A DNA stretch of 64,000 nt. Source: a virus. Positions 1 through 64,000 of this stretch are shown here, piece after piece. Numbering within the stretch: the stretch's first letter is position 1; every line of letters starts with the position of its first letter. The notes under the pieces are model-generated. The model was not told the DNA's origin, made no database searches, and was given only the letters and a program-made list of their open reading frames with translations. A program made the translations under genes and the position numbers. The stretch spans positions 104,883-168,882 of IMG/VR virus record IMGVR_UViG_3300020595_000009; one strand, written 5' to 3'.

Positions 1-384
1 ACCTGATCCGTATAGCGGGTAGCCTGAAGACATCTGTTTATTGAACGCTCTTTTTACCACCTCGGTCCAGGTCGCAAACATCCTGTTAGTTTCTTCATCA
101 GATAAGCTTTTTTGAGAGGTAAAGAGGTATGTCTGTAGCTTAGTTGATCGCTTGTGGTGTTCTTGTAGTTCTTGGATATGTGTAGGCTGCAATTGTATTG
201 TTCCAGCCATTTTGACTGCCCACTCACAACGCACAGGTCCGCTAAGACCCCTCCAAACCTCCATCATATCATTTTCTGGAATTGTTCCGCCGGCTTCTAG
301 GATCTTGAACAAAGATCGCCTAATAGCGGAATCAGCTTGTACGAACTCTACTGAAGGGATAGTCACTTTGATCTTCATAGACAT
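1..384 (-). CDS. Hypothetical protein, C-terminus outside window
   Basis: The frame is open from an ATG at 384 to the window edge (128 codons, no stop seen). The start has a good Shine-Dalgarno (AAGGAG) and overlaps the preceding gene's stop as TAATG, so the two are probably translationally coupled. The product is soluble, begins MSMKIKVTIPSVEF and has a charged middle section. I do not recognise a family. Confidence 0.75.
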   Translation of the reverse strand, partial: MSMKIKVTIPSVEFVQADSAIRRSLFKILEAGGTIPENDMMEVWRGLSGPVRCEWAVKMAGTIQLQPTHIQELQEHHKRSTKLQTYLFTSQKSLSDEETNRMFATWTEVVKRAFNKQMSSGYPLYGSG

Positions 385-575
385 TATTCCACTCCTTTTC
401 CACTTGGCGCAAACCCCATTGGCCTAGTTTTCTCTTCAATCTCTGCGGCTGGTTGTTGCATTACAGAATAAATTAGTGTTTGTGCAGTTTTAGTTTGCAT
501 CGCCATTTGTACCACAACTTCTGCTACCATTTTGCCAGCTTGTTGTGAGAATCCGGACATAAAAGTTCTAAGCAT
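384..575 (-). CDS. Small hypothetical protein (63 aa)
   Basis: A GGAG Shine-Dalgarno lies just upstream of the ATG. The gene overlaps its upstream neighbour by 8 nt and its stop overlaps the next start, which is typical of this phage's packed operons. The product is helical, with a Gln/Ala/Met-rich core and no recognisable domain. Function unknown. Confidence 0.6.
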   Translation of the reverse strand: MLRTFMSGFSQQAGKMVAEVVVQMAMQTKTAQTLIYSVMQQPAAEIEEKTRPMGFAPSGKGVE

Positions 576-813
576 TGTTATACTCCCTTACATAAGTTGC
601 GTTACAAGTCTCCGTTCTTTGACCGTAAGGAGACTCAAGCCAATCAATAGTGCATTGACAAAAAATAAAGTTTGGATCTGTGTCTGAGATTTCTGATTTT
701 GAATTCTTATTTTCTATGTCTCTAATGTTTGTGAGTAAGCCATAGTAGTTTTTGTATGGTTGCCCATTCTTAGGGTTTTCTAAAGTAACCAGATTTCCAA
801 GTTTTAGTTTCAT
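568..813 (-). CDS. Small SH3-like 'VDW-type' protein (81 aa)
   Basis: I chose the ATG at 813 over the upstream TTG because GGA sits about 9 nt before it. The pattern is an N-terminal KLGNLV, then YYGLL, then a strand ending TIDWLES. This matches other small proteins here (3099-3296, 20389-20676, 20705-20905, 21014-21340) that share G-x-LV, (Y)G-x-V and (V/I)(D/H)W. An SH3-like beta-barrel is an inference. Function unknown. Confidence 0.65.
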   Translation of the reverse strand: MKLKLGNLVTLENPKNGQPYKNYYGLLTNIRDIENKNSKSEISDTDPNFIFCQCTIDWLESPYGQRTETCNATYVREYNNA

Positions 814-854
814 TGTTTTTTCCAAGAAGAAATAATTGATTATAGTGTTGTTTG

Positions 855-1340
855 TTATTCAGGCCATTTGAGTGCCGGGTAAACATTCTCCCAAGATCCA
901 TCTTCACACAAAACGTGTCTAAAGGGTAAGCAGTCATCCTCTACATACTGGCTCTCAATGAATGTTTCTTTTGGCTTACAAACTAAGGCAAGGAATTCTT
1001 GAAGTTGATCAACGGCTTCATAACATTCCTCTCCACAATAATCTTCCATTGTGATAGAATTATGTGCGTATACATTCAAATTACCAAAGAAGCATTCCAA
1101 AAATGTGGTAAAGCAATTTGAATAAACAGCATCAACAAACTCTGAATGAAGGTCTTTTTGAGTGGAGTCCTGCCAACCCCAACGAGGATACTTTGTTTCA
1201 TTCCTCGCTTCAAACAAGAAGTGCTCTCGTTCGTCAGCCGGCAGATCATACTCTTTCCAAAGTTCATCTGTTAATTTTCCAATGATCTTTTGATGATCTT
1301 CTTTGAGTTCAAATTCTACGTGCCAGTTCCATAACGACAT
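855..1340 (-). CDS. Hypothetical protein (161 aa)
   Basis: Starts at the ATG at 1340 behind AAAGGA; the longer frame upstream has no better signal. The protein is acidic and rich in Trp, Phe and Cys, with no membrane segment. It is the first gene after the intergenic element at 1434-1479 and probably starts the leftmost operon in the window. Family not recognised. Confidence 0.7.
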   Translation of the reverse strand: MSLWNWHVEFELKEDHQKIIGKLTDELWKEYDLPADEREHFLFEARNETKYPRWGWQDSTQKDLHSEFVDAVYSNCFTTFLECFFGNLNVYAHNSITMEDYCGEECYEAVDQLQEFLALVCKPKETFIESQYVEDDCLPFRHVLCEDGSWENVYPALKWPE

Positions 1341-1433
1341 TTTTTTCCTTTGTTGTTGAAGGAGGGTTTGTTTCAAGAGAGGGGGCCGAAAACCCCTCGG
1401 TGCGCAGCTTGGTGGGCTTTTGGGCGCTCATTA

Positions 1434-1479
1434 GTTAGACGATCGAGGCGAGGATCTTATCCACATAAAATCGAAAAAA
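1434..1479 (-). repeat. Intergenic element copy 1 (promoter-like, DnaA-box core)
   Basis: First of seven copies of a conserved intergenic sequence. In gene direction it reads T-tract, TGTGGATAAGATCC, then CTCGCCTCGATCGTCTAAC. The complement contains TTATCCACA (1457-1465), an exact match to the E. coli DnaA-box consensus, and two GATC sites 12 bp apart. It lies 94 nt upstream of the gene starting at 1340. The rest of the 1341-1508 gap shows no gene. Confidence 0.75.
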
Positions 1480-1508
1480 GTGACGCACCGGAGCGATTTG
1501 TTTCATTT

Positions 1509-1940
1509 TTACTCAAACTCCAAACTGTTTGTTTCACGGTTGTAAAAACAGTAGATGTTCTTTGCGAGCCATAGATCCACAATGGTTTCCGGATCGACTT
1601 CTCCGTGGTTTAGCCACCACGCTTTGGTTCCGTTGGAATACTCAACAGCCGGGCCATCTTCACGGTGAAGATTGCCGTTTAGATACCAATGTTTGTCTCC
1701 GTTGGCATACTCACAAGCCGGGCCATCTTCACGGTGAAGCTTGCCGTTTAGGAACCATTCTTTTTCTCCGTCGAGCCACTCAAAAGCCGGACCATCTTCA
1801 CGGTGACGCTTTCCGTTTAGGAACCATTCTTTGGATCCGTCGGCACACTCTAGAGCCGGGCCATCTTCACGGTGGCGCTTTCCGTTTAGCCGCCATTCTT
1901 TGGTTCCGTTGGCATAAATTTTACATTCAGGTTTATTCAT
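1509..1940 (-). CDS. MORN-like 22-aa repeat protein A (143 aa)
   Basis: Four repeats of about 22 residues built on HREDGPA...NG.K.W.LNGK, a MORN_2-like pattern. They are preceded by MNKPECK and followed by a conserved tail, VDPETIVDLWLAKNIYCFYN. It is the last of four tandem paralogues (to 3102), with a fifth at 18173-18568. Its Shine-Dalgarno GGAG lies inside the 3' end of the upstream paralogue, in the codons for the conserved LEFE terminus. Role unknown; such repeats often act as binding scaffolds. Confidence 0.8.
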   Translation of the reverse strand: MNKPECKIYANGTKEWRLNGKRHREDGPALECADGSKEWFLNGKRHREDGPAFEWLDGEKEWFLNGKLHREDGPACEYANGDKHWYLNGNLHREDGPAVEYSNGTKAWWLNHGEVDPETIVDLWLAKNIYCFYNRETNSLEFE

Positions 1941-1942
1941 CT

Positions 1943-2236
1943 TTACTCAAACTCCAAACTGTTTGTTTCACGGTTGTAAAAACAGTAGATGTTCTTTGCG
2001 AGCCATAGATCCACAATAGTTTCCGGATCGGCTTTTTTGTTGTTTAGGAACCACCATTTGTTTCCGTTGGCATACTCAATTGCAGGGCCATCTTCACGGT
2101 GAAGCTTGTCGTTTAGGAACCACGCTTTGTTTCCGCTGGCCAACTCAACAGCCGGGCCATCTTCACGGTGAAGCTTGCCGTTTAGATACCATTCTTTGGC
2201 TCCGTTGGCATAAGTTTTACATTCAGGTTTATTCAT
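1943..2236 (-). CDS. MORN-like 22-aa repeat protein B (97 aa)
   Basis: Shortest member of the tandem family, with two HREDGPA repeat units and the same N-terminus (MNKPECK) and C-terminal tail (ADPETIVDLWLAKNIYCF). Its few repeats beside the 4-5 of its neighbours imply gain or loss of 66-bp DNA units. It is translated from a GGAG embedded at the end of the gene before it. Confidence 0.8.
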   Translation of the reverse strand: MNKPECKTYANGAKEWYLNGKLHREDGPAVELASGNKAWFLNDKLHREDGPAIEYANGNKWWFLNNKKADPETIVDLWLAKNIYCFYNRETNSLEFE

Positions 2237-2737
2237 TTACTCAAACTCCAAACTGTTTGTTTCAACGTTGTAAAAGCAGTAGATGTTTTTTGCGAGCCAT
2301 AGATCCACAATGGTTTCCGGATCGGCTTCTTTGTTGTTTACGTACCATTCTTTGGTTCCGTTGGTATCCTCACAAGCCGGACCATCTTCACGGTGGCGCT
2401 TTCCGTTTAGATACCATTCTTTGTGTCCGTTGGTCCTCTCAACAGCCGGGCCATCTTCACGGTGGCGCTTTCCGTTTAGATGCCACTCTTTGGCTCCGCT
2501 GGCATACTCAACAGCCGGGCCATCTTCACGGTGAAGCTTGCCGTTTAGCCGCCATTCTTTGTATCCGTTGGCCCTCTCAACAGCAGGACCATCTTCACGG
2601 TGAAGCTTGCCGTTTAGATACCATTCTTTGTTTCCGTTGGCCAACTCAACAGCCGGGCCATCTTCACGGTGAAGCTTGCCGTTTAGATACCATTCTTTGG
2701 TTCCGTTGGCATAAGTTTTACATTCAGGTTTATTCAT
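2237..2737 (-). CDS. MORN-like 22-aa repeat protein C (166 aa)
   Basis: Longest paralogue of the array, with five HREDGPA units of near-identical DNA, then ADPETIVDLWLAKNIYCF. The near-identity of the 66-bp units within and between the four genes suggests recent expansion or ongoing recombination. Function not known. Confidence 0.8.
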   Translation of the reverse strand: MNKPECKTYANGTKEWYLNGKLHREDGPAVELANGNKEWYLNGKLHREDGPAVERANGYKEWRLNGKLHREDGPAVEYASGAKEWHLNGKRHREDGPAVERTNGHKEWYLNGKRHREDGPACEDTNGTKEWYVNNKEADPETIVDLWLAKNIYCFYNVETNSLEFE

Positions 2738-2739
2738 CT

Positions 2740-3102
2740 TTACTCAAACTCCAAACTGTTTGTTTCACGGTTGTAAAAGCAGTAGATGTTTTTTGCGAGC
2801 CATAGATCCACAATAGTTTCCGGATCGACTTTTTTGTTGTTTAGATACCACCCTTTGCGCCCGTTGGCATACTCAACAGCCGGACCATCTTCACGGTGAC
2901 GCTTACCGTTTAGATACCACAATTTGGCTCCGTTGGCCCACTCACAAGCCGGACCATCTTCACGGTGGCGCTTTCCGTTTAGCCACCATTCTTTGGTTCC
3001 GTTGGGATACTCACAAGCAGGGCCATCTTCACGGTGATGCTTTCCGTTTAGATACCACTCTTTGTCTCCGTTGGGATAAGTTTTACATTCAGGTTTATTC
3101 AT
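2740..3102 (-). CDS. MORN-like 22-aa repeat protein D (120 aa)
   Basis: Three HREDGPA units and the shared tail. I place the start at 3102, because MNKPECK is the conserved N-terminus of the family and this ATG overlaps the upstream stop as ATGA. The longer frame to 3174 only reads through the neighbour. It is the first of the four tandem paralogues in gene order. Confidence 0.8.
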   Translation of the reverse strand: MNKPECKTYPNGDKEWYLNGKHHREDGPACEYPNGTKEWWLNGKRHREDGPACEWANGAKLWYLNGKRHREDGPAVEYANGRKGWYLNNKKVDPETIVDLWLAKNIYCFYNRETNSLEFE

Positions 3103-3296
3103 TTTATTTCTCTTAGCAAAGCTTTGGATATATAAGGTATGTATCTCACTTCCGTCCAAGGTAGTATGATCCAATCAACACTATAATGATCTGAATCGAT
3201 TATTTTATCTACCAGCCCCATTCCATAGTACTTACTTGGTCCATTTCGATAGGCAAGTGGTAAGGAGCACATTTCTACTAAGTCACCAATTTTCAT
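3099..3296 (-). CDS. Small SH3-like 'VDW-type' protein (65 aa)
   Basis: Begins MKIGDLVEM, then YYGMGLVDKI and HYSVDWIILPW. This is the same order of short motifs as in the proteins at 568, 20389 and 20705. It is the first gene after terminator 3375-3410 and element copy 2, and is coupled to the MORN-like array by an ATGA overlap. A small beta-barrel is inferred. Confidence 0.7.
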   Translation of the reverse strand: MKIGDLVEMCSLPLAYRNGPSKYYGMGLVDKIIDSDHYSVDWIILPWTEVRYIPYISKALLREIK

Positions 3297-3334
3297 TTTT
3301 CATCGTCGGGGGAGTAAGATCGGGGGGCTCGCTA

Positions 3335-3380
3335 GTTAGACGATCGAGGCGAGGATCTTATCCACATAAAGACGAAAAAA
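3335..3380 (-). repeat. Intergenic element copy 2
   Basis: T-tract, TGTGGATAAGATCC core and CTCGATCGTCTAAC, 39 nt upstream of the start at 3296. Its T-tract is also the T-run of the terminator at 3375-3410, so a terminator and a promoter-like element are fused here. The complement holds TTATCCACA and two GATC sites. Confidence 0.75.
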
Positions 3381-3410
3381 CCCCGCTGATCTTTCAACCA
3401 GCGGGGTTTT
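3375..3410 (-). terminator. Rho-independent terminator
   Basis: In gene direction: stem CCCCGCTG with its complement CAGCGGGG, then TTTTTT. It lies about 80 nt after the stop of the lipoprotein gene (3488) and ends that operon. Confidence 0.85.
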
Positions 3411-3487
3411 GCATTATAGCCGAAGAAGCTTCAGCAATGAATAAGCAAACTGTAAAAAGGATTCACGATCCCAATACAGCATCTTTA

Positions 3488-3865
3488 TTACTCATCAGAA
3501 TCAGATCCATCATCATCCTCTACATCGGTTTCATCAGTATCAGATCCGTCATCACTATCAGACGACGAACCGGAGTCATCCTCTACATCAGTTTCATCAG
3601 TATCGACTACTGTGTCTCCAACGGTATCTTCCGCCGAATCGGTTACTGCGTCCTCAACACTGTCTTCAACAGTATCGGCTACTGTATCCTCAACGGTATC
3701 TTCAACAGTGTCGGTTTCAGGCACATCTCCTGATCCTTCAGCGTCGCTAATAACATCAGCAGCGCCAGTGTCATCAGTTGGGGGTGTTTCTTCCTCTTCC
3801 GAGCATCCCATAATAAGGATTGTTCCAAGAGCAAGAGCGATTGTTTGATACATAATGTTTTTCAT
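3488..3865 (-). CDS. Acidic Thr/Asp/Ser-rich lipoprotein (125 aa)
   Basis: The N-terminus is a lipoprotein signal: Met-Lys start, hydrophobic stretch, lipobox LIMGC with Cys about residue 21. The mature part is almost entirely Asp, Glu, Thr, Ser and Val, with repeats of DTVEDTV and DETDVEDD, so it is strongly acidic and likely disordered. A phage-encoded lipoprotein could act at the host surface, for example in superinfection exclusion; that is inference. Asp/Thr-rich lipoprotein linkers are common in deltaproteobacterial lineages, a weak host hint. Shine-Dalgarno AAAGGAG. Confidence 0.8.
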   Translation of the reverse strand: MKNIMYQTIALALGTILIMGCSEEEETPPTDDTGAADVISDAEGSGDVPETDTVEDTVEDTVADTVEDSVEDAVTDSAEDTVGDTVVDTDETDVEDDSGSSSDSDDGSDTDETDVEDDDGSDSDE

Positions 3866-3889
3866 TTTTTCTCCTTTGTTAGTATCGGT

Positions 3890-4114
3890 TTATTCTTCTT
3901 CTGATCCAACTGGATCATCTTCCACAACTCGTGAAAGAATTTCTAGGCCGGCTTCAGCATTTGCGACATCATTGATAAAATCTACTATGTCATCAACAAT
4001 GTCTGTGTGGCTTCCAACTCCAACAGGGCTGGATAAGCAAACTTGTAGATTTGCTAGCGCTCGTGTTCGCACTGCCTCAAAATGTGCAACTGCTGCCGTT
4101 TGTAAGGGGTTCAT
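3890..4114 (-). CDS. Small hypothetical protein (74 aa)
   Basis: First gene downstream of the sigma-70 promoter at 4147-4174, with the lipoprotein gene next. It is a helical, acidic protein with a region DIVDDIVDFINDVAN. No family recognised. Confidence 0.7.
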   Translation of the reverse strand: MNPLQTAAVAHFEAVRTRALANLQVCLSSPVGVGSHTDIVDDIVDFINDVANAEAGLEILSRVVEDDPVGSEEE

Positions 4115-4146
4115 AGTACAACTCTCCGTGTTTCAAGTGTTATACT

Positions 4147-4174
4147 ATTATACTGTATTCTGAGCGAAAGTCAA
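4147..4174 (-). promoter_or_regulatory. Sigma-70 promoter
   Basis: Reading in gene direction: TTGACT (4174-4169), 16-nt spacer, TATAAT (4152-4147). It lies in the gap before the gene starting at 4114 and would drive 3890-4114 and the lipoprotein. Confidence 0.8.
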
Positions 4175-4188
4175 GCGTTTTGTTTTAT

Positions 4189-4608
4189 TTATTTCTTGTT
4201 CTGCCACTCATAAGAAACGCTGTCTTTTGTTATTGGACCACCAGCAGCCCAAGTCATACACGATCTCGCACTGTGGCATTTGAAAGAATGCATCCAACAA
4301 TAACCTAAATGGCCTTCTTTATCTTCAACAGGCTCTGAGGTTGGTCCAGGCATACATTCTAACATTCTTTGTGAGATGTCAAATGCAACACAGTTCCCAC
4401 AAAGGCTTTCTTTTGCCACCTCTTCTGTTGTGTTCCAATGATCAGCAAGTCCTTTCCAATATTCTTTATCTTCAAGGTTTAGCGGACCATACTTGATATA
4501 GTCTGCCTTGATCGCAGCGTTTCTGTTTTTTGTGTTTAGTTCTAAGTCCTGTGTTGGCTCAGGACAAGATAGAGCTGCTTTATTGTTCTTGATTGTTATC
4601 TTGATCAT
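4189..4608 (-). CDS. Cys-rich conserved phage protein (139 aa)
   Basis: The C-terminal two thirds carry ordered cysteines: CGNC, then ECMPG, GYCWMHSFKCHSARSC and a final WAAGGPI. This pattern suggests a metal or Fe-S site. I recall similar proteins in marine T4-like phages, but no function. It overlaps the stop of the nuclease-like gene at 4580 by 29 nt. Confidence 0.7.
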   Translation of the reverse strand: MIKITIKNNKAALSCPEPTQDLELNTKNRNAAIKADYIKYGPLNLEDKEYWKGLADHWNTTEEVAKESLCGNCVAFDISQRMLECMPGPTSEPVEDKEGHLGYCWMHSFKCHSARSCMTWAAGGPITKDSVSYEWQNKK

Positions 4609-5407
4609 TTTGTTCTATCTCTTTGGTCGCAAGCATTTTCCTTACGCTCTCTGGATCGTCTAGTGTATAAGGCGATGATCCTTTAAATTGTAACCTTCCC
4701 TGTACACGAATTCCCGCACCAACGACACTTGTTCCATCTTTTCTTGTTTTCGATCCAGATCTTCCAGGTCGAAGCTCAATATTGATATCACCTTCTAGTT
4801 TTGGAACTGGCAAATTTGCTGGATTTTCACCAAGGTAGAAAAGGCCAGATCCGCCAATTTGGATATAGTCAATTCCTTTTTTCTTATAGTGGTTGGTGAT
4901 GAACCTTGTTGTTCTCTTGATCTTTACGTTCAAAGGCTTAAGCAAACCAAGAGCCACTGCTTCAACCCATTTATCTTTTTCTATTGTTGCCGGGAGCTTG
5001 CTAACGCCGACAAACTCTAAAAACTTATCTAGATCCGGAATGATTGGTGTTAAAGATTCCTCCATGATGTCGATTGTATCTTCTTCAACAGATTTGCAAA
5101 CAATATCAAAGTACTTTCCGCCCTCTGTCCGATCGGGATAATAACGCAGTGATGTTCCGCCCATCTGCGCATCTTTATCAAGTTTTACTTCAATTTTGTA
5201 GATCTGATCTCCTATCTTGATGTCCGCATCGGCAGCAGCAGCAGATGCCCCTGCTCCTGATGTGATATCTCCCGAAGCGCCTACCGCATTCAAAGCTGCA
5301 ATGACTTCATTCTCGTACTCAAAGCCTCTTTGGTTTGAAGACTCTTCGATTGTGCCTTCGTTGATAAAGCCTCTCCAGTTTTCCATTATAAGTTTATGGT
5401 GCTTCAT
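4580..5407 (-). CDS. PD-(D/E)XK nuclease-like protein (275 aa)
   Basis: N-terminal helix FEYENEVIAAL is followed by ADIKIGDQIYKIEVKLD, the order expected for a PD-(D/E)XK core (Asp, then ExK). The C-terminal half has GIDYIQIGGSGLFYLG, which matches DDLIQINGLGLYKL in the protein at 11180-11980, so the two are paralogues. The N-terminus MENWRGFINE (from residue 8) is like late proteins of related phages and could be the true start. Role in DNA processing is inferred. Confidence 0.7.
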   Translation of the reverse strand: MKHHKLIMENWRGFINEGTIEESSNQRGFEYENEVIAALNAVGASGDITSGAGASAAAADADIKIGDQIYKIEVKLDKDAQMGGTSLRYYPDRTEGGKYFDIVCKSVEEDTIDIMEESLTPIIPDLDKFLEFVGVSKLPATIEKDKWVEAVALGLLKPLNVKIKRTTRFITNHYKKKGIDYIQIGGSGLFYLGENPANLPVPKLEGDINIELRPGRSGSKTRKDGTSVVGAGIRVQGRLQFKGSSPYTLDDPESVRKMLATKEIEQNDQDNNQEQ

Positions 5408-5485
5408 ACTGTAAATAGTTCCTTTTGCTTGTTTATTCGGGTCTGCGAAACGATTAGTGAATTTGGCTGCTCGCCGGCCTCATAA

Positions 5486-5531
5486 GTTAGACGATCGAGG
5501 CGAGGATCTTATCCACATAAAAATGAAAAAA
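5486..5531 (-). repeat. Intergenic element copy 3
   Basis: Same core and flanks as copies 1 and 2 (TGTGGATAAGATCC, two GATC sites, complement TTATCCACA), 79 nt upstream of the gene starting at 5407. The 5408-5559 gap holds only this element. Confidence 0.75.
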
Positions 5532-5559
5532 CGCCGGGGGGAGTGCGTTTTGTTTCAAA

Positions 5560-6153
5560 CTAGCTACCACCAAATCCAGGGGGTGCTGATTTTGAGCGGG
5601 TTTGTTTTGGCTTTTTGTTATAAGGTGCGCCAGCGGGTTGTGGCCCAGTCGTAAGATACTTATTTCGTTTCTTTACATAGCCTTTCTGTATTTTCTTTTG
5701 ATAGGCTTCTAGCTCTTGTAGCACTAGTTTCCTTATCAAGATCTTAATAGCCGGCTCTTTTTTGCTTTCCCTCAAGAACATTGTTGGCAACTCAATTTTT
5801 GCTTTCTTGTCCTTTATTGCTTTGTGTTCATGAGGATCATCATCATAGTGCCTTATAACGTTCAAGTCAAGAAGAGTTTTCACTTTATCTTCGCCGTTAG
5901 TAAAATAAACGTCCTCAATACTTAGATCGTAGGCAATCTCAAACAAATCTTCATTATCACGACCAAAGGCTGGTTTTGGACCGTATCGTGAAGTTACAAT
6001 AACAACCTTATTACCAGCATTGCGCTCTTTTTTGATAAGGTCTGCTGTTATTGGGTCTAAACCTACCGGAACATCCATTCCTTCTTCTTCATCCCATTCA
6101 TTTTTTAGGATTGTGCTATCAAAGTCAAAGCTTACAGTCGGTTGGTCTTTCAT
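5560..6153 (-). CDS. HAD-superfamily phosphatase with basic C-terminal tail (197 aa)
   Basis: HAD motifs are in order: SFDFDSTIL (motif I, nucleophile Asp, residues about 8-16), VVIVTSR (motif II), a Lys in EDKVKTL and HYDDDPHE (motif IV). The last 60 residues are basic and Gly/Pro-rich. Phage HAD proteins of this size act on nucleotides or nucleic-acid 3' phosphates; the substrate cannot be told here. Confidence 0.8.
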   Translation of the reverse strand: MKDQPTVSFDFDSTILKNEWDEEEGMDVPVGLDPITADLIKKERNAGNKVVIVTSRYGPKPAFGRDNEDLFEIAYDLSIEDVYFTNGEDKVKTLLDLNVIRHYDDDPHEHKAIKDKKAKIELPTMFLRESKKEPAIKILIRKLVLQELEAYQKKIQKGYVKKRNKYLTTGPQPAGAPYNKKPKQTRSKSAPPGFGGS

Positions 6154-6164
6154 TTTGCTTTCCT

Positions 6165-6806
6165 TTAGTAAGTTCGGATTGGTTTGAGTGTTTCTCTTTT
6201 AAAGTCTAGCTCGATCAAACCTTGGATCTTTGGATGAGAACAGCCTCCGTCAGAAGACCTTCCGAACGCTGCCCCTTTTATTTGTTGCATTTTCTTTACA
6301 GGAGAAGCGCCAGGGGTGAATTTGATTTTGATTAGGGTCTTCTCCCTTGCTACTCCTTTTTGTAGCTTGAAGTCCTGCCCTGGGATGATAGAAACAACTG
6401 TTACATCCTTGATCGAACGAAGGTCATTGACAATCTCTGACTTGTTTCTGTTTCGATCTGTAACCATTCTTACCACAACTTCGTAAATATATCCTTTTGT
6501 TGAGCCTTTTGCTTCTTGGATTGCTTTTTGTGAAGGGTTTTCTGTGATTTCAACAACCAAATCACCGTGACCTTTGATGGTTCGGTGAAATTCTTCTTTA
6601 GGGATAAACAGTTGATCGCCTTCATTGAGCGCAACAGGAAGCTCATCGTCGTACTGGAACTTCCAACCATTTGCCTCAATAACCTCAACCAAGCGACTTT
6701 CTTTATCACGGTGCCATTCTAGATCGTTTTTATCGATAGTGGCATGCTCGAAAAGTCGAATGCGCTTATTTTCAGAAATTATCTTATCTTTATAGGGCTT
6801 GCTCAT
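6165..6806 (-). CDS. Cupin-domain protein (213 aa)
   Basis: Residues about 30-90 look like a cupin barrel: LEWHRDKESRLVEVIEA, ALNEGDQLFIPKEEFHRT and GDLVVEI. The His/Glu spacing suits metal binding. The C-terminal 110 residues (VVVRMVTDRNRNKSEIVNDL onward) have an alternating beta-alpha pattern, perhaps ferredoxin-like. It sits 11 nt after the cysteine-rich late gene. Function unknown. Confidence 0.6.
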   Translation of the reverse strand: MSKPYKDKIISENKRIRLFEHATIDKNDLEWHRDKESRLVEVIEANGWKFQYDDELPVALNEGDQLFIPKEEFHRTIKGHGDLVVEITENPSQKAIQEAKGSTKGYIYEVVVRMVTDRNRNKSEIVNDLRSIKDVTVVSIIPGQDFKLQKGVAREKTLIKIKFTPGASPVKKMQQIKGAAFGRSSDGGCSHPKIQGLIELDFKRETLKPIRTY

Positions 6807-6825
6807 TTTAGTTTCCTTTTATTTC

Positions 6826-7914
6826 TTACCAGTATGTTCCCGAAACGTTTTTGCCAAAGTGCCTATGACTCCGGCACGACCAATATCCCGGAGATGTTTT
6901 GTCTTTCTTCTCAGCACATTTATGTCTAGCAGCAAAAGACTTTCTAGCTTCTGGGTCATTCCAGTTAGATTTCATATCAGGAGAACCGTATGATACTTTC
7001 TTGACGTTTCCTGTTTTTGGATTCCTTACATAAACATAGTATTTTTTTGAGCCGCCTTTCTTTGGCTTCCCTAATTCTACTTCCTTGCCTTTATAATCGG
7101 CTTCGTCTAACTCTTGTTCTTCGAGCATCGGTATACCAAGCGGGACTTCTTGCCCTTCGTATACACCAACGTCACCTAAATCACTCTCCAGAATGTCCTT
7201 CTCTTCCTCTGTGAGGGCTTCATACAGTCCAAGGGAGTATAGGTTGCGGGCTTCTTTCATAAGGCTCATAAAGCCCTCTGAGAGCGGTCTATAGACAACC
7301 TCTGTTAGGGGTATTTTGTTATCTATGTGGTATTGCAATCCTTCTGAGATGTTTGTTGACTCAAGAAGTTGCATTACCTCTAATAAGATTTGTTCTTCTA
7401 TGTTTTCCATTGATTCATTCTTCTTCTTTGCCTTCTTTCCCCAGTTCCCTTTGTCCTTACATGCAGCCTTTGTGGGGCGGCAAGCAGGGTATTTAGATCT
7501 TTTCTCACCTTCTTGGCGACCGCAACTCTTATAACCTGTGATCTTACCGTCTTTCCTGATCGGGGCATTACAGTCAACCCAACCGCCTTTTTTGCCTGGG
7601 GCACCCTTTCGGCCAAACCAATCTCGAAGTGAAGTTTCTGATGAAGGCTTTTTGGTTAGTTTTCTTTTCTTTTCGTCAAGCGGTTCATCTTCTTCTTCGG
7701 CCAAGATCTCTAAAAGTTCTTCTTCGGAAAGCTCTGCTAACTCTTCTTCTTTGAGGCCTTTCCAGATCTTCCCCTTGCGGCATCTTACAACAGCACCGGA
7801 AGCATAAGCAGAAGGCCAAACATCGTATTTACGCTTTGCGATACGAGTGCAGCGGTCTTCTTTCTTTTCTTCTATGATTTCCTCAATAAGAGAAATAAGA
7901 TCTTGTTCAGTCAT
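6826..7914 (-). CDS. Lys/Cys-rich multi-module late protein (362 aa)
   Basis: Three Cys/aromatic modules are linked by acidic stretches: RCTRIAKRKYDVWPSAYASG near residue 22, RDWFGRKGAPGKKGGWVDC with later CGRQEGE and CRPTKAACK, and a C-terminal module YVYVRNPKTGNVKKVSYG ending RHKCAEKKDKTSPGYWSC. I recall the modules as conserved in marine T4-like phage virion proteins (DUF5872-like). It follows the gene at 7918 by 3 nt in a late operon. DNA binding or packing is a guess. Confidence 0.65.
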   Translation of the reverse strand: MTEQDLISLIEEIIEEKKEDRCTRIAKRKYDVWPSAYASGAVVRCRKGKIWKGLKEEELAELSEEELLEILAEEEDEPLDEKKRKLTKKPSSETSLRDWFGRKGAPGKKGGWVDCNAPIRKDGKITGYKSCGRQEGEKRSKYPACRPTKAACKDKGNWGKKAKKKNESMENIEEQILLEVMQLLESTNISEGLQYHIDNKIPLTEVVYRPLSEGFMSLMKEARNLYSLGLYEALTEEEKDILESDLGDVGVYEGQEVPLGIPMLEEQELDEADYKGKEVELGKPKKGGSKKYYVYVRNPKTGNVKKVSYGSPDMKSNWNDPEARKSFAARHKCAEKKDKTSPGYWSCRSHRHFGKNVSGTYW

Positions 7915-7917
7915 TTA

Positions 7918-9621
7918 TTATTTATCCTTTAGTTCGCCCGTTTTCTTTTCAATGTTATCAGCATTTTTTTGAGCTGCGGACGCTTTTGCATCGTCTTCCA
8001 AACCACCAGCAAAATAGCCTTGAATGTTAGTTGTTAGAGCTTTGAGGTTATTGAAGATGTCAAATATGTTTTCATTCAACACTTCTGATACTTGTTTAAG
8101 AACTTCTGAAATTTTTGTTGATCCTATTTCTATAGAACCAATACCAACCTGGGATTGCCCTCCTGATAAGACGCCTTGGGTGGTTGGCTGGCTCAGGCCA
8201 ACAATGTTCTGAATCATTTTTTCACTTAATTTAAACTGTTTATTGCTGCTATAGCCATAAGAAACTTGCAAGCACTTTTTCTTAAGCTCATCATTTGCTT
8301 TTTGATAAAAATCTTGTGATCTCTTTACTTGAATCTTTTTATCGCCACTAAAGTATTCTTTGCTTATTTTCGCTCTTTCTTCCTCTGATCTGCCTGTAGA
8401 AGTTTTAAGGTCTGCTATTATTGCATTGTTAACATCATTGGCCAAGGGTGCTAACCCCAGAGTGACCGACTCACCGTCTGTTTCTGTGTTGATTTGCAAA
8501 AAGGATAGTCTATTGGACGATTTAAATTTGTTTTTTCCTCTTACTTTGTTTGTATTGTATAGATCATCATTGTTGGCAAAATCGATTTTACGCAAGGCCT
8601 CTTCTATCTCTTGATCTGTAAGGCCTAAAGAAGATGAAGCTTGTTCTTTAAACTTTTCAACAAACATTTTGTTAACTTCTTCTGCTGAAGGAAATTGTTT
8701 TTTCTTTGACAAGCTTAGAGCGCTGATGTCTTTTCCGCCTGTTTTTATAAACGAAGCAGGAAGTAGCATGCAGTCGCTAGAGTCTTTTTGCCCAGAATTG
8801 CCAAAAATGTTATATAAGTTTTCTAGAGTAAAATTAAATGAATAGAACCTCAAACTGCCTTCTTGTATGCCGGCTGGACCACTTAAATTCTTAGTGACAC
8901 AAATATATCTCATCTTACCATCTTTAAGAAGATCATTCACAAGGTCCCTATAGGATCCAGCCACTTCTAGGCTGCCTTCTTTATAAAGCTTGAGAGACAC
9001 CGGCTCTCCTTGTCCTGTTCTAAAATCAGCAATTGTACCGGCGCCAGTTGCAATCTGTGAGCCACCAAGCAAAACAGCTAAGAAAGATTCAAAAGTAAAA
9101 CCAGCCGCCGAAGCGTTAAAACTTGTTATAACCTGAGTCAAAGTTTTAAAGAAGGTCAAATAAGAAATAGCTTCTGCGATTGCTTTTGAGGATGATTGAG
9201 CGCCGGCTAGTTTATTTTTAACAGAGTCGCCCATTTTATAGAAGTTAGATAGTGACGCCACCTTGGCTTCTAGTGTTGCCCCATCAATGTTTTTTAAGAA
9301 CTGCTCTAGTTGCTGGCGCTGCTGAGAAGGTACTTCTTTCCCTTCCTCTGTCGTGACCATGGAAGACCAGCCAATTTCTGATATGGGAATGTCTGGAAGA
9401 TCTGAGAAGGTTAATGATCTCCTCTCTTCAGATAGAACGGAGCGACCCTCTATAACTCTTGGTGTTGATAAGTCTATTTTTGACATTTCGTTGATAAGAA
9501 TGTCAAATTTGTTTATTTCTTTTTCTAAATTTTCAAACAAAAGAGAAGTATCAACAACTTCTTCTTTGTCTTTGTCATTGGAAACAAAAGTACGCCATTT
9601 CTCATTGAAATTTTCACTCAT
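7918..9621 (-). CDS. Late structural protein with nuclease-like centre (567 aa)
   Basis: Starts MSENFNEKWRTFVSN, typical of late proteins here. A centre FESFLAVLLGG...GTIADF...PVSLKLYKE resembles a degenerate PD-(D/E)XK core (Asp then x-L-K). It has a late promoter (9650-9657) 29 nt upstream and is the first gene of its block. Present in virions or head maturation by inference; I recall similar proteins in related marine phages without a function. Confidence 0.65.
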   Translation of the reverse strand: MSENFNEKWRTFVSNDKDKEEVVDTSLLFENLEKEINKFDILINEMSKIDLSTPRVIEGRSVLSEERRSLTFSDLPDIPISEIGWSSMVTTEEGKEVPSQQRQQLEQFLKNIDGATLEAKVASLSNFYKMGDSVKNKLAGAQSSSKAIAEAISYLTFFKTLTQVITSFNASAAGFTFESFLAVLLGGSQIATGAGTIADFRTGQGEPVSLKLYKEGSLEVAGSYRDLVNDLLKDGKMRYICVTKNLSGPAGIQEGSLRFYSFNFTLENLYNIFGNSGQKDSSDCMLLPASFIKTGGKDISALSLSKKKQFPSAEEVNKMFVEKFKEQASSSLGLTDQEIEEALRKIDFANNDDLYNTNKVRGKNKFKSSNRLSFLQINTETDGESVTLGLAPLANDVNNAIIADLKTSTGRSEEERAKISKEYFSGDKKIQVKRSQDFYQKANDELKKKCLQVSYGYSSNKQFKLSEKMIQNIVGLSQPTTQGVLSGGQSQVGIGSIEIGSTKISEVLKQVSEVLNENIFDIFNNLKALTTNIQGYFAGGLEDDAKASAAQKNADNIEKKTGELKDK

Positions 9622-9649
9622 TTATTTTACCTTTTTTTACGATCTAACA

Positions 9650-9657
9650 TAAATAGT
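9650..9657 (-). promoter_or_regulatory. Late promoter motif
   Basis: ACTATTTA in gene direction (context GACTATTTATG), 29 nt before the start at 9621. One of ten such motifs in front of late genes. Confidence 0.6.
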
Positions 9658-9680
9658 CATGCATGAACAAAAAAACAATA

Positions 9681-9706
9681 AAAAAAGCAGTCGTTTGACT
9701 GCTTTT
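9681..9706 (-). terminator. Rho-independent terminator
   Basis: Stem GCAGTC/GACTGC with a 4-nt loop followed by TTTTTT in gene direction, just after the Hsp20 stop at 9725. The other side also has a T-run, so it may be bidirectional. Confidence 0.85.
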
Positions 9707-9724
9707 CTCTTAGACTCAGCCTTT

Positions 9725-10123
9725 TTAGCTGACTGGGATTTGTTTTGTTGTAATCTGAACTTCTGGCTCCTTTACAACAACACGTAGAATTCCATCTTCA
9801 TAGGATGCTTGGATGTGGCTTTCAGAAGTGCCTTCGGTCGTTCTAAAAGTTGTGTCGAAATCCTCAAACCCAAAGCCTAGTTCTGACTTGCAAGAGATAG
9901 CTAGGATGTTTCCGTCAAGAGAAACATTGATGTCCTCTCGTTTTGCACCTGGAAGTGGAACCACGATTGTGCACTGCCCTTCCTCTCTTTGAATCCGATA
10001 AGCATTGTTTTCAGTATTCGCAGATAATTGTGCACGCATGTGTGCCGGTCGTCTGGCTGACCAGTTATTTCCAAATAATGAATCAAGTAGTCGGTCGTGC
10101 CTTGTGTATGCTGTTCTTAACAT
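9725..10123 (-). CDS. Small heat-shock protein, Hsp20/alpha-crystallin family
   Basis: 132 aa. The alpha-crystallin domain runs from about residue 40, with VVPLPGAKREDINVSLDGN and the family signature YEDGILRVVVKEP near the C-terminus. It holds unfolded proteins as an ATP-independent chaperone. Phage Hsp20 proteins are known from T4-like cyanophages. It is a single-gene unit, with AAAGGAG upstream and a strong terminator downstream. It joins GroEL, a GroES-like protein and ClpP in this genome. Confidence 0.9.
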   Translation of the reverse strand: MLRTAYTRHDRLLDSLFGNNWSARRPAHMRAQLSANTENNAYRIQREEGQCTIVVPLPGAKREDINVSLDGNILAISCKSELGFGFEDFDTTFRTTEGTSESHIQASYEDGILRVVVKEPEVQITTKQIPVS

Positions 10124-10208
10124 TTTTTTCTCCTTTAATTTTGTTTAAGATGTTAATTGGGTATAAATATATGCACTTTTATAATGGTGTCAAATATTTA
10201 TTACCATT

Positions 10209-10490
10209 CTACCCCTTGAGTAGTTGTTTGTTTGACTCAAAGATCTTTTGTTCAACGAGTGCTGGATCTCCAACTACATTGATGGGAGTGTGGCCATTTA
10301 TGTGAATTGTTGAAAAGCGATGCATCTGTGATACATCATCCGGCCAAGCTTCTTTAGATTCGTTCAGATTTCTTTTTAGGAGCACATTCTCCATTACGTA
10401 AGAAACTGATTCAGGATTGACGTATACTTCACTCAGGCTGAAGTTCTTGCCCACCTTCTCCACTCTCGTTAGTTTCACTAAGTTGCTCAT
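10209..10490 (-). CDS. Hypothetical protein (93 aa)
   Basis: Begins MSNLVKLTRVEKVGKNFSLS, then YVNPESVSYVME; this order resembles small FlbD-like beta proteins. The start has AGAGGA and lies 62 nt inside the upstream gene in another frame. The overlap is long, but both frames have good signals. Confidence 0.65.
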   Translation of the reverse strand: MSNLVKLTRVEKVGKNFSLSEVYVNPESVSYVMENVLLKRNLNESKEAWPDDVSQMHRFSTIHINGHTPINVVGDPALVEQKIFESNKQLLKG

Positions 10491-10779
10491 TTGTTTCCTC
10501 TGTTTGTTTTTGTAATACCTGCTGCGCTACAACCATTTCATAACCTTCTAACATTGCTCCAATGTCAGCCAAAGTTGAGTCAAAATGCGCCAGCTGGGTT
10601 CTTAGTATCTCTATTTGTTTTAACGAGCCCTTGAGGCTCTCCTCCCCTAGTTTTGTTTCAAGCGTTTGAGAATTGGTAAAAATCTGTTGTAACACAGCTT
10701 CGTTCTTTCTCACGTGAAGTAAAGTCAGTTCTTTAAAGACGTCCTCTAATTCAATAGAGTATTGTAAATTAACTCTCAT
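10429..10779 (-). CDS. Coiled-coil protein (116 aa)
   Basis: A long amphipathic helical region (residues about 8-85) is followed by a polar Glu/Gln/Ser tail. It is the first gene after the promoter at 10844-10871. The fold suggests oligomerisation; function unknown. Confidence 0.7.
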   Translation of the reverse strand: MRVNLQYSIELEDVFKELTLLHVRKNEAVLQQIFTNSQTLETKLGEESLKGSLKQIEILRTQLAHFDSTLADIGAMLEGYEMVVAQQVLQKQTEETNEQLSETNESGEGGQELQPE

Positions 10780-10811
10780 TTGTTTGTCTCCCTTAGTTTG
10801 CTTTGCGCCAA

Positions 10812-10841
10812 ATGAAAAACCACAGCCGCTTGACTATGGTT
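10812..10841 (-). terminator. Terminator overlapping the start site of a promoter
   Basis: Stem AACCATAG/CTGTGGTT (one G-T pair), 8-nt loop, then TTTTTC. It ends transcripts from 10875 and beyond. Its left arm lies at the expected start site of the promoter 10844-10871, so new transcripts from that promoter would lack part of the stem. Confidence 0.65.
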
Positions 10842-10843
10842 TC

Positions 10844-10871
10844 ATTATAACACATCAGCTCTTTTTGTCAA
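10844..10871 (-). promoter_or_regulatory. Sigma-70 promoter
   Basis: TTGACA (10871-10866), 16-nt spacer, TATAAT (10849-10844): both hexamers are perfect. It drives the coiled-coil gene at 10779 and the overlapping gene after it. Confidence 0.85.
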
Positions 10872-10874
10872 GCA

Positions 10875-11168
10875 CTATCCGGATAAATCAAAGCCAAATT
10901 TTATAAGGATGCCAGTCATGCCCGAAGTAATAATCCAAAGAAACTTTGTAATGTTTGCTTTAAACTCTTTTAAATCTTCAAGATCTGACTCTTGCTCTTT
11001 GAGGCGAGCATAAAGCCCTTCATCTGGATTGTAGATTGCTTTTTCAATGTTCGTGACCTTTTCATACATATCCGTTTGAGCAAATCTAATTGACTCAATC
11101 GTGTCTGTTAGCCGATCAATCTTCCCATCTAACTTAGTTACCGTAACTTCAAACTGTTCCTGTGGCAC
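10875..11168 (-). CDS. Coiled-coil protein with C-terminal membrane segment (97 aa)
   Basis: A heptad-like N-terminal 70 residues (LDGKIDRLTDTIESI onward) is followed by one hydrophobic segment, FLWIITSGMTGILIKFGF. The layout resembles XhlA-type phage membrane proteins linked to lysis, but nothing else here supports lysis. It precedes a terminator. Confidence 0.65.
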   Translation of the reverse strand: MPQEQFEVTVTKLDGKIDRLTDTIESIRFAQTDMYEKVTNIEKAIYNPDEGLYARLKEQESDLEDLKEFKANITKFLWIITSGMTGILIKFGFDLSG

Positions 11169-11179
11169 AACTTTATCTC

Positions 11180-11980
11180 CTAGATTTCTTTAATAAGTTT
11201 ATTTGCGTCTTCTTTTTTTGATATATCCAATCTTGACATTTTGCTTCTGTCCTGATCTAAATCATCAGCACGAAAAGCAATGTTGAAAGTAAAAGAATCG
11301 CCGTGGTTTTTGATATGAAACTTTGCATCCGCTCTGAACACCAATTCACTAAAGTAGGGAATGGCTATATCAAAGCGGTCAGATAATTTATACAAGCCCA
11401 AGCCGTTGATCTGGATTAGATCATCTCCCTTGGTGTTATAATACTTTTGTAGAATGGCTGGGGATAACTCTATTCTGTGTTCCTTGCCTTCTCCAAACCA
11501 AGAATTCTGCATTGCCTCAAGTGTTTTCTTATGCCCCGGTTCCTTGTAAAGCCCAACAACTATTTGATCTCGCTCTCCTCTTTTCTTTAGGATGTTGTTT
11601 GATCCTGCGGGAGGTTTAAGATCTTTTAGGTATGGTTGAAGATACTTTACAAAGAACCGGTCCATATACTTTTTATTTTCTTTACTCTTGTCTTTGTTAA
11701 AGTTCGAGTTGTGGATCACCCATCGTTCTCTTTCTGTGTCGTAGCCGACTGTTAATTGACCGAACTCTGTATCTAACGTTGTCTTTACTTCAATTCCAAT
11801 TGGGTCTTGGTGGCCCGGAACTTCAATCACAATGTCGGACTTTACTCGATCATTCTTTGCTGTCCCGTCCTGAACAAGATACTGTGAAAAGTAAGATTCA
11901 ATCTTGTTTTCATTTTTGTATCCTGTTTCGGTGGAACGCTTGTCTTCAGTTAACAGTTTTCGAAAGATGGAATGAAGCAC
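11180..11980 (-). CDS. PD-(D/E)XK nuclease-like protein (266 aa)
   Basis: An N-terminal helix (YKNENKIESYFSQYL) precedes SDIVIEVP and IGIEVKTTL, fitting the PD-(D/E)XK order Asp...ExK. The C-terminal part shares DDLIQINGLGLYKL with the paralogue at 4580-5407. It sits directly after GroEL (3-nt gap). Likely acts on DNA; whether it is a virion protein or an enzyme of recombination or host DNA breakdown is open. Confidence 0.7.
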   Translation of the reverse strand: MLHSIFRKLLTEDKRSTETGYKNENKIESYFSQYLVQDGTAKNDRVKSDIVIEVPGHQDPIGIEVKTTLDTEFGQLTVGYDTERERWVIHNSNFNKDKSKENKKYMDRFFVKYLQPYLKDLKPPAGSNNILKKRGERDQIVVGLYKEPGHKKTLEAMQNSWFGEGKEHRIELSPAILQKYYNTKGDDLIQINGLGLYKLSDRFDIAIPYFSELVFRADAKFHIKNHGDSFTFNIAFRADDLDQDRSKMSRLDISKKEDANKLIKEI

Positions 11981-11982
11981 AG

Positions 11983-13569
11983 TTAGCCCTCTACAATAGC
12001 ATAGTCTGTAGTAATTAGTGTGCCGGCAACAGAAACTGCGTTCAAGACAGCATTTTTTGTAACCTTGACCGGATCGAGGATGCCTGTTTCATAAGCATCA
12101 ACAACTCCTTCCTTTGTAAAGTCCCAAGAACGGCCTTCCTGATGGAGCTGCCTACTGATCAAATCAAAGGACTCTCCAGCATTATCACACATAATCTGTA
12201 AAGGAGCTTTTGTTGCTTCTCTCATAATAGCCACTGCGGTTCTTTGATCCGGATGATCCATCTCCCAGTCATCGTAACCAAGTGATTCACGACTACCCAG
12301 ACGGCGACCAATACGATAAAGGGTAGAACCCCCACCAGCAATGATTCCTTCAGCCTGCGCTGCGCTGACTGCTTCTAGGGCATCTTCAATGCGGTGCTTT
12401 TTCTCGGTCATTTCTACTTCTGTTGAAGCACCAACACGAATAATAGCAACGCCAGAAGCAAGGCGAGTAATTCTTTCCTGGATTCTTTCACAAAGAACCA
12501 TGTCATCGCATAGCGCAATTTCGTTTTTAAGGGTGTCAATACGTTCCTGTACATCTTCTAGATCTCCTTTTCCGCCGACAACGACAGTTTGAGCACGACC
12601 AATGCTAATAGACTTACAGAGGCCCAGATCTTTCAAAGCTAGATCTTTCACGAGCACTCCAGCATCAACAGAAGCCAAGGTTGCGCCTGTTGATGCGGCT
12701 AAGTCCTTAAGAATGTTCTTTCTTTCTTCTCCGTATCTTGGTGCTTTTACGGCAACCACTTTCATTGTGCCTCGCTGCGAGTTCATAATAAGCGCAGCAA
12801 GAGCCTGTCCGTCAATCTGATCGGCAACAATAACTAGTGGCCTTCCTTCTCTAGCGACCAACTCAAGCACTGGAAAGATTTGTTCGACTGTATCGATCTT
12901 CTCATCAGCAACCAAAATCAGGGCATTCTCATAGTTGCAAGTCCCTGCTCTTTCGTTTGTAATGAATGCTGGAGAAACAAACCCAGAGTCAAAACGGAAG
13001 CCTTCTAGGATGTCGACAGTTGTATCAACTGAACGAGCTTCTTCAATTTGGACTGATCCATCGTTTCCAGCCTTATCAATTGCAGTTGCAACAATGTCGC
13101 CAATCACACTATCGTTATTAGCAGAGATGGTTGCGATGTGCCTTACGTCTTCCAAGCTCTCAACAGGTCGCTTGTTTTCTTCTAACTCATCAACAATCGC
13201 TGCGGCCACTTTGTCTAGACCACGTTTGATCTCAATGGGCGCTGTTCCAGCAAGAACGTGTCGGCGTGCTTGCTGATAGATTGCGTTTGCTAGAACTGTT
13301 GTTGTTGTAGTTCCATCACCAGCATTCTGCGCAGTTTTACGAGCAGCCTGTTTTACAATCTGTGCTGCCGAGTTTTGGAATGGATCTTCAAACTCAATAA
13401 ACTCTGAAATGGTTACACCATCTTTCGTAATGATGGGTGGCGCATCCTTCTTGTGAAGAATAACATTTCGTCCTCTCGGACCTAAAGTTGTTTGGACGTT
13501 CTCAGCTAAAGTCTGAACTGCTTCTGAGATACTATTAGATAGATTTTGTTTGCTTTGATAGTTCTTCAT
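11983..13569 (-). CDS. groEL: Chaperonin GroEL (Hsp60)
   Basis: 528 aa, nearly the usual 545. It has TLGPRGRNVIL near the N-terminus, the ATP site AGDGTTTTTVLA (about residue 85), apical-domain KAPRYGEERKNIL, AGGGSTLYRIG and the C-terminal DPVKVTKNAV. The Gly-Met-rich tail is missing, as in many phage GroELs. It should form a ring folding phage proteins such as the capsid. The partner is probably the GroES-like protein at 31825, 20 kb away. It is next to clpP, suggesting one proteostasis operon. Confidence 0.97.
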   Translation of the reverse strand: MKNYQSKQNLSNSISEAVQTLAENVQTTLGPRGRNVILHKKDAPPIITKDGVTISEFIEFEDPFQNSAAQIVKQAARKTAQNAGDGTTTTTVLANAIYQQARRHVLAGTAPIEIKRGLDKVAAAIVDELEENKRPVESLEDVRHIATISANNDSVIGDIVATAIDKAGNDGSVQIEEARSVDTTVDILEGFRFDSGFVSPAFITNERAGTCNYENALILVADEKIDTVEQIFPVLELVAREGRPLVIVADQIDGQALAALIMNSQRGTMKVVAVKAPRYGEERKNILKDLAASTGATLASVDAGVLVKDLALKDLGLCKSISIGRAQTVVVGGKGDLEDVQERIDTLKNEIALCDDMVLCERIQERITRLASGVAIIRVGASTEVEMTEKKHRIEDALEAVSAAQAEGIIAGGGSTLYRIGRRLGSRESLGYDDWEMDHPDQRTAVAIMREATKAPLQIMCDNAGESFDLISRQLHQEGRSWDFTKEGVVDAYETGILDPVKVTKNAVLNAVSVAGTLITTDYAIVEG

Positions 13570-13577
13570 AATACTCC

Positions 13578-14246
13578 TTAGATTACTTCGTCAGCGATCC
13601 CATACTCAACAGCTTGTTCTGCTGAGATGTAATGATTTGAGTTTGACGAAAACATTTTCTTGATCTTCTTGATGGATAAGTTTGAGTTCTCGGCAACGCA
13701 GCGAACATACATATCCTGCAGGACCTTTACTTCTTCCAGTTCGTTCTCCATGTTGTGCACAGAGCCCATTGTCCCTGCGGACGCTTGGTGAAGCATAAGA
13801 CGACAGTTTCGGGCAACAAGACGCTTACCCTTTGTCCCAGCAGCTAGAATAGCTACGCCGGCAGACATTACTTTGCCTAGGCCAATAGTCTCAATGTCGA
13901 CACCACTAGACTTTGTCATGTTCATAAGGTCAATAATACCAAACATCTCTAAGACCTCTCCGCCATAAGTTGAGATGATCATACGAATGTCTTGTTCGGG
14001 TTGCAACAACCCTTCGTGTTCTGCTAACTCCTCCTCGGTAAACAACTCTGGGGTGTTCTGCCAAAGATAATAAATGCCTGATGTAACATCTGCGCACTTC
14101 TCTTCGTTGATTGCTCCAAAAACGGCTACGGTTCGGAGGTCCTTCTCGGCTGGTTGTGCTGGCAGCGAGAAATGGATTGCGCCAGGGGATTCTTCTTCTA
14201 CTGTCTCTTCATGCTCTTCGTTTAGATTGTTCTTCTTCTTCTTCAT
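13578..14246 (-). CDS. clpP: ClpP-like serine protease (222 aa)
   Basis: The ClpP fold runs from about residue 40: STYGGEVLEMFG, nucleophile Ser in GKVMSAGVAILAAG, catalytic His in LMLHQASAG, ending SAEQAVEYGIADEVI. In the usual RDxFxSA motif the catalytic Asp position reads NHYISA, so the triad Asp is Asn, as reported for Listeria ClpP1. It has an acidic N-terminal extension and no ATPase partner in this window. It may use a host Clp ATPase or act in head maturation. Confidence 0.92.
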   Translation of the reverse strand: MKKKKNNLNEEHEETVEEESPGAIHFSLPAQPAEKDLRTVAVFGAINEEKCADVTSGIYYLWQNTPELFTEEELAEHEGLLQPEQDIRMIISTYGGEVLEMFGIIDLMNMTKSSGVDIETIGLGKVMSAGVAILAAGTKGKRLVARNCRLMLHQASAGTMGSVHNMENELEEVKVLQDMYVRCVAENSNLSIKKIKKMFSSNSNHYISAEQAVEYGIADEVI

Positions 14247-14273
14247 TTTACCTCGTTTTGTGAAGAATAAATT

Positions 14274-14648
14274 TTATTTGTTTACCTCGCTAAAGGCATC
14301 CTTGATCTTATCACAGATCTCATTAGTTTTCAAGACTTTTGAGAACTCTTTTGGAATAACGGCAACAACACGGACAAACGTAACAGATTGCCAGTCATTG
14401 AGAGTTTTTTCCATTCTTTTTTTCATGACTTCTTTTTCTTTTTCCGGAATGTCTAGATCTTCCATTTGCTTAATTAGCCTTTCTTTAACTGTTACTACAT
14501 CTTTTCCAAACGATCTAATCATAGTCAAGCAAGAAGCAAGGCAGTATGTTAGAAAGTTATAGGAATGTGTATAGTTTAAGAGTGATGCTAGAAAGCGATA
14601 AGAGAATACTCCTAGAAAAAACACGCCAATGATAGTCCACGTATCCAT
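14274..14648 (-). CDS. Membrane-anchored hypothetical protein (124 aa)
   Basis: An N-terminal membrane segment (WTIIGVFFLGVFSYRFL) with a second weak hydrophobic stretch precedes a charged helical region with KERLIKQMEDLDIPEKEKEV. It lies upstream of clpP, after terminator 14662-14692. No family recognised. Confidence 0.65.
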   Translation of the reverse strand: MDTWTIIGVFFLGVFSYRFLASLLNYTHSYNFLTYCLASCLTMIRSFGKDVVTVKERLIKQMEDLDIPEKEKEVMKKRMEKTLNDWQSVTFVRVVAVIPKEFSKVLKTNEICDKIKDAFSEVNK

Positions 14649-14661
14649 TTTTTCCTCTAAT

Positions 14662-14692
14662 AAAAAAAGACCGCATAATCTGCGGTCTTTTA
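14662..14692 (-). terminator. Rho-independent terminator
   Basis: Stem AAGACCGCA/TGCGGTCTT with a 5-nt loop and a TTTTTTT run, about 35 nt after the stop of the acidic late gene (14725). Confidence 0.88.
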
Positions 14693-14724
14693 AAGTTAAA
14701 CACTTATTTTTCTAAGTCAAGGTC

Positions 14725-15294
14725 TTAGCCAAGTTTTGCTGCGATCTTCGCTGCTAGAACTTCGGCAAGTTTGTCCTGCTTTGACTCTTTGACTAGTCGC
14801 TCCGCAACTCTGCGGGTGACTTTCTTTACGATGTCCTGAGTATCGACAACCTCAACGGTTTCGTTTAGCTCTTCGTACATGTCTTCTTCCATATGGTCAC
14901 CACATGATGTCTCTTCCATTGGGTGAGCCATTTCTTCCACTGGCTCGGCCATTTCGTCCATCTCATCGGCTGCGTCAACAGCGATGTCTGTTTCCGGAGC
15001 GGCTTTGATGGCGTCAATGAGTTGCTCAAGAGCGGCTTTGATTGCGTCCTCGCCGTCGTCGGCAGGTGCGTCCATTTCCATCTCCTCTTCACCCATTTCC
15101 ATTTCCATGTCGCCTTCAGGAGCGTCCATTTCCACTTCTTCCTCTTCCTCGACTTCTTCAGCTTCGGTGAGTTCGGTTGCTTCTTCCATTGGCTCTTCTT
15201 CTTCTGAGAGGAAGTTTTCGGTAAGAGGCCCAATAGCCGCAAGCTTCATGAACTTACGAATGTGTCCCTCTGAAAGTAGTGTCTTCTTAGCCAT
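14725..15294 (-). CDS. Highly acidic late protein (189 aa)
   Basis: Starts MAKKTLLSEGHIRKFMKLA, similar to small virion proteins of marine T4-like phages. Residues 30-140 are mostly Glu, Asp, Met and Ala; the C-terminus is a basic helix (VKKVTRRVAERLVKESKQ). It has one or two late promoter motifs upstream and its own terminator, so it is a single late unit. A head-core or DNA-mimic role is possible but unproven. Confidence 0.75.
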   Translation of the reverse strand: MAKKTLLSEGHIRKFMKLAAIGPLTENFLSEEEEPMEEATELTEAEEVEEEEEVEMDAPEGDMEMEMGEEEMEMDAPADDGEDAIKAALEQLIDAIKAAPETDIAVDAADEMDEMAEPVEEMAHPMEETSCGDHMEEDMYEELNETVEVVDTQDIVKKVTRRVAERLVKESKQDKLAEVLAAKIAAKLG

Positions 15295-15336
15295 TTGTTA
15301 TAACTCCTTTGTTATATTAAAAATAAGTGTTTGTAG

Positions 15337-15344
15337 TAAATAGT
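15337..15344 (-). promoter_or_regulatory. Late promoter motif
   Basis: ACTATTTA (context ATACTATTTACTAC), 43 nt before the acidic late gene at 15294. Confidence 0.6.
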
Positions 15345-15381
15345 ATGATAAAAATAAAAAAACTTTTTATTCCACCAGTTA

Positions 15382-15389
15382 TAAATAGT
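15382..15389 (-). promoter_or_regulatory. Late promoter motif, second copy
   Basis: ACTATTTA (context ATACTATTTATAAC), 45 bp upstream of the copy at 15337. The two form a tandem pair, the only one in the window. Confidence 0.55.
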
Positions 15390-15405
15390 ATGTTATTTAT
15401 AAAAA

Positions 15406-15759
15406 CTACAAGTCAGGCATTTCTATTTCAATAATGTCAAAAATAGATCCTAACTCTTCTTCTGAAAGAGAGAAACTTTGTCTCACTTTCTTTGTTTTTT
15501 CTTTTTCCTTGCGGATCTTTTTTTCACGGGTTTTGGAAAGGTTTCCGTTGTCTTTCTTGTATTCTTCAATCAGCTTCTCTAAGAGTGATGTTTGATTTAC
15601 GAACTGGAGAATAACCCAACGAAGAAACTTTCCTTGGCCAATGCCTTCATACTTTAGTCTAATACGAAAATCAGCGTGGAGCTTTTCGCCAATAGAGAAA
15701 GTTAAGTTTTTATACTTTGGCTCATACTCTACTATGTTTGGCTTTTGATCTTCGCTCAT
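15406..15759 (-). CDS. Conserved phage protein, possible DNA-binding (117 aa)
   Basis: NLTFSIGEKLHADFRIRLKYEG, then GQGKFLRWVILQFVN, gives a beta-strand plus two helices as in ribbon-helix-helix regulators. A very basic Lys/Arg tail follows. I recall relatives in T4-like cyanophages, function unknown. It is coupled by an ATGA overlap to the IMPDH/GMPR gene. Confidence 0.65.
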   Translation of the reverse strand: MSEDQKPNIVEYEPKYKNLTFSIGEKLHADFRIRLKYEGIGQGKFLRWVILQFVNQTSLLEKLIEEYKKDNGNLSKTREKKIRKEKEKTKKVRQSFSLSEEELGSIFDIIEIEMPDL

Positions 15760-16778
15760 CGATGTAAGATGTGGGTGCTGGACTCAACTGCTGCGTTGTG
15801 GGACTGGCGAATGAATGTTGCTTTGCTTTGTAGCTCAACAATGTCTCTCGCTCCGGAATAGGAAAAGCCTGACCTCACACCAGTAAGTAGTTCTTCTACA
15901 ACATTGTATACAGAGCCTTTACAAGGAATAGTGGTAGATACGCCTTCTAAGGACGAAGTTTTTCCACGCCAAGCTTTTTGTGCTTCGGCAGATGCCATAC
16001 CACGATAAGCTTTAAAGCAGCGACCATCACGATTGCGGAAAGTTTCACTGGGCGTTTCATCAGTTCCGGCCAATAACGAACCCAACATTACAGCATCAGC
16101 GCCAGCAGCCAAAGCTTTTACAATGTCACCAGAGTTTTTGATACCGCCGTCAGCAATAAGAATGGCGCTGCGATCTGTTTGAGCACAGTCAATAATAGAC
16201 TGAAGGGTTGGAACGCCGTGGCCTGTTTGGATACGGGTTGAGCAAATACTTCCTCCACCAATGCCTACACGAATAGAGTCAGCACCCCAATCGGCCAATC
16301 GGTTGAAGCCTTCAAGCGTCGCAACATTGCCGGCCATAATGTGAACGTTCATTCCAAGCTCTCTTCGCAAGGAATCAATAGCCTCGCTTACAAGAGAATG
16401 ATCGCCGTGAGCAACATCAATACAAATAACTTTTGCTCCTGACGCATAACATTCAATGGCTCGCTCAATAAAGTCTCCACTCACACCAACTGCTGCTCCA
16501 ACAACAGAACAGTTTGGTACATCCAAGGCGTCTTCTACCTCGGCTGCTTGTTCAGCGATTGTATTGTATCTATGAACAACAGCCATTCCTCCAAGCTTAG
16601 ACATTGCTGCAGCCATTTCCCATTCACTTACTGTGTCCATCGGAGAAGCAATAATGGGAATCTCTAGATTTAGTTCATAATCCAAAGGCGTTGCTAGTGA
16701 AATTTGTTTCCTTGATATAATGTCGGAGTATTGTGGTTCCAACAAAACATCCCCAAATGTGATTGTTTGTTTATACAT
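15756..16778 (-). CDS. IMP dehydrogenase / GMP reductase family enzyme, no CBS domains
   Basis: 340 aa TIM barrel. Visible are [15 protein letters not shown], the phosphate loop and catalytic Cys in [37 protein letters not shown] and YRGMASAEA. The barrel is IMPDH-like, but the flap is short and lacks the Arg-Tyr dyad (RYFQ), which is closer to GMP reductase. It either makes XMP from IMP or returns GMP to IMP. PurA, the other IMP branch enzyme, is encoded 2 kb downstream in reading order's upstream direction (18570-19610), so the phage controls the IMP branch point. Confidence 0.88.
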
Positions 16779-16980
16779 TTTTTTCCTCTTGATCGATCAT
16801 TCTTTCTAGATACCATTTGGCTTTCTTGAGATCTTCTGGGCCGCCTTTCATTGAGTATCGTGAAACATACTTGATCACGTTTCCTTGATTGAAATCCATT
16901 TTCCAGCTTTCAATGTAATCAATTGTTTCAATGCCTTTATTGTAGTGGTCGGGGTGATCTACTGCTTCTTTTGATTTCAT
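16771..16980 (-). CDS. DUF3310-like small protein (69 aa)
   Basis: VDHPDHYNKGIETIDYIESW, then NVIKYVSRYSMKGGPEDLKK and WYLERMI, match the DUF3310 pattern common in phages (often labelled nucleotide kinase-like, without firm evidence). I set the start at 16980, where GGAAAG precedes ATG and the ATG overlaps the methylase stop as ATGA. Confidence 0.8.
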   Translation of the reverse strand: MKSKEAVDHPDHYNKGIETIDYIESWKMDFNQGNVIKYVSRYSMKGGPEDLKKAKWYLERMIDQEEKNV

Positions 16981-17474
16981 GCTCTTTCCATCATTGAGAC
17001 AACCGGGCCACAAAGATTTTGCTGTCCATTGTGACCGCCTCTGAAAACAACGACTGCTGACGGGAATGGTGCTGGATCGTTTGCTTCACCACCACCAAAC
17101 TTTAGACGACCTTTCACAAAGCGGATTTCATTGGCTTGCATAACATATTCTGCCCAATACTTTGTGTCTGGGCGTGCCGGGATAAGCATAACTACAGTAG
17201 TTCCTGAGTCCTTGCTTTCTTCATAGGCCTTACGAATCCATTCTTTTAGCACTCGGCCATAAGGCGGATTAACATAACAAGTCTCGCCCTTCCACGATTG
17301 GACTAAGGCATCTTCTGCTTCTGTGAAATAGTTTGTACATAAAGCATTTGAGCCATTTGTTGCCGGGTCTAGTGTAAAGCTAAACTCCTTGTTCAATTTG
17401 CTATAAAATTCTTTTGGTGTTTGCCAGTCCATCTTTTTTGATGACATCATTGTGTTCATTGTTTGCTTATTCAT
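16977..17474 (-). CDS. DNA N6-adenine methyltransferase, phage Dam type (165 aa)
   Basis: Matches phage Dam (PF05869 type): DWQTPKEFYSKLNKEF, FTLDPATNGSNALCTNYF, catalytic CYVNPPYGRVLKEWI and VMLIPARPDTKYW. The start at 17474 has AAAAGGAG; upstream Met codons lie in the neighbour. The likely product is N6-methyladenine in phage DNA, protecting against host enzymes. If it acts on GATC, the GATC sites in the seven intergenic elements would be targets; specificity is not readable here. Confidence 0.88.
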   Translation of the reverse strand: MNKQTMNTMMSSKKMDWQTPKEFYSKLNKEFSFTLDPATNGSNALCTNYFTEAEDALVQSWKGETCYVNPPYGRVLKEWIRKAYEESKDSGTTVVMLIPARPDTKYWAEYVMQANEIRFVKGRLKFGGGEANDPAPFPSAVVVFRGGHNGQQNLCGPVVSMMERA

Positions 17475-17721
17475 TGATCTCCTTTTGATTGTTTTGAGAA
17501 GTTTGTGTTGCTTGGGCGCATACCCAAGCAACATCGCTGCCGGCCGGAATGATTTGTCCTTCCTGTTCTAAACATTCGATCCGGGCTTGCGCATCCTTGC
17601 CTGATGCGACCAAACCCAAGCCAAATAGTGCTAGAAGGAAAAGCCCCGTGAAAGCGTAAAGTATGAGCCTTGTTTCCTTGCGGCGCTGTTGGATAAGTAA
17701 CTGTGCGTGATAATCATTCAT
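17467..17721 (-). CDS. Single-pass membrane protein (84 aa)
   Basis: A basic N-terminus (IQQRRKETR) precedes one membrane segment (LILYAFTGLFLLALFGLGLV), with a C-terminal part having two Cys. This is consistent with N-in, C-out topology. The start at 17721 is near AGGGG and overlaps the dUTPase stop. An inner-membrane lysis role is possible but unsupported. Confidence 0.6.
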   Translation of the reverse strand: MNDYHAQLLIQQRRKETRLILYAFTGLFLLALFGLGLVASGKDAQARIECLEQEGQIIPAGSDVAWVCAQATQTSQNNQKEINE

Positions 17722-18169
17722 CTCGCACCCCTGTTGATCCAAAACCACCTTCTCCACGGTTGCTATCATCTAGATCTTCCACAAACACAAAGTCTTCTTG
17801 TGAAATGTGTTCTGGAATCATTTGTGCGATACGATCACCACGATTGATGATAAATGCTCCGGTGCTCTCCTCGGTCGTAACAGAATGGTTTCTCAAAATA
17901 ACTCCAATCTCTCCACGATAAGAAGAGTCAATAACACCGGCCATTACATCAATGCCGTTTTTATAGGCAAGACCAGAGCGTGGCGCAATACGAAGATAGT
18001 AATCAGCTGAAAACGAAACAGAGATGCCTGTTTTTACCAGTGTTTGTTCTCCTGGTCGGACAATACAATCTTCTGTTGCGTAAAGATCAATACCAGCATC
18101 GCCTTGTCCTCTTTGCTTGAGGTTGTAAAAGTTCTCAAGTTGTTTTACTTTTAGGTTTAGTTTAGTCAT
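17714..18169 (-). CDS. dut: dUTP diphosphatase (dUTPase)
   Basis: 151 aa, the normal length of the trimeric enzyme. Its motifs are in order: DAGIDLYA, APRSGLAYKNGIDVMAGVID, YRGEIGVIL, RGDRIAQMI and C-terminal GEGGFGSTG. It hydrolyses dUTP to dUMP and PPi, preventing uracil in DNA and feeding dUMP to the phage ThyX (30773). Part of the nucleotide operon. Confidence 0.97.
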   Translation of the reverse strand: MTKLNLKVKQLENFYNLKQRGQGDAGIDLYATEDCIVRPGEQTLVKTGISVSFSADYYLRIAPRSGLAYKNGIDVMAGVIDSSYRGEIGVILRNHSVTTEESTGAFIINRGDRIAQMIPEHISQEDFVFVEDLDDSNRGEGGFGSTGVRDE

Positions 18170-18172
18170 TTT

Positions 18173-18568
18173 TTATACCTCTGTTAGTTTGTATTTCTTT
18201 CCATCAATCTCGACAACCTTTGCGGAAAGTGTTTGGGCGCATGGGGTGCTGGGTGGCTTGGTTGGTGTGACTAGCCAGTGTTCATCTTCGGTCAGTTGTT
18301 GTCCATCTAAGAACCACATTTTGTCTCCGCTGGCCCTCTCAACAGCCGGGCCATCTTCACGGTGACGCTTTCCGTTTAGATACCATTCTTTGGTTCCGCT
18401 GGCATACTCAACAGCAGGACCATCTTCACGGTGAAGCTTGTCGTTTAGCCGCCATTCTTTGTATCCGTTGGCCCTCTCAACAGCAGGACCATCTTCACGG
18501 TGAAGCTTGCCGTTTAGGTACCACACTTTGCTTCCGTTGGACCATGCTTTTACTTTATATTCAATCAT
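18173..18568 (-). CDS. MORN-like repeat protein E (131 aa)
   Basis: Three HREDGPA units nearly identical to those of the array at 1509-3102, but with a different N-terminus (MIEYKVKAWSNG) and C-terminus (ending EIDGKKYKLTEV). The start at 18568 has GGAGG in the 3' end of purA. It shows that the repeat cassette has moved about 15 kb within the genome. Confidence 0.8.
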   Translation of the reverse strand: MIEYKVKAWSNGSKVWYLNGKLHREDGPAVERANGYKEWRLNDKLHREDGPAVEYASGTKEWYLNGKRHREDGPAVERASGDKMWFLDGQQLTEDEHWLVTPTKPPSTPCAQTLSAKVVEIDGKKYKLTEV

Positions 18569-18569
18569 T

Positions 18570-19610
18570 TTATGCTGCCTCCTGTGAAAGAATAGAATAG
18601 GGGTTGTCTGAGAAGTAAACTCGTGGAACGCCGCATTGTTCGGCAACGTTTGATACACGATGGCGGAAGTCGCTTTCCCACTCTTCGTCTCCCATTACCT
18701 CACGCATAACATCCATCTTGTTGATCACGAGGTCAGTTACACCATTCATTCTACACGATTTAGCGAGAAAGTCAAGATCAATCCAGTTTGTTTGGCGCTT
18801 TCTTCCTGTGGTTGCTCCAAACTCTTGGCCGGCCTCTTGTAGTTGTCCTAAAAGAGGATCGTCACCTTGGAAATTTTTTGCTCCAACATAAGTTTCATAA
18901 ACCTTCGCAGCACCCCAAACACGGTTGATTGCTTGTGGTGGAATACCGTTCAGAAGCGCACCAGCCGTCGTACAGTGGCTTGATGTAACATAAGGGTAAT
19001 CACCCCAGTCAATGTCAATACCAAAGCCTTGTGCGCCCTCACAGAGCACATAAGTGTTTTTGTCGCTATAAAACTCTTCGTAAAGATCAATAACCAAATC
19101 TTTCATAAAGGCCAGCTCACCTACAAAAGAGCATCCACCAGCATGTACGCCACTTCGACCATATTTATCACGATAAGCAGGACCACAACCTCTTCTAGTC
19201 GTTCCAATCTTTTCGTCTCTTTTATCTTCATTTTTATGTTCCTTTGTAATAATGTGTGCGTTTTGAGCAATGCGAAGGTTTGATACAACATCAATACCAG
19301 CCGCCTCAAGATCTTTGATTTCTTGTAGGAGGGCATAGGGGTCAATAACGCATCCGTTGCCAATAATAGATTTGATCCCAAAGAACACTCCACTAGGAAT
19401 GTGATGAGTTACAAGCTTTTGGCCTTCATGATAGATTGTATGACCGGCATTTGGACCGCCGCCAAACCTCATAACGTGAGTGTAATTGCCGTTCTTACAT
19501 AGATCGTGTGTAATTTTTCCCTTACCACAATCACCATACTGAAGCCCAACAACAACATCTGCTGTGATTTCGCCGGCTGGCTTTACGCCGCCCATTGTTT
19601 CTCTATACAT
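18570..19610 (-). CDS. purA: Adenylosuccinate synthetase (PurA-type, short form)
   Basis: 346 aa, close to the short archaeal/phage form. It has P-loop LQYGDCGKGKI, active-site His in GPNAGHTIY, GAQGFGIDIDWGDYPYVTSS, GATTGRKRQTNWID and NKMDVM. The catalytic Asp of GDEGKGK is kept (GDCGKGK); phage PurZ enzymes that make 2-aminoadenine carry Ser there. So it should convert IMP, Asp and GTP to adenylosuccinate. The start at 19610 has AAAGGAG; an in-frame ATG at 19655 lacks one. Confidence 0.93.
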   Translation of the reverse strand: MYRETMGGVKPAGEITADVVVGLQYGDCGKGKITHDLCKNGNYTHVMRFGGGPNAGHTIYHEGQKLVTHHIPSGVFFGIKSIIGNGCVIDPYALLQEIKDLEAAGIDVVSNLRIAQNAHIITKEHKNEDKRDEKIGTTRRGCGPAYRDKYGRSGVHAGGCSFVGELAFMKDLVIDLYEEFYSDKNTYVLCEGAQGFGIDIDWGDYPYVTSSHCTTAGALLNGIPPQAINRVWGAAKVYETYVGAKNFQGDDPLLGQLQEAGQEFGATTGRKRQTNWIDLDFLAKSCRMNGVTDLVINKMDVMREVMGDEEWESDFRHRVSNVAEQCGVPRVYFSDNPYSILSQEAA

Positions 19611-19656
19611 TCTCACTCCTTTTATTTCTTTTACGTTTTGGTAAGTATTTTTCATG

Positions 19657-20121
19657 TTAATAAGGGCCGTTCGGTTCTCCAACATCCTCCATCCAATGGC
19701 CGCACGCCCTTGCCCAATCATCTTGCAAGGAAATTGTGTTTTCGGCGGCCTCTCTGAACCCGTCGTCAGCGTGAACTCTATGCCAATGTTTTTTCTGCGG
19801 GTCCCACCAGAAGCCATGTTCTTTAAGCGCCTGGACCACGAGATCTCCCGGCCAATTGACAAAGGAAATATAGTCTCGCTTGTGTCTAGTGCCTGGTACG
19901 AGCCTGGTTTTAAAGTTGATGGTATTGCGTTCGCTAACTGGAATAAATCCCATTTTGCTAATAACGTCAAGCATGGAATGGTGGTGCTTCTTTGTTCTAC
20001 CTTTCTCCTTTTTAGCGGAGAGTTCATTTTTTTCGTCACAGCAGGGATTGGGGCATGATCGCCATCCGAACACCCCCGGATCAGCAAGGCATTCCCCGTC
20101 CCAATAATCATTAAGATACAT
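19657..20121 (-). CDS. Hypothetical protein with WDPxxKxWHR element (154 aa)
   Basis: An N-terminal Cys pair region (CLADPGVFGWRSCPNPCCD) may bind metal. The middle KKHHHS is followed by VQALKEHGFWWDPQKKHWHR, a pattern of small phage DNA-interacting domains. The start has AAAGGAG. Another long frame (to 20234) overlapping it is a shadow extension of purA. Confidence 0.7.
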   Translation of the reverse strand: MYLNDYWDGECLADPGVFGWRSCPNPCCDEKNELSAKKEKGRTKKHHHSMLDVISKMGFIPVSERNTINFKTRLVPGTRHKRDYISFVNWPGDLVVQALKEHGFWWDPQKKHWHRVHADDGFREAAENTISLQDDWARACGHWMEDVGEPNGPY

Positions 20122-20134
20122 TTTCTTTTCTCCT

Positions 20135-20392
20135 TTATTCTGTAAGTCCGAGTCGGTTGTATTTTTTTAGGACTTTTTCGATAACGTATTCGTGCGCAGG
20201 CTCTGAAGAGAATGCGACAACCAAGTCTATCCAATCCACAACCTCTCCCTCGGCGTTGGCATAGAATGCCGCCGTTTCGTACGAAGCGACGACCTTGTCT
20301 GAGAAGGATGTTTGGATATACACACCATCAGGCATTTGCCATAACTTTCTATTGCTGTCAATGTCTTTTATAAACCTTGCGTTAGTTTTCAC
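20135..20392 (-). CDS. Hypothetical protein (85 aa)
   Basis: Starts at a GTG that overlaps the upstream stop (GTGA). It has the mixed beta-alpha pattern LWQMPDGVYIQTSFSDKV and WIDLVVAFSS. No family recognised. The Shine-Dalgarno is weak, so translation probably depends on coupling. Confidence 0.6.
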   Translation of the reverse strand: MKTNARFIKDIDSNRKLWQMPDGVYIQTSFSDKVVASYETAAFYANAEGEVVDWIDLVVAFSSEPAHEYVIEKVLKKYNRLGLTE

Positions 20393-20676
20393 TGGGCGGT
20401 CGTATCAGACTGCTTGCTTTGATGAAGAGCCTCAATAAGAGCCTCGGCGTTTACATTGATCAACTTAGAACAGCGAATCCATTCAGTTTCTGGGTTGTAA
20501 TCTTCTCTTCGGATCTCCAACAAGCTCTCAAGGTTTGTTTCGATCCCTTGTCGTGCCTCTGTCGGAACCCAATCTACCCGAGCAAAAAGCCATCCGTTCT
20601 CCTTCTTTGTTTCGCTGACTGTGCCAACAAGCAAAGAGTTTCCTTGGACCTGCATTACTGTATCATTAATAATCAT
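20389..20676 (-). CDS. Small SH3-like 'VDW-type' protein (96 aa)
   Basis: Start chosen at 20676 because TAGGAG precedes this ATG; two upstream Met codons overlap the neighbour. LLVGTVSE and LFARVDWVPTE match the motif order of the small VDW-type proteins. A helical C-terminus follows. Confidence 0.65.
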   Translation of the reverse strand: MIINDTVMQVQGNSLLVGTVSETKKENGWLFARVDWVPTEARQGIETNLESLLEIRREDYNPETEWIRCSKLINVNAEALIEALHQSKQSDTTAQ

Positions 20677-20704
20677 TTTTCTCCTATTAGTTATTTCCAT
20701 TGTT

Positions 20705-20905
20705 TTATTCACTGATCAAGTATAGTCTTTTATCAAACCTACTTATTGTATTGGGGGTCAATACTTTCTTATCTTTTCTTCCAAACCAATCAACACGAAT
20801 AATGTGTGAGGTTCGAGGATCGCTGCTGCCTCCAACGACGATCCCGTAATCGCCACGAGGGCTGTCCCAGCCAACGAGCGATCCGATTCTAATTTCGGTG
20901 TCCAT
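20705..20905 (-). CDS. Small SH3-like 'VDW-type' protein (66 aa)
   Basis: Starts at 20905 with CGGAGG. EIRIGSLVGWDSPRGDYGIVV and IIRVDWFGRKDKK give a compact beta-barrel pattern. It is the first gene after the promoter at 20942-20971. Confidence 0.75.
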   Translation of the reverse strand: MDTEIRIGSLVGWDSPRGDYGIVVGGSSDPRTSHIIRVDWFGRKDKKVLTPNTISRFDKRLYLISE

Positions 20906-20941
20906 ACGCCTCCGAGCGTTGTTTTTCCACGATAGAGCCGT

Positions 20942-20971
20942 ATTATACCACGGTTCAGGGCCGGATGTCAA
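20942..20971 (-). promoter_or_regulatory. Sigma-70 promoter
   Basis: TTGACA (20971-20966), 18-nt spacer, TATAAT (20947-20942): both hexamers are perfect. The surrounding sequence is clearly related to the promoter at 26977-27005 (shared CGTGGTA, AATACGGCTCT). Confidence 0.88.
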
Positions 20972-21013
20972 GCATTCCGTGCCCGCCGTGGGGTTGAATA
21001 TAATACTAGTGGT

Positions 21014-21340
21014 TTATTCTTTTCCGGCTAAAAACCTTGCAGCGTAAGCCGAAACACACATCCTTTGCAACCTAGGGAGAGCATTATAGTCCTCCCGGTA
21101 AAGTTCACTTAGGCTTTCAAAAAGCTCTTCTGGATCAAATACAACTAGTTTTTCACCGTCAACCCACTCTAGATCTTCGTCTTGGCTGCAATTGTTTGTG
21201 CTGCTTCCGGAAGACACAGGCCTGATCCAATGCACTCTTGCACTGATGGGCCTATAAAAACTACTTTCTTTCACCTCTTTGACTTCTCCTAGGTAGATCG
21301 CACCTTCTTGAAGCTTGATTACTTTTTGGCCCTTCTCCAC
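21014..21340 (-). CDS. SH3-like small protein with helical C-terminus (108 aa)
   Basis: Begins at GTG behind GGAGGA. YLGEVKEVKE and SARVHWIRPV repeat the barrel pattern of its two neighbours, and a helical ending follows. Three such genes in a row (20389-21340) suggest local duplication followed by divergence. Confidence 0.65.
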   Translation of the reverse strand: MEKGQKVIKLQEGAIYLGEVKEVKESSFYRPISARVHWIRPVSSGSSTNNCSQDEDLEWVDGEKLVVFDPEELFESLSELYREDYNALPRLQRMCVSAYAARFLAGKE

Positions 21341-21379
21341 ACTTCCTCCTTTGTCTTAGTTAGTTGGCTGATGTTCTTA

Positions 21380-24300
21380 TCAGGAAAGCAACTTGAAGCG
21401 ATGTTTGATTGAGCGAGTTGAAAAGCCCCAGTTGTCGCAATAGTCAAGCTTTGCTGCGTAGGGTCTGTTTAGATGAACAACATCATTCTTTTGGACAGCC
21501 CAGCACTTGATTGCGATCATCTCACTGTTGCTGTCTGTAACATCAACAATCCAGTATGTTTTTCCTTTCTTTGTCTTGCGCTCAGTTACTTTGCGAGGAA
21601 TGAACCAGCAAACCAAAAGCTCAGGATCGAACTCAGAGATAGGGGGCACACCTTGATGGTGAAGATCTTGGAGCAAGTTATCATCAACAACTAGCGACAT
21701 TGGGAACACCCCGGTCAGATCTGAGAGATACTCAATCCTTTCAACATCTGAGAAGTCCTTTTCGGGAGCATACTCTTTGATGTTCTCGGCTAGTTTATCG
21801 TGTGACTTTTGGATCTTCTTATAGATCTTTGGCCGATCGACACACACAGCAGACCAAAAGTGTTTCAGTCCTGTAAACCTTTCATCGACCAAAGAGTTTA
21901 GAGCCTGAGCCCGACAAAGAACATCGAGCGCTTTCTTGTTTAGCTTGGAGTATGAAATCTCTTCTGAAAAGATAAGGTCTTCTACTTTGTGAAATGGGCG
22001 ATGAGCCATAATTTCATTGATAGCAGCGTCACCCAACCCCTTGATAGAAGATAGTGGCTGATAAAGAGTTTGACCATCTTGAGAGATTTCCCAGCAACGA
22101 CCGGAAGAGTTGATGCTGATCTTCTCTACATTAAATCCTGCTCCTTTCGCTGTCGCAATCGCTGCTTCCTTTTTCGCATCCGGTTCGTTATCCAAAAACG
22201 CAGCGGTCCATTCGGATGGAAAATACTTATAAAGCCAAGCGCACTGATAGCTAATAACAGAATAACAAACAGCGTGAGACTTGTTAAAGCCGTAGCCAGA
22301 GAAGTACTCAAACTTTCTCCAAAGCTCTTCGCCGCCCTTATAACCCTTTTCATAACAGCCCTCCAAGAACTTTTGTTTAATGTCTGCTTTCTCCTTCATC
22401 TTCTTTTCAGAGAGGCCCTTCTTTGTAAGCAACTTTCTAAGCTTGTTTCCATCATCAAGAGTAAGGCCCTTTCCAAGTTCAGCAGCCAACTGAGCAATCT
22501 GCTCCTGGAAAATCATAAAGCCGTATGTTGGCTCCAAGATCGTGCGAATGATTGGATGGTCGTACTTGATGTACTGAGGGCTTTCCTTTGCTGCGATATA
22601 ATCTTTATCAACACCAGCCGAAAGAGGCCCAGGTCGATAAATGGAAGTCACGGCGGAAAGATCAATAATGGACTCTACTTTTGAGTTTGAGCAAAGCTTT
22701 TGTGCTCCTTCATTGGCGAATTGGAAGATGCCGGCCCACTTTCCTGCTTGGAAAATGTCATTGTATACTTCTGCATCGTCTAGATCGATCTTGTCCGGAT
22801 GAAGGTTTTTATCATAAAAGTCTCGGATCTGATCGAACGTTGGCTCTTCAATGCCGTGATGCCTACGAAGAATGTGATAGATCGCACCTTCCATAATGGC
22901 TAGTGTTGTTAGGCCAAGAACATCAAACTTGATAAAGCCAAGTGGCTCCAAGTGGCGAACGTTTTGTCCTTCTGACCACGGGGTTTGTACAACTCCACCA
23001 GATGCGATAAGGGGCATCCACTTCTTTAGATCGTCTCCAACAACAACACCACCGGCGTGCCTAGAAAGAGAACGGACTTGTCCTAATAAAGCACTAAGGC
23101 GCTCACCAACTTCAGGATACTTTGCTAGGAAACTCTGTAAGCTTTCGGAATAGAGAACTGTTTCTTCATAAGTTGGTACATACATACCGGCAGTCATACC
23201 GTGCGCTGCCTTTGCTAGTGGCGTGGCTTCCTTGATCATAACAGAAGTTACTTTGTTGACCTCTGTGAAGGGAATACCATAGAACTTTGAGACATCTTTG
23301 ATTAGAGATCTTAGTTTGAGAGTGTTGAAGTTTGAGATTGGTACAACCGAATCCTCACCCCATTCTTTTGCCAACACTTCTTTGATCTCCATACTGCGTG
23401 AGACATCAAAGTCAATATCCGGATAGTCTGTTGCGTCTTTCGTCATAAAACGAGAGAACAAAAGCCCGTGCTTGATTGGATCGATCTGTGTAATCTTTAG
23501 CACATAAGCCAAAAGAGAGCCTGCTGCTGAACCACGACCTGGGCCTGAAAGCATCATCTCGTTGGCTCTATCAGCAATTGCCTTCATTGTAAGAAAGTAT
23601 TTTGCAAAACCTCGCTCTTTGATTACTTCTATCTCTTCACGGATCCTGGCAACATACTCGTCATTATCAGCGAGGCCAAACTCTGTCATTCCTTCAATCG
23701 CTAGTTTCACCAACTGGCTATCAGCTGTTTCACTTTCCGGCACAACAAAGTCAGGAAGGCGAACTTCAGCATCCGGCTCAAAGTCAGAAATCAGTTCGTG
23801 TGTGATCCAGTGAGTTCTTTCAATACTACCACGGACTAGATCATCATCGTAAGTTTCTCCAACTTCAGCAGAATAGTCTTTGTATGCCTGCCACATCTGA
23901 TCGCCATTCTTAGGATACAGCTCATACCCAACTTCCTCTAAGGTTTCAGGGATGCTGATCTCATAGTCTGGATTGGACTTTCTGTTCATCCAACCCAAGT
24001 TCCTGTAAAGCAAGCGGTCCTTCCAAAGCTCTGGGCTGGGATAGTGTGCATCCGCAGTTGATACAAGCTCAATGTTTAGTTCTTGAGCCACAGCAATAAT
24101 AATCTTGTTTAGTCTGTGCTGCTCTGGGATAGAGTTCCACTGTAGTTCTAGAAAGAATCGCTCTCCAAAGATCTCAAGCATTTCTTTGGATTGGCTTACC
24201 GCTTCTGCGATGATCTCCTCATCAGATTGATCTAACATCTGCCACATAATCTTAGCAATGTATCCGCCAAGACAAGCAGAAGTTACAATAACCCCTTCGG

Positions 24301-24823
24301 AGTGCTCACGAAGAAGATCGTAATCCATTCTGGGATATCGATAATAGTTGTCCCCTTGGTGTGACTTAGAGACAAGCGAGAAAAGATTGTTTAGACCGGT
24401 CTGGTTCTGCGCCAAGAGCACAAGGTGACGTCGGTGATTGATTGGAGAGTTTCTTGAACGAGTCGATCCCTCATCCTCAATAGACATTCCTTCAGCCTTG
24501 GCCAGCTTCTTTGCTTGCTTCTTGTCTTCTTCGATACGAAGCTTTTCTTCTTTCCAATCTTTGATCGAAGGATGGAAGTAAGCCTCAACCCCATACACGG
24601 CCTTAAACTCTTTTCCTTCGTTCTTCATCTTCTTCCAATGAAGGTATTGATGAGAAAAGCCGTTCATGTTTCCATGATCGGTTAGAGCAACAGCATCACA
24701 CCCATTGTTGTAGCTGAAGTCCATGTGCTCATCCGGATAGCCTAGAGCGTCAAAAGGAGATCCAACACAAGAGTGCCCATGTAAGTTTACAAATTTAAGT
24801 TTTGATTCAGTTCTTTCTTTCAT
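21380..24823 (-). CDS. dnaE: DNA polymerase III alpha subunit (DnaE type)
   Basis: 1147 aa, full length. The N-terminal PHP domain keeps the metal ligands expected of an active site: NLHGHSC, LTDHGNMNG, GVEAYF, RRHLVLLA, SACLGG, TADAHYPS. Polymerase catalytic Asps are in YPDIDFDVS and FIKFDVLGL; RSLSRHAGGVVV and SGYGFNKSHAVCYS are also seen. OB-fold-like C-terminus. It would be the family C replicase, possibly proofreading through PHP. A PolA-type polymerase is also encoded (40390), so which copies the phage genome is unclear. Start has AAAGGAG. Confidence 0.96.
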   Translation of the reverse strand: MKERTESKLKFVNLHGHSCVGSPFDALGYPDEHMDFSYNNGCDAVALTDHGNMNGFSHQYLHWKKMKNEGKEFKAVYGVEAYFHPSIKDWKEEKLRIEEDKKQAKKLAKAEGMSIEDEGSTRSRNSPINHRRHLVLLAQNQTGLNNLFSLVSKSHQGDNYYRYPRMDYDLLREHSEGVIVTSACLGGYIAKIMWQMLDQSDEEIIAEAVSQSKEMLEIFGERFFLELQWNSIPEQHRLNKIIIAVAQELNIELVSTADAHYPSPELWKDRLLYRNLGWMNRKSNPDYEISIPETLEEVGYELYPKNGDQMWQAYKDYSAEVGETYDDDLVRGSIERTHWITHELISDFEPDAEVRLPDFVVPESETADSQLVKLAIEGMTEFGLADNDEYVARIREEIEVIKERGFAKYFLTMKAIADRANEMMLSGPGRGSAAGSLLAYVLKITQIDPIKHGLLFSRFMTKDATDYPDIDFDVSRSMEIKEVLAKEWGEDSVVPISNFNTLKLRSLIKDVSKFYGIPFTEVNKVTSVMIKEATPLAKAAHGMTAGMYVPTYEETVLYSESLQSFLAKYPEVGERLSALLGQVRSLSRHAGGVVVGDDLKKWMPLIASGGVVQTPWSEGQNVRHLEPLGFIKFDVLGLTTLAIMEGAIYHILRRHHGIEEPTFDQIRDFYDKNLHPDKIDLDDAEVYNDIFQAGKWAGIFQFANEGAQKLCSNSKVESIIDLSAVTSIYRPGPLSAGVDKDYIAAKESPQYIKYDHPIIRTILEPTYGFMIFQEQIAQLAAELGKGLTLDDGNKLRKLLTKKGLSEKKMKEKADIKQKFLEGCYEKGYKGGEELWRKFEYFSGYGFNKSHAVCYSVISYQCAWLYKYFPSEWTAAFLDNEPDAKKEAAIATAKGAGFNVEKISINSSGRCWEISQDGQTLYQPLSSIKGLGDAAINEIMAHRPFHKVEDLIFSEEISYSKLNKKALDVLCRAQALNSLVDERFTGLKHFWSAVCVDRPKIYKKIQKSHDKLAENIKEYAPEKDFSDVERIEYLSDLTGVFPMSLVVDDNLLQDLHHQGVPPISEFDPELLVCWFIPRKVTERKTKKGKTYWIVDVTDSNSEMIAIKCWAVQKNDVVHLNRPYAAKLDYCDNWGFSTRSIKHRFKLLS

Positions 24824-24834
24824 TCTTCTCCTTT

Positions 24835-25074
24835 TTATGTAATTTCGCCAGACACGAGAGTTTTCTTAATCTCTGTGATTGGGGCTCTCGACAAGGCAAA
24901 ATAAAGCTTCATTTCTTCATCTTCTGCCAAGTCTTGTTTAAGTTCTTTAATCAAAACAGAAATCAGTTTGTTTAGATTCTTCTTTCTTTCTGTCTTCTTT
25001 CTTGGTGCGTCCATCATCTTTCGAAGTGTATTCAAGCTTGATTCACGCACCGTTCTATCATTTAGTTCTGCCAT
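24835..25074 (-). CDS. Small basic helical protein (79 aa)
   Basis: ATG at 25074 behind GGAGGA. Highly charged helices with RKKTERKKNLNKLISVLIKE. It lies between tRNA-Thr and dnaE and probably shares their transcript. Function unknown. Confidence 0.65.
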   Translation of the reverse strand: MAELNDRTVRESSLNTLRKMMDAPRKKTERKKNLNKLISVLIKELKQDLAEDEEMKLYFALSRAPITEIKKTLVSGEIT

Positions 25075-25091
25075 CACTCCTCCTTATCTAA

Positions 25092-25163
25092 AGCCGCCGA
25101 TCGGATTTGAACCGATAGCCTACGCATTACAAGTGCGTTGCTCTGCCGTTGAGCTACGGCGGC
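25092..25163 (-). tRNA. tRNA-Thr (anticodon UGU)
   Basis: 72 nt cloverleaf: acceptor GCCGCCG/CGGCGGC, D stem GCTC/GAGC, anticodon stem ACGCA/TGCGT with loop CTTGTAA (TGT), T arm ATCGG-TTCAAAT-CCGAT. CCA is not encoded. It reads ACA codons. Element copy 4 lies 17 nt before its 5' end, which argues that the element is a promoter. Confidence 0.95.
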
Positions 25164-25179
25164 GTTCCGGGTCCATCTA

Positions 25180-25226
25180 TTAGACGAACGAGCCGAGGAT
25201 CTTATCCACACTCACGTGCGTTTTTT
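25180..25226 (-). repeat. Intergenic element copy 4 (variant)
   Basis: Same TGTGGATAAGATCC core, but with an A-tract instead of a T-tract upstream and CTCGTTCGTCTAA downstream, so only one GATC remains. It sits 17 nt before the tRNA 5' end. Confidence 0.75.
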
Positions 25227-25230
25227 CGGA

Positions 25231-26196
25231 CTACTGGCTGCATAGCTCATTTTTCCTCTTTGTTTGTTGTGGTTCTAAACTTTCTAGAAAAACTTCTTTT
25301 GCTTTTTCGTTGACGTCGATTACCATATATTGTCGACCCAAGTTTAAAGCGGCTCGGGCAGTTGTGCCTGACCCTCCAAAGGGGTCTAGCACGCTGTCTC
25401 CCTCATTGCTGTAAAGATAGATAATCCTTTCTAATAGTTTAACGGGCTTTTGTGTTGGATAGTCTAGTTTCTCATTGCCTTGTATTTGAGGAATGTCTAA
25501 CCACAAGTCTTTTATTGGGATCCCGTCCATCTCATCCAAGTATCTTTTGATTCTAGGTATACCCTTAGCATTGTAAACCAACCTTTCATTATGATGAAGG
25601 TGTTTCATTTTCTCTTCTAACACATACCACTGCTTATGATGCCCATTCCAAGAATATCTCAAATTCTTTCTCGGGTTTACATCTGGTTGTGAATTATGTA
25701 TTGCTGTCGTAACGAACCAACGTCCTGTTTTTTCACATCTCTTTGCGGATGACCTTTTCTTGTATTTTTCATCATACGGAAGATATAGGGGATTATAAAT
25801 AGATTTTTTAGATTTCGAATAAACGATTATTGTATCGTGATATCTTCCTAGTTGCTTTTTGTTTTTTGCATTTCCGCCACTTTTCCAGGCTATTTCGTTT
25901 CGGAATAGTTTCTGACCAAAAACATCATCCAGAACAAGACGAACATAGTGGCTGTTTTTTGGTTCTACGTGAACAATAATGTTGCCATCTTTCTTTAAGA
26001 TCCTGTGGCATTCTTTGATTCTTGGCGCTAAAAACCCCTGTGCATACTCTGCCATAGATCCAAACTTGTCATCAAACTCTCCAAAGTTCCTACCGGTATT
26101 GTAAGGAGGATCTAGATAGACCATACTAATACTTTCTTCTTCTAGCCCCTTCATCGCTTCTAGGCAATCTCCTACAAAAAAACTATTTTCTTTCAT
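25231..26196 (-). CDS. DNA adenine methyltransferase, beta class (321 aa)
   Basis: The catalytic motif comes first (MVYLDPPYNTGRNF, residues about 25-38) and the SAM-binding motif last (VLDPFGGSGTTARAA, about 270), the beta-class order. DPPY usually means N6-adenine. TQKPVKLLERIIYL precedes the SAM loop. Its start overlaps the candidate restriction endonuclease gene by 14 nt, so the two look like a restriction-modification pair. Confidence 0.92.
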   Translation of the reverse strand: MKENSFFVGDCLEAMKGLEEESISMVYLDPPYNTGRNFGEFDDKFGSMAEYAQGFLAPRIKECHRILKKDGNIIVHVEPKNSHYVRLVLDDVFGQKLFRNEIAWKSGGNAKNKKQLGRYHDTIIVYSKSKKSIYNPLYLPYDEKYKKRSSAKRCEKTGRWFVTTAIHNSQPDVNPRKNLRYSWNGHHKQWYVLEEKMKHLHHNERLVYNAKGIPRIKRYLDEMDGIPIKDLWLDIPQIQGNEKLDYPTQKPVKLLERIIYLYSNEGDSVLDPFGGSGTTARAALNLGRQYMVIDVNEKAKEVFLESLEPQQTKRKNELCSQ

Positions 26197-26761
26197 TCTG
26201 CTTCTCCCGTTCTAACTCTTCTAGAACCTCTTTAGCTTTCCCGATATAATCTTTATAAACTTTCTTCGGAACACTTCTCTTCAAGAAGCCAGGGTGTTTT
26301 GGGTCTTCTAGTGCTTTAGCTGGAATCGCTAATATCTCTGCATTTTCAGGATCTTCATAATTACCATGGGGGCGAGTGAACACAAATACATCTGCCTCAT
26401 CAACACCATAGGCTACATGCCCACTAGCGGAAGCTGACCCTGTGTTTTTCTTGCTGATCCTTCTGGTGCACTCTAAGTGAAGTGTGCTGGAGCGAAATTT
26501 ACTTTGAATTCTTAATTTATTTAAAGAAAGTAGATCATACCCTGACCGGTTCTTATCATTGTCGTTTCCTAGAGTCTCTGCAGTAACATGTAAGCTTGTA
26601 TTAAAATTAATCCAATCTCTTTGAAAATATTCATTAGCTTGTGCTAGAAACTTCCCTAGTTCTCTTGTGTCGTTCTCTTTTAGCATCCCTTTATAAGCTT
26701 CATCAACATAGGACGTCCAGTTCTCCTTGATTCTCTCTTTTTGATTATTTGTCAATGACAC
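26183..26761 (-). CDS. Candidate restriction endonuclease, PD-(D/E)XK-like (192 aa)
   Basis: Starts at GTG 26761 with AAAGGAG; the frame upstream only reads element copy 5. The centre SGYDLLSLNKLRIQSKF has the Asp...(E/Q)xK spacing of restriction nucleases, followed by YGVDEADVFVFTRPHG, typical of the strand after the active site. It overlaps the methyltransferase gene. Recognition site unknown. It could cut host or competing phage DNA. Confidence 0.6.
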   Translation of the reverse strand: MSLTNNQKERIKENWTSYVDEAYKGMLKENDTRELGKFLAQANEYFQRDWINFNTSLHVTAETLGNDNDKNRSGYDLLSLNKLRIQSKFRSSTLHLECTRRISKKNTGSASASGHVAYGVDEADVFVFTRPHGNYEDPENAEILAIPAKALEDPKHPGFLKRSVPKKVYKDYIGKAKEVLEELEREKQNERK

Positions 26762-26800
26762 TTTCTCTCCTTTGGTTTGGGCGCTAAGGCCGGTGTATTT

Positions 26801-26849
26801 GTTAGACGAACGAGCCGAGGATCTTATCCACACTCACGTGCGTTTTTTT
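26801..26849 (-). repeat. Intergenic element copy 5 (variant)
   Basis: Variant form (A-tract, one GATC, GTGTGGATAAGATCC), 40 nt upstream of the GTG at 26761. It is nearly identical to copy 4. Confidence 0.75.
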
Positions 26850-26915
26850 CGATTGGCCGGTGTCGGCGGGGCGGTGGGTAAGCTAGTGAGCCACCAGAAT
26901 CGGCGGGCTCATCTA

Positions 26916-26962
26916 TTAGACGAACGAGCCGAGGATCTTATCCACATTTATTTACGTTTTTT
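26916..26962 (-). repeat. Intergenic element copy 6 (variant)
   Basis: Variant form 115 bp upstream of copy 5 and just downstream of the sigma-70 promoter at 26977. The gap 26762-26994 therefore carries two elements and one promoter and no gene. Confidence 0.75.
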
Positions 26963-26976
26963 CACGCCAGAGCCGT

Positions 26977-27005
26977 ATTGTACCACGGCCAGGGTCAGAA
27001 GTCAA
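26977..27005 (-). promoter_or_regulatory. Sigma-70 promoter
   Basis: TTGACT (27005-27000), 17-nt spacer, TACAAT (26982-26977). The -35 lies over the 3' end of the gene stopping at 26995. It is related in sequence to the promoter at 20942-20971. It drives the restriction-modification pair. Confidence 0.82.
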
Positions 27006-27909
27006 GCGTTCCGAGGACATCGTTCTGCTGGGCGTAATACAGATACAAAGCATTGTCATCGATAAATTCTTTCCAAAAGTCTTTTCGAAACAAAGCGATA
27101 ACTCTATGGTTGTATGTAACTTTTAAACCACCAACATCACAAAACTTCATTAGCTCAACAAACTTCTTGCTTTGCATTGCTTGTTTGACCAGTGGTAGTG
27201 CTAATTCTTTATCAATAATTGCTCTACCATCTTCGCAAAGGCCGTATTCTCCTTTGGCGTCGACAAGAACATTGGCGCCTCGTTTACCGAAGATAACTTT
27301 CTTTTCCCCAAAGTGGCCTTTCTTGCGCTTCGACCACCATAATGATAGTTTATCTTCTTTGGCAACGTTTATTATACAAGGGTAAACAAACGTTGATGTC
27401 TTTTCTTTGTTCATCCATTCACGCTGACTGTGGTAAGATGAATCATATATCATTTCTACAGTATCTTGCTGCTCGGTGGCTACTAGTTTGAAGATCTCCT
27501 CAAACTTACCACTGGGAATGAAATCTAAGTTTGATATATCGTAGGTATATACCTTGTTGTTTTGATCTTTGATCAGTGTCTCGCCGCCGGCTTCTTTGTT
27601 TTGGAGGACATACCAGTCATATCTTGTCTGAACGTCGAAAGTTGCGATGCCGGCCTTTACATCGTTGATATCTAAATATAAAAACTTTCTTTCTAACATC
27701 TTGTTGGCTAGTTTTTTCCATCGTCCTCCATAGTTGCGCCAACCAGCCGGATGGACTAAGCAAAGATAAGCTTCTTTATTTAGGAGATCTAATGTTCTAT
27801 CAACAAACTTATCCCAGATCTTTTTTGAGGTTTTGTTCTCGGCTTTCTTTTCTTGATAAGGTGGATTTCCAACTATAACGTCAAACATTGAAAAACTCAA
27901 CAAAATCAT
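26995..27909 (-). CDS. N6-adenine methyltransferase, C-terminal part (split gene)
   Basis: 304 aa from the ATG at 27909. Catalytic motif MFDVIVGNPPYQEKK is near the start, then methylase-like strands (YLCLVHPAGWRNYG) and a target-recognition-like C-terminus. The SAM-binding motif is missing; it is in the upstream frame 27881-28261. Joined, the two read ...GNFLEIDDFVEFFN-MFDVIVGNPPY, the normal spacing of one gamma-type (Eco57I-like) methylase. Either a frameshift has split the gene or a +1 shift or reinitiation joins or co-produces the parts. Confidence 0.8.
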   Translation of the reverse strand: MILLSFSMFDVIVGNPPYQEKKAENKTSKKIWDKFVDRTLDLLNKEAYLCLVHPAGWRNYGGRWKKLANKMLERKFLYLDINDVKAGIATFDVQTRYDWYVLQNKEAGGETLIKDQNNKVYTYDISNLDFIPSGKFEEIFKLVATEQQDTVEMIYDSSYHSQREWMNKEKTSTFVYPCIINVAKEDKLSLWWSKRKKGHFGEKKVIFGKRGANVLVDAKGEYGLCEDGRAIIDKELALPLVKQAMQSKKFVELMKFCDVGGLKVTYNHRVIALFRKDFWKEFIDDNALYLYYAQQNDVLGTLDF

Positions 27910-28261
27910 CAATCTCTAAGAAATTGCCTTGTCGAATGTTTCTGTCTACAATCTCCCTAGCCGCCTCATCATCAACGTTTAGACCTGCTGCTAAGATTGC
28001 TCGCCACTTCATTTTTATAACGTTGTCTTCCATTAGTTCGACTGCGTATGTGGTTTGTAGTGCTTTGTGCGGATCGTGGCCTCGTGACACTTTCTCTTTG
28101 ATAATAGCCTCTACAAAGTTTCCGTCGCCTCCTGCTGGCTCTAAGAATGTTTTATCTGGTTCCCAAGCATCTTCTGGAAGCTTGCCTAACATTTCTTTTA
28201 CTAGCCAGTCAGGTGTGAAGACCTCTCCGTTCTTTTTTATTCGATCTTCTGTCTTGATCAT
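27881..28261 (-). CDS. N6-adenine methyltransferase, N-terminal part (split gene)
   Basis: 126 aa: KNGEVFTPDWLVKEML and SAM motif TFLEPAGGDGNFVEAI, ending just before the catalytic NPPY, which lies in the next frame. The break is at a run GAGTTTTTCAATG, where one base added or lost would restore a single frame. It begins one base into the upstream stop (TAATG). Confidence 0.8.
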   Translation of the reverse strand: MIKTEDRIKKNGEVFTPDWLVKEMLGKLPEDAWEPDKTFLEPAGGDGNFVEAIIKEKVSRGHDPHKALQTTYAVELMEDNVIKMKWRAILAAGLNVDDEAAREIVDRNIRQGNFLEIDDFVEFFNV

Positions 28262-28695
28262 TATTTTTTCAGTTCGTCTAGTTTTCGAAGCGCCAACCCT
28301 AATACAAAGTTAGCATTCTCTGTGCTTAGTTGTGCTTTGTTGTCAGGTGGAAAGCTTCCGTAAACAAAATAAGTTGCGTCTTGAAGCTTGTTGTTTGCTT
28401 TTTCGGCTAGCTTCGTATAAAGAATCTTTGCTTCTTTTTTTAGCTTGGTATTCCATTTACCCTCAGCAAAGTCATCAATCACTTGTTTTACTTGTTTTCC
28501 ATTCTTTTTGCCTTGACTAAACTCTTCAGCTAGTCTTGCAAGGTCCTGATAGGCATACCAGCCCTCTCCGTCGGCTCGGACCAAGGCAAGGGTAGTGCTA
28601 CAAATCCAAATCCTTCCAGCGTTGATATGCGGAAGAATGTGACTAATGTAAATAAACATTTTAGCGTGGATTGGATTTGTTCTTTCAATAGCCAT
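28261..28695 (-). CDS. Hypothetical protein (144 aa)
   Basis: First ATG at 28695; the Shine-Dalgarno is weak. FIYISHILPHINAGRIWICS is followed by charged helices (GKKNGKQVKQVIDDFAEG). It is coupled to the split methylase by TAATG and may be part of the same system. Not recognised. Confidence 0.6.
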   Translation of the reverse strand: MAIERTNPIHAKMFIYISHILPHINAGRIWICSTTLALVRADGEGWYAYQDLARLAEEFSQGKKNGKQVKQVIDDFAEGKWNTKLKKEAKILYTKLAEKANNKLQDATYFVYGSFPPDNKAQLSTENANFVLGLALRKLDELKK

Positions 28696-28715
28696 TTTCT
28701 GATATACCGGATATG

Positions 28716-29015
28716 CTAATAGCAGTTATGTGGACTTACGTATTCTCTGATTCGCCACTCGTTATTGTATTGCTCTTCAAAGCGAATCTCTAAGCTTACT
28801 CTATACTGGCCATCATAAGATGCGCAGTGCCACTTACAAACGTGTGAGTCATAGCCCGTTGTATGTTGAAGATCTGAGTTATAGCAATCAGGCCCATACC
28901 ACGTATCAAAAGAATAATGTGGGACTACTGGATCTCTCATGTAAACTTGGTTAGTATAGATTTCGCAACTCGTCATAAACAACGTTGCTAAAAGTAAAGC
29001 AAATAACTTATTCAT
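28716..29015 (-). CDS. Small Cys-rich lipoprotein (99 aa)
   Basis: Start at 29015 (AAAGGAG), giving a lipoprotein signal MNKLFALLLATLFMTSC with Cys 17 as the lipidation site. The mature part has five more Cys in pairs (GPDCYN, HVCKWHCAS, PHNCY), likely disulphides in the periplasm. The longer frame upstream is not needed. It could alter the host envelope (superinfection exclusion); inference only. Confidence 0.75.
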   Translation of the reverse strand: MNKLFALLLATLFMTSCEIYTNQVYMRDPVVPHYSFDTWYGPDCYNSDLQHTTGYDSHVCKWHCASYDGQYRVSLEIRFEEQYNNEWRIREYVSPHNCY

Positions 29016-29892
29016 TTTTATTCTCCTTTGTGCTTGTTCGGTCAAACCAAACTTTTGGTACGAGCCAGTTCTTCTTTTTATAATCAAAAGCTAGGCTGGA
29101 CCCATAATAGTTTCTTAGATCTTGGAATGTTCTTAGGGGATAAAACTCCTCTATAGTAATTAGCTCGTAATCTTTGTTTTTTATGTTATCAAAGACCCAT
29201 TTTGTTCCTTCTTCGTATATTTCTTTGCCTTTTTCGGTAAAAAGCCGACGAAGGTTTCTTCGGGACTCGATAAAATCTTCTGCGGTAAAACAAAAACCAA
29301 GCGGTATGTCGTGTGTTGCGTCTTTGTTGTCGTATTGTAAAAAGACATTGTTTTTTCGGATGATCTCTCGCTTTTCTCTTAGGACCTCAAAGTCATACAC
29401 CCCAAAAGGAGAAGAAACATAAACTTTATCGTATGTTGTCCATTTTGAGATAAACTTTGATACATAATAAGATGAATGTGCTGCCCAAATGATTTGCCAA
29501 GCAACACTCTCCATTTTGTTTATGTGCATTGAGTTTATAGGCACATAAAAAATTGGAATATATCTTTTGAGTTTCCATCCTTCTTTCTCAAAAGGCCGCC
29601 TTGCCCAAACTGGGTCTAATGCGACCTCCCCTATCCTTTCTTTTGTTAGAGGAATCATGTGAGGGTCGCAACAAATCCAAATACTGGAACATCCAACAGT
29701 TGCGCACTCCATTACCGACCTTTCTAGAAGGGTATAGTCGTGTTCTAATGGTGTTAGGCAATCATCCCATTCAAAACCAAAGTCAATGCGTCGGTCAAAA
29801 GAAGGAATAACTCCAACCATGTTTGTTACTGTTCCTAGTCCTGTCATAGCGCCGGTAAATCCAATTTTAGTAAACTTTCGCAAACACCCCAT
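29008..29892 (-). CDS. Possible nucleotidyltransferase-like protein (294 aa)
   Basis: It begins IGFTGAMTGLGTVTNMVGV, then LLERSVMECATVGCSSIWIC and YIPIFYVPINSM, resembling the alternating pattern of GT-A/NTP-transferase folds. The C-terminus is unassigned. It overlaps the next gene upstream by 49 nt. I recall no close family, so the role is open; an alternative is a nucleotide-sugar or phosphate transferase. Confidence 0.55.
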   Translation of the reverse strand: MGCLRKFTKIGFTGAMTGLGTVTNMVGVIPSFDRRIDFGFEWDDCLTPLEHDYTLLERSVMECATVGCSSIWICCDPHMIPLTKERIGEVALDPVWARRPFEKEGWKLKRYIPIFYVPINSMHINKMESVAWQIIWAAHSSYYVSKFISKWTTYDKVYVSSPFGVYDFEVLREKREIIRKNNVFLQYDNKDATHDIPLGFCFTAEDFIESRRNLRRLFTEKGKEIYEEGTKWVFDNIKNKDYELITIEEFYPLRTFQDLRNYYGSSLAFDYKKKNWLVPKVWFDRTSTKENKNE

Positions 29893-30698
29893 CTATGTTG
29901 GACGTTTGGGAAGCGAAAATTATCCACATTTTTATAATTTTTTTTCTCTAAAGAGTAAATTTCTCTTTTTTGAGGTCTTAATGAGATGCCACGAAAAAGG
30001 TGTGGCTTGTCTGCTCTAGCGTATCCTGTGATGCCGGCAGCCTTCATTATGTCTTGTGCTTTGAAACGAACAGAATAGTCAGCATAGTTGTGTCTGTTTA
30101 TCTGACGGCTGTTTAGATAAGAGATCGCATAATGTTCTCTAACGTTTTTTGTGATGATCTCATTTACAAAAAAGTCATTGCCCTGAACTCCATTGCCTGG
30201 ATATCTCAGTGGCTTCTTTGCTATAAGATAATCAACTATTCGAAACTCTTTTTTATTTTCGATGCTCTCGACCTCAAACGATTTGTTTTTTATCTGTTCA
30301 GCATCGAAAACGTGGTATGTGTTGGCTTTTACGTGAAAGTCAAACTTGTTGCTTGCGATAATCCTCATCTTTCCTTTGTGGAAATACATTCCATCGTTGA
30401 AAGGGCAATAGATTTTTGGGTAATGCCTTCCATGATACAAATGAAGAATCCCAAGCAGCTCTGATAAGCCGGAACTCATTATCTTTTTTGTATGAGTTTT
30501 ATAATCGGCTTCCCAGTGATCGCTTGGGATCCCCACTTTATCAAACGTTTCTACCCATCTTTCATCGTATTCTAATCTATCATACATCTGAAAGTCTTCC
30601 CATCGGGTTGAGATGATTGGAAGTTTATTTTCTATGGCAAAAACCAATGAAGAAATGTTGCCCCCAACAACAACTTCATCGTATTCATACTCAATCAT
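29844..30698 (-). CDS. Rossmann-like protein of unknown function (284 aa)
   Basis: YDEVVVGGNISSLVFAIENK at the N-terminus looks like a dinucleotide-binding start (Gly-x-x-Ser variant), as in FAD-dependent mutases. The middle has HLYHGRHYPKIYCPF and KKPLRYPGNGVQG, recalling UDP-galactopyranose mutase-like proteins. The similarity is weak. It forms a unit with the gene at 29008 and the 29-aa membrane peptide. Confidence 0.5.
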   Translation of the reverse strand: MIEYEYDEVVVGGNISSLVFAIENKLPIISTRWEDFQMYDRLEYDERWVETFDKVGIPSDHWEADYKTHTKKIMSSGLSELLGILHLYHGRHYPKIYCPFNDGMYFHKGKMRIIASNKFDFHVKANTYHVFDAEQIKNKSFEVESIENKKEFRIVDYLIAKKPLRYPGNGVQGNDFFVNEIITKNVREHYAISYLNSRQINRHNYADYSVRFKAQDIMKAAGITGYARADKPHLFRGISLRPQKREIYSLEKKNYKNVDNFRFPNVQHRWGVCESLLKLDLPAL

Positions 30699-30780
30699 CC
30701 CCTTTCAGTGCTGAAAGATAGGCAAAGCCAAAAACGAGAACGAACGATGCAGTCAGTCCAAAAATAAAATAATCAATCAT
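30691..30780 (-). CDS. 29-aa single-pass membrane peptide
   Basis: ATG at 30780 follows GGAGG with 8 nt spacing and overlaps the thyX stop. The frame ends at 30691, overlapping the next start (30698). The product MIDYFIFGLTASFVLVFG continues to a KGDD end and is one membrane helix. Position, Shine-Dalgarno and coupling on both sides support a real gene. Confidence 0.65.
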   Translation of the reverse strand: MIDYFIFGLTASFVLVFGFAYLSALKGDD

Positions 30781-31477
30781 AACCAGCCTCCATTGCTTTT
30801 GCTGTGTGTGGGAACTCTCTTTCTAAGAACTTTTTCATTGCTTGTGCTAACACCCGAATCTCTTGTTGTGCTTCCGGCTTGTCTCTAAGCCCAATGAACT
30901 TTATAATGTTTGAGACATTAGCCGATGCATAGTAAGTTGTGTAGAGGTTCTGAGGCAGTACTCCTCTTGCTTGTTCTCGACAAACTCCTGCTCCAATCAT
31001 TGTATCGAAAAGCTCAATACTTTGAACATGGTGGACCCGAACGTGATCGCTGACCCTTCGGGTTCGTAAGCAATGTTGTAGCTCTGGGTTGATCAGATCT
31101 TTATCGTTTGATGCTTGCCTGTTGCTTTTATGCTGGGTTCTAAAGCTTTCTGGCTCATAGAACTGCAGGTTGACGTTTGTGTATCGCCTTGAGATCTCGT
31201 TATAAGACCAAGTCCTATGGCGATGATGTTGAGAGCGTACAAACAAAGGCACAACACATCTAAAAGTGATTCCGCCGTGCTCAAACACTGACGTATGTTT
31301 ATGCTTCACTAAAAAGTTGATAAGTTTTTTATCTTTTTCATCTAGATCTTCTTTCTCAACGCCAAATGAGGCTCTGGCCGCATTGACAGCCATAATGTCA
31401 TTTCCCCATGATTGTATAAAGTCGCATCTTCCGATCTCATCTCCATACAAATAGATTGTTTCATCTTTGATTTCCAT
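30773..31477 (-). CDS. thyX: Flavin-dependent thymidylate synthase
   Basis: 234 aa. ThyX signature RHRTWSYNEISRRY is present, preceded by KHKHTSVFEHGGITF and followed by YTTYYASANVSNIIKFI. It makes dTMP from dUMP using methylene-tetrahydrofolate and FAD/NADPH. The ATG at 31477 overlaps the upstream stop. It works with dUTPase (17714) and the deaminase (37130) to supply dTTP. Confidence 0.96.
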   Translation of the reverse strand: MEIKDETIYLYGDEIGRCDFIQSWGNDIMAVNAARASFGVEKEDLDEKDKKLINFLVKHKHTSVFEHGGITFRCVVPLFVRSQHHRHRTWSYNEISRRYTNVNLQFYEPESFRTQHKSNRQASNDKDLINPELQHCLRTRRVSDHVRVHHVQSIELFDTMIGAGVCREQARGVLPQNLYTTYYASANVSNIIKFIGLRDKPEAQQEIRVLAQAMKKFLEREFPHTAKAMEAGYD

Positions 31478-31815
31478 TAGCAACCCTCGATTGTATCAAC
31501 AAGGCGTCGCCTCATTGATGGTCTAACATTATCACAGTCATAAACAGCAGTCCCGCATTCACTACAAGTATGTTGATCACAGACCAGCTCAGTCAAGCCG
31601 GATGGCCACTCTCCAATTGGAATGATCTCCCATACTCTATTGTCTTCTCCGATAACTTCTGGTATTTGACAAGGATCGGTATCCTGCAGGCATTCTAAAG
31701 TTGCATACTCATAGTCTGATTGCCAGTTAATACCGTAACAAATACAATCGGCTGCTGCTTTACGGGAAAACCCTAGCGCCAATAAGAGGGTACCCACTAC
31801 TATTAGTTTTCTCAT
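31477..31815 (-). CDS. Secreted Cys-rich protein (112 aa)
   Basis: Sec signal peptide MRKLIVVGTLLLALGFSRKA with a likely cut at AAA-DC. The mature 90 residues have ten Cys (DCICYG, LVCDQHTCSECGTAVYDC), so it is probably a disulphide-bonded periplasmic protein. AAAGGAG start. Coupled to thyX by TAATG. Unknown role. Confidence 0.75.
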   Translation of the reverse strand: MRKLIVVGTLLLALGFSRKAAADCICYGINWQSDYEYATLECLQDTDPCQIPEVIGEDNRVWEIIPIGEWPSGLTELVCDQHTCSECGTAVYDCDNVRPSMRRRLVDTIEGC

Positions 31816-31824
31816 TTATCTCCT

Positions 31825-32121
31825 TTATCGGTAAGTGCCTAAAATGTGACTTTCTAGAATGAAAAACTGCTCTTTTCCGCTTGGATCGACAAAGCTTTCC
31901 ATCATAGTTGTATCGACTACGACCAAGGTACTACCAACGTCGCTAGAAGAAAACACTGTGCACTGCTCTCCAACACCAAGAAGGCTAGCTGTTCGGTATC
32001 TTTGTTTTACTTCTTTCAGGTAGTCGTCTGGAAGCAGCACTTTTGCTTCTTTAGTTTCTTTTTCAGGCTCAGGCTCAATCAATGAAATATGCAAGAACCG
32101 ATTGCAAGGGTTAAGATGCAT
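31825..32121 (-). CDS. GroES-like co-chaperonin (gp31 type)
   Basis: 98 aa, the GroES size. It has NRFLHISLIEPEPE at the start, AKVLLPDDY, a mobile-loop-like segment, GSTLVVVDTTM and a C-terminal FILESHILGTY. This order matches T4 gp31 / cyanophage co-chaperonins rather than bacterial GroES. It would cap GroEL (11983) or host GroEL for capsid folding. The start lies 11 nt inside the upstream gene. Confidence 0.75.
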   Translation of the reverse strand: MHLNPCNRFLHISLIEPEPEKETKEAKVLLPDDYLKEVKQRYRTASLLGVGEQCTVFSSSDVGSTLVVVDTTMMESFVDPSGKEQFFILESHILGTYR

Positions 32122-32380
32122 CTGAATAACCTCGCTTTGTTGAGATAGTAGTCAAAAGCTTACTATACATTTCTTGTAGTTCTTCTAGGTTTTCATCCTT
32201 CTTGAGCATACGATAGGCCCTTACTGCTAGTCGCATCTCATCTCCGGTAAGCCATTCGTTTTCTTTGTAGTTCGCACGAAGATCTCGCTTTGCGTCCTTG
32301 TAGGGTTCCATTTCTTGCTCAATAGCATCAAAAGTCTGAATGAACTCTCGGATCTTTTCTGTCTTTTCTTCTTCTTTCAT
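32111..32380 (-). CDS. GapR/DUF2312-like small helical protein (89 aa)
   Basis: KIREFIQTFDAIEQEMEPYK, DAKRDLRANYKENEWLTGDE and AYRMLKKDENLEEL resemble the helical GapR family (nucleoid/supercoiling-binding). Similarity is by pattern only. First gene after the promoter at 32448, with GGAGGA upstream. Confidence 0.5.
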   Translation of the reverse strand: MKEEEKTEKIREFIQTFDAIEQEMEPYKDAKRDLRANYKENEWLTGDEMRLAVRAYRMLKKDENLEELQEMYSKLLTTISTKRGYSDAS

Positions 32381-32447
32381 AATTGTCCTCCATTTATGTT
32401 AGTTTGCGAGCCGGGGGCGACGGGCGCTCCTCCACTCAACAGATATC

Positions 32448-32476
32448 ATTCTAGCACGCATCCGGCCGGAAGTCAA
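32448..32476 (-). promoter_or_regulatory. Sigma-70 promoter with operator-like palindromes
   Basis: TTGACT (32476-32471), 17-nt spacer, TAGAAT (32453-32448). The spacer contains the perfect palindrome TCCGGCCGGA (32470-32461). It drives 32111-32380, the GroES-like gene and those beyond. Confidence 0.82.
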
Positions 32477-32498
32477 GTGTTATTTGCTTCCGGCCGGA
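32461..32498 (-). repeat. Paired palindromes TCCGGCCGGA
   Basis: Two copies of the 10-bp palindrome (32461-32470 and 32489-32498), 28 bp centre to centre, flank the -35 box. As a pair they also form a 12-bp stem, but no T-run follows, so an operator is more likely than a terminator. Confidence 0.6.
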
Positions 32499-32514
32499 TC
32501 GAGCAGAGCGGTCG

Positions 32515-34374
32515 TTATTTTACTTCGCAGCTTCCGGCGACGCAAGCTAGTTCGCCTGCTAAGTCTGTATTGTCTTCTGTTTCAATGATCTTTGTAAGAT
32601 CAACATCTTTTAGCGCTCCAAGCAAAGCATTGTATTCTTCTTTTGAGCACTCTTGGAAAGGTAACTGAACGTGCGTGTGATCAGAATAGGGAAGAACAGA
32701 GAGACCGTTATAGACATTCCTGTTTTCCCACATCCATTCACCAACATCATCCCATTCACTTTCACGAACTGAGACAGTTGCTGAAACGTTGTGTGTGTTC
32801 TCTCCCTTCCGGTGTCCGGACTTTACCCAATCACGTGAAACTCGTTCAATGCGCTTGAGTAGTGATAGGGCGCTTTCTGTTCGGTAGATAGCCCCTTCAG
32901 GAGCCTTTTGAGGAACTGAAACAACTGCTGTGTCGTGTGGTCGGAAGTATTCATCCTCAACTAACTCTGGATGGTTCTCCGAGAGATAAGAATAGATTGC
33001 TTCATTCTTGCCCAAGCGAAGCCGACGAATGTAATAGTCACTATGCCACGCATGAATACCTGATGATGTTCCAAGCGTTAGTGAAGTTGTACCAGCCGGC
33101 TTCACACAAGTGGTTCTTGCGGCTTGTCGAATACCAATAAGATCGGCAACTCTTTTATTTTCTTCTTTTACTGATCTTGCGCCTGCTTCCATATCCAGAT
33201 CCAACACTGCTCCTGATGCGATGCCGGTCATTGATACGCCAATAAGTGCGTCTTTCTCTGTTGTTCTTCGCCAAACATCACGCAAGTAGTGAAAGTCTGT
33301 ATAGCCGGCTTGGAGCGTGCCTAGGAAAGCAGCAGCACGGCAACGAGCTTCATACTCTTCTTGTGAGTCAAGATCTGAAGCATTGATCTCAGTTAGGTTA
33401 CAGAACTGATAAGGGCGAAGTGCGATTTCACAACAAGGGTTTGTCCCCCAATCCTTATCGTTTGATAGGTAGATACCGGGCTCACCTGAACCTGACTTTT
33501 GGATTCGATCCCAAAGTGAAAGAAAATAATCTTTATCAACTTTGTGGCGTAGGATTACAGCTGAGTTGTTTGCTCGACCACGGTGTGGGTTTGCTTCCCA
33601 CCAGTCTCCAACCTTTGAAGCAATCATTTCATCATCATCAGCTGAGAAAAGAGCGATAAGAGCGGCACGGCGAATGCCTCCCGCAAGGACAGCATCCGCA
33701 ATATGGCAAATCATATCATGGACTTCGATTGGGTCAAGCTTATCACCATCTTCCTTCTGTGAAAGAATGCCTTCAAGCTTTACAAGACACTCACGCAAAG
33801 GCTGCGGTCCTGGCGCTTTGCCTCCTGATGTAACTAGACGAGCACCTTTTGGTCGGATGTCTGAAAAGTCAAAACGAATCCTAGAAGTACCACGATAGTA
33901 AGATAAGATTAGTGCTTTTACAGAATCAGCCCAGCCTTCAATTGAGTCGCCAATAAGAAAACGACGGGTTCTTTTTTCATTTGGCCGGCGGATCTCAGGA
34001 AGCTTTTCAACGTGGTGAGTTTGTACTGAGTATCCCACACCTGTTCCTCCAAGAAGAAGAAACATTGTCTCGGAAAAAGCTGCTGAGTGGTCGATAGGCA
34101 GGTAGGCGCAGTTGTATACTCTGTTTGGCGCAACCTCAATAGGCTTTCCAGCAAACTGCATTGAGCGCATTGAAGGAAGAACCTTTCTAGGTCTTACATA
34201 GTCCTCATAAACATTGACGATCTCCCCGGCTAGATCTGGGTATTTCTTAACATGCAAATACATATTTCTATTTACCAACTCGTCCCAACTTTCCCTACGC
34301 TGTTGGACCGGGTCGTATTTGGCGTACTTCATGTGCACCGTGATGTCTGATAAAATCTTTGTAGCAAGTTCCAT
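32515..34374 (-). CDS. Ribonucleotide reductase, class II (adenosylcobalamin-dependent)
   Basis: 619 aa. VLPSMRSMQFAGKPIE, NCAYLPIDHSAAF, LLLGGTGVGYSVQTHHVEKL, active-site GTNPCCEIALRPYQFCNLTE and CVKPAGTTSLTLGTSSG are seen, with C-terminal redox Cys pair ACVAGSCEV. It reduces ribonucleotides without oxygen or a second subunit, and none is encoded nearby. The monomeric class II type is known from cyanophages. It depends on host or external cobalamin. Stop overlap with the helicase gene upstream. Confidence 0.93.
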   Translation of the reverse strand: MELATKILSDITVHMKYAKYDPVQQRRESWDELVNRNMYLHVKKYPDLAGEIVNVYEDYVRPRKVLPSMRSMQFAGKPIEVAPNRVYNCAYLPIDHSAAFSETMFLLLGGTGVGYSVQTHHVEKLPEIRRPNEKRTRRFLIGDSIEGWADSVKALILSYYRGTSRIRFDFSDIRPKGARLVTSGGKAPGPQPLRECLVKLEGILSQKEDGDKLDPIEVHDMICHIADAVLAGGIRRAALIALFSADDDEMIASKVGDWWEANPHRGRANNSAVILRHKVDKDYFLSLWDRIQKSGSGEPGIYLSNDKDWGTNPCCEIALRPYQFCNLTEINASDLDSQEEYEARCRAAAFLGTLQAGYTDFHYLRDVWRRTTEKDALIGVSMTGIASGAVLDLDMEAGARSVKEENKRVADLIGIRQAARTTCVKPAGTTSLTLGTSSGIHAWHSDYYIRRLRLGKNEAIYSYLSENHPELVEDEYFRPHDTAVVSVPQKAPEGAIYRTESALSLLKRIERVSRDWVKSGHRKGENTHNVSATVSVRESEWDDVGEWMWENRNVYNGLSVLPYSDHTHVQLPFQECSKEEYNALLGALKDVDLTKIIETEDNTDLAGELACVAGSCEVK

Positions 34375-35762
34375 TAACTATTTTCTCCTTCAGTTTTCAT
34401 TTGTTTGTATTGTTCTCGCAGATGATTCATCTGTCTTTTTGCTGTATTCTTTTTTAGATCTTCGATTGATTCATTTGTTGGCTCCAAAACTCGAATCTTA
34501 ACATTGCTGGTATCCATATATAAAGGAAAAACTAGCCCATCCGCACCGTTTCTGTTTTTTGCGACATACAAACGGCCGGTATTATTGTTTCGATCATCGA
34601 TTGTCCTAGAGAGCGAGCAAATAAAATCAGCAACAAAGCACTTACTAAATGCTTCTGAAATAGCTTCCATCGTTACGATTTCGGCATTAACACCAGAGCG
34701 GTTTGTCTGAGATGCGGTCCAAATAGGACAAGCGTATTTTTGTGCTAGACCTCGTAGGTTTTCATAGATAGATTCAAGTTCAAATCTTTTGTCCTTATAA
34801 CTAGTTACGGACTTTAAAAGATCGGCATAATCAACAACGATTGTTCCAATAGGAATGCCTCTTGATACTAGCTTTTCCAAGTGGCGGTCAAGAGTCGCAA
34901 CAGATGCTGATTTTGTTGGATACTCCTTTACAATAATGGCGCCCTCAATCTCTTTAATCGAGTCTAAAACATCTTCTTTTCTATTTCTTAGTTCGTTTAG
35001 TTTGATCTCGGAAATACAAGAATCGTATCTTTGTGCTACCACCTTATCAGACAGCTCTAGTGTATAATGAACAACAGTCTTACCTGCTTTCGCAGCTTGT
35101 GCTCCTAGATGGGCCAAGGCCATTGATTTTCCTGCTCCTGTTGGTGCGATAACTACACCTAGTTCTCCAATACCGTGGCCACCTTGTGTTAGATCGTCAA
35201 TAAGCGACCATCCTGTTGTAACGGGGTGCCTGGGCTTTTCCACATACCGAGCATCAAAGTCCTTGATAAAGTCGTGACCAAAGTCATTGTCCATTCCAAG
35301 CTTTAGTGCTTCGTCGATAACTCCTTTCACCTCGTCAAACGAAGAGCTTTTGATCAAAGAGATAGAATGTAAAATAGCTTCTTGGAGTTTCTGCTTCTTG
35401 CAAAAGTCTAATGCCTGATTCTTAATATAATCAGAATCTGCTACAATCTGGTTTCCAATAGATTTTGCAACAAAGTTTCGAATCGTTGCCTGGACTGACT
35501 CTGGAAGATCTGTGATTTCAGTTCTTACCAAAGTCTCTAAGGTTTCTTCGGACGGATGAACACTGTATTCTGTTCTATGTCTGAAAATAAGCTTTGTTAG
35601 TTCTTGTAAAGCTTTGTTCTCGAAAAAAGACACGTCCAGGACTTCTTCCATTTGATCGGCAAAAGGACGATCGAACATAATAAGTTTGCAAAGCTTTTCT
35701 TGGAAAGACTTACCAAACTTCTCGAACCCGTCTTTATTACCAAATGTTGTATCTTTAATCAT
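34374..35762 (-). CDS. Replicative DNA helicase (DnaB/gp41 type)
   Basis: 462 aa. The N-terminal helical domain is followed by a RecA-type core: Walker A VVIAPTGAGKSMALAHLG (about residue 210), HYTLELSDK, Walker B GTIVVDYADLL and WTASQTNRSG. It unwinds DNA at the fork. No primase, clamp or clamp loader is seen in the window, so these lie elsewhere or come from the host. Confidence 0.92.
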   Translation of the reverse strand: MIKDTTFGNKDGFEKFGKSFQEKLCKLIMFDRPFADQMEEVLDVSFFENKALQELTKLIFRHRTEYSVHPSEETLETLVRTEITDLPESVQATIRNFVAKSIGNQIVADSDYIKNQALDFCKKQKLQEAILHSISLIKSSSFDEVKGVIDEALKLGMDNDFGHDFIKDFDARYVEKPRHPVTTGWSLIDDLTQGGHGIGELGVVIAPTGAGKSMALAHLGAQAAKAGKTVVHYTLELSDKVVAQRYDSCISEIKLNELRNRKEDVLDSIKEIEGAIIVKEYPTKSASVATLDRHLEKLVSRGIPIGTIVVDYADLLKSVTSYKDKRFELESIYENLRGLAQKYACPIWTASQTNRSGVNAEIVTMEAISEAFSKCFVADFICSLSRTIDDRNNNTGRLYVAKNRNGADGLVFPLYMDTSNVKIRVLEPTNESIEDLKKNTAKRQMNHLREQYKQMKTEGENS

Positions 35763-35764
35763 AG

Positions 35765-36748
35765 CTATGCTCCTTGTTTCGCTAGGGTTCTTTGGTTGTT
35801 CATTACCATTCTAGAAAAAAGACGGAGTGAGGACCAGTCATAGGCACCCAACCCTTCTTTAATCAGTTTCGCATCAAAGTCTTTTTGACTATACGAGAAC
35901 GGTTCATTATACACTTCTTTTGTGCCGTCCGCAACCCCAATCGGAATGTCTGGCGCATAAAGTTGCATCATTTTGTAATTGCTGTATAAAAGGTCCTTGG
36001 ACTCTAGCAGCTTTTTATGGACAGACATTTTCTTTTCTACCTTTCTACAGCCTTTGAGAATGTCATCAACCCCATAGAACTTATCCTCTGAAAGGAACGG
36101 AAAGGCCTTTACAAGCGTCTTGATGCCGACACCCTTCACACCGGGTAGGTTGTCTGATTTGTCGCCCTCTACGGCCCTAGCCAGCGCCATATTGGTTGGG
36201 TGAACTTTATACTTTTCTGTTACTGTTTTATGAGTCTCAAAACTATCTGAAATGGGACGGTATAAAATAGTATCATTAGAGCAAAGCTGTAAAAAGTCCT
36301 TGTCGCTGGATACAATGATCTTTACTGCGTCTTTCGAGCCTGGGAAAGTACATAAATAAGCAATAATATCATCAGCCTCTATTCCTTTGTGGAGGTATTG
36401 CTTTACCGGCAAGGTCTCCAAATACTCTATCAAGCGCAGTTGTTGCCAAACTTTGTTTTTTAGTTTGTCATCGTCAGTAAGATGGTTATAGTTCCAATTC
36501 ATTTTGATTGGCTTACGACCTTCTTTGTATCCTTTGTTCTCGGATCTTTTGCGAACTGCCCCTCCTGGTCCGTCCCAACAGATGTGGACTTCTTGCGGAT
36601 CGATCTCACGAATACATTTCTGCATTGACTTGAGAAAGCCATAGAACCCACCGATCGGATCCCCATTAGGTCCAAGAGAGGGGTTTACAACATATGACCT
36701 CAAAAACATATTGAGGGCATCGATGATCATAATCTTTTTATTCGGCAT
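35765..36748 (-). CDS. 5'-3' exonuclease / flap endonuclease (FEN family)
   Basis: 327 aa from ATG 36748. Metal-binding residues sit in IMIIDALNMF, HICWDGPGG, GIEADDIIAYL, IVSSDKDFLQL and GDKSDNLPGVKGVG (helix-hairpin-helix). It removes RNA primers or 5' flaps, like T4 RNase H or the Pol I N-domain. It is encoded separately from the PolA-type polymerase at 40390, which lacks such a domain. Confidence 0.92.
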   Translation of the reverse strand: MPNKKIMIIDALNMFLRSYVVNPSLGPNGDPIGGFYGFLKSMQKCIREIDPQEVHICWDGPGGAVRKRSENKGYKEGRKPIKMNWNYNHLTDDDKLKNKVWQQLRLIEYLETLPVKQYLHKGIEADDIIAYLCTFPGSKDAVKIIVSSDKDFLQLCSNDTILYRPISDSFETHKTVTEKYKVHPTNMALARAVEGDKSDNLPGVKGVGIKTLVKAFPFLSEDKFYGVDDILKGCRKVEKKMSVHKKLLESKDLLYSNYKMMQLYAPDIPIGVADGTKEVYNEPFSYSQKDFDAKLIKEGLGAYDWSSLRLFSRMVMNNQRTLAKQGA

Positions 36749-37133
36749 TTGCAAACCATCCCTCACTCAGAAAATAGTCGACTAGTTCTTCGGCCATCTG
36801 GGCTGGTAAGAAACTAATCTCTCCTTCAAGTGTCCCGTCTGCTAATGTGTTCGCAAATACAAGGGTCTTTGTAGGGGCCACACCCCCATTTCTTGTCTTC
36901 CAAAGTCGTTCAAAATGGTCTTGGATTGACCCTTGACGAGTATACATGTCTTCTGGTGTTAGTCTAATAAAAGCTTTTTCGCCTGACGTTCTTGTTGTCG
37001 GCCCGAACTTGCCTCCGGATAATGCGTGCCAGCTTGTCGCAATCAACGTTTTTCCATCTTTTCGCATTTCTTTTACAACACCATACCGCTCGCCATATGA
37101 TGGGTTGTGGTATTCAACTAGTTGTCCGTTCAT
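36738..37133 (-). CDS. Hypothetical protein with SH3-like N-terminus (131 aa)
   Basis: Start at 37133 (AGGAG, ATGA overlap). NGQLVEYHNPSYGERYGVV and LIATSWHALSGG resemble the small VDW-type proteins, with Trp kept but Asp lost. An acidic C-terminus follows with GEISFLPAQMAEELVDYFL. Confidence 0.65.
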   Translation of the reverse strand: MNGQLVEYHNPSYGERYGVVKEMRKDGKTLIATSWHALSGGKFGPTTRTSGEKAFIRLTPEDMYTRQGSIQDHFERLWKTRNGGVAPTKTLVFANTLADGTLEGEISFLPAQMAEELVDYFLSEGWFANAE

Positions 37134-37561
37134 AATTTCATTTCTCCTATAAATTTTTCGTCGACAGAGTAAATCACTCGTCTGATACCAACGTGCCGCA
37201 TTGCGGCTTGGCACATACAACAAGGCTTTGACATACGCCATTCTCCTTGTGGGCTAATGCGCACGACATAAATGGTTGCTCCAGAGGTTGAACGTCTGTC
37301 AACCCCTAGAATACAACCAAGTTCTGCGTGAACAGTAGCGTGTTCTGGTTTTTTCTTGAACTTAGCCGCAAAAGAATTAAACTGATTCTTATTGACGCCC
37401 AAACTCAAAACTTTTGATCCCTTCGCTAAAACAGCACCGTGCCTAAACACAGGGAAGTTAGAGGTGCTGGCCTGCTTTGCAGCAAGGCCCAGCATCCTCC
37501 TTTCCCTACTCGTCGGTGCTCTCTTCGTCGTAGTAATCTTCTGCGTTTCCTGTTCTTTCAT
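37130..37561 (-). CDS. Deoxycytidylate-type deaminase (143 aa)
   Basis: Zinc-dependent cytidine/dCMP deaminase motifs: THAE-type site in ATVHAELGC and KPCCMCQAAMRHVG. It probably turns dCMP into dUMP for ThyX. At 143 aa it is shorter than T4 Cd (193 aa), so cytidine or another substrate is possible. AAGGAA precedes the start, which lies 56 nt inside the recA-like gene. Confidence 0.88.
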   Translation of the reverse strand: MKEQETQKITTTKRAPTSRERRMLGLAAKQASTSNFPVFRHGAVLAKGSKVLSLGVNKNQFNSFAAKFKKKPEHATVHAELGCILGVDRRSTSGATIYVVRISPQGEWRMSKPCCMCQAAMRHVGIRRVIYSVDEKFIGEMKL

Positions 37562-38591
37562 CGAATTTCCTTACTACTACTTCGTCCATGATATCTAAGA
37601 TCTCACGTCGGAATAAAGGATCTTCTAGCTCTTTGAGCCAATCAGCAGCACGGAACTTTTTCTCGGTCCCATCACGGAACGTTAGAGTATACCACGCACC
37701 GGACTTTACTCGATCGGAAATCTTAATTGCATCCAACCAAGACTCCTCATCAAGAATACCTGGGCTGTCTGTCCCAAACATAATCTTGAACTCACAGTTT
37801 CGACCTTCGGTTCCAAACCTTGACTTTTCTAGCTTACAGCGCACAAGCTTACCAAGGCGGAAGCCAGTTTCATCTGTAATAAAGTTTTTCTTTGCTTTTG
37901 AACCTGTAAGCCAAATCCGAAGCGAATAAACATACGAAAGTGCTTTGCCGCCTGGAGTGAAGAAAGGTGTGGTCATTGCCTCAGCGATGTTTGAGGTAAT
38001 GTTTGTTTTGAGCTGATTTAGAATCAAAACAGTTGCTTGCTTGTCTGCGACTGGAATTGAAAGCTTTTCTGTTCCCTTTGCTAGCACTCTTGGCTTCATT
38101 GCCATTGTTGCTTGAGGGTTGAAATCTTTCTCTAGATCTGCTCTTGCTGGTGTCATAGCCAACGAGTCCCAAATAAACAAAACACGATCTTCGGTTTGTT
38201 CTAGGATTGTTTCTATTGATCCAAGCACATCTTCAACGGTAGTTGCCTGAACATAAAGCAAATCCTCTAGCTCACAACCTGCCGACGTCAAGAAAGCAGG
38301 ATCGATTGATGATTCTGAATCAAAATAAACAACCTGAATACCTTTACGTTGAGCCGAAGCAGCAATCTGTGCCGCCATGTAAGACTTACCCGTCGACTCC
38401 AGGCCGGCGATTTCAGTCCACTTCCCAACAGGGATCCCGGCAACTTGACCCTTACAAATAATAGAGTCAAGCCACCGAGAACCTGTGGGGATCCAATCTT
38501 TCACCTCTGTTGGGTTTTCCTTTGTAAGATCATGAGCGACGATTGCGCCCATTTTCTTATTTAGGATATCTTTTAGATCTTTGATCCCCAT
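37506..38591 (-). CDS. RecA/UvsX-like recombinase (361 aa)
   Basis: Walker A GLESTGKSYMAAQ (about residue 60), Walker B VLFIWDSLAMT and the L2-adjacent VLILNQLKTNI. It forms filaments on ssDNA for strand exchange and recombination-dependent replication. The start at 38591 has AGGGGG; the longer frame has no signal. It is directly downstream of the gp32-like gene. Confidence 0.94.
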   Translation of the reverse strand: MGIKDLKDILNKKMGAIVAHDLTKENPTEVKDWIPTGSRWLDSIICKGQVAGIPVGKWTEIAGLESTGKSYMAAQIAASAQRKGIQVVYFDSESSIDPAFLTSAGCELEDLLYVQATTVEDVLGSIETILEQTEDRVLFIWDSLAMTPARADLEKDFNPQATMAMKPRVLAKGTEKLSIPVADKQATVLILNQLKTNITSNIAEAMTTPFFTPGGKALSYVYSLRIWLTGSKAKKNFITDETGFRLGKLVRCKLEKSRFGTEGRNCEFKIMFGTDSPGILDEESWLDAIKISDRVKSGAWYTLTFRDGTEKKFRAADWLKELEDPLFRREILDIMDEVVVRKFDERTGNAEDYYDEESTDE

Positions 38592-38598
38592 AAACCCC

Positions 38599-39336
38599 CT
38601 ATACCAAGTCGGCAATTGCGTTGGCCACTCGACTGCCGCCACCAGAGCGGATAGTCTCACTAGCCATCTCTTCCGGATCTACGTCGTCAGACATAAGAAA
38701 GGCATCTAGGATTTCCTGAACCTCTGCCGGAGTCTTTCGGGTTTGCATTCCATCAATGTCCGGAAGGTTTGCGAGCCACTCTTCGGTCTGATTCTCATCC
38801 TTGGAAAGCTTTGTAGCCTTTGGTCGAGGACGAACCACGGTCTCAGGATACATCTTACCATTCGGCTTATCGTAAGTAACCTTGAGATCGAATCCAGCAC
38901 TTGGGTCTGTGATGTCACCAAAGTCCGGATCCAGCACAGTCTTTAGAAGCTCCTGGTATACAGTCTTCGAGTAAGACCAAACCTTTGGACCATCATCTTC
39001 CTGTCCACGAACAATTACAGGTGAGAAGAAACGAGCCTTAGCAGACAAGTCACGAGCCATGTTTCGGCTTTCTTCCGAACCCTCATCATAAAGTTTTCGC
39101 ACGAACCGATCAAGCGCATCATCCTCGTTGAAGTTCTTCTTTGGCGAGAGGAACGGTTGAGAGTCGCCCACACGATAGTGGACAAAATACTGCTTGAATG
39201 GATCGCCATCAGGCGTAGGAAGAATACGAATCTCATAAGTATTCCCGATCTCCATCTTTAGATACCGACCTCCGCCGTTACCCTTGTTGTTCAGCTTGTC
39301 AAGCTTCTTCTTCATTTTGCTCATATCAATAGCCAT
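38599..39336 (-). CDS. Single-stranded DNA-binding protein, gp32-like (245 aa)
   Basis: Basic N-terminus (MSKMKKKLDKLNNKG), core YEIRILPTPDGDPFKQYFVHY and KARFFSPVIVRGQ, and an acidic C-terminal region, as in T4 gp32. The Cys-His zinc site of T4 gp32 is not visible. It has GGAGG and sits behind a perfect sigma-70 promoter (39390-39418). It works with RecA/UvsX. Confidence 0.85.
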   Translation of the reverse strand: MAIDMSKMKKKLDKLNNKGNGGGRYLKMEIGNTYEIRILPTPDGDPFKQYFVHYRVGDSQPFLSPKKNFNEDDALDRFVRKLYDEGSEESRNMARDLSAKARFFSPVIVRGQEDDGPKVWSYSKTVYQELLKTVLDPDFGDITDPSAGFDLKVTYDKPNGKMYPETVVRPRPKATKLSKDENQTEEWLANLPDIDGMQTRKTPAEVQEILDAFLMSDDVDPEEMASETIRSGGGSRVANAIADLV

Positions 39337-39389
39337 GTGTACCTCCTATGGTTGGCTGCGGCGACCCGAATGGCCACCGAATTTAGTTT

Positions 39390-39418
39390 ATTATACACCA
39401 GAGAGTGGCGAATGTCAA
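39390..39418 (-). promoter_or_regulatory. Sigma-70 promoter
   Basis: TTGACA (39418-39413), exactly 17 nt, TATAAT (39395-39390): a full consensus promoter, 54 nt before the SSB start. It should be among the strongest in the window. Confidence 0.92.
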
Positions 39419-39463
39419 GCACTCGTTTCTCATCGGTCAGACGCCCTTGAGCGCCTCACATTA

Positions 39464-39509
39464 GTTAGACGATCGAGCGCCGGATCTTATCCACGTAAAA
39501 ACGAAAAAA
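39464..39509 (-). repeat. Intergenic element copy 7
   Basis: T-tract, CGTGGATAAGATCC (one change in the DnaA-like box, TTATCCACG) and two GATC sites. It lies upstream of the sigma-70 promoter at 39390 in the 39337-39532 gap. Confidence 0.72.
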
Positions 39510-39532
39510 TGTCCGGCGGCGATCGTGGTGCC

Positions 39533-40393
39533 TCAGTTCTGGTTTTCTATCAACTGTTCTTGGATCATCGTGCTGTATTGAACAATATATCCATAGTTGT
39601 GTTCTAAGTCCGAGCGATAAATAACAAATGATGATGCATTTGATGGCTCTGTATTGTTTGCTGCTGTGTTGATGTCTTTAATGTTCATCAGCCTAGCCGG
39701 TTCCTTTAGCGCCTCATCGTTCAGAACATAAGTATAGCTCGTCTCTCTCGGGAAGTCAAGAGAATAAAAAAGTTTTTTTTCACCGTTCTCGACGTTAAAG
39801 GCTCCAAACGTTGCGATGCGGGCGGTTTCCACCGGATCGTCCGTCGTATTTAGCACGGGGCGCTGGTCCTTACAGAAGTTGATCATGTGAAAAGTCGAAA
39901 CAATAAGATCGTTTAGTTGTTCATAATAGTTTAGAATGTTGACTTCTGGGCTGATCTTCTCTAAGGCCATATTATCAACAATAAACATTTTTTCGATCAA
40001 TCCGGAGCGAGCAAACTCCTGCATAACCATCAGGGCGGCTCTTTGTTGTAATTTTGCTGTTCCGTTGATTGTATTTGGGTCTGATTTAACAAAGATAACC
40101 GTTTTTGGGTTTTCTTTGACTTCTTCCATCAAAACCAAGGAAGTTGCTGCTGACCTTGCTGCTCCATTAACAACAAAAAGCAACTTATCGTCTGCAGCAA
40201 AGGTTTTTAATGTTTTTGACCACTTTTTCTTGGTCTCGAACATCTTACTTTCTAACTCTTCTACTTTTTTCGTTTTCGGGATCTTGATATCACCTTTTTC
40301 AGAAACGCAAAGAACAGAATAATCATAATACTTTTTAAAATGTTCGGCAATCTGGCTTCCGCCGTCGCCAATACCAATAACTTTTTCAATCAT
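39533..40393 (-). CDS. Divergent tubulin/FtsZ-like protein (286 aa)
   Basis: VIGIGDGGSQIAEHFKKYY resembles the FtsZ first loop. LLFVVNGAARSAATSLVLME sits where GGGTGTG occurs, but that motif is degenerate. IEKMFIVDNMALEKI and DLIVSTFHMINFC follow the FtsZ order (IPNDKLL, then a helix and INFCK). GTP binding is doubtful. A filament or positioning role is an inference from the fold. It is coupled to the polymerase by ATGA. Confidence 0.55.
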   Translation of the reverse strand: MIEKVIGIGDGGSQIAEHFKKYYDYSVLCVSEKGDIKIPKTKKVEELESKMFETKKKWSKTLKTFAADDKLLFVVNGAARSAATSLVLMEEVKENPKTVIFVKSDPNTINGTAKLQQRAALMVMQEFARSGLIEKMFIVDNMALEKISPEVNILNYYEQLNDLIVSTFHMINFCKDQRPVLNTTDDPVETARIATFGAFNVENGEKKLFYSLDFPRETSYTYVLNDEALKEPARLMNIKDINTAANNTEPSNASSFVIYRSDLEHNYGYIVQYSTMIQEQLIENQN

Positions 40394-41574
40394 AAAGCAA
40401 TCTCCTGCATACCGCCGAGTGTCTTACCTGCCTTGAGGGTCGTTCGAAAGTCTCCAAAGCGAGTGTTAGAGAAAGTATGCACCAAATCGTCGATCAAGTC
40501 AAGATCTTTTTTGCTTAGGTCCAAAATAATACAGTCGTGAACGATAAAGGCTAAGCTTGTTTGGCGTCCTTTCAGAAGTTCATTGACTTTGCTTGCATTC
40601 TCATAAACAACGTCTGCGGTTGTTGACTGAATAACATAATTGATTGCGTGGTCGTCATCACACTCAATCGCACGACCAAATGGTGTCTTGATAAAATCGT
40701 GATGGAACCAGTCAGTTTTGATCTTATCTTTATCGTAAACCTTTTCCAAAGTTTTGTTTGCGGCGGTTTTACCGTAAAGCCACTGGAAAGCTTTCTTCTT
40801 TGCTTGATCACGATCCTCAATGCGAGAGAACACGTTTTTCATGTTCCATTCGTGGATGTCTTCTTCGGGCTGTTCTTTACCGGCCAAAGCCAACATTGTG
40901 CGAAGTTCAGCTGCGTTATAGTCCAACTCAACAAAAAGATCGTTATGCGGACGCACTGCTGTTTTGAACTCGTGCGGGAGGTTGAGAATCGGGAACGTAT
41001 TTGGCTTTGTGCTCAACCTTCCTGTGATTGTGCCATAAGGATCGTAGTGAACCCACTTGTTTATACCTCTCAGGCTTCGTAGTTTGCCTTGTAAGGCCTT
41101 TGTCGTGCTTACCTGTGCCGCCACATCAAAGTCAAAAAGAACTTGCTTGTGGTTCATCTCAGAGAGAAGTCGGTGTACTTCCAATAGGTGGTCATAAGAT
41201 CTTGGCTTGGTATAGTTTTGTAGAACGTTTTCAGTTATTTTATTTTTTACCTCGCAAAGATCAATCAGGAAAGAAAGCGGCATAAAGTCGTATACGCACC
41301 ATTCTTGGACGTTAAAGTCGACGGCGCCAAAAGCCATGTTAAAAGCTTGGAGTTTTTTCTCAATCTCCAAGTATTCTGGCATAACATCGGCTGGGCAACA
41401 TTCTTTTAGAGAGCGACCACCAGCCCAAATGTTTCCAACCTGTAGCTCTTCTTTGTCGGTTGCGTGGTGATAAGACCAAGTTTTTGCGGCTTTTGTTTCA
41501 GCACCGTCAAAATGAAAAACGCCGTCTTCATAGACAGCGTGGCATTTGTTTTTCGTATCAAGGGTTTGGAACAT
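40390..41574 (-). CDS. Family A DNA polymerase, polymerase domain only (394 aa)
   Basis: Motif A FVELDYNAAELRTMLAL, motif B AKKKAFQWLYGKTA and motif C AFIVHDCIILDL, plus GTITGRLSTKPNTFPI. Catalytic Asps are present. At 394 aa it has about 150 residues before the palm and no 3'-5' or 5' nuclease motifs. A separate FEN gene lies downstream. Its own promoter is at 41628. It may be the replicase or a repair enzyme beside DnaE. Confidence 0.93.
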   Translation of the reverse strand: MFQTLDTKNKCHAVYEDGVFHFDGAETKAAKTWSYHHATDKEELQVGNIWAGGRSLKECCPADVMPEYLEIEKKLQAFNMAFGAVDFNVQEWCVYDFMPLSFLIDLCEVKNKITENVLQNYTKPRSYDHLLEVHRLLSEMNHKQVLFDFDVAAQVSTTKALQGKLRSLRGINKWVHYDPYGTITGRLSTKPNTFPILNLPHEFKTAVRPHNDLFVELDYNAAELRTMLALAGKEQPEEDIHEWNMKNVFSRIEDRDQAKKKAFQWLYGKTAANKTLEKVYDKDKIKTDWFHHDFIKTPFGRAIECDDDHAINYVIQSTTADVVYENASKVNELLKGRQTSLAFIVHDCIILDLSKKDLDLIDDLVHTFSNTRFGDFRTTLKAGKTLGGMQEIAL

Positions 41575-42656
41575 TAAAAAACCGGGGTGAGCGTGGTGGT
41601 CTTGGACGATCTCCTGACTTGGGCTACAGTATAGCGCATTGCGGACGGCATGTCAAGAGAATTCGCCACGGCCAAAGCGTTATGAAATACCTTGTCTTTA
41701 TTTGGCATCTCGTTTTGGTTTGTTTCCGATAGAAGCGCAAAAAAGTAAAGTTTTAGTTTTTGCTCTTTTGTTAATGTTCCTTCTTTATTAATGTTTTCTT
41801 TTATTGTTCTTATTTGGTTCTTGCACATCTCGTTTGGAAAATAGATCTTGTCCTTGTCAGAGAAGTGGTTCGCAAAACGGTCTTTGTTGTATTGATTATA
41901 CATTGTTGTAATCATCATGTCAAGATAACTAAACTCTAAATCAAAATAGTTAAAAAAGTTGTCAGTATAGAACTGCTTGATGTCAACGTTATTTATCTTT
42001 CTGTATGGATTATACACCAAGCGATAAGGATTTGCAAGATCAACCTCAAAGCCTTGTAAATTTGCTATCTTTACATAATCGTTGGTGCTTCTGGTATTTC
42101 TAAGAAAGTCTGTAAAGATCCCTGTTGGGCTACCAGCGCCTTTTTGCTTTATGACTATTGATAATCCGGTGTTTTCGAAATACAACCGTTTCTTAAAGTT
42201 TAAGTTGTAAAAAGTCAAGGGCAAGATGTTAGAGTATTTTCCAATGTAATCTAGAAAGGTATTATAAAAATCTGTGACGTTTCTTATCTTTATATTTCTT
42301 CCGTCTATGTAATTTACAAGTAAGCCATAATAAGTATTTAGATTGTTTGCGTATGCTTCTAATAAGTTGTTATTGGAAAAGTCTGGTTTTTTTGTAAAGT
42401 TATAAAACTCGAAACCAACTTTCTTCTGAAGCATTTTTCTTGTTATTAGATCTGTAAACTTTTTGTATTGTTCGGCTACTTCTTCTAAAACAAAAGAATC
42501 TTGACTAAACCCAATAAGTTTGTCGTCTTTTGGGATAAGTGGAAACAAGTCTGTATCTAAGAAAAGCTTATAGTCTAGATCACTATTATAGTTTGTTCTA
42601 ATCCTTCTTGAGGAGTTTTGTATGATTTTGCCTATGTTAAATTCTTGTATGGTCAT
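41574..42656 (-). CDS. Conserved virion-type protein (360 aa)
   Basis: Rich in Asn, Tyr, Phe and Lys. NIKIRNVTDFYNTFLDYIG and LTFYNLNFKKRLYF recall proteins of tail or baseplate operons in marine phages. It is the last gene of the structural operon, directly before the polymerase. No known domain. Its end carries a promoter. Confidence 0.6.
   Translation of the reverse strand: MTIQEFNIGKIIQNSSRRIRTNYNSDLDYKLFLDTDLFPLIPKDDKLIGFSQDSFVLEEVAEQYKKFTDLITRKMLQKKVGFEFYNFTKKPDFSNNNLLEAYANNLNTYYGLLVNYIDGRNIKIRNVTDFYNTFLDYIGKYSNILPLTFYNLNFKKRLYFENTGLSIVIKQKGAGSPTGIFTDFLRNTRSTNDYVKIANLQGFEVDLANPYRLVYNPYRKINNVDIKQFYTDNFFNYFDLEFSYLDMMITTMYNQYNKDRFANHFSDKDKIYFPNEMCKNQIRTIKENINKEGTLTKEQKLKLYFFALLSETNQNEMPNKDKVFHNALAVANSLDMPSAMRYTVAQVRRSSKTTTLTPVF
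41628..41656 (-). promoter_or_regulatory. Sigma-70 promoter inside the upstream gene
   Basis: TTGACA (41656-41651), 17 nt, TATACT (41633-41628), within the 3' end of the gene at 41574-42656 and 54 nt before the PolA start. It separates replication from the late operon. Confidence 0.85.
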
Positions 42657-42663
42657 TTAATTA

Positions 42664-45600
42664 TTAAAATCCGAGATCTGAGAGTGTTGAGTTCACGTTT
42701 CGGCCGGCTTGTGTGGTCGCTGCGGCTGCTGGCTGGCTAACATTGTTGTTTAAGGTCTGGCCGGCTTGTGTAACCGCTGCAGCTGCTGGCTGGCTATAAT
42801 TGTTGTTTAAGGCTTGGCCGGCGCTTGTAACTATGTCGCTAGCAGCCGACGCAAGTCTCTCAAGGGCGGTGGGCGGTTCTTGAAGTACTTCATCCGCTGC
42901 GCTGGAACCGGCCTGAATGATTTCCAATTCAGGTCTGTTGCAACTGGTGCCGGAAAACGCCTCCCAACTAGCTTCAACTTCTGTTTCAAATTTTCCATCG
43001 GATCCAATTGAGTTTATAACTTTATTAATAAAATAATACCCACCCAAGCCTAAAACTCTTGCTGCAGAAGTAGAACCGTGACCATAGCCGACCATTGATG
43101 GGTTGATATATATATACGTCCCTGGAAAAATGAAAGGGGCACCAAAGATTGTTATCGTAGCATCATACTTTTCTCTTAGTGCTGACAGGTTTAAACCACC
43201 AGCACGGACAATCCTGCCTTCTCGGCGTCCTTCAATTTCATCTTTTCGAAATTTAATTGATTTTAAAATACCTCTGTCTGAACCTAACTTCACGTGATAT
43301 ATCCCTACCCGAGCATCCTCTTCTTCATCAGCTTTGCGCTCTATGGTCTGACCATTACTGCGTAGGATAAAATAAGAGATTAACCTTTGATCGCCAGACG
43401 ATGGAGCGGCGGATATCACATTGCCAACACTTCCTGCATAGACAGGCTCCTTGTCAGCAACGCTATTCCTATAATCTATACCGGCCTGGAGGTCAGGCGC
43501 CAGGCCGGGACCGCCGAATATAGCGTCTCGGGTTGCAGCGTCTCGAAGCTGGTCGCTTATACCTATGTCCGGACCTTCAAAAGAAGCAACATGCGGCACT
43601 CCTTCAGGGCTAACAATGTCACCAGATGAAGCCAATCTAATTGAGTTGACATAGGAAAACTTACTTGCCAAATCCTTAATAAAAGCAGTCAAGCTGTACC
43701 TTGTTTTTAATGGCCTTATGATATTTTCAATAAAGAAAGATCTAAAGCCATCAATTGAAATGAGCATATCGGAATAATTATAAGCTTTTCTAGTGTTGTC
43801 CATATCTCTATAGGTGTAGAGCCCGGTAATAAATTTAAAATCGTCCGATCTTTCCTTCAAAGCAGTGCCTTCTGTGTTTTTTAGGCCCTCAACAACTCTG
43901 TCTATGAGGTCTCCTAATCTTATAAAGTTTATTACAAGCCGGGCGCCGTCGTTCTCGCTATAGTTTTCTAGAAGTCTTTCTCGTTGAGCTGCATCCAGAT
44001 CAGCATCAGAAAGGTTCGGTGTGTCGGCGGCGGCGGCGCTAGCAGCGACTTCGCCGGGGTCGATTCCAGTTCCCTGGTGGAAGAACCCCTGGCTGACATT
44101 GAATTGGGAATTAGCGCTAAGGTTCATTAGGACACTTTCTGTAAGGCGCCTTATTTCGAGGCTTCTGAAGTCATCGTTAAACGGAACCCGAGATTCCTTA
44201 ACTTCGGCGGCTCTTATTTCTTCAATGACGTCTGCGTTTATTGTAACTTTCCAAACCTTGTTGCCTTCCAGCAGTCCAGTAAATATATTATTATAATTTT
44301 GAATAATATTATCATTTCCAGTAGTTCTCAACGCATCCAATAGAGCAACCTCTCGTTCGTTCAACTCGTCGGTGTCGGTGTCAGTATCGGCAGAGTTGTC
44401 GCTAGTGCTAGTTCTAGAAGTCGCACAAGGATCCAATTCTTGCTTGTCGGCTGGAGATTCTTGCTCCGTTTGGCCGGCAGTATTTGCAGCTGCTTGATTA
44501 ACTGACTCGATAGCGGGAGGAAGACCGATTCTTAGTATGTTAAGCGACTCGTCAGAAAAATACTCATCGATAGCTGAAAAATAGCTAATGTCTAAAGTTA
44601 ATGTGCCGTCGGCATTGAAGTTTAGGCTATGATCCTTTAAAGATAGACGCAATCTGGTATTTGTTTGGTTGATGATCTCTTTTAGTGCTCTTACACTTTG
44701 ATCGTTGGCAAGGTCGTGGTTGATTTTATGATCAATTTCCCAACCTACATGTGCTAAAATTTCATATTTATAAAGAGGTTGCGCAGATTCATCATCACCG
44801 TTTGCGATTCCAACACCAGCACCAATAAGGCTGATCAAGTCAGTATTTCTGGGGTCCTCTAGGGCAGCTTGTGCATCATTGGCACTAATTCCAATAAAGT
44901 CGCTTAAGCTTTGAAAGAATAACGATATATCAAAATTAACAAACGATCTAACGGTTTCTGGATTGTTGCCTTCGTACGACCAATTAACACTTTTAATTCC
45001 AGCGCCGCCGGCTCTTCCAGATTTAGATTGAGTTATTCTTTCAAGTGATTTATTTTCTGTAAATGATTTAAATTTAAATTCTAATATCCCGTTGTCGATT
45101 TCACTGTATGACCCATCGTTGTTTTTTTTATATATTTTTTTATACAGTCTTATTTTTGGCACTAATAAAGATAGATAAGGAGTTCTGATCGCAAAAAATG
45201 GAAGAAGGTCGGGTCTTCTTAAAAGAAAATTGATCAACAGGTGCTCATCTGGTGTGCTTACTTGCACGATGTTTGTCTGACTGGTGTTTTCTAAATCAAA
45301 AAAGCTCTCAATTATTCGTTCGTTAAGACATGCCAACACTCCTTGCTGCCTGTTTAACAGAAAGTTTGCCGCTTCGTTTTCGTCGGTTGTTTCGAATTGC
45401 TCTGAAGTACTGGTTACGCTACCAGGGTCGTCTCTGATTTGAATTTCAAGTTCACGCACTTCATCGGCGTCGTGGCCACTGGTGACGACCAAGTCTCGGT
45501 TTGCCTTGCGTTCGTCGAGGGCGTCTTCCCGCATCCTACGTGTAACCAGCTCCCCTTCAAACCTCGGCCGGCCGCTCCGGAGCACGTCTCGAAATTCCCA

Positions 45601-45753
45601 AGTGAAATTTTGTTCCTGGAAGCTGCCTAGTTCAAATGTGGCTCCTTGTCTCTGCTTCGCCTGGGTGAAAGCCAACCAAGGTTCTATGATGTCCCGAGTC
45701 AACCTTACATTTTCCCTTAGCAGCTCTCGGTCACTATCTGAAAGCGCAGCCAT
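42664..45753 (-). CDS. Large tail/baseplate structural protein (1029 aa)
   Basis: A long, mostly beta protein between a gp53-like wedge gene and the replication module. PFIFPGTYIYINPSMVGYGH and GGYYFINKVINSIGSDGKFE near residues 850-920 look like a hub or fibre barrel. The last 80 residues are Ala/Gln repeats (SQPAAAAVTQAGQTLNNN). No catalytic domain is clear. Hub or baseplate role is inferred from position. Confidence 0.65.
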   Translation of the reverse strand: MAALSDSDRELLRENVRLTRDIIEPWLAFTQAKQRQGATFELGSFQEQNFTWEFRDVLRSGRPRFEGELVTRRMREDALDERKANRDLVVTSGHDADEVRELEIQIRDDPGSVTSTSEQFETTDENEAANFLLNRQQGVLACLNERIIESFFDLENTSQTNIVQVSTPDEHLLINFLLRRPDLLPFFAIRTPYLSLLVPKIRLYKKIYKKNNDGSYSEIDNGILEFKFKSFTENKSLERITQSKSGRAGGAGIKSVNWSYEGNNPETVRSFVNFDISLFFQSLSDFIGISANDAQAALEDPRNTDLISLIGAGVGIANGDDESAQPLYKYEILAHVGWEIDHKINHDLANDQSVRALKEIINQTNTRLRLSLKDHSLNFNADGTLTLDISYFSAIDEYFSDESLNILRIGLPPAIESVNQAAANTAGQTEQESPADKQELDPCATSRTSTSDNSADTDTDTDELNEREVALLDALRTTGNDNIIQNYNNIFTGLLEGNKVWKVTINADVIEEIRAAEVKESRVPFNDDFRSLEIRRLTESVLMNLSANSQFNVSQGFFHQGTGIDPGEVAASAAAADTPNLSDADLDAAQRERLLENYSENDGARLVINFIRLGDLIDRVVEGLKNTEGTALKERSDDFKFITGLYTYRDMDNTRKAYNYSDMLISIDGFRSFFIENIIRPLKTRYSLTAFIKDLASKFSYVNSIRLASSGDIVSPEGVPHVASFEGPDIGISDQLRDAATRDAIFGGPGLAPDLQAGIDYRNSVADKEPVYAGSVGNVISAAPSSGDQRLISYFILRSNGQTIERKADEEEDARVGIYHVKLGSDRGILKSIKFRKDEIEGRREGRIVRAGGLNLSALREKYDATITIFGAPFIFPGTYIYINPSMVGYGHGSTSAARVLGLGGYYFINKVINSIGSDGKFETEVEASWEAFSGTSCNRPELEIIQAGSSAADEVLQEPPTALERLASAASDIVTSAGQALNNNYSQPAAAAVTQAGQTLNNNVSQPAAAATTQAGRNVNSTLSDLGF
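42701..42825 (-). repeat. C-terminal Ala/Gln tandem repeat
   Basis: About 2.5 units of roughly 54 bp coding SQPAAAA.TQAGQTLNNN at the end of the 1029-aa protein. The units differ by few bases, so copy number may vary. Confidence 0.7.
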
Positions 45754-46089
45754 TTAGATAAACCTCTCGTAGATTTGCTCCAAAGGAAAAGGAATCAAAA
45801 CTTCATCCCCCACAGAAAAGTGTGCGTCGGTTGGCTTTTGATTGAACCAAGCAATAACCCACCAAAGCTTTGAGTCTCCATAAAATTCAAAAGCTAATTT
45901 AAACAACCTTGTTCTTCTTTGCCAAATAGCAGTTCGCATTGAATATTTTTTCCTTTCCTCGTTGGAGAGAGGCTGGATATGAGCTGTTTCAATCAACCTG
46001 GTGTTTATTAGGTCTCTGGATCTTAGCATTTCTCTTGTTGCCGGCGCTCTATTGGCTTGGAAAATTCTTTTGTTTAAATATCTTGACAT
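45754..46089 (-). CDS. Baseplate wedge, gp53-like with LysM-type end (111 aa)
   Basis: FKLAFEFYGDSKLWWVIAWF followed by VGDEVLIPFPLEQI is the gp53/LysM pattern of T4-like wedge proteins. Compact, no signal peptide. It follows a large operon from the sheath downward. Confidence 0.8.
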   Translation of the reverse strand: MSRYLNKRIFQANRAPATREMLRSRDLINTRLIETAHIQPLSNEERKKYSMRTAIWQRRTRLFKLAFEFYGDSKLWWVIAWFNQKPTDAHFSVGDEVLIPFPLEQIYERFI

Positions 46090-46104
46090 TGTTTAACTCT
46101 TTTG

Positions 46105-46893
46105 CTAGTCGGTTCCGGATTCTGTTATCCCGCTTGTATCACCGGCCGTACTTGCCTCGGATAAGGCATTCGTTGCTGTGAAGCCAAGAGCGACAGCTGC
46201 TTGGCCAGCTTCGGTAGCGCCGGCAGCTGCGGAATCAATACTTGCCAAGGCCCTTCCAATGCGACCTTCGGAAGTTGAGGGTGTAGAGTCGGATATAAAA
46301 TAAGGAAATTCGGTCATGTTTGTTGCTGGCATACCTTCAACATATCCCAGGTCGTGGGTGTGAAGGATTGTGGCTGAAAAACTTATTGAGAAGAAAGCAG
46401 GAATTGCCGAACCAACTTTATCAACCCAGCCGGCAGACCCATCAAATTTAAAACTATGGGAAAAGTTGTTTATGCCGCAAACTAGTCCAGATTCTGGGCT
46501 GTCACCGGAAATTCCTTTTGAATGGTCATAAATCAAATTTGCAAACTTTATACGCAATAAAGGAGATGCTGATATCGTATTTGAAGTGCCACTAGTTGAA
46601 TATGCTGGATAAAGAAAACTAATCAATCGGTTGAGATTGGTTAAGTTTCTTTCTGCCGTTTCGATACTGTCGGAGGGCACATCAAAAGCAACATCGATTG
46701 TTCTTTCAGTGTTTTGAAAAGTTAAGATTGGATCCTGTCGTCCAAAAACGTTCTCAGAAGTCCAATTCGGAGAAAACTTATCTTCCAACTGAGTTATCAA
46801 GGCCGGGAATGCAACAAACATACCGGAGATTACAGAATAGAATTGAAAATAATATTGCTTTTTTTGCGCATATGTAGATATATAATTTGCCAT
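46105..46893 (-). CDS. Baseplate/tail protein (262 aa)
   Basis: SENVFGRQDPILTFQNTERT near residue 50 is a signature I recall from tail-completion proteins of T4-like marine phages. It is placed between tape measure and gp53-like wedge. A tube-initiator or baseplate-hub role is plausible. Shine-Dalgarno TAGGAG. Confidence 0.7.
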   Translation of the reverse strand: MANYISTYAQKKQYYFQFYSVISGMFVAFPALITQLEDKFSPNWTSENVFGRQDPILTFQNTERTIDVAFDVPSDSIETAERNLTNLNRLISFLYPAYSTSGTSNTISASPLLRIKFANLIYDHSKGISGDSPESGLVCGINNFSHSFKFDGSAGWVDKVGSAIPAFFSISFSATILHTHDLGYVEGMPATNMTEFPYFISDSTPSTSEGRIGRALASIDSAAAGATEAGQAAVALGFTATNALSEASTAGDTSGITESGTD

Positions 46894-46907
46894 CAGTTTC
46901 TCCTATT

Positions 46908-49538
46908 TTATCGAGCGAGAGCGGCGCCCGTAAATCTTGCAGTATCATAGCGGTCAAGCCACTTAGCCAACACTCGCCCATCAAGCTCTATCACGTTCGT
47001 TGTTCCTTCATTGTTGGCTCGCTCGTTGACCAGTCTGCTAATTGCTGCAACCAGCTGGTTAGTGCTTTCAGCACCTTCAGCGTTTGAGACGGCGCCAATA
47101 ATCGTCTCTATTCTTGCTACTTGTTCAGCTTCGACGGTTGAGGCAATTCGCATTAGGTTGGCCAATGAGTCTGCTGTTGCCTTGAAAGCAACCGTTTTTT
47201 CTGTGCTATCGGGGAGTTCATCTAAAGCTTTACCAATAGCAGCTATATATTCAGGCACTCCCGTATCTGTTAAGGACATTGATGCTAGTTGCGCCATAGA
47301 AGAAAGGACTGTGGCAAAGGACGATACTTTTTCAACATTTAATAGATCTATCTGCTCTCTAACCTTCCGGAACATTTTTCCTAACTTTCTAATCCCGAAT
47401 CCGGCGCCGGGTATAGCTAGAACTGCTACAGCTGCTGCGAGGGCTAGCGCCCCAAGGGACATTTTAAGCAAACTTTCTCCTATTGCCAAAATGTTTCCTG
47501 CATCCATCCCTGCAAAGCTCGCAACTAGTTTTGACACCCCAAGAGCAGCGACGAACGTGCCGGCACCGACCGCAAGCATAGCGACGCCAAATGCCGAGAA
47601 CCCGGCAATTGCGGGCGCACCTGCGGTCGCCATTAGATAGCCAAGGCCAACAATTGCGGCACCAAGCAGCCCAATTGCAAGAACAGCACCGGCGATCTGG
47701 CCACCATTTAAATCACCGAACGCCGCAACCAATGTCGACATCCCCCAAGCAGCCAAACCAATGCCGGCGCCGACCATAAGCATTGCTGCGCCAAACGCCA
47801 GCAAGCCCTTGGAGCCCTCGGCGGCTTTCTTACCGAAGCTTTTAACTGCATCACCGGTATTTCCTGCAATCTCTTCAACACCTTCAGAAGCCTCTGCGGC
47901 AGAACCTACTAGACTTTTAAATTTCGACGAGACTTTGTCGACCAGGAACTCGACGCTAGCGCCCGCCGCCTTGGAAAATAGTATAAATGCTGCCTTCGCA
48001 CCGATCAAGCCGAGGGTCAGAGCAGCGAAAGAGCCAATTATTGAACCGCCGAGGGCGTCGGAAAGTTTCAAGAGACCATTAACCAGCCCGTTTAAAGTTT
48101 GCACAATAGGCCCAACAATGAGCGCCAAGTTGCCCATAAGAACCTTAAACTTATCCATTGCGGTTGAAGCTTCTCTTGTCCTATCGGCTAACTCTTCTGC
48201 AGACATCCCGGCATGCATTAGCTCTGCGGCTGTTTCGTGCACTTCTTCACGAGTTGCTCCAAATAACTGTGCTGCCTCTTCCATCGAGATGTTAAGTGCA
48301 TCTGAAACTTCCCTTTTCTGGAAGCGATCCATTTCGTCAAAAGTCATTGAAGACTGTTCCATTGCTCTTTGTAATAGTTCTATTCTTTCTTCTTCTGTAG
48401 CATTCAAAAGAGAATACGTATCAAGCAAGTTACCACCTAAGACCATGTTCAGGCGTCCGGCTGCTTGTGATGAGGCCTCAAAGGTATCGTATTGGCCCAC
48501 AATGTTATAAAGGCTCTGAACGGACATTCCGGTTGCTTTTGCGGCTGCTTGTAGTTCCAAGAAAACGTCAAGTGCGCCATCACCCATCTTTGCAAACAGC
48601 TCGCCCATTCCGACAAGGTCAGCCGACACTTGACTAAAAGGTATACCAAGAGCATCTGCTGCGCCGGCAACTTCTCTCATTGCCGTTTCTGTTTCAGCTA
48701 ATGACATTCCTGCGACTTTTGTAAATGTCTGTGCCATACCTGCGGCGTCGCCACCAAGTTTCTCTATTTGCGCAGATAACTCTATAAAGCCTTGCTGTGA
48801 GCCTCGTGACAACTCTGAGAACTCGCTAAAGTTTGAGTAAAGGTCTCCCATTACCCCAACGGCTTCGGCGCCGCTGATGCCCACAAGACCCAAGGAATCT
48901 CTAGTCTCAAATGCTGCTCTTGCAAAGTCACGAGAAGCCCCTGTGTTCTGAACGAAAGAAGCACCGGCGCTATCAAGGGCAGAAACTGCCTTTATGGTTG
49001 TTTCAGCAAGGAGTTCCAAACTTGAAAAGAACATCTTTGAAACACTTAGGCCCTTAGCAGCGTTAAAAGCATATGCCCCAAATGCGGCTTTAAGTGCGGC
49101 GCCCAGGCCTTTAGCTCCCTCTCCAGCTTCAAGACTAGCTACTGCCGCTCTGGAGAAAGAATTACTTATCGGGGCAATTTTATCAGCTAAGAGGCCGCCT
49201 TGTGTTGCAGAGTCATTAATTGCGCTTGAAAGGTTTTCTGTTAATTCTAGCGTTTTTTGGAGGCCTGCGAGGCGCTCGACGTCGATCTCGGCTTGGCCTT
49301 CCGAAAGCTCATAAATTTCCTTTTTTGTTAATGCTATTTGTCTTTCAAGATCCGCTTGCCCTTGTGTTAGTTGGCCGGACTTTACTTGGGCTTCAAGTTC
49401 TTTTAGCGAGAGATCTAAACTTTTTTTCTTTTCTAAGTTTAAAAGCTTTTGTTCTTCAAGGGAGAGCTTTTTTCCTTTTGCAACTTTTTTAGATATCCCA
49501 GCTAATTCCTTTGTTTTATTTTGATCATCATTCGCCAT
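46908..49538 (-). CDS. Tape measure protein (876 aa)
   Basis: A long coiled-coil start (KLSLEEQKLLNLEKKKSLDL), Ala/Gly-rich centre and repeated hydrophobic segments (AGAVLAIGLLGAAIVGLGY, FGVAMLAVGAGTFVAALG), as in tail tape measures. At about 1.5 Angstrom per residue it implies a tail near 130 nm. It follows the tail-assembly genes. Confidence 0.9.
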   Translation of the reverse strand: MANDDQNKTKELAGISKKVAKGKKLSLEEQKLLNLEKKKSLDLSLKELEAQVKSGQLTQGQADLERQIALTKKEIYELSEGQAEIDVERLAGLQKTLELTENLSSAINDSATQGGLLADKIAPISNSFSRAAVASLEAGEGAKGLGAALKAAFGAYAFNAAKGLSVSKMFFSSLELLAETTIKAVSALDSAGASFVQNTGASRDFARAAFETRDSLGLVGISGAEAVGVMGDLYSNFSEFSELSRGSQQGFIELSAQIEKLGGDAAGMAQTFTKVAGMSLAETETAMREVAGAADALGIPFSQVSADLVGMGELFAKMGDGALDVFLELQAAAKATGMSVQSLYNIVGQYDTFEASSQAAGRLNMVLGGNLLDTYSLLNATEEERIELLQRAMEQSSMTFDEMDRFQKREVSDALNISMEEAAQLFGATREEVHETAAELMHAGMSAEELADRTREASTAMDKFKVLMGNLALIVGPIVQTLNGLVNGLLKLSDALGGSIIGSFAALTLGLIGAKAAFILFSKAAGASVEFLVDKVSSKFKSLVGSAAEASEGVEEIAGNTGDAVKSFGKKAAEGSKGLLAFGAAMLMVGAGIGLAAWGMSTLVAAFGDLNGGQIAGAVLAIGLLGAAIVGLGYLMATAGAPAIAGFSAFGVAMLAVGAGTFVAALGVSKLVASFAGMDAGNILAIGESLLKMSLGALALAAAVAVLAIPGAGFGIRKLGKMFRKVREQIDLLNVEKVSSFATVLSSMAQLASMSLTDTGVPEYIAAIGKALDELPDSTEKTVAFKATADSLANLMRIASTVEAEQVARIETIIGAVSNAEGAESTNQLVAAISRLVNERANNEGTTNVIELDGRVLAKWLDRYDTARFTGAALAR

Positions 49539-49562
49539 TACAAAATTACCTTAAAACCCAAA

Positions 49563-49907
49563 TTACTTAATGGGCCACTTCATTCCAGTTTCACGCTCAA
49601 AGTTCCTGACAGCTGTGTTCAACTTTGACTTTGAAGCGTAAGTGCGAGGGTTGTTCAAACCGTATTTTTCAACAGCTTTCATATATCTTTTTTCACCACC
49701 GATGGCCCTTGTAAAAGAGTCGACTTGAGATCTTGTTCCGGTAATGTGGGAAACATCAAAAATTCTTGAATAATCTTTAAATCCAAGCATCTTTAATATT
49801 GTTGATTTTAACTTAGCCCCTTGACGGGCAGCATAATATTCTTGAACCAAATCACCTGAATTTAAATTCAATGTGTTCTCTTCATTAATTTCTTTTCGTT
49901 CAGACAT
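49563..49907 (-). CDS. Small late protein before tape measure (114 aa)
   Basis: Basic helical C-terminus with NNPRTYASKSKLNTAVRNFE. It has its own late promoter motif (49927-49934) after a terminator, so it begins the tape-measure transcription unit. Unknown role. Confidence 0.65.
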   Translation of the reverse strand: MSERKEINEENTLNLNSGDLVQEYYAARQGAKLKSTILKMLGFKDYSRIFDVSHITGTRSQVDSFTRAIGGEKRYMKAVEKYGLNNPRTYASKSKLNTAVRNFERETGMKWPIK

Positions 49908-49926
49908 AATTTTCCTCCTAACACAG

Positions 49927-49934
49927 TAAATAGT
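49927..49934 (-). promoter_or_regulatory. Late promoter motif
   Basis: ACTATTTA (context AAACTATTTACTG), 20 nt before the start at 49907, directly after the terminator 49940-49967. Confidence 0.6.
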
Positions 49935-49939
49935 TTATA

Positions 49940-49967
49940 AAAGAAAACCCGCCATAAAGCGGGTTTT
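49940..49967 (-). terminator. Rho-independent terminator
   Basis: Stem AAAACCCGC/GCGGGTTTT with a 6-nt loop, T-rich end, immediately after the stop at 49969. Confidence 0.87.
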
Positions 49968-49968
49968 G

Positions 49969-50205
49969 TTATTTGTTGCTTTTTCTAGCTTTCTCCGTTG
50001 CTTCTTTTTCGTCTTCCTTTTGTTTAATCAATCTTTGAATAAACCATTTTCTGAGGCCGACTGGAATTGAATAAGATTCGAACAAAGAAAAGCCGCCATG
50101 GTATTTTAGGGCAAACAACTCTTCGTAGATTGCTTCTTGGTAACTAGATGTCAGGCCAAAGGAAGCGAAAGTTGATTGGTAGATCCATTTCAACCTCCGT
50201 ATCAC
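49969..50205 (-). CDS. Tail-assembly protein, possible frameshift extension (78 aa)
   Basis: The frame begins 62 nt inside the gene 50144-50992 and has no ATG or well-placed Shine-Dalgarno; GTG 50205 is the first candidate. The product is helical (YQEAIYEELFALKYHGGFSL) with a basic end. Overlapping tail-assembly frames just before a tape measure are often joined by programmed frameshifting; here it would need +1 or -2. A separate start remains possible. Confidence 0.6.
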   Translation of the reverse strand: MIRRLKWIYQSTFASFGLTSSYQEAIYEELFALKYHGGFSLFESYSIPVGLRKWFIQRLIKQKEDEKEATEKARKSNK

Positions 50206-50992
50206 AGGAAGGGCAAGTAAAGTCGCCCTTCATCTCAACCCCTGGCTGGATGTCTTTCATTACCTGCTTGAGCTTCTTGGAGTCCCGAAGAGGCATGTTT
50301 TCTACATAAGATCCAACTAAGTCCGGATTATCATTTACAGAAACAATAACGAGCCTGTAAGTTTCTAGGCCGGCTGAAAAGTCAACGTTATGCTTTTTAT
50401 ATTTCTTTTCCTTGTCGGCTAAGGCTTTTTCATCCTTGCCTGTTAGAAAGCGTATCTCAACTTTGGCTTTTGTCTTTGGTGCTGTAAAGGTAAATGTTCC
50501 TTTCCCTGTTGCCTCAACGCCTTCGGACAAAGTTAGAGGTTTGTTGCGAACACATTCCTCCAAGTCAAAAGTTACTTCGGTTTTTTTCATACAAGAGCGG
50601 CAAACTGCCTCAACTGGGTATTCATCACCATAAGCAGATCTTCGCACTTGGGTCAAGATCGCATTCTTGTCTCCAATCAAAAGGTCGTCTAAGTCAAAGT
50701 CTTTTGTTACCATCAAAGAGCGTAAAAGCTTTTCAACAACAGTGCCTTGCTTTAGGTATGATTGGTTTAGAAGAATGTCTTCCTCCTTAGCGGTCATTTG
50801 TCTTACTTCTATTGTTGGGTTCTTTCGAAGAGGATGACCCTCTGGATAGAACTCACCATTTGATGGAAGCTCAACAATATCATTTGCGGCCACAAAAGAA
50901 AAGTCAGCACCCTGCTGGGCCATTGCAGGTGCTGGTTCCGGGGATGCCTGGGGGACTTCGGGAGCCCCCAAACGGTCTTGGTTATTTCTCAT
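50144..50992 (-). CDS. Baseplate hub/tail-assembly protein with zinc ribbon (282 aa)
   Basis: IVELPSNGEFYPEGHPLRKN and VRQMTAKEEDILLNQSYLKQ match the gp26-type phage family. Cys pairs CRSCMK (about 135) and CPSCDTEVE (about 262) make a zinc ribbon-like site. It lies between tail tube and tape measure, where tail chaperones occur. Confidence 0.78.
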   Translation of the reverse strand: MRNNQDRLGAPEVPQASPEPAPAMAQQGADFSFVAANDIVELPSNGEFYPEGHPLRKNPTIEVRQMTAKEEDILLNQSYLKQGTVVEKLLRSLMVTKDFDLDDLLIGDKNAILTQVRRSAYGDEYPVEAVCRSCMKKTEVTFDLEECVRNKPLTLSEGVEATGKGTFTFTAPKTKAKVEIRFLTGKDEKALADKEKKYKKHNVDFSAGLETYRLVIVSVNDNPDLVGSYVENMPLRDSKKLKQVMKDIQPGVEMKGDFTCPSCDTEVEMDLPINFRFLWPDI

Positions 50993-51019
50993 TATACTCC
51001 TATGAGGTTAATAAACTTT

Positions 51020-51568
51020 TTATGAGCCGCCGAAGCCTTTAATTGGGTCGGCGCCGTCAAGGAAATTGAAAAAGTCGTAACGAAGTTCAACTTTAATTTC
51101 ACTTAAATCTTCATTATCGTAAGACAAAGACTGAGGGAATTCAATGTTTTTCACCCAAGCATTTTGAAGGGTAAACCCTATTTTATTTTTTTCACCATCC
51201 TCACCAGACCCTAGCTGCTCAATCGTTACTTCTCCTAATGCCCCAACGGACCCTCTTTTGGTTAGTAATGATGTAGCGGCGGGCGTTTGACCATCGGGAA
51301 CCTTATATCCTGAATTAACAAAGCTTTTAATAATTGTCTGCGAAGTCGATTCATTAATGGCGTCGACCACAGTAAAGGAAATAGTGTTGTATTCTATAGT
51401 TCCAGGAAAATAAAACCTGTGATTTAAGAAATGATGTGTTGCTTCGCCAACTGTTATCGTTGGAAGGTTAACTCCTTTCACTACCCAAGTATCTAGATTG
51501 TTTACACGAAGTAAAAACTTAAAATTACGACGGGGTTCGGTCTCTGTGCTGCTGCTCCAAAATGCCAT
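51020..51568 (-). CDS. Tail tube protein (gp19-like, 182 aa)
   Basis: NFKFLLRVNNLDTWVVKGVN, then HHFLNHRFYFPGTIEYNTIS and a C-terminal NAWVKNIEFPQSLSYDNEDL, as in T4 gp19 tubes. It follows the sheath. Late motif 51589-51596 lies upstream. Confidence 0.92.
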   Translation of the reverse strand: MAFWSSSTETEPRRNFKFLLRVNNLDTWVVKGVNLPTITVGEATHHFLNHRFYFPGTIEYNTISFTVVDAINESTSQTIIKSFVNSGYKVPDGQTPAATSLLTKRGSVGALGEVTIEQLGSGEDGEKNKIGFTLQNAWVKNIEFPQSLSYDNEDLSEIKVELRYDFFNFLDGADPIKGFGGS

Positions 51569-51588
51569 TTATTATTTCTCCTTTATCT

Positions 51589-51596
51589 TAAATAGT
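51589..51596 (-). promoter_or_regulatory. Late promoter motif
   Basis: ACTATTTA (context AGACTATTTAAG), 21 nt before the tail tube start, between sheath and tube. Confidence 0.55.
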
Positions 51597-51597
51597 C

Positions 51598-54477
51598 TTA
51601 GCTATCAAAACTTGCGCCGGAGCGGAAAATTTCGAAGTCGATTGCAATAAACTCAACTGCCCTGGTCGGCTTGAGGAGTACTTTTGCATACAGTATGTTC
51701 CGATCGACTAGATCAGGTGTTGTTGTTGTCTCATCAAGAATGAGCCTATAATCTTCTAAGCCAAACTTAGCCTTGACATCATTCAAGAGCGGCCGTGCCC
51801 TAAGAAGGAACTGAGCCCAAGTGTCACGAACATTCGGCTGGAATAAAGTTGTACTTGCGATTCTTGAAATTTCCTTCTTGAGGAAAATAAGAAGTCGACG
51901 AACATTGACTCGGTCAAGCGCAGAAGCACTAGCCTGAAGTGTTTTCTGTCCGAAGATAACGATTCCTTCTTGTGGGAACTGCGCAATCGGGTTAACGTTT
52001 ACGCCGTATAAGTCATCTCTCTCCTTTGAGGATAGTCGCTTAGAAACGCCAGTTGCTACAATGCCGGTTGAGCCATCTGAGAGGCCGCCACGGTTAAAGC
52101 CAGCTGGTGCGAACCAAGGCTCCGCAACTCTTTCTGTGTAACCAAACGCTGACATTGCTGCCACTGTCGCAGGAACATACAACACAGTGTTTGATCCTCG
52201 GTCTCTTATCTGAACTGCTGGGTAGTAAGCAGCGCCGTAAGAACTATCAAAACCTCGTGTCTTCATAGTGGTTACAGCAGTGCTAGGATCAGGAAGTGCA
52301 GTTCTGTTTGTTCCTATATCGCCGGAAGTTAGCTCAAAACGAGGCTTGTAATCGTTTTCGATATCGATAATAGCCAATGTGTCTTTTCTTTCCTCGGCCA
52401 TATCAACCAAGTAGTCAGTTACAAGAGGGTCGGACAAGCCCGGCACGGCTACAACATTGTGCTCAACCACATCAGGGTCTCTAAGCATGTCGATTGCCTT
52501 ACGAACTGAGTATAGCTCATATGACTTTTGCTCAGTCTGATCGTTGATTAGTCGGTTTGCAAAAGGCTCTGGTTCTGTAATGTCCAAACCGTCTGTTCCG
52601 CCAACTAGTGGTAGTGTGAATGAGTTGATGCCAGCGTCAAGAAGAGAGCCTGTAAAGCTGCCTACACCTCTGAGAGATTCTCCCTCTGCTCGTGAGCCTG
52701 AAACATAAACAGGGACTGTGGCTGAACCTGAAACATCATCTAGTGAGAAGATATAAGAGTATTCTAGGCCGGCGGCTAGCGTGCCTCCTGAGCCGTAAGG
52801 ATCCCCTATGTCTGAAGAGATGCGCCTGGTGTAATCACCATAGCCGTTATCACGTCTGGCGAATGTGCCTTGTGTGCGTGCGCCGTAGAATGCGCTCTTC
52901 GGTGTTGAGACGCCATAAGCGCCTGACTCACGAAGTGAGATCCGAGGGAATTCGACTCGGGCGTTCATACTAGAAGTGAAGGCATTTCCGGAATACTGAG
53001 ATCCGGTTGTAAGTGTTACGCCGGCAAACATTGAGGCTGCGGCAACAGCCAAGCCTGCGGCGGGAATGGGCGCCCCGCTGTCTATTTGAGTCGCTGTTCT
53101 TATTGGTCCAAAGTAACCAAACGGAAGAACTGCCGGGTTAGCAGTAGCGTTGTCGACTTCGTCATTCATTTCCATACGAATATATTTTGAGACATTGTTA
53201 TATGTTCCATATTCTTCGTAGTATTTTTCAGTCGTGTTCCAGCTTAGGTACCTGTCGCCAATTCGACGAGCAACATAGTCTGGTGATGCTGGATTTAGAT
53301 TTAGACCCGTGAATGACTCTAGGAGGTTTAGGGCGTTATCTGTATCACTAGCATCTCGCACAAAAACATCAAAAGTGCCGTAAGCGTCGACAGTTGGGTT
53401 GACTGCTGCTTTTACGTTTGCGATTGATACCTTGATGTTGCTGTTGTCCCAGTCTCCTCGAACATCAGTAGCAGCAAAACGGAAAAGTTTTTGCTGATCC
53501 TGGGGCTGGTAGGAGCCGGTTTCTTGTGTAAGGTCCTGTGCGAACACTAGACCGCTCTTTGCCACGGCTGCAGCTGCGGCATGATTTGCCAGATCTGCGG
53601 TGCTGCCGTTCAATTCGGCAACGAAAGCAAAAGCGTTTTTCCCGGTACCACTAAGTGCAGTTGGGGCGCCAGAGCCAGGAGAACCGCCACACACAATCTC
53701 TTGTAGTGAGCTTTCGAAAGTCTCTCCTAACCAATAGTTTAATCTTGTGTCGGTAGCATAGAGATCTGAATTCGTATAGTGTGGGTTGGTATTGAATACC
53801 TTACGGATGTACTTTTCTGAGTTTGGATCAAAGTTGAACGTGGCAGTAAGGTGGGTCAGTGTGACGCCGTCGGTGTCATACCCCGATCCTGAGATAATTG
53901 CCGTAAATGTAAGATCAAGTGCGTTAGAGGACTCATTCTGAACCAACGTACCAGCGGTATCAACCGGAGTAGTTTGGCCGTTCGTGGTGCTTATAAGCTG
54001 TATTGATGAATCTGCGTCTGTTAAGTAAAATACTGCACCAAGTGAAGCAGTTGTTTGATCGAAGCCCGTAGCACCAGAAACAACATTGGCAACGAATACG
54101 CCAGTAGCTTCAGTGGCTGTCCAGCCAGCTTCTCCGGATCCCACAGTAAGTTCTGGGTGCTGTTCTCCTGCTAGCCGAACAAATGTTATTGGGTTATTGT
54201 TGCGAAGGTAAGCTTCAGCGGCGAATGCTCCGTAAGTCGGGGCGGCAAAGTTTCCTTCACGCCACACATCTCCACCTTTGCCTCCAGGCGACGGGGGGCC
54301 AAAGATCTTATAAAGGTCGGCTGTTGACTCAAGTCGAACAGGGGTCATTGATGGTCCTCGGACTGACCGGCCAATCACTGCGGGGCCAATTGGGGGCGCC
54401 TCAGCCGGAATTCCTGAACGATCAATTTCTTGTACTTGAACTCCAGGTGAAATAAATGTAAAATCTGATGCAGGCAT
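51598..54477 (-). CDS. Tail sheath protein (gp18-like, 959 aa)
   Basis: N-terminus FISPGVQVQEIDRSGIPAEA and PAVIGRSVRGPSMTPVRL, C-terminus RLILDETTTTPDLVDRNILY, ending in a sheath-type IDFEIFRSGASF. At 959 aa it is longer than T4 gp18 (659), with insertions in the middle that may form surface domains. This is the main evidence for a contractile tail. Confidence 0.95.
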   Translation of the reverse strand: MPASDFTFISPGVQVQEIDRSGIPAEAPPIGPAVIGRSVRGPSMTPVRLESTADLYKIFGPPSPGGKGGDVWREGNFAAPTYGAFAAEAYLRNNNPITFVRLAGEQHPELTVGSGEAGWTATEATGVFVANVVSGATGFDQTTASLGAVFYLTDADSSIQLISTTNGQTTPVDTAGTLVQNESSNALDLTFTAIISGSGYDTDGVTLTHLTATFNFDPNSEKYIRKVFNTNPHYTNSDLYATDTRLNYWLGETFESSLQEIVCGGSPGSGAPTALSGTGKNAFAFVAELNGSTADLANHAAAAAVAKSGLVFAQDLTQETGSYQPQDQQKLFRFAATDVRGDWDNSNIKVSIANVKAAVNPTVDAYGTFDVFVRDASDTDNALNLLESFTGLNLNPASPDYVARRIGDRYLSWNTTEKYYEEYGTYNNVSKYIRMEMNDEVDNATANPAVLPFGYFGPIRTATQIDSGAPIPAAGLAVAAASMFAGVTLTTGSQYSGNAFTSSMNARVEFPRISLRESGAYGVSTPKSAFYGARTQGTFARRDNGYGDYTRRISSDIGDPYGSGGTLAAGLEYSYIFSLDDVSGSATVPVYVSGSRAEGESLRGVGSFTGSLLDAGINSFTLPLVGGTDGLDITEPEPFANRLINDQTEQKSYELYSVRKAIDMLRDPDVVEHNVVAVPGLSDPLVTDYLVDMAEERKDTLAIIDIENDYKPRFELTSGDIGTNRTALPDPSTAVTTMKTRGFDSSYGAAYYPAVQIRDRGSNTVLYVPATVAAMSAFGYTERVAEPWFAPAGFNRGGLSDGSTGIVATGVSKRLSSKERDDLYGVNVNPIAQFPQEGIVIFGQKTLQASASALDRVNVRRLLIFLKKEISRIASTTLFQPNVRDTWAQFLLRARPLLNDVKAKFGLEDYRLILDETTTTPDLVDRNILYAKVLLKPTRAVEFIAIDFEIFRSGASFDS

Positions 54478-54521
54478 TGCTTAAAACTCCTTAGTTGAAT
54501 TATATAATTATAGTTCAATAG

Positions 54522-54529
54522 TAAATAGT
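54522..54529 (-). promoter_or_regulatory. Late promoter motif
   Basis: ACTATTTA (context CAACTATTTACTA), 45 nt before the sheath start. Confidence 0.6.
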
Positions 54530-54549
54530 TGAAAAAATCCTAAAAACAC

Positions 54550-55347
54550 TTATAAATTAAAAATTGTTGTTTCTTTTGGGAATTTATACTCTACAATGCT
54601 TTCCCTGATTATTATTTTTGGCTTTTCTTCGTTGACATACTGGCCAAATAAATAAGCAATTAAATTTAAAGAGATTTTTGCTTCCAACTTTCTTTGTTCG
54701 TCGCCTAGATTTGCTGAGTTGTCGGAAATGTTATAGTTTGAATCCATAAACATTTCATATCGATGAAAGTTGTTTTCCACTACCTTATAGTTTATGTTTC
54801 CGGTTCGAACCATGAAAGGCTGAATCATTTCATTCATCTGCTGGGTGTATAACGAGGTAAGGGTTACTTCATAAGTTGGGTTGATGTGCACCACTTGCGG
54901 TATACCAATAAAGTCATAAACAGTTTTTGTCTTTTTTCTTCTTTTGTTCTGCGTTGACTGCCCGGTTCGTTGTTTCGCAAGTGCGTTGGAGAAATCTGCT
55001 GTTTTATTTTGCATTATTCTTTTTGCGATTTGGATTGATGCTCCGTTTGAGTCGGCAGGAACATTTCCTTGGAAGATTCCTTTTTTTGAAGGATCTTTTG
55101 ATAAACCGGTTCTCGCAACAGTAATAATCGGAAAGTTTAGAATGTCATTTGTTCTTGGATCTTTCTTTGTATACCAAGCTCGTTCTGATCCTTGCCAAAT
55201 AACCGGAACTTTCTTGAACCCTTTGTTTGTTCTTGTGCTAATGTTTAGATCTTCATTGACAAAGTTAAAAACAGCCTCGTCAATGTTTTCCAATGTTGAG
55301 GGTTCGAACGGGATGTGCACTAAAATTTCTGATCCGTTATTGTCCAT
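54550..55347 (-). CDS. Tail terminator / sheath stabiliser-like protein (265 aa)
   Basis: Late gene between neck proteins and sheath, the place of T4 gene 15. VVHINPTYEVTLTSLYTQQM and VRTGNINYKVVENNFHRYEM suggest a ring protein. Assignment is by position and pattern. Confidence 0.65.
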   Translation of the reverse strand: MDNNGSEILVHIPFEPSTLENIDEAVFNFVNEDLNISTRTNKGFKKVPVIWQGSERAWYTKKDPRTNDILNFPIITVARTGLSKDPSKKGIFQGNVPADSNGASIQIAKRIMQNKTADFSNALAKQRTGQSTQNKRRKKTKTVYDFIGIPQVVHINPTYEVTLTSLYTQQMNEMIQPFMVRTGNINYKVVENNFHRYEMFMDSNYNISDNSANLGDEQRKLEAKISLNLIAYLFGQYVNEEKPKIIIRESIVEYKFPKETTIFNL

Positions 55348-55825
55348 CGAATAATCCTTCTCTCGATCTCAAACACTTGGCTGAGATCTCAAATCGTCTG
55401 TCTGCTTGTCCAAATAGAAGCCTGGGTTCCATAAGGGTTGTTATTTCGTATAAGATCTCGTCATACAGCACAAAGTCGCCTTCTCTAACATAAAGATCTT
55501 GGTCCTCTGTAAGCCTTCTTTTATGGAAGTTTACAGTTATTGAGGCAGTTTTGTCTAGGCCGTAGTTTGATGTTTCTGTTTGGATACCATCAAAGTTGAC
55601 CAATGCGTATACTCTAACTGGAGGAAGGAAAGATTTTTGGATTGCCTCCCCATAAAGTGAATGATAGTTTGTATGCTCTAAGGAAAGTGGGTAATAAGCA
55701 ACTGTTTGGCCTATTACTCTTTCTATTAGTTCATCATTTACTTGTTTTACTAGATCTCGCTCTTTCTCGTTGAAAAAGAGTGGCGGGGGCGGTTGAGCCG
55801 GTCTAGACCATTTGTTGTCTGCCAT
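55337..55825 (-). CDS. Head-tail connector / neck protein (162 aa)
   Basis: NDELIERVIGQTVAYYPLSL, VRVYALVNFDGIQTETSNYG and YVREGDFVLYDEILYEITTL form a small beta protein like gp14-type neck components. It overlaps both neighbours by 1-11 nt. Confidence 0.7.
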   Translation of the reverse strand: MADNKWSRPAQPPPPLFFNEKERDLVKQVNDELIERVIGQTVAYYPLSLEHTNYHSLYGEAIQKSFLPPVRVYALVNFDGIQTETSNYGLDKTASITVNFHKRRLTEDQDLYVREGDFVLYDEILYEITTLMEPRLLFGQADRRFEISAKCLRSREGLFDGQ

Positions 55826-57087
55826 TATGCGCTACCTTGTGGGCCGGCATAAATCGGCATTGGAATAGCCTTGAAGGTCTCAACCACGGCCGAAATCTTT
55901 GTTTGGTCATCTTGCGCAAGTTTGGTATAAGTCAACTCGTCCATAATGGTCTTGAGTTCGTCTCTAAGGGCTTGCTTTTCTGTCTTGCTCTCATCCTTTA
56001 GGGCGGTGCCGTTTAACGTCACAGACTCGCCAGGAATAGGCACTGTGGCGAACTTAGAACGTATCTCTCCTAGTTGTCCTTTTGATACAGCAAAAGCATA
56101 GCGCCGAATCCAATGTTTGCCTATTGAGTTAATAGAAGCATACGGCACATTTTCGTATGGAAGGGTGTTTAGGTTATTTACACCATTGATTTGTTTCTCA
56201 ACATAACCAACAGATGAAGAAAGCGGTGATTCATCTACTGAATACTCGATCCACATCTTTTTGGGCTGAACAATGGTAGGGGAAGGGAAAATACGAAGTT
56301 GGTTGTTTCTTAGTTGGTATGAAAAGCCGCTTGTTCTTGTATAAATAGCGTCCTCAAAAGCCATTGCCTGGGCTTTATTCTGCCAGGTTGGAATAACTTC
56401 GAAAGTTGAGTCATCGGCAAACTGACCATAACTAGACAAATTGCCAACGGCGTTTAGGCCGCCATAATAGCCATAAAAACGCCACATTGCTTGTGGAGTC
56501 TTATAAAAAACTTTTCTAACTAAAATTCTACTATCTGTTCCTACTCTTGATGAATGGACCGGATCTGCTCTTAGGATGGTTTCTAGATCATAATCTTGTT
56601 TATTGACCTCAACATCGATCGAGGCTGAGTAAATGTTAGTCAAGCCGCCAACACGAACTTCTGTGCCGACAGCATCACCAACTCTTCGTGAGTACTCAAA
56701 TGAAAAGCGAGTATACTTTATAGCAGCTGCTGATCCGGAAGCGTCGCCACCTATTATTGTGCCGTCCGAGTCAAAAGAGCCGGTTGAGGATCCTAGTAGA
56801 TCAGAAAGAGAGTTTTTGCTTTGATGTAGATTGACTAGATAAGAGTATTCTATACAAGCATCTTCATAAGCCGCATAAACGTTGCCGGCTGTAAGTTCAA
56901 TATCCAAAACGTCGCCGCCAAGCATTTTGTATGTATAGGCAACTTGGTCTGAGGCGCCTGTTAGAAAGGAGTCTGATGCCGAATAAATGCCGTATGGTAA
57001 AGTTACGGTTACATCAGTTGCTGTCCCGGTCTGCGGAAGTATTATTGCTGATGTTTGAGAAGTGGGTGTTAGGACAGGCAAAGACAT
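55825..57087 (-). CDS. Neck / head completion protein (gp13-like, 420 aa)
   Basis: Helices and strands with YAAYEDACIEYSYLVNLHQS and NNLNTLPYENVPYASINSIG. It is the first gene after the capsid gene in reading order. A late promoter motif and a terminator precede it. T4-like gene order supports the neck role. Confidence 0.7.
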   Translation of the reverse strand: MSLPVLTPTSQTSAIILPQTGTATDVTVTLPYGIYSASDSFLTGASDQVAYTYKMLGGDVLDIELTAGNVYAAYEDACIEYSYLVNLHQSKNSLSDLLGSSTGSFDSDGTIIGGDASGSAAAIKYTRFSFEYSRRVGDAVGTEVRVGGLTNIYSASIDVEVNKQDYDLETILRADPVHSSRVGTDSRILVRKVFYKTPQAMWRFYGYYGGLNAVGNLSSYGQFADDSTFEVIPTWQNKAQAMAFEDAIYTRTSGFSYQLRNNQLRIFPSPTIVQPKKMWIEYSVDESPLSSSVGYVEKQINGVNNLNTLPYENVPYASINSIGKHWIRRYAFAVSKGQLGEIRSKFATVPIPGESVTLNGTALKDESKTEKQALRDELKTIMDELTYTKLAQDDQTKISAVVETFKAIPMPIYAGPQGSA

Positions 57088-57117
57088 TCGTGTATTCTCC
57101 TTATAAGTGCTCTATCA

Positions 57118-57125
57118 TAAATAGT
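57118..57125 (-). promoter_or_regulatory. Late promoter motif
   Basis: ACTATTTA (context GAACTATTTATGATAG), 31 nt before the start at 57087 and directly after the capsid terminator. Confidence 0.65.
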
Positions 57126-57132
57126 TCTTGGC

Positions 57133-57165
57133 AAAAGAAAACCCCCGGTGTTTCCACCGGAGGCC
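57133..57165 (-). terminator. Rho-independent terminator after major capsid
   Basis: Stem CCTCCGGTG/CACCGGGGG, GAAA loop, TTTTCTTTT run, about 25 nt after the capsid stop. Confidence 0.92.
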
Positions 57166-57191
57166 TCTTTTATCCTAGTTTAGACTAGTTC

Positions 57192-58979
57192 TTATCCAAG
57201 GAAGTCCTTGCAGATAACTAGACCGTACATGTCCGGACGAACCATCTTCTTGGCGTATCGGGTCATGACACCCTTACGAGGTACGAAGTCCTCGACACCG
57301 AAGATAGTCGGAGTCACCTGGAGAGGTACGTACGGGGCGTACACGTAGCCACTTTCAAGGAAGGAAGCGCCCTTGCGACCAACTAGTACGACATTGCGTA
57401 GGAAGTAAGGGTCGACATAAACGTCAAACTTCTTGGAAAGTGAACCAACACGAACAGCGCCAATGCTACCACGGTCATCATCGTGAGTTACAGCAGCACG
57501 GAAGCCGGCGGTGAACTCAAGAAGGTTAGCCATTTCGGGGGAGACAACAACAAAGTTGGCGCCGCCACGAAGTGTCTTACGGTGGATCTGAGCGGAAACA
57601 TCATTGATTGTCTCAATGAGAGTCTCGTACCACTCTGAAACATTACCAGTGAAGTCTGCTCCGAGAAGTGACTCGTTCTGGGTTCCGTTGGCGATATCAG
57701 CACCAGTCTCACGGTCGACGAAACGACCCGGTCGACGTGACCAGTAGAATGTACCAGCAGTTGATCCCTTGACAAGGTCTTCAAGGATCTCACGGTCAAT
57801 CTCAAGAGCAACCTGCTCTGAAAGGATTGAAGTAAGCTCAACCTCTGCGTCCATGTTGTGGTATGCATTGAGGTCCTGACCAAGTTCCGGAGTCCACTTA
57901 GCCTTGAGCTTCTTGGTGACTGCGGTGACTGATACGGAATCGACCTTGATGTCGATTTCAGGGATATCAGCGTTGTTCTCAAGTCCCCATTCGGCAGCGC
58001 CTACAACGGATCCAATGCCGGAACTATCAAAGTTGTCAGCTAGAGGAATGTCAACGTGTGTTACAGCGTTGAGCGCAGTTCTAAGCTGGCCAATACCAGT
58101 TGCATCAGAAGCAGTTAGTGAGGCAGCAACAAGAAGAACATTTGCGCTATTAACAGGGTCTTGTCTAGTAAGGCGTCGAACTTGAACTGAGTTTGCACCT
58201 AATCCTAGTGGATCAGACTTGCCAGATCCTGTGATTGTAATAGCAACATAGTCGTCAAAGTTAAACTCGCCGCCGGTAAGACCAGAGATAGGAGCTGTTG
58301 CAACAACGAAGGCTGAACCTGATACAAGGTCGGCATCGAATTGAAGTAGGTTGGCTAGGTCGTAGCCTGCCGTGCCACTGAAACCGTCGGTCGCAGTTGT
58401 GAAGTCAGCAAAACCGCCATCGCCAACCGTACCTGATGCTACGGGCGTGGTTAGCCCGGCTGAAACGACTGTGCCGGTCGGTGAGGAGAAGCCGTTGTTG
58501 AGTGCGTAAGGGCCACGCTCGGCATCGATTCCGGTAAGGACAACGCCGCCTGTGATCTGTGAAGCAACTCGGCCACCGCCATAGATTGAGTCAGCTGAAG
58601 CATTTCCTAGACGCTCGCCATTGGCGTTCATACCGCCCTCGGCTGAGAAGGTGAAATCCATGAAGAAGATTAGACCTGAAGGAAGTGACATTGGCTGAAC
58701 AGAAACTAGATCCTGAGCAACAAGTGATGCGAATACACGTCGAACGAGAGGGAATGCAACTGCTGCAAAGCCTTCAACGTCGGCGCCGGCCATTGTGGAT
58801 GATTCACGAAGAAGCTCCTTGGCCTGATTTTCAAGTAGACGAGCCATCTGGTGACGCTTGTCATCTGTGTTTAGACCTTCGAGTAGTCCTGTTCGCTCCC
58901 ACTTATTAAGTAGTGCGCTTGACTCCTGGTGAAGGTCACGGGGCTGGATGCCCTCTGTGAGTGTCTTAAGTACTGACAT
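57192..58979 (-). CDS. Major capsid protein (gp23-like, 595 aa)
   Basis: FPLVRRVFASLVAQDLVSVQ and PMSLPSGLIFFMDF are the gp23 signature; the C-terminus has GKGASF-type VLVGRKGASFLESGYVYAPY and TPTIFGVEDFVPRKGVMTRY. HK97-fold shell. A cleavable N-terminal part is expected from the gp21-like protease. A strong terminator follows. Confidence 0.95.
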   Translation of the reverse strand: MSVLKTLTEGIQPRDLHQESSALLNKWERTGLLEGLNTDDKRHQMARLLENQAKELLRESSTMAGADVEGFAAVAFPLVRRVFASLVAQDLVSVQPMSLPSGLIFFMDFTFSAEGGMNANGERLGNASADSIYGGGRVASQITGGVVLTGIDAERGPYALNNGFSSPTGTVVSAGLTTPVASGTVGDGGFADFTTATDGFSGTAGYDLANLLQFDADLVSGSAFVVATAPISGLTGGEFNFDDYVAITITGSGKSDPLGLGANSVQVRRLTRQDPVNSANVLLVAASLTASDATGIGQLRTALNAVTHVDIPLADNFDSSGIGSVVGAAEWGLENNADIPEIDIKVDSVSVTAVTKKLKAKWTPELGQDLNAYHNMDAEVELTSILSEQVALEIDREILEDLVKGSTAGTFYWSRRPGRFVDRETGADIANGTQNESLLGADFTGNVSEWYETLIETINDVSAQIHRKTLRGGANFVVVSPEMANLLEFTAGFRAAVTHDDDRGSIGAVRVGSLSKKFDVYVDPYFLRNVVLVGRKGASFLESGYVYAPYVPLQVTPTIFGVEDFVPRKGVMTRYAKKMVRPDMYGLVICKDFLG

Positions 58980-59000
58980 TTTAAAATTTCTCCTTTTTTA

Positions 59001-60074
59001 TTAAAGTATGCCTGCTAGTCTCTTCATACGAAGAACGTCGCTTGACTCGCTTATTGTTTGTTTTTTTGCGGAGCGAGCCACAAGTGTTCTAACCTTTAGC
59101 GCTTCAGTCAAGTTTTCTGGGCCAGCATTCTTTGCAGGTTCAGACGAAACCGTTTCACATAGAGTTTCAAACACAGCTTTGACCTTATCGGTCGTGTCGG
59201 CCCGGTTGATTGTTTCGACAATTTTACTTTTTTGCCGCTCATTCAAGGAGTTATCTATCAGGGCTTTGTTTGTATAAAACAGTTTTGTGTTTACGAGATG
59301 AGACTCTGAAAGCTTATTCTGTAAGCTCTCAACCAATACTGCTGTATTCTTTATTACATTGTTTTTTTCTTTTATTTCTTTTTCTAAACTGTTCTTGTTC
59401 TCGGTGAGTTCCAAGACAGCCTTCTTAAATGTGGCGTTGTCTTCTTCAAGATCAGTTGAGTGCATTCGGGCTAGCTCAAGCTCCTGCTCAAAGAATATTT
59501 GCTTGTCGGGACGTCCTGCCCAGCCACCTTTTTGTGCTGAAGTATCAACGGTAAGTTTTTCCATGAGGCCAAGAAGATCGTCTTCGGAAATGTCGATCTC
59601 TTCGGCTATAGCATCTGGCTCGCCAACACCGTCTTCTATTTCTACTCCGGAGTCCTCAAGTTTGTCTAGGTCGATTGTGACCATTTCTTCGTCGCCATCT
59701 TCCTCGCCCATTTTCGCTACTTTTACGGCGAGTTGGTCAAGAACGTTTTGGGCTTGTTCGATTGAGTCAGAAACGTCGTCAATCATTTGCTCGGCTTCTT
59801 CTTTTTCGTCGGCCGGCTTGGCTTCATAAGACATTGGTAGATCGTCTTCGATCTCGCTTGTCTCTTCGTCACCATCAAGGTCTAGAACTTCAGCTTCCGC
59901 TTCGGCTCCAAGATCTCCTGCTTCCATTTCTTCTTCGTCGTCCTGCTCTAAAAGGCGGTCGACAGCTTCTTTGATTTGTGATGAATATTTCTCAAGAACC
60001 TCTGCTTCGGCGTTTGCTTTTGCAACCTCACGAAGGTCTTTTGCATCTACGATGGCTTGTTCAAGCATTGACAT
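59001..60074 (-). CDS. Prohead scaffold/core protein (gp22-like, 357 aa)
   Basis: Very acidic middle (residues about 45-190) and coiled-coil second half (KAVLELTENKNSLEKEIKEK), ending in LRMKRLAGIL. Located directly before the capsid gene, as gene 22 in T4. Late promoter motif upstream. It should be degraded by the prohead protease. Confidence 0.88.
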   Translation of the reverse strand: MSMLEQAIVDAKDLREVAKANAEAEVLEKYSSQIKEAVDRLLEQDDEEEMEAGDLGAEAEAEVLDLDGDEETSEIEDDLPMSYEAKPADEKEEAEQMIDDVSDSIEQAQNVLDQLAVKVAKMGEEDGDEEMVTIDLDKLEDSGVEIEDGVGEPDAIAEEIDISEDDLLGLMEKLTVDTSAQKGGWAGRPDKQIFFEQELELARMHSTDLEEDNATFKKAVLELTENKNSLEKEIKEKNNVIKNTAVLVESLQNKLSESHLVNTKLFYTNKALIDNSLNERQKSKIVETINRADTTDKVKAVFETLCETVSSEPAKNAGPENLTEALKVRTLVARSAKKQTISESSDVLRMKRLAGIL

Positions 60075-60108
60075 TAACTAACTCCTTAATAAAATATAAT
60101 ACCACTTA

Positions 60109-60116
60109 TAAATAGT
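60109..60116 (-). promoter_or_regulatory. Late promoter motif
   Basis: ACTATTTA (context GCACTATTTATAAGTG), 35 nt before the scaffold start. Confidence 0.65.
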
Positions 60117-60167
60117 GCGTCTTTTTTTAAAAATACTGGTTTTTCCTAAAATTAGGTTATATCAGCC

Positions 60168-60572
60168 TTATCCTACGCCGGCAGAACCTGACCAGTTGTT
60201 GCTTAGATCGCTTCCGGCGATTGTTGTTAGGCCAGCACGAATCTCATAATCCACGGTTCCAGACGATCCGTTTCTCTGTAGGAACAAAGATGTTACACGC
60301 CAATCGTAAATTTCACTTGTCCCAGCTGAATGTAGAATATAGTTAGTGCCGGCCGGGGAAGGGCTTTTTCTAATCCCTAGAGATGAAAACCCTATTCTTA
60401 AATCTGCAGAACCGGCCGCTGTAAAAATTTCTATAAAGTTAGTTACATTTGGGAAAGCTATTTCAACTATAGTATTGTTGGTAATTTGGTTGCCCTTTAA
60501 CAAGTAAGGTATTGAGCTTACTTGATAAGAAGCAGAGTTTCCTAACCCACTTCTATACTGAAAAACACTCAT
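60168..60572 (-). CDS. Decoration-like virion protein, copy 2 (134 aa)
   Basis: Paralogue of the next upstream gene: shared MSVFQY, GLGNSASYQVSSIPY, IGFSSLGI, a trypt-rich middle and end LSNNWSGSAGVG. Similar small proteins occur in marine T4-like phages beside the capsid genes. Head decoration is a reasonable inference. Confidence 0.75.
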   Translation of the reverse strand: MSVFQYRSGLGNSASYQVSSIPYLLKGNQITNNTIVEIAFPNVTNFIEIFTAAGSADLRIGFSSLGIRKSPSPAGTNYILHSAGTSEIYDWRVTSLFLQRNGSSGTVDYEIRAGLTTIAGSDLSNNWSGSAGVG

Positions 60573-60573
60573 C

Positions 60574-60963
60574 TTATCCTACTCCTACCGATCCAGACCA
60601 GTTATTGGTTAGTTCTAGATCTGAAACTGTTGTTAGTCCAGCGTGAATTTCTATGGGCACAGAGGTAGCGCCGCCGCTAGCCTTTATAAAGACACTTGAA
60701 ACTCTCCAATAATATATGACAGATTCACTGTTTGCAGCAATTGTAAAATAATTGCTACTAGCGCTTATACCCAAGGATGAAAAGCCTACATCCAAAGTTC
60801 TACTGCCATGGTTGTTAACAATTTTTATAAATTTTGTAACTTGCGGAAAAGTAATTTGAGTTATAGTCCCTGCTGTTATATTCTGACTTATAATAAAAGG
60901 TATTGCACTTACTTGGTATGCCGAAGAATTTCCTAGGCCTGTTTTGTATTGAAAAACGCTCAT
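60574..60963 (-). CDS. Decoration-like virion protein, copy 1 (129 aa)
   Basis: Shares start (MSVFQYKTGLGNSSAYQVSA), VGFSSLGI and end (LTNNWSGSVGVG) with the adjacent gene, so the pair is a tandem duplication with diverged centres. It lies 1 nt from its paralogue, in the head gene block. Confidence 0.75.
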   Translation of the reverse strand: MSVFQYKTGLGNSSAYQVSAIPFIISQNITAGTITQITFPQVTKFIKIVNNHGSRTLDVGFSSLGISASSNYFTIAANSESVIYYWRVSSVFIKASGGATSVPIEIHAGLTTVSDLELTNNWSGSVGVG

Positions 60964-60979
60964 TAATTATCTCCTAAAG

Positions 60980-61306
60980 TTAAGAATTATCTTGCGCTTC
61001 TTCAAGCTGCCTTCTTACTTTTTCTTTTTCTTGTTTTCTCTTCTTTCTTCGCTTTTCTTCGCTGCGAATTTCCGAAGGTTTTCTGTAATACTGTCTTTCT
61101 CTGTGGTTCTCAAGGACACGATCTTTCTTTAGCATCCTTTCTAGGACTCTGTATGCCTTCATGACATCTCCGTTCCTTACTTCCACTTGGTATGGCTCAA
61201 TTCCGTCTAGGGCATTGATTTTCTTTCCATACTTCTTTCTTTTCTTGTCAAGTTTTCGATCGTATTCTTCGAAATTTCCTTTACTTGACTTGTTGTACTT
61301 TCTCAT
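60980..61306 (-). CDS. bS21-like ribosomal protein (108 aa)
   Basis: The C-terminal 70 residues match bS21: VEVRNGDVMKAYRVLERMLK, then ENHRERQYYRKPSEIRSEEK and Lys/Arg tail. The N-terminal 35 residues are an extra basic extension. bS21 binds near the anti-Shine-Dalgarno; phage copies are known in pelagiphages and huge phages and may bias translation. It is located in the late head operon. Confidence 0.75.
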   Translation of the reverse strand: MRKYNKSSKGNFEEYDRKLDKKRKKYGKKINALDGIEPYQVEVRNGDVMKAYRVLERMLKKDRVLENHRERQYYRKPSEIRSEEKRRKKRKQEKEKVRRQLEEAQDNS

Positions 61307-61313
61307 TGGTCTC

Positions 61314-61706
61314 CTATAGTCCGAAAGCTGATAAATCTACACCGGAGTCATTAGGATCTGAGTCCCTTAGAGCACCGAATTTTTCTTGTTGCGAGGAAGG
61401 TGCGGCTGCTAACGGCTCCGTTCCTTCAAAAATGTTCACGCCGCCAAAGTTGCCTGCGCCGCCAATTGAGTCCAAGAGTCGTTTCCTGGTTTCGTTGATG
61501 TTTTTCTTTGGCTTGGCTTTTTGTGCTTTTTTCATAAACTTACGAATAGGTTCTTCATCTCTGCTCTCAGTTATAGTCGAGACAGAGACGCCTTGGACTG
61601 ATTCTTTGATTATGTGAGCAAGAACTCCTGGCTCTTCCATAATCACTTCTTTTACACACTCTTTAATAAGAGGCTTCAAGATCTTTGCGAGTTCATCTTT
61701 ATTCAT
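61314..61706 (-). CDS. Prohead core-associated protein (130 aa)
   Basis: LAKILKPLIKECVKEVIMEE followed by KKNINETRKRLLDSIG and FGGVNIFEGTEPL. It lies between protease and bS21-like gene with TAATG coupling. Likely head component by context. Confidence 0.65.
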   Translation of the reverse strand: MNKDELAKILKPLIKECVKEVIMEEPGVLAHIIKESVQGVSVSTITESRDEEPIRKFMKKAQKAKPKKNINETRKRLLDSIGGAGNFGGVNIFEGTEPLAAAPSSQQEKFGALRDSDPNDSGVDLSAFGL

Positions 61707-62329
61707 TATAGTCCTACTAGGTCGTAAATTTTCGAAAGTATTATTTGTTCTCTGGTGTTGTCCAAAGCGGTTCTTGTAAGGTCCTCGTTCATATAAGAAG
61801 TTCTTGTGGGGCCAACAAAAGCACCTGATGTTGATGGCTCCTGAACTACGTCAAAACAAATAAGCTGGAAATCTTCATTTACCATTGTTCCTTCACGTGA
61901 TTCACGAACTGAGCCTAAACCTCTTGATGAGATGCCGATTTTAACACCGGCATTGACCAAACCCTTGAGTATGTCTCCGGAGGGCGTTGGAAGAACTTCT
62001 AACTTACCCATTACCTTATTGCCGTCCATCCAAATGTCTGTTACTAGGTGTGAAACGTTCTTAAGATTAACAACTGAATCGTCCGGATGGTCAAGTTCGC
62101 CAACCGATCGTCTTTCAGCCACTACTTTTTTATAATTATCAACTTCTCTTCGTAGTGTTCTTTCCGGATACACACGACCATTGCCGTTCTTTTCTCCGTA
62201 TTTTTGTAAAACACCGGTAAGAATAGTGGCGCCTTCGTTGATTCTAATCTTTTCGCCTTCTGTTAGAAAGTCTTGACAGACCCCACCATCACAAAGCTCA
62301 TAAAACTCTCTCAATAATTGTTTACGCAT
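61706..62329 (-). CDS. Prohead maturation protease (gp21-like, 207 aa)
   Basis: GVLQKYGEKNGNGRVYPERT, catalytic His in SVGELDHPDDS and nucleophile Ser in VKIGISSRGLGSV, then FDVVQEPSTSGAFV. This is the herpes-protease-like fold of T4 gp21. It cleaves capsid and core proteins. It is upstream of scaffold and capsid genes. Confidence 0.93.
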   Translation of the reverse strand: MRKQLLREFYELCDGGVCQDFLTEGEKIRINEGATILTGVLQKYGEKNGNGRVYPERTLRREVDNYKKVVAERRSVGELDHPDDSVVNLKNVSHLVTDIWMDGNKVMGKLEVLPTPSGDILKGLVNAGVKIGISSRGLGSVRESREGTMVNEDFQLICFDVVQEPSTSGAFVGPTRTSYMNEDLTRTALDNTREQIILSKIYDLVGL

Positions 62330-62442
62330 CTAAATTTCCTTTGGCGGGCGTCACCCGCTCGGTTCAAGACCCTTTGCAGCAGCGACGAACCGGCTGTAGA
62401 GCCCATTTTTGTGTCCAAGGCATAATAATCTCCATTCTTTTA

Positions 62443-62450
62443 TAAATAGT
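62443..62450 (-). promoter_or_regulatory. Late promoter motif
   Basis: ACTATTTA (context AGACTATTTATAAAAG), 114 nt before the protease start. The 5' leader contains a GCGGG/CCCGC hairpin and a possible 19-codon ORF. Confidence 0.6.
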
Positions 62451-62470
62451 CTTAAAAACTCAAAAATTTC

Positions 62471-62698
62471 TTAAGTAAAAAGAAGAGTATTAATCATTTC
62501 AACTAGTTCACCAATGGCTTCGGCGGCTTCGTTAAGCTCGTTTTCGCCGGCGCCAACGATAAGGACTTCTTGATTTAGGTATTCTAACTTATCTTTTATT
62601 GTAGCAAGAAGTCCTTCGGGCGTCATGCGACGCTCGTTCATCGCAGCGGAAAGCTCTTCTTTGATAATCTCTACAAGCTTTGTTTTTGTGGTTTTCAT
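62471..62698 (-). CDS. Small late protein (75 aa)
   Basis: KLVEIIKEELSAAMNERRMT, then LLATIKDKLEYLNQEVL and an acidic helix. Late promoter motif 32 nt upstream, AAGGAG start. I recall similar short head-operon proteins in marine phages. Confidence 0.7.
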   Translation of the reverse strand: MKTTKTKLVEIIKEELSAAMNERRMTPEGLLATIKDKLEYLNQEVLIVGAGENELNEAAEAIGELVEMINTLLFT

Positions 62699-62729
62699 TT
62701 AATTCTCCTTTAAAATGTTTCTTGCCTTA

Positions 62730-62737
62730 TAAATAGT
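62730..62737 (-). promoter_or_regulatory. Late promoter motif
   Basis: ACTATTTA (context ACACTATTTATAAGG), 32 nt before the start at 62698. Confidence 0.65.
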
Positions 62738-62738
62738 G

Positions 62739-63008
62739 TTAAGTTTTATTAGTTCTAAAATTTATTCCTTCATCACCGAAAATTTGGCAAAGAGCATAAG
62801 AGGTGCCTGATGAAAGACACCCATAAGCAAAGCTGTATGAGAGTTCGGGTGTGTTTAGAATACAGTAAATAAGCAAGCCAGCCCAAAAACCAACGCACAT
62901 AGGGCAGTGGAAAAAGTGGTGCTTTGGCCTGATACTATTAAAGATTGATCCATAGACCAAGATCTGTGTCAATCCATAACTAGCCAGAATAAAAAGCAGC
63001 AGCGGCAT
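62739..63008 (-). CDS. DUF1360-like membrane protein (89 aa)
   Basis: An N-terminal membrane helix (LLLFILASYGLTQILVYG), then FHCPMCVGFWAGLLIYCIL, a second helix with the CxxC-GFW pattern of DUF1360, and a third hydrophobic segment. Function unknown in phage. TAATG coupling with the upstream gene. Confidence 0.75.
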   Translation of the reverse strand: MPLLLFILASYGLTQILVYGSIFNSIRPKHHFFHCPMCVGFWAGLLIYCILNTPELSYSFAYGCLSSGTSYALCQIFGDEGINFRTNKT

Positions 63009-63544
63009 TAGAAGTGGTAAGTAATGTAATACCTGCGAGCAAACCGAGGATCGATTGATCCTTTCTTCTCTGCTTGCGGAACGTTCCCTAGATCTGTATA
63101 AACCTCTGGATCTGTAAGACGCTCTTGCTCGTTGTCTTCAAACTTATCGTTCATTGCAAAGCTTGGCTCTTCCATTTGGAAATAGTCATAAAGTCTTGAT
63201 AGGGTAACTTCTACAAAATCAATCTTAGAGCCTTCCGCCGGCTTCATTATAGCAGCCTCCATAGACCCCATCATAATACCGCCCTGCATTGAGCCGTGTG
63301 CGATAACGCCATAGTCTGCAAGATAGGAGAAAAGATCATCCTGTGAATGATAAGTATGATCCCCCATTTCCGTTTTTGGAAAAGTTGTTATTTTAGCGTC
63401 TTTACGTGAGACGATTACGTGAAGCTCTGGATGATCGTTGACCAAGATGTCGCCGTTGAGCGCTTTCTTCGCTTTTAGCTTGATGGTCCGATCGGGAGGA
63501 GTGTCCGGTGTTGAGGAGTCGCTTACTTTAATTTGAATCGCCAT
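63008..63544 (-). CDS. Conserved late hypothetical protein (178 aa)
   Basis: Mixed beta-alpha protein with GVIAHGSMQGGIMMGSMEAA in the middle and a basic end PRFARRYYITYHF. It begins 17 nt inside the upstream gene, behind GGAG. Probably head-related by position. Confidence 0.7.
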   Translation of the reverse strand: MAIQIKVSDSSTPDTPPDRTIKLKAKKALNGDILVNDHPELHVIVSRKDAKITTFPKTEMGDHTYHSQDDLFSYLADYGVIAHGSMQGGIMMGSMEAAIMKPAEGSKIDFVEVTLSRLYDYFQMEEPSFAMNDKFEDNEQERLTDPEVYTDLGNVPQAEKKGSIDPRFARRYYITYHF

Positions 63545-64000
63545 AGTTGATCTCCTCTACTAGGGATTGAAGCTTGAGAGTATCCAAAAGAAGCTCTTCA
63601 TTTAGCTCTAAGTTCTCAAAGTTATTAAACTTCTTTGTAATGTCTTGTATGCCTTCTGAGATAACTGGGTTTTTTGCTTCAAAACTTTCTAGGGCATATT
63701 TTAGTTCATTAAGCTTTTCTGTAATAAACATTTTGAACTCAACTCCATCATCAGCAAATGAGGTAATGAACTGAGAAACTATTTTCTTTTGACCTTCTGA
63801 AAGCATTGTGCCGTATTCATCATTAAAGTTCTTAACAAACTCACGATAAACTAATGTGTCTATTGGCTTATATTCTTTCTTTTCATTGAGTGCTTCTTGA
63901 CCACAAAGTTTCTTGACTAGGTTGTCTTCCACTAAAACACGGCTTTTGGTATTATCCACACCTTGTAGAATACTGTGTATAGTGCCTAGATCTCTATCAT
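63528..64000 (-). CDS. Late protein, N-terminus outside window
   Basis: The frame continues open from the GTG at 63959 to the window edge; the added residues (DRDLGTIHSILQGVDNTKSR) look coding and continuous, so the true start lies beyond 64000. The visible part is helical with KEYKPIDTLVYREFVKNFND. Head or core protein by context. Confidence 0.75.
   Translation of the reverse strand, partial: DRDLGTIHSILQGVDNTKSRVLVEDNLVKKLCGQEALNEKKEYKPIDTLVYREFVKNFNDEYGTMLSEGQKKIVSQFITSFADDGVEFKMFITEKLNELKYALESFEAKNPVISEGIQDITKKFNNFENLELNEELLLDTLKLQSLVEEINYGDSN

Follow-up and report, generated by a model that had tools for sequence, protein, structure and literature searches.

Phage bS21 proteins described so far

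bS21 is the ribosomal protein most commonly carried by viruses. In large myophages of freshwater Bacteroidetes (clades a to e), the bS21 gene is found by gp21 and the major capsid protein (MCP) gene, close to prohead protease, portal and capsid genes, and is expressed with the structural genes, late-stage expression being proposed (Chen et al. 2022, PMC9723584). The prohead protease (310) and the MCP (154) are frequent neighbours across 900 published bS21 phages. The same study proposed that bS21 favours late phage mRNA and named virion packaging as a possibility. The late-translation interpretation of phage bS21 is already published there.

A second type is represented by pelagiphage HTVC008M, whose bS21 enters E. 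coli ribosomes and lowered E. coli in vitro translation to about 5% (Mizuno et al. 2019, PMC6375957). Incorporation, demonstrated for this protein only, therefore need not mean better translation. Proteins of this type occur in T4-like marine myophages, measure about 67 aa and carry a YYRKPSEI-type core motif in many marine relatives. Their genes lie by CobS and Hsp20 genes and the capsid gene is distant.

Here, a 64,000-nucleotide stretch of viral DNA (the window) was analysed. It is the final 64 kb of a 168,882-bp IMG/VR record of an uncultured T4-like myophage. In the phages of Chen et al. the bS21 gene and the structural genes are on different strands, bS21 having a co-expressed opposite-strand neighbour, and the hosts are Bacteroidetes. 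In the window, by contrast, bS21 lies within the head cluster and shares its strand, follows a small gene (orf130), carries an N-terminal extension and belongs to a genome with strong Shine-Dalgarno use. Because it is on the structural-gene strand, it does not belong to one of the clades of PMC9723584 as described. HTVC008M-type bS21 shares the core motif but lacks the extension. Cellular and mitochondrial bS21 proteins are alike in core domain and motif and give the best PDB sequence and fold matches, but they lack the N-extension and their context is chromosomal.

A cultured phage, Microcystis phage Mel-JY01 (PP395634), has its bS21, annotated RpsU, in the matching slot: gp21 is followed by a single small gene, then bS21, the scaffold position and the capsid gene. 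Its bS21 has 75 aa and lacks the extension, and the preceding 154-aa protein is not recognisably orf130. Flavobacterium phage immuto and phage C48C1 have no bS21 at the gp21-capsid slot. A tblastn search of deposited phages with the window bS21 returned nothing, whereas a pelagiphage query recovered the known cases; the blank result is probably due to the short, diverged domain.

The bS21 gene lies within a head gene cluster

On the minus strand the gene order is orf143 (275 aa in relatives), orf178, orf89, orf75, gp21, orf130, bS21, a paralogue pair, scaffold, gp23, and neck, sheath and tube genes. From the gp21 protease through the gp23 capsid gene, bS21 included, the genes are consecutive on a single strand. 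The features of this region are the following.

61706..62329, minus strand: gp21-type prohead core serine protease (PF03420, E = 3.3e-28; phrog_207)
61314..61706, minus strand: orf130, 130 aa, invariably upstream of bS21 and a possible partner, matching no Pfam or PHROGs family
61310..61315, minus strand: Shine-Dalgarno sequence AGGAGA of bS21, overlapping the orf130 stop codon
60980..61306, minus strand: phage bS21 gene, ATG start, 108 aa, net charge about +16
61190..61306, minus strand: N-terminal basic extension of bS21, residues 1-39, in the window's clade only, under purifying selection
61031..61189, minus strand: bS21 core domain, residues 40-92, with RQYYRKPS (PF01165 match, motif conservation)
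60574..60963, minus strand: 129-aa protein encoded after bS21, without a family match, paralogous to the 134-aa protein, variable in relatives
60168..60572, minus strand: 134-aa paralogue of the 129-aa protein, no family
59001..60074, minus strand: putative gp22-type prohead scaffold, so called only from its place between gp21 and gp23 and its composition, no family match
57192..58979, minus strand: gp23-type major capsid protein (PF07068, E = 2.1e-71)

The portal and terminase genes are at the opposite end of the record. The gp21 and capsid proteins are less than 60% identical to those of any deposited phage, the nearest including Mel-JY01 and immuto.

The open reading frame at 60980-61306 is bS21. 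A preliminary description, made from the letters alone, had recognised a bS21 pattern with RQYYRKP (residues 71-77), and profile and structure searches agree with it. PF01165 (Ribosomal_S21) matches residues 40-92 with E = 3.1e-9 and 36.9 bits, above the curated gathering cut-off of 27 bits. The PHROGs label is ribosomal protein S21 (E = 7e-5), and the phmmer hits in the PDB were bS21 chains of mitochondria and bacteria (best E = 8e-6). The AlphaFold model has a mean pLDDT of 78, with the core at about 85-92. It predicts short helices (48-61 and 64-72) followed by a long C-terminal helix (77-107), and a less certain helix at 13-26 in the extension. Its best PDB fold matches are human mitoribosomal bS21, with a probability of 1.00 and a TM-score to the target of about 0.6; the fold-match E-value is just 2e-2 for this very small protein. 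Orthologues with 61-100% identity and identical neighbours are present on other contigs, and dN/dS is about 0.1-0.16, with 0.13-0.16 against the two closest relatives. The reading frame is therefore not a chance one. A second bS21 was not found in the 168,882-bp record.

Among 99 head-linked bS21 proteins, the aromatic, K and S positions of the core motif are mostly retained, and the proline is missing in about a quarter. This loss counts against the reading as a functional bS21, although the window copy keeps the full motif and its core is under purifying selection.

A clade-specific N-terminal extension

The extra basic N-terminus that had been remarked upon is real. It covers about 39 residues and is conserved in the window's clade (loci L002-L014), where it is about as conserved as the core. 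The pN values of extension and core are 0.021 and 0.061 with L007, 0.117 and 0.202 with L010, and 0.152 and 0.260 with L013. In most pairs the extension changes no faster than the core, L011 being the exception. The extension is under purifying selection. Most other phage bS21 proteins lack it, and a few bear different basic N-termini.

A promoter-like motif points to late expression

The window contains 9 copies of the octamer TATTTATA, as compared to 1.8 expected. Over the whole record there are 18 copies on the coding strand and 5 on the other strand. Among the coding-strand copies, 12 of 18 lie at most 250 nt upstream of a gene start, 10 of these at 28-48 nt. The motif precedes the scaffold gene, large structural-type genes, the Hsp20 gene and several proteins sharing an N-terminal motif. 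Three copies, all late-promoter-like, lie around the head genes.

62728..62735, minus strand: TATTTATA before orf75
62441..62448, minus strand: TATTTATA at 119 nt upstream of gp21, putative promoter for the gp21-orf130-bS21 operon
60107..60114, minus strand: TATTTATA, 40 nt before the scaffold gene

The T4 late promoter sequence is TATAAATA. Coding-strand TATTTATA (10162-62735 in the window, and in the whole record) is a candidate late promoter that differs from it.

Across related contigs, CTATTTATA precedes gp21 and gp22, whereas it was found within 150 nt of the bS21 start in none of 54 bS21 upstream regions, one mismatch being allowed. A gp55-like late sigma factor is also present in the record (phrog_234, E = 5e-4), and the coding strand showed no terminator-like site between 56.5 and 64 kb. 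In the simplest reading, bS21 would be transcribed from the promoter located 119 nt before gp21. The same-strand cluster, the presence of CTATTTATA upstream of gp21 and gp22 and its absence upstream of bS21, and the sigma factor together give good support to the prediction that bS21 is expressed late. In the late head operon put forward earlier, the grouping with head genes on the same strand thus stands as observed, while lateness is deduced from the motif and the gene cluster. Neither a same-strand head operon with such a motif nor the conserved bS21 N-extension was found described in open-licence papers.

orf130 constantly precedes bS21

We searched IMG/VR with three different queries. The bS21 query gave 44 loci. 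In the window's clade the whole neighbourhood is conserved, whereas the pelagiphage-like bS21 genes lie by Hsp20 and CobS genes, far from the capsid gene. With the gp21 query, 65 loci were obtained, and bS21 follows orf130 in all 36 distinct cases with room for it. The orf130 query, in which neither bS21 nor gp21 was used, returned at least 567 relatives; among the best 80 of these, bS21 is directly downstream in 61 of the 61 distinct ones with room. When loci were combined, bS21 came directly after orf130 in 93/93 distinct loci, and the two genes overlap in 41. gp21, on the other hand, adjoins orf130 in just 66 of 91 distinct loci, and the orf130-bS21 order holds also where other genes intervene between gp21 and orf130. 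PF01165 recovered 43/43 relatives at E-values up to 1, and 56/59 at E-values up to 0.01. By BLAST, orf130 seemed to stand without bS21 at L065, L070, L083 and L086, but a profile search revealed bS21 at all four. The converse does not hold: at L042, L044 and L045 a head-linked bS21 lies just before the scaffold gene and orf130 was undetected, so that orf130 always has bS21 but not the reverse. Distances between bS21 proteins correlate with those of orf130 (Mantel r = 0.91) more than with those of gp21 (0.80).

The orf130 family is absent from Pfam and PHROGs, and orf130 could not be equated with a known prohead protein. Two of its members matched nothing in 50,697 deposited phages, and the predicted structure of orf130 is a low-confidence model. 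No report of an orf130-like partner was found in open-licence papers. The constant pairing of orf130 with bS21, as seen in gene order, appears to be new.

It has been speculated that phages with bS21 could encode a factor that helps its exchange (PMC9976891), which makes orf130 worth testing. orf130 and bS21 could be a two-part unit acting together late, in which orf130 would load bS21, expel the host copy or tie bS21 to the prohead assembly site. The unbroken order in 93 loci, the overlaps, the orf130-based search, the looser attachment of gp21 and the closer tracking of bS21 distances speak for it. However, gene neighbourhood alone shows no contact between the two proteins, and both could simply be late genes. 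In addition, the Mel-JY01 bS21 sits in its slot behind a protein not recognisably orf130, three head-linked loci have no detected orf130, and the orf130 model is of low confidence. We consider such a unit unlikely, though it is the alternative that survives best. It is likewise only tentatively, and with a little less doubt, that we raise the wider proposal from gene order: orf130 would be a new phage protein family serving as an exchange, loading or localisation factor for bS21, and the cassette would be a self-contained means of re-programming ribosomes late in infection, used across a large T4-like lineage of uncultured phages.

A candidate head-targeting motif and bS21

Six otherwise different proteins share an N-terminal KITKxxLxxIIKEEL, and most of them lie behind TATTTATA.

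62471-62698 of the window; 4511-5113, 79154-80305, 80409-80669, 83457-83852 and 83936-84388 of the record: KITKxxLxxIIKEEL proteins

The motif is absent elsewhere in 51,866 residues and never appeared in shuffles. A looser version is present in 16 of 37 orf130 members. We infer that it is a candidate capsid-targeting sequence, possibly cut by gp21.

A virion role had been offered for bS21, and the motifs lend it no support. bS21 could have become an internal head protein or an injected effector, a basic protein packaged with DNA in the prohead and delivered to the next cell. Its gene sits between those of the protease and the scaffold, its net charge is +16, and packaging was considered by Chen et al. 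2022 (PMC9723584). Against this, the motif of the candidate head-targeted proteins is found in 0 of 41 bS21 proteins, no conserved gp21-like cleavage site was seen in bS21 by inspection, and the ribosomal core motif is retained. Packaging by means of a capsid-targeting sequence or gp21 cleavage was accordingly set aside, and a head or injected role in general is improbable.

Translation signals and the host

Shine-Dalgarno duplexes stronger than -4 kcal/mol were predicted at 65% of 69 minus-strand starts as compared to 14% of 282 internal ATGs. The host is therefore likely to use Shine-Dalgarno sites, and a Bacteroidetes-type host ignoring them is unlikely. Late-gene use of these sites was also compared, on the phage side, with that of other genes. 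With a crude gene tiling, strong sites were found at 77% of starts in the late block and 77% in the rest when the best nearby start was taken, and at 77% and 60% with the first start. As Shine-Dalgarno strength shows no clear difference between late genes and the rest, a special late-gene initiation signal was discarded.

The phage tmRNA tag and bS21 itself were used to look for the host. A phage tmRNA (RF00023, 104 bits, predicted tag ANNNVEFDSVALAA) is encoded outside the window (L119:11196-11506, minus strand; about 69,696-70,006 of the record), and an exact match of the tag is absent from the genome collection. The nearest chromosomal bS21 copies, from one Nitrospirota MAG and one Myxococcota MAG, share just 39-44% identity with it across the matched part, in a poorly resolved tree. 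Besides the tmRNA and bS21, this phage genome has genes for a ClpP-like protease (window 13578-14246) and a GroEL-like chaperonin. Separately, a Planctomycetota MAG contig (L122, NYSS01000132.1) has a pelagiphage-type bS21 behind a gene that is, by sequence, that of a CobS-like ATPase; given these two genes, it has the appearance of a phage contig placed in a bacterial bin.

Other genes in the record

A large family of tandem paralogues has repeats like YPNGxKxWYLNGKxHREDGPA, with a weak MORN_2 match below the cut-off.

1509-1940, 2237-2737, 2740-3174 and 18173-18658 of the window; about 87.8-89.0, 92.4-95.0 and 100.1-102.3 kb of the record: paralogues of this type

Two phrog_26930 proteins (a function-unannotated PHROG; window 4580-5407 and 11180-11980) both show, by eye, an EVK motif of the kind seen in restriction-type nucleases. 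The window further encodes enzymes of the IMP dehydrogenase type (15756-16778) and the adenylosuccinate synthetase type (18570-19700), which may or may not belong to an altered purine nucleotide pathway.

Proposed function

We favour a functional phage bS21 that replaces host bS21 in the 30S subunit late in infection and re-programs the ribosome, to which we give a probability of roughly 0.6. This reading is based on the family and fold match, the conserved motif, dN/dS, the position in the head operon, the late-promoter-like motif, the sigma factor, the strong Shine-Dalgarno sites of late genes and the literature. Homology to bS21, the predicted fold, purifying selection, gene position and the motif evidence for a late operon come from the analysis itself, and ribosome entry, replacement of the host protein, late-mRNA selectivity and the role of the extension are predictions. 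Phage bS21 would be made late alongside the prohead protease and orf130, and would enter host 30S subunits, displacing the loosely held host bS21. Initiation would then be favoured on late phage mRNAs, which are abundant and have Shine-Dalgarno sites of the ordinary kind. Together with the core, the long C-terminal helix would occupy the normal position of bS21 next to the anti-Shine-Dalgarno, and the clade-specific basic N-extension may reach rRNA, mRNA or a partner, giving the phage version its edge. A preference for late mRNA is weakened by Shine-Dalgarno strength failing to set late genes apart. The late translation control of the preliminary description is plausible, with identity and head grouping supported, but it is not new, being the thesis of PMC9723584.

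That bS21 has left the ribosome and now uses its fold as an RNA-binding regulator, acting for example on late phage mRNA or in shutting off host translation, would fit the missing proline in about a quarter of head-linked relatives, the added extension and the inactivity of E. coli ribosomes carrying HTVC008M bS21 (PMC6375957), but it is very improbable for a window copy with its full core motif and a core under purifying selection.

Overall, the tie of bS21 to head genes and its constant small neighbour provide a specific protein pair that could be tested for ribosome exchange, and the extension, specific to this clade, is open to removal. Set against the Hsp20-linked bS21 of pelagiphages, it separates two genomic settings of this protein within T4-like phages.
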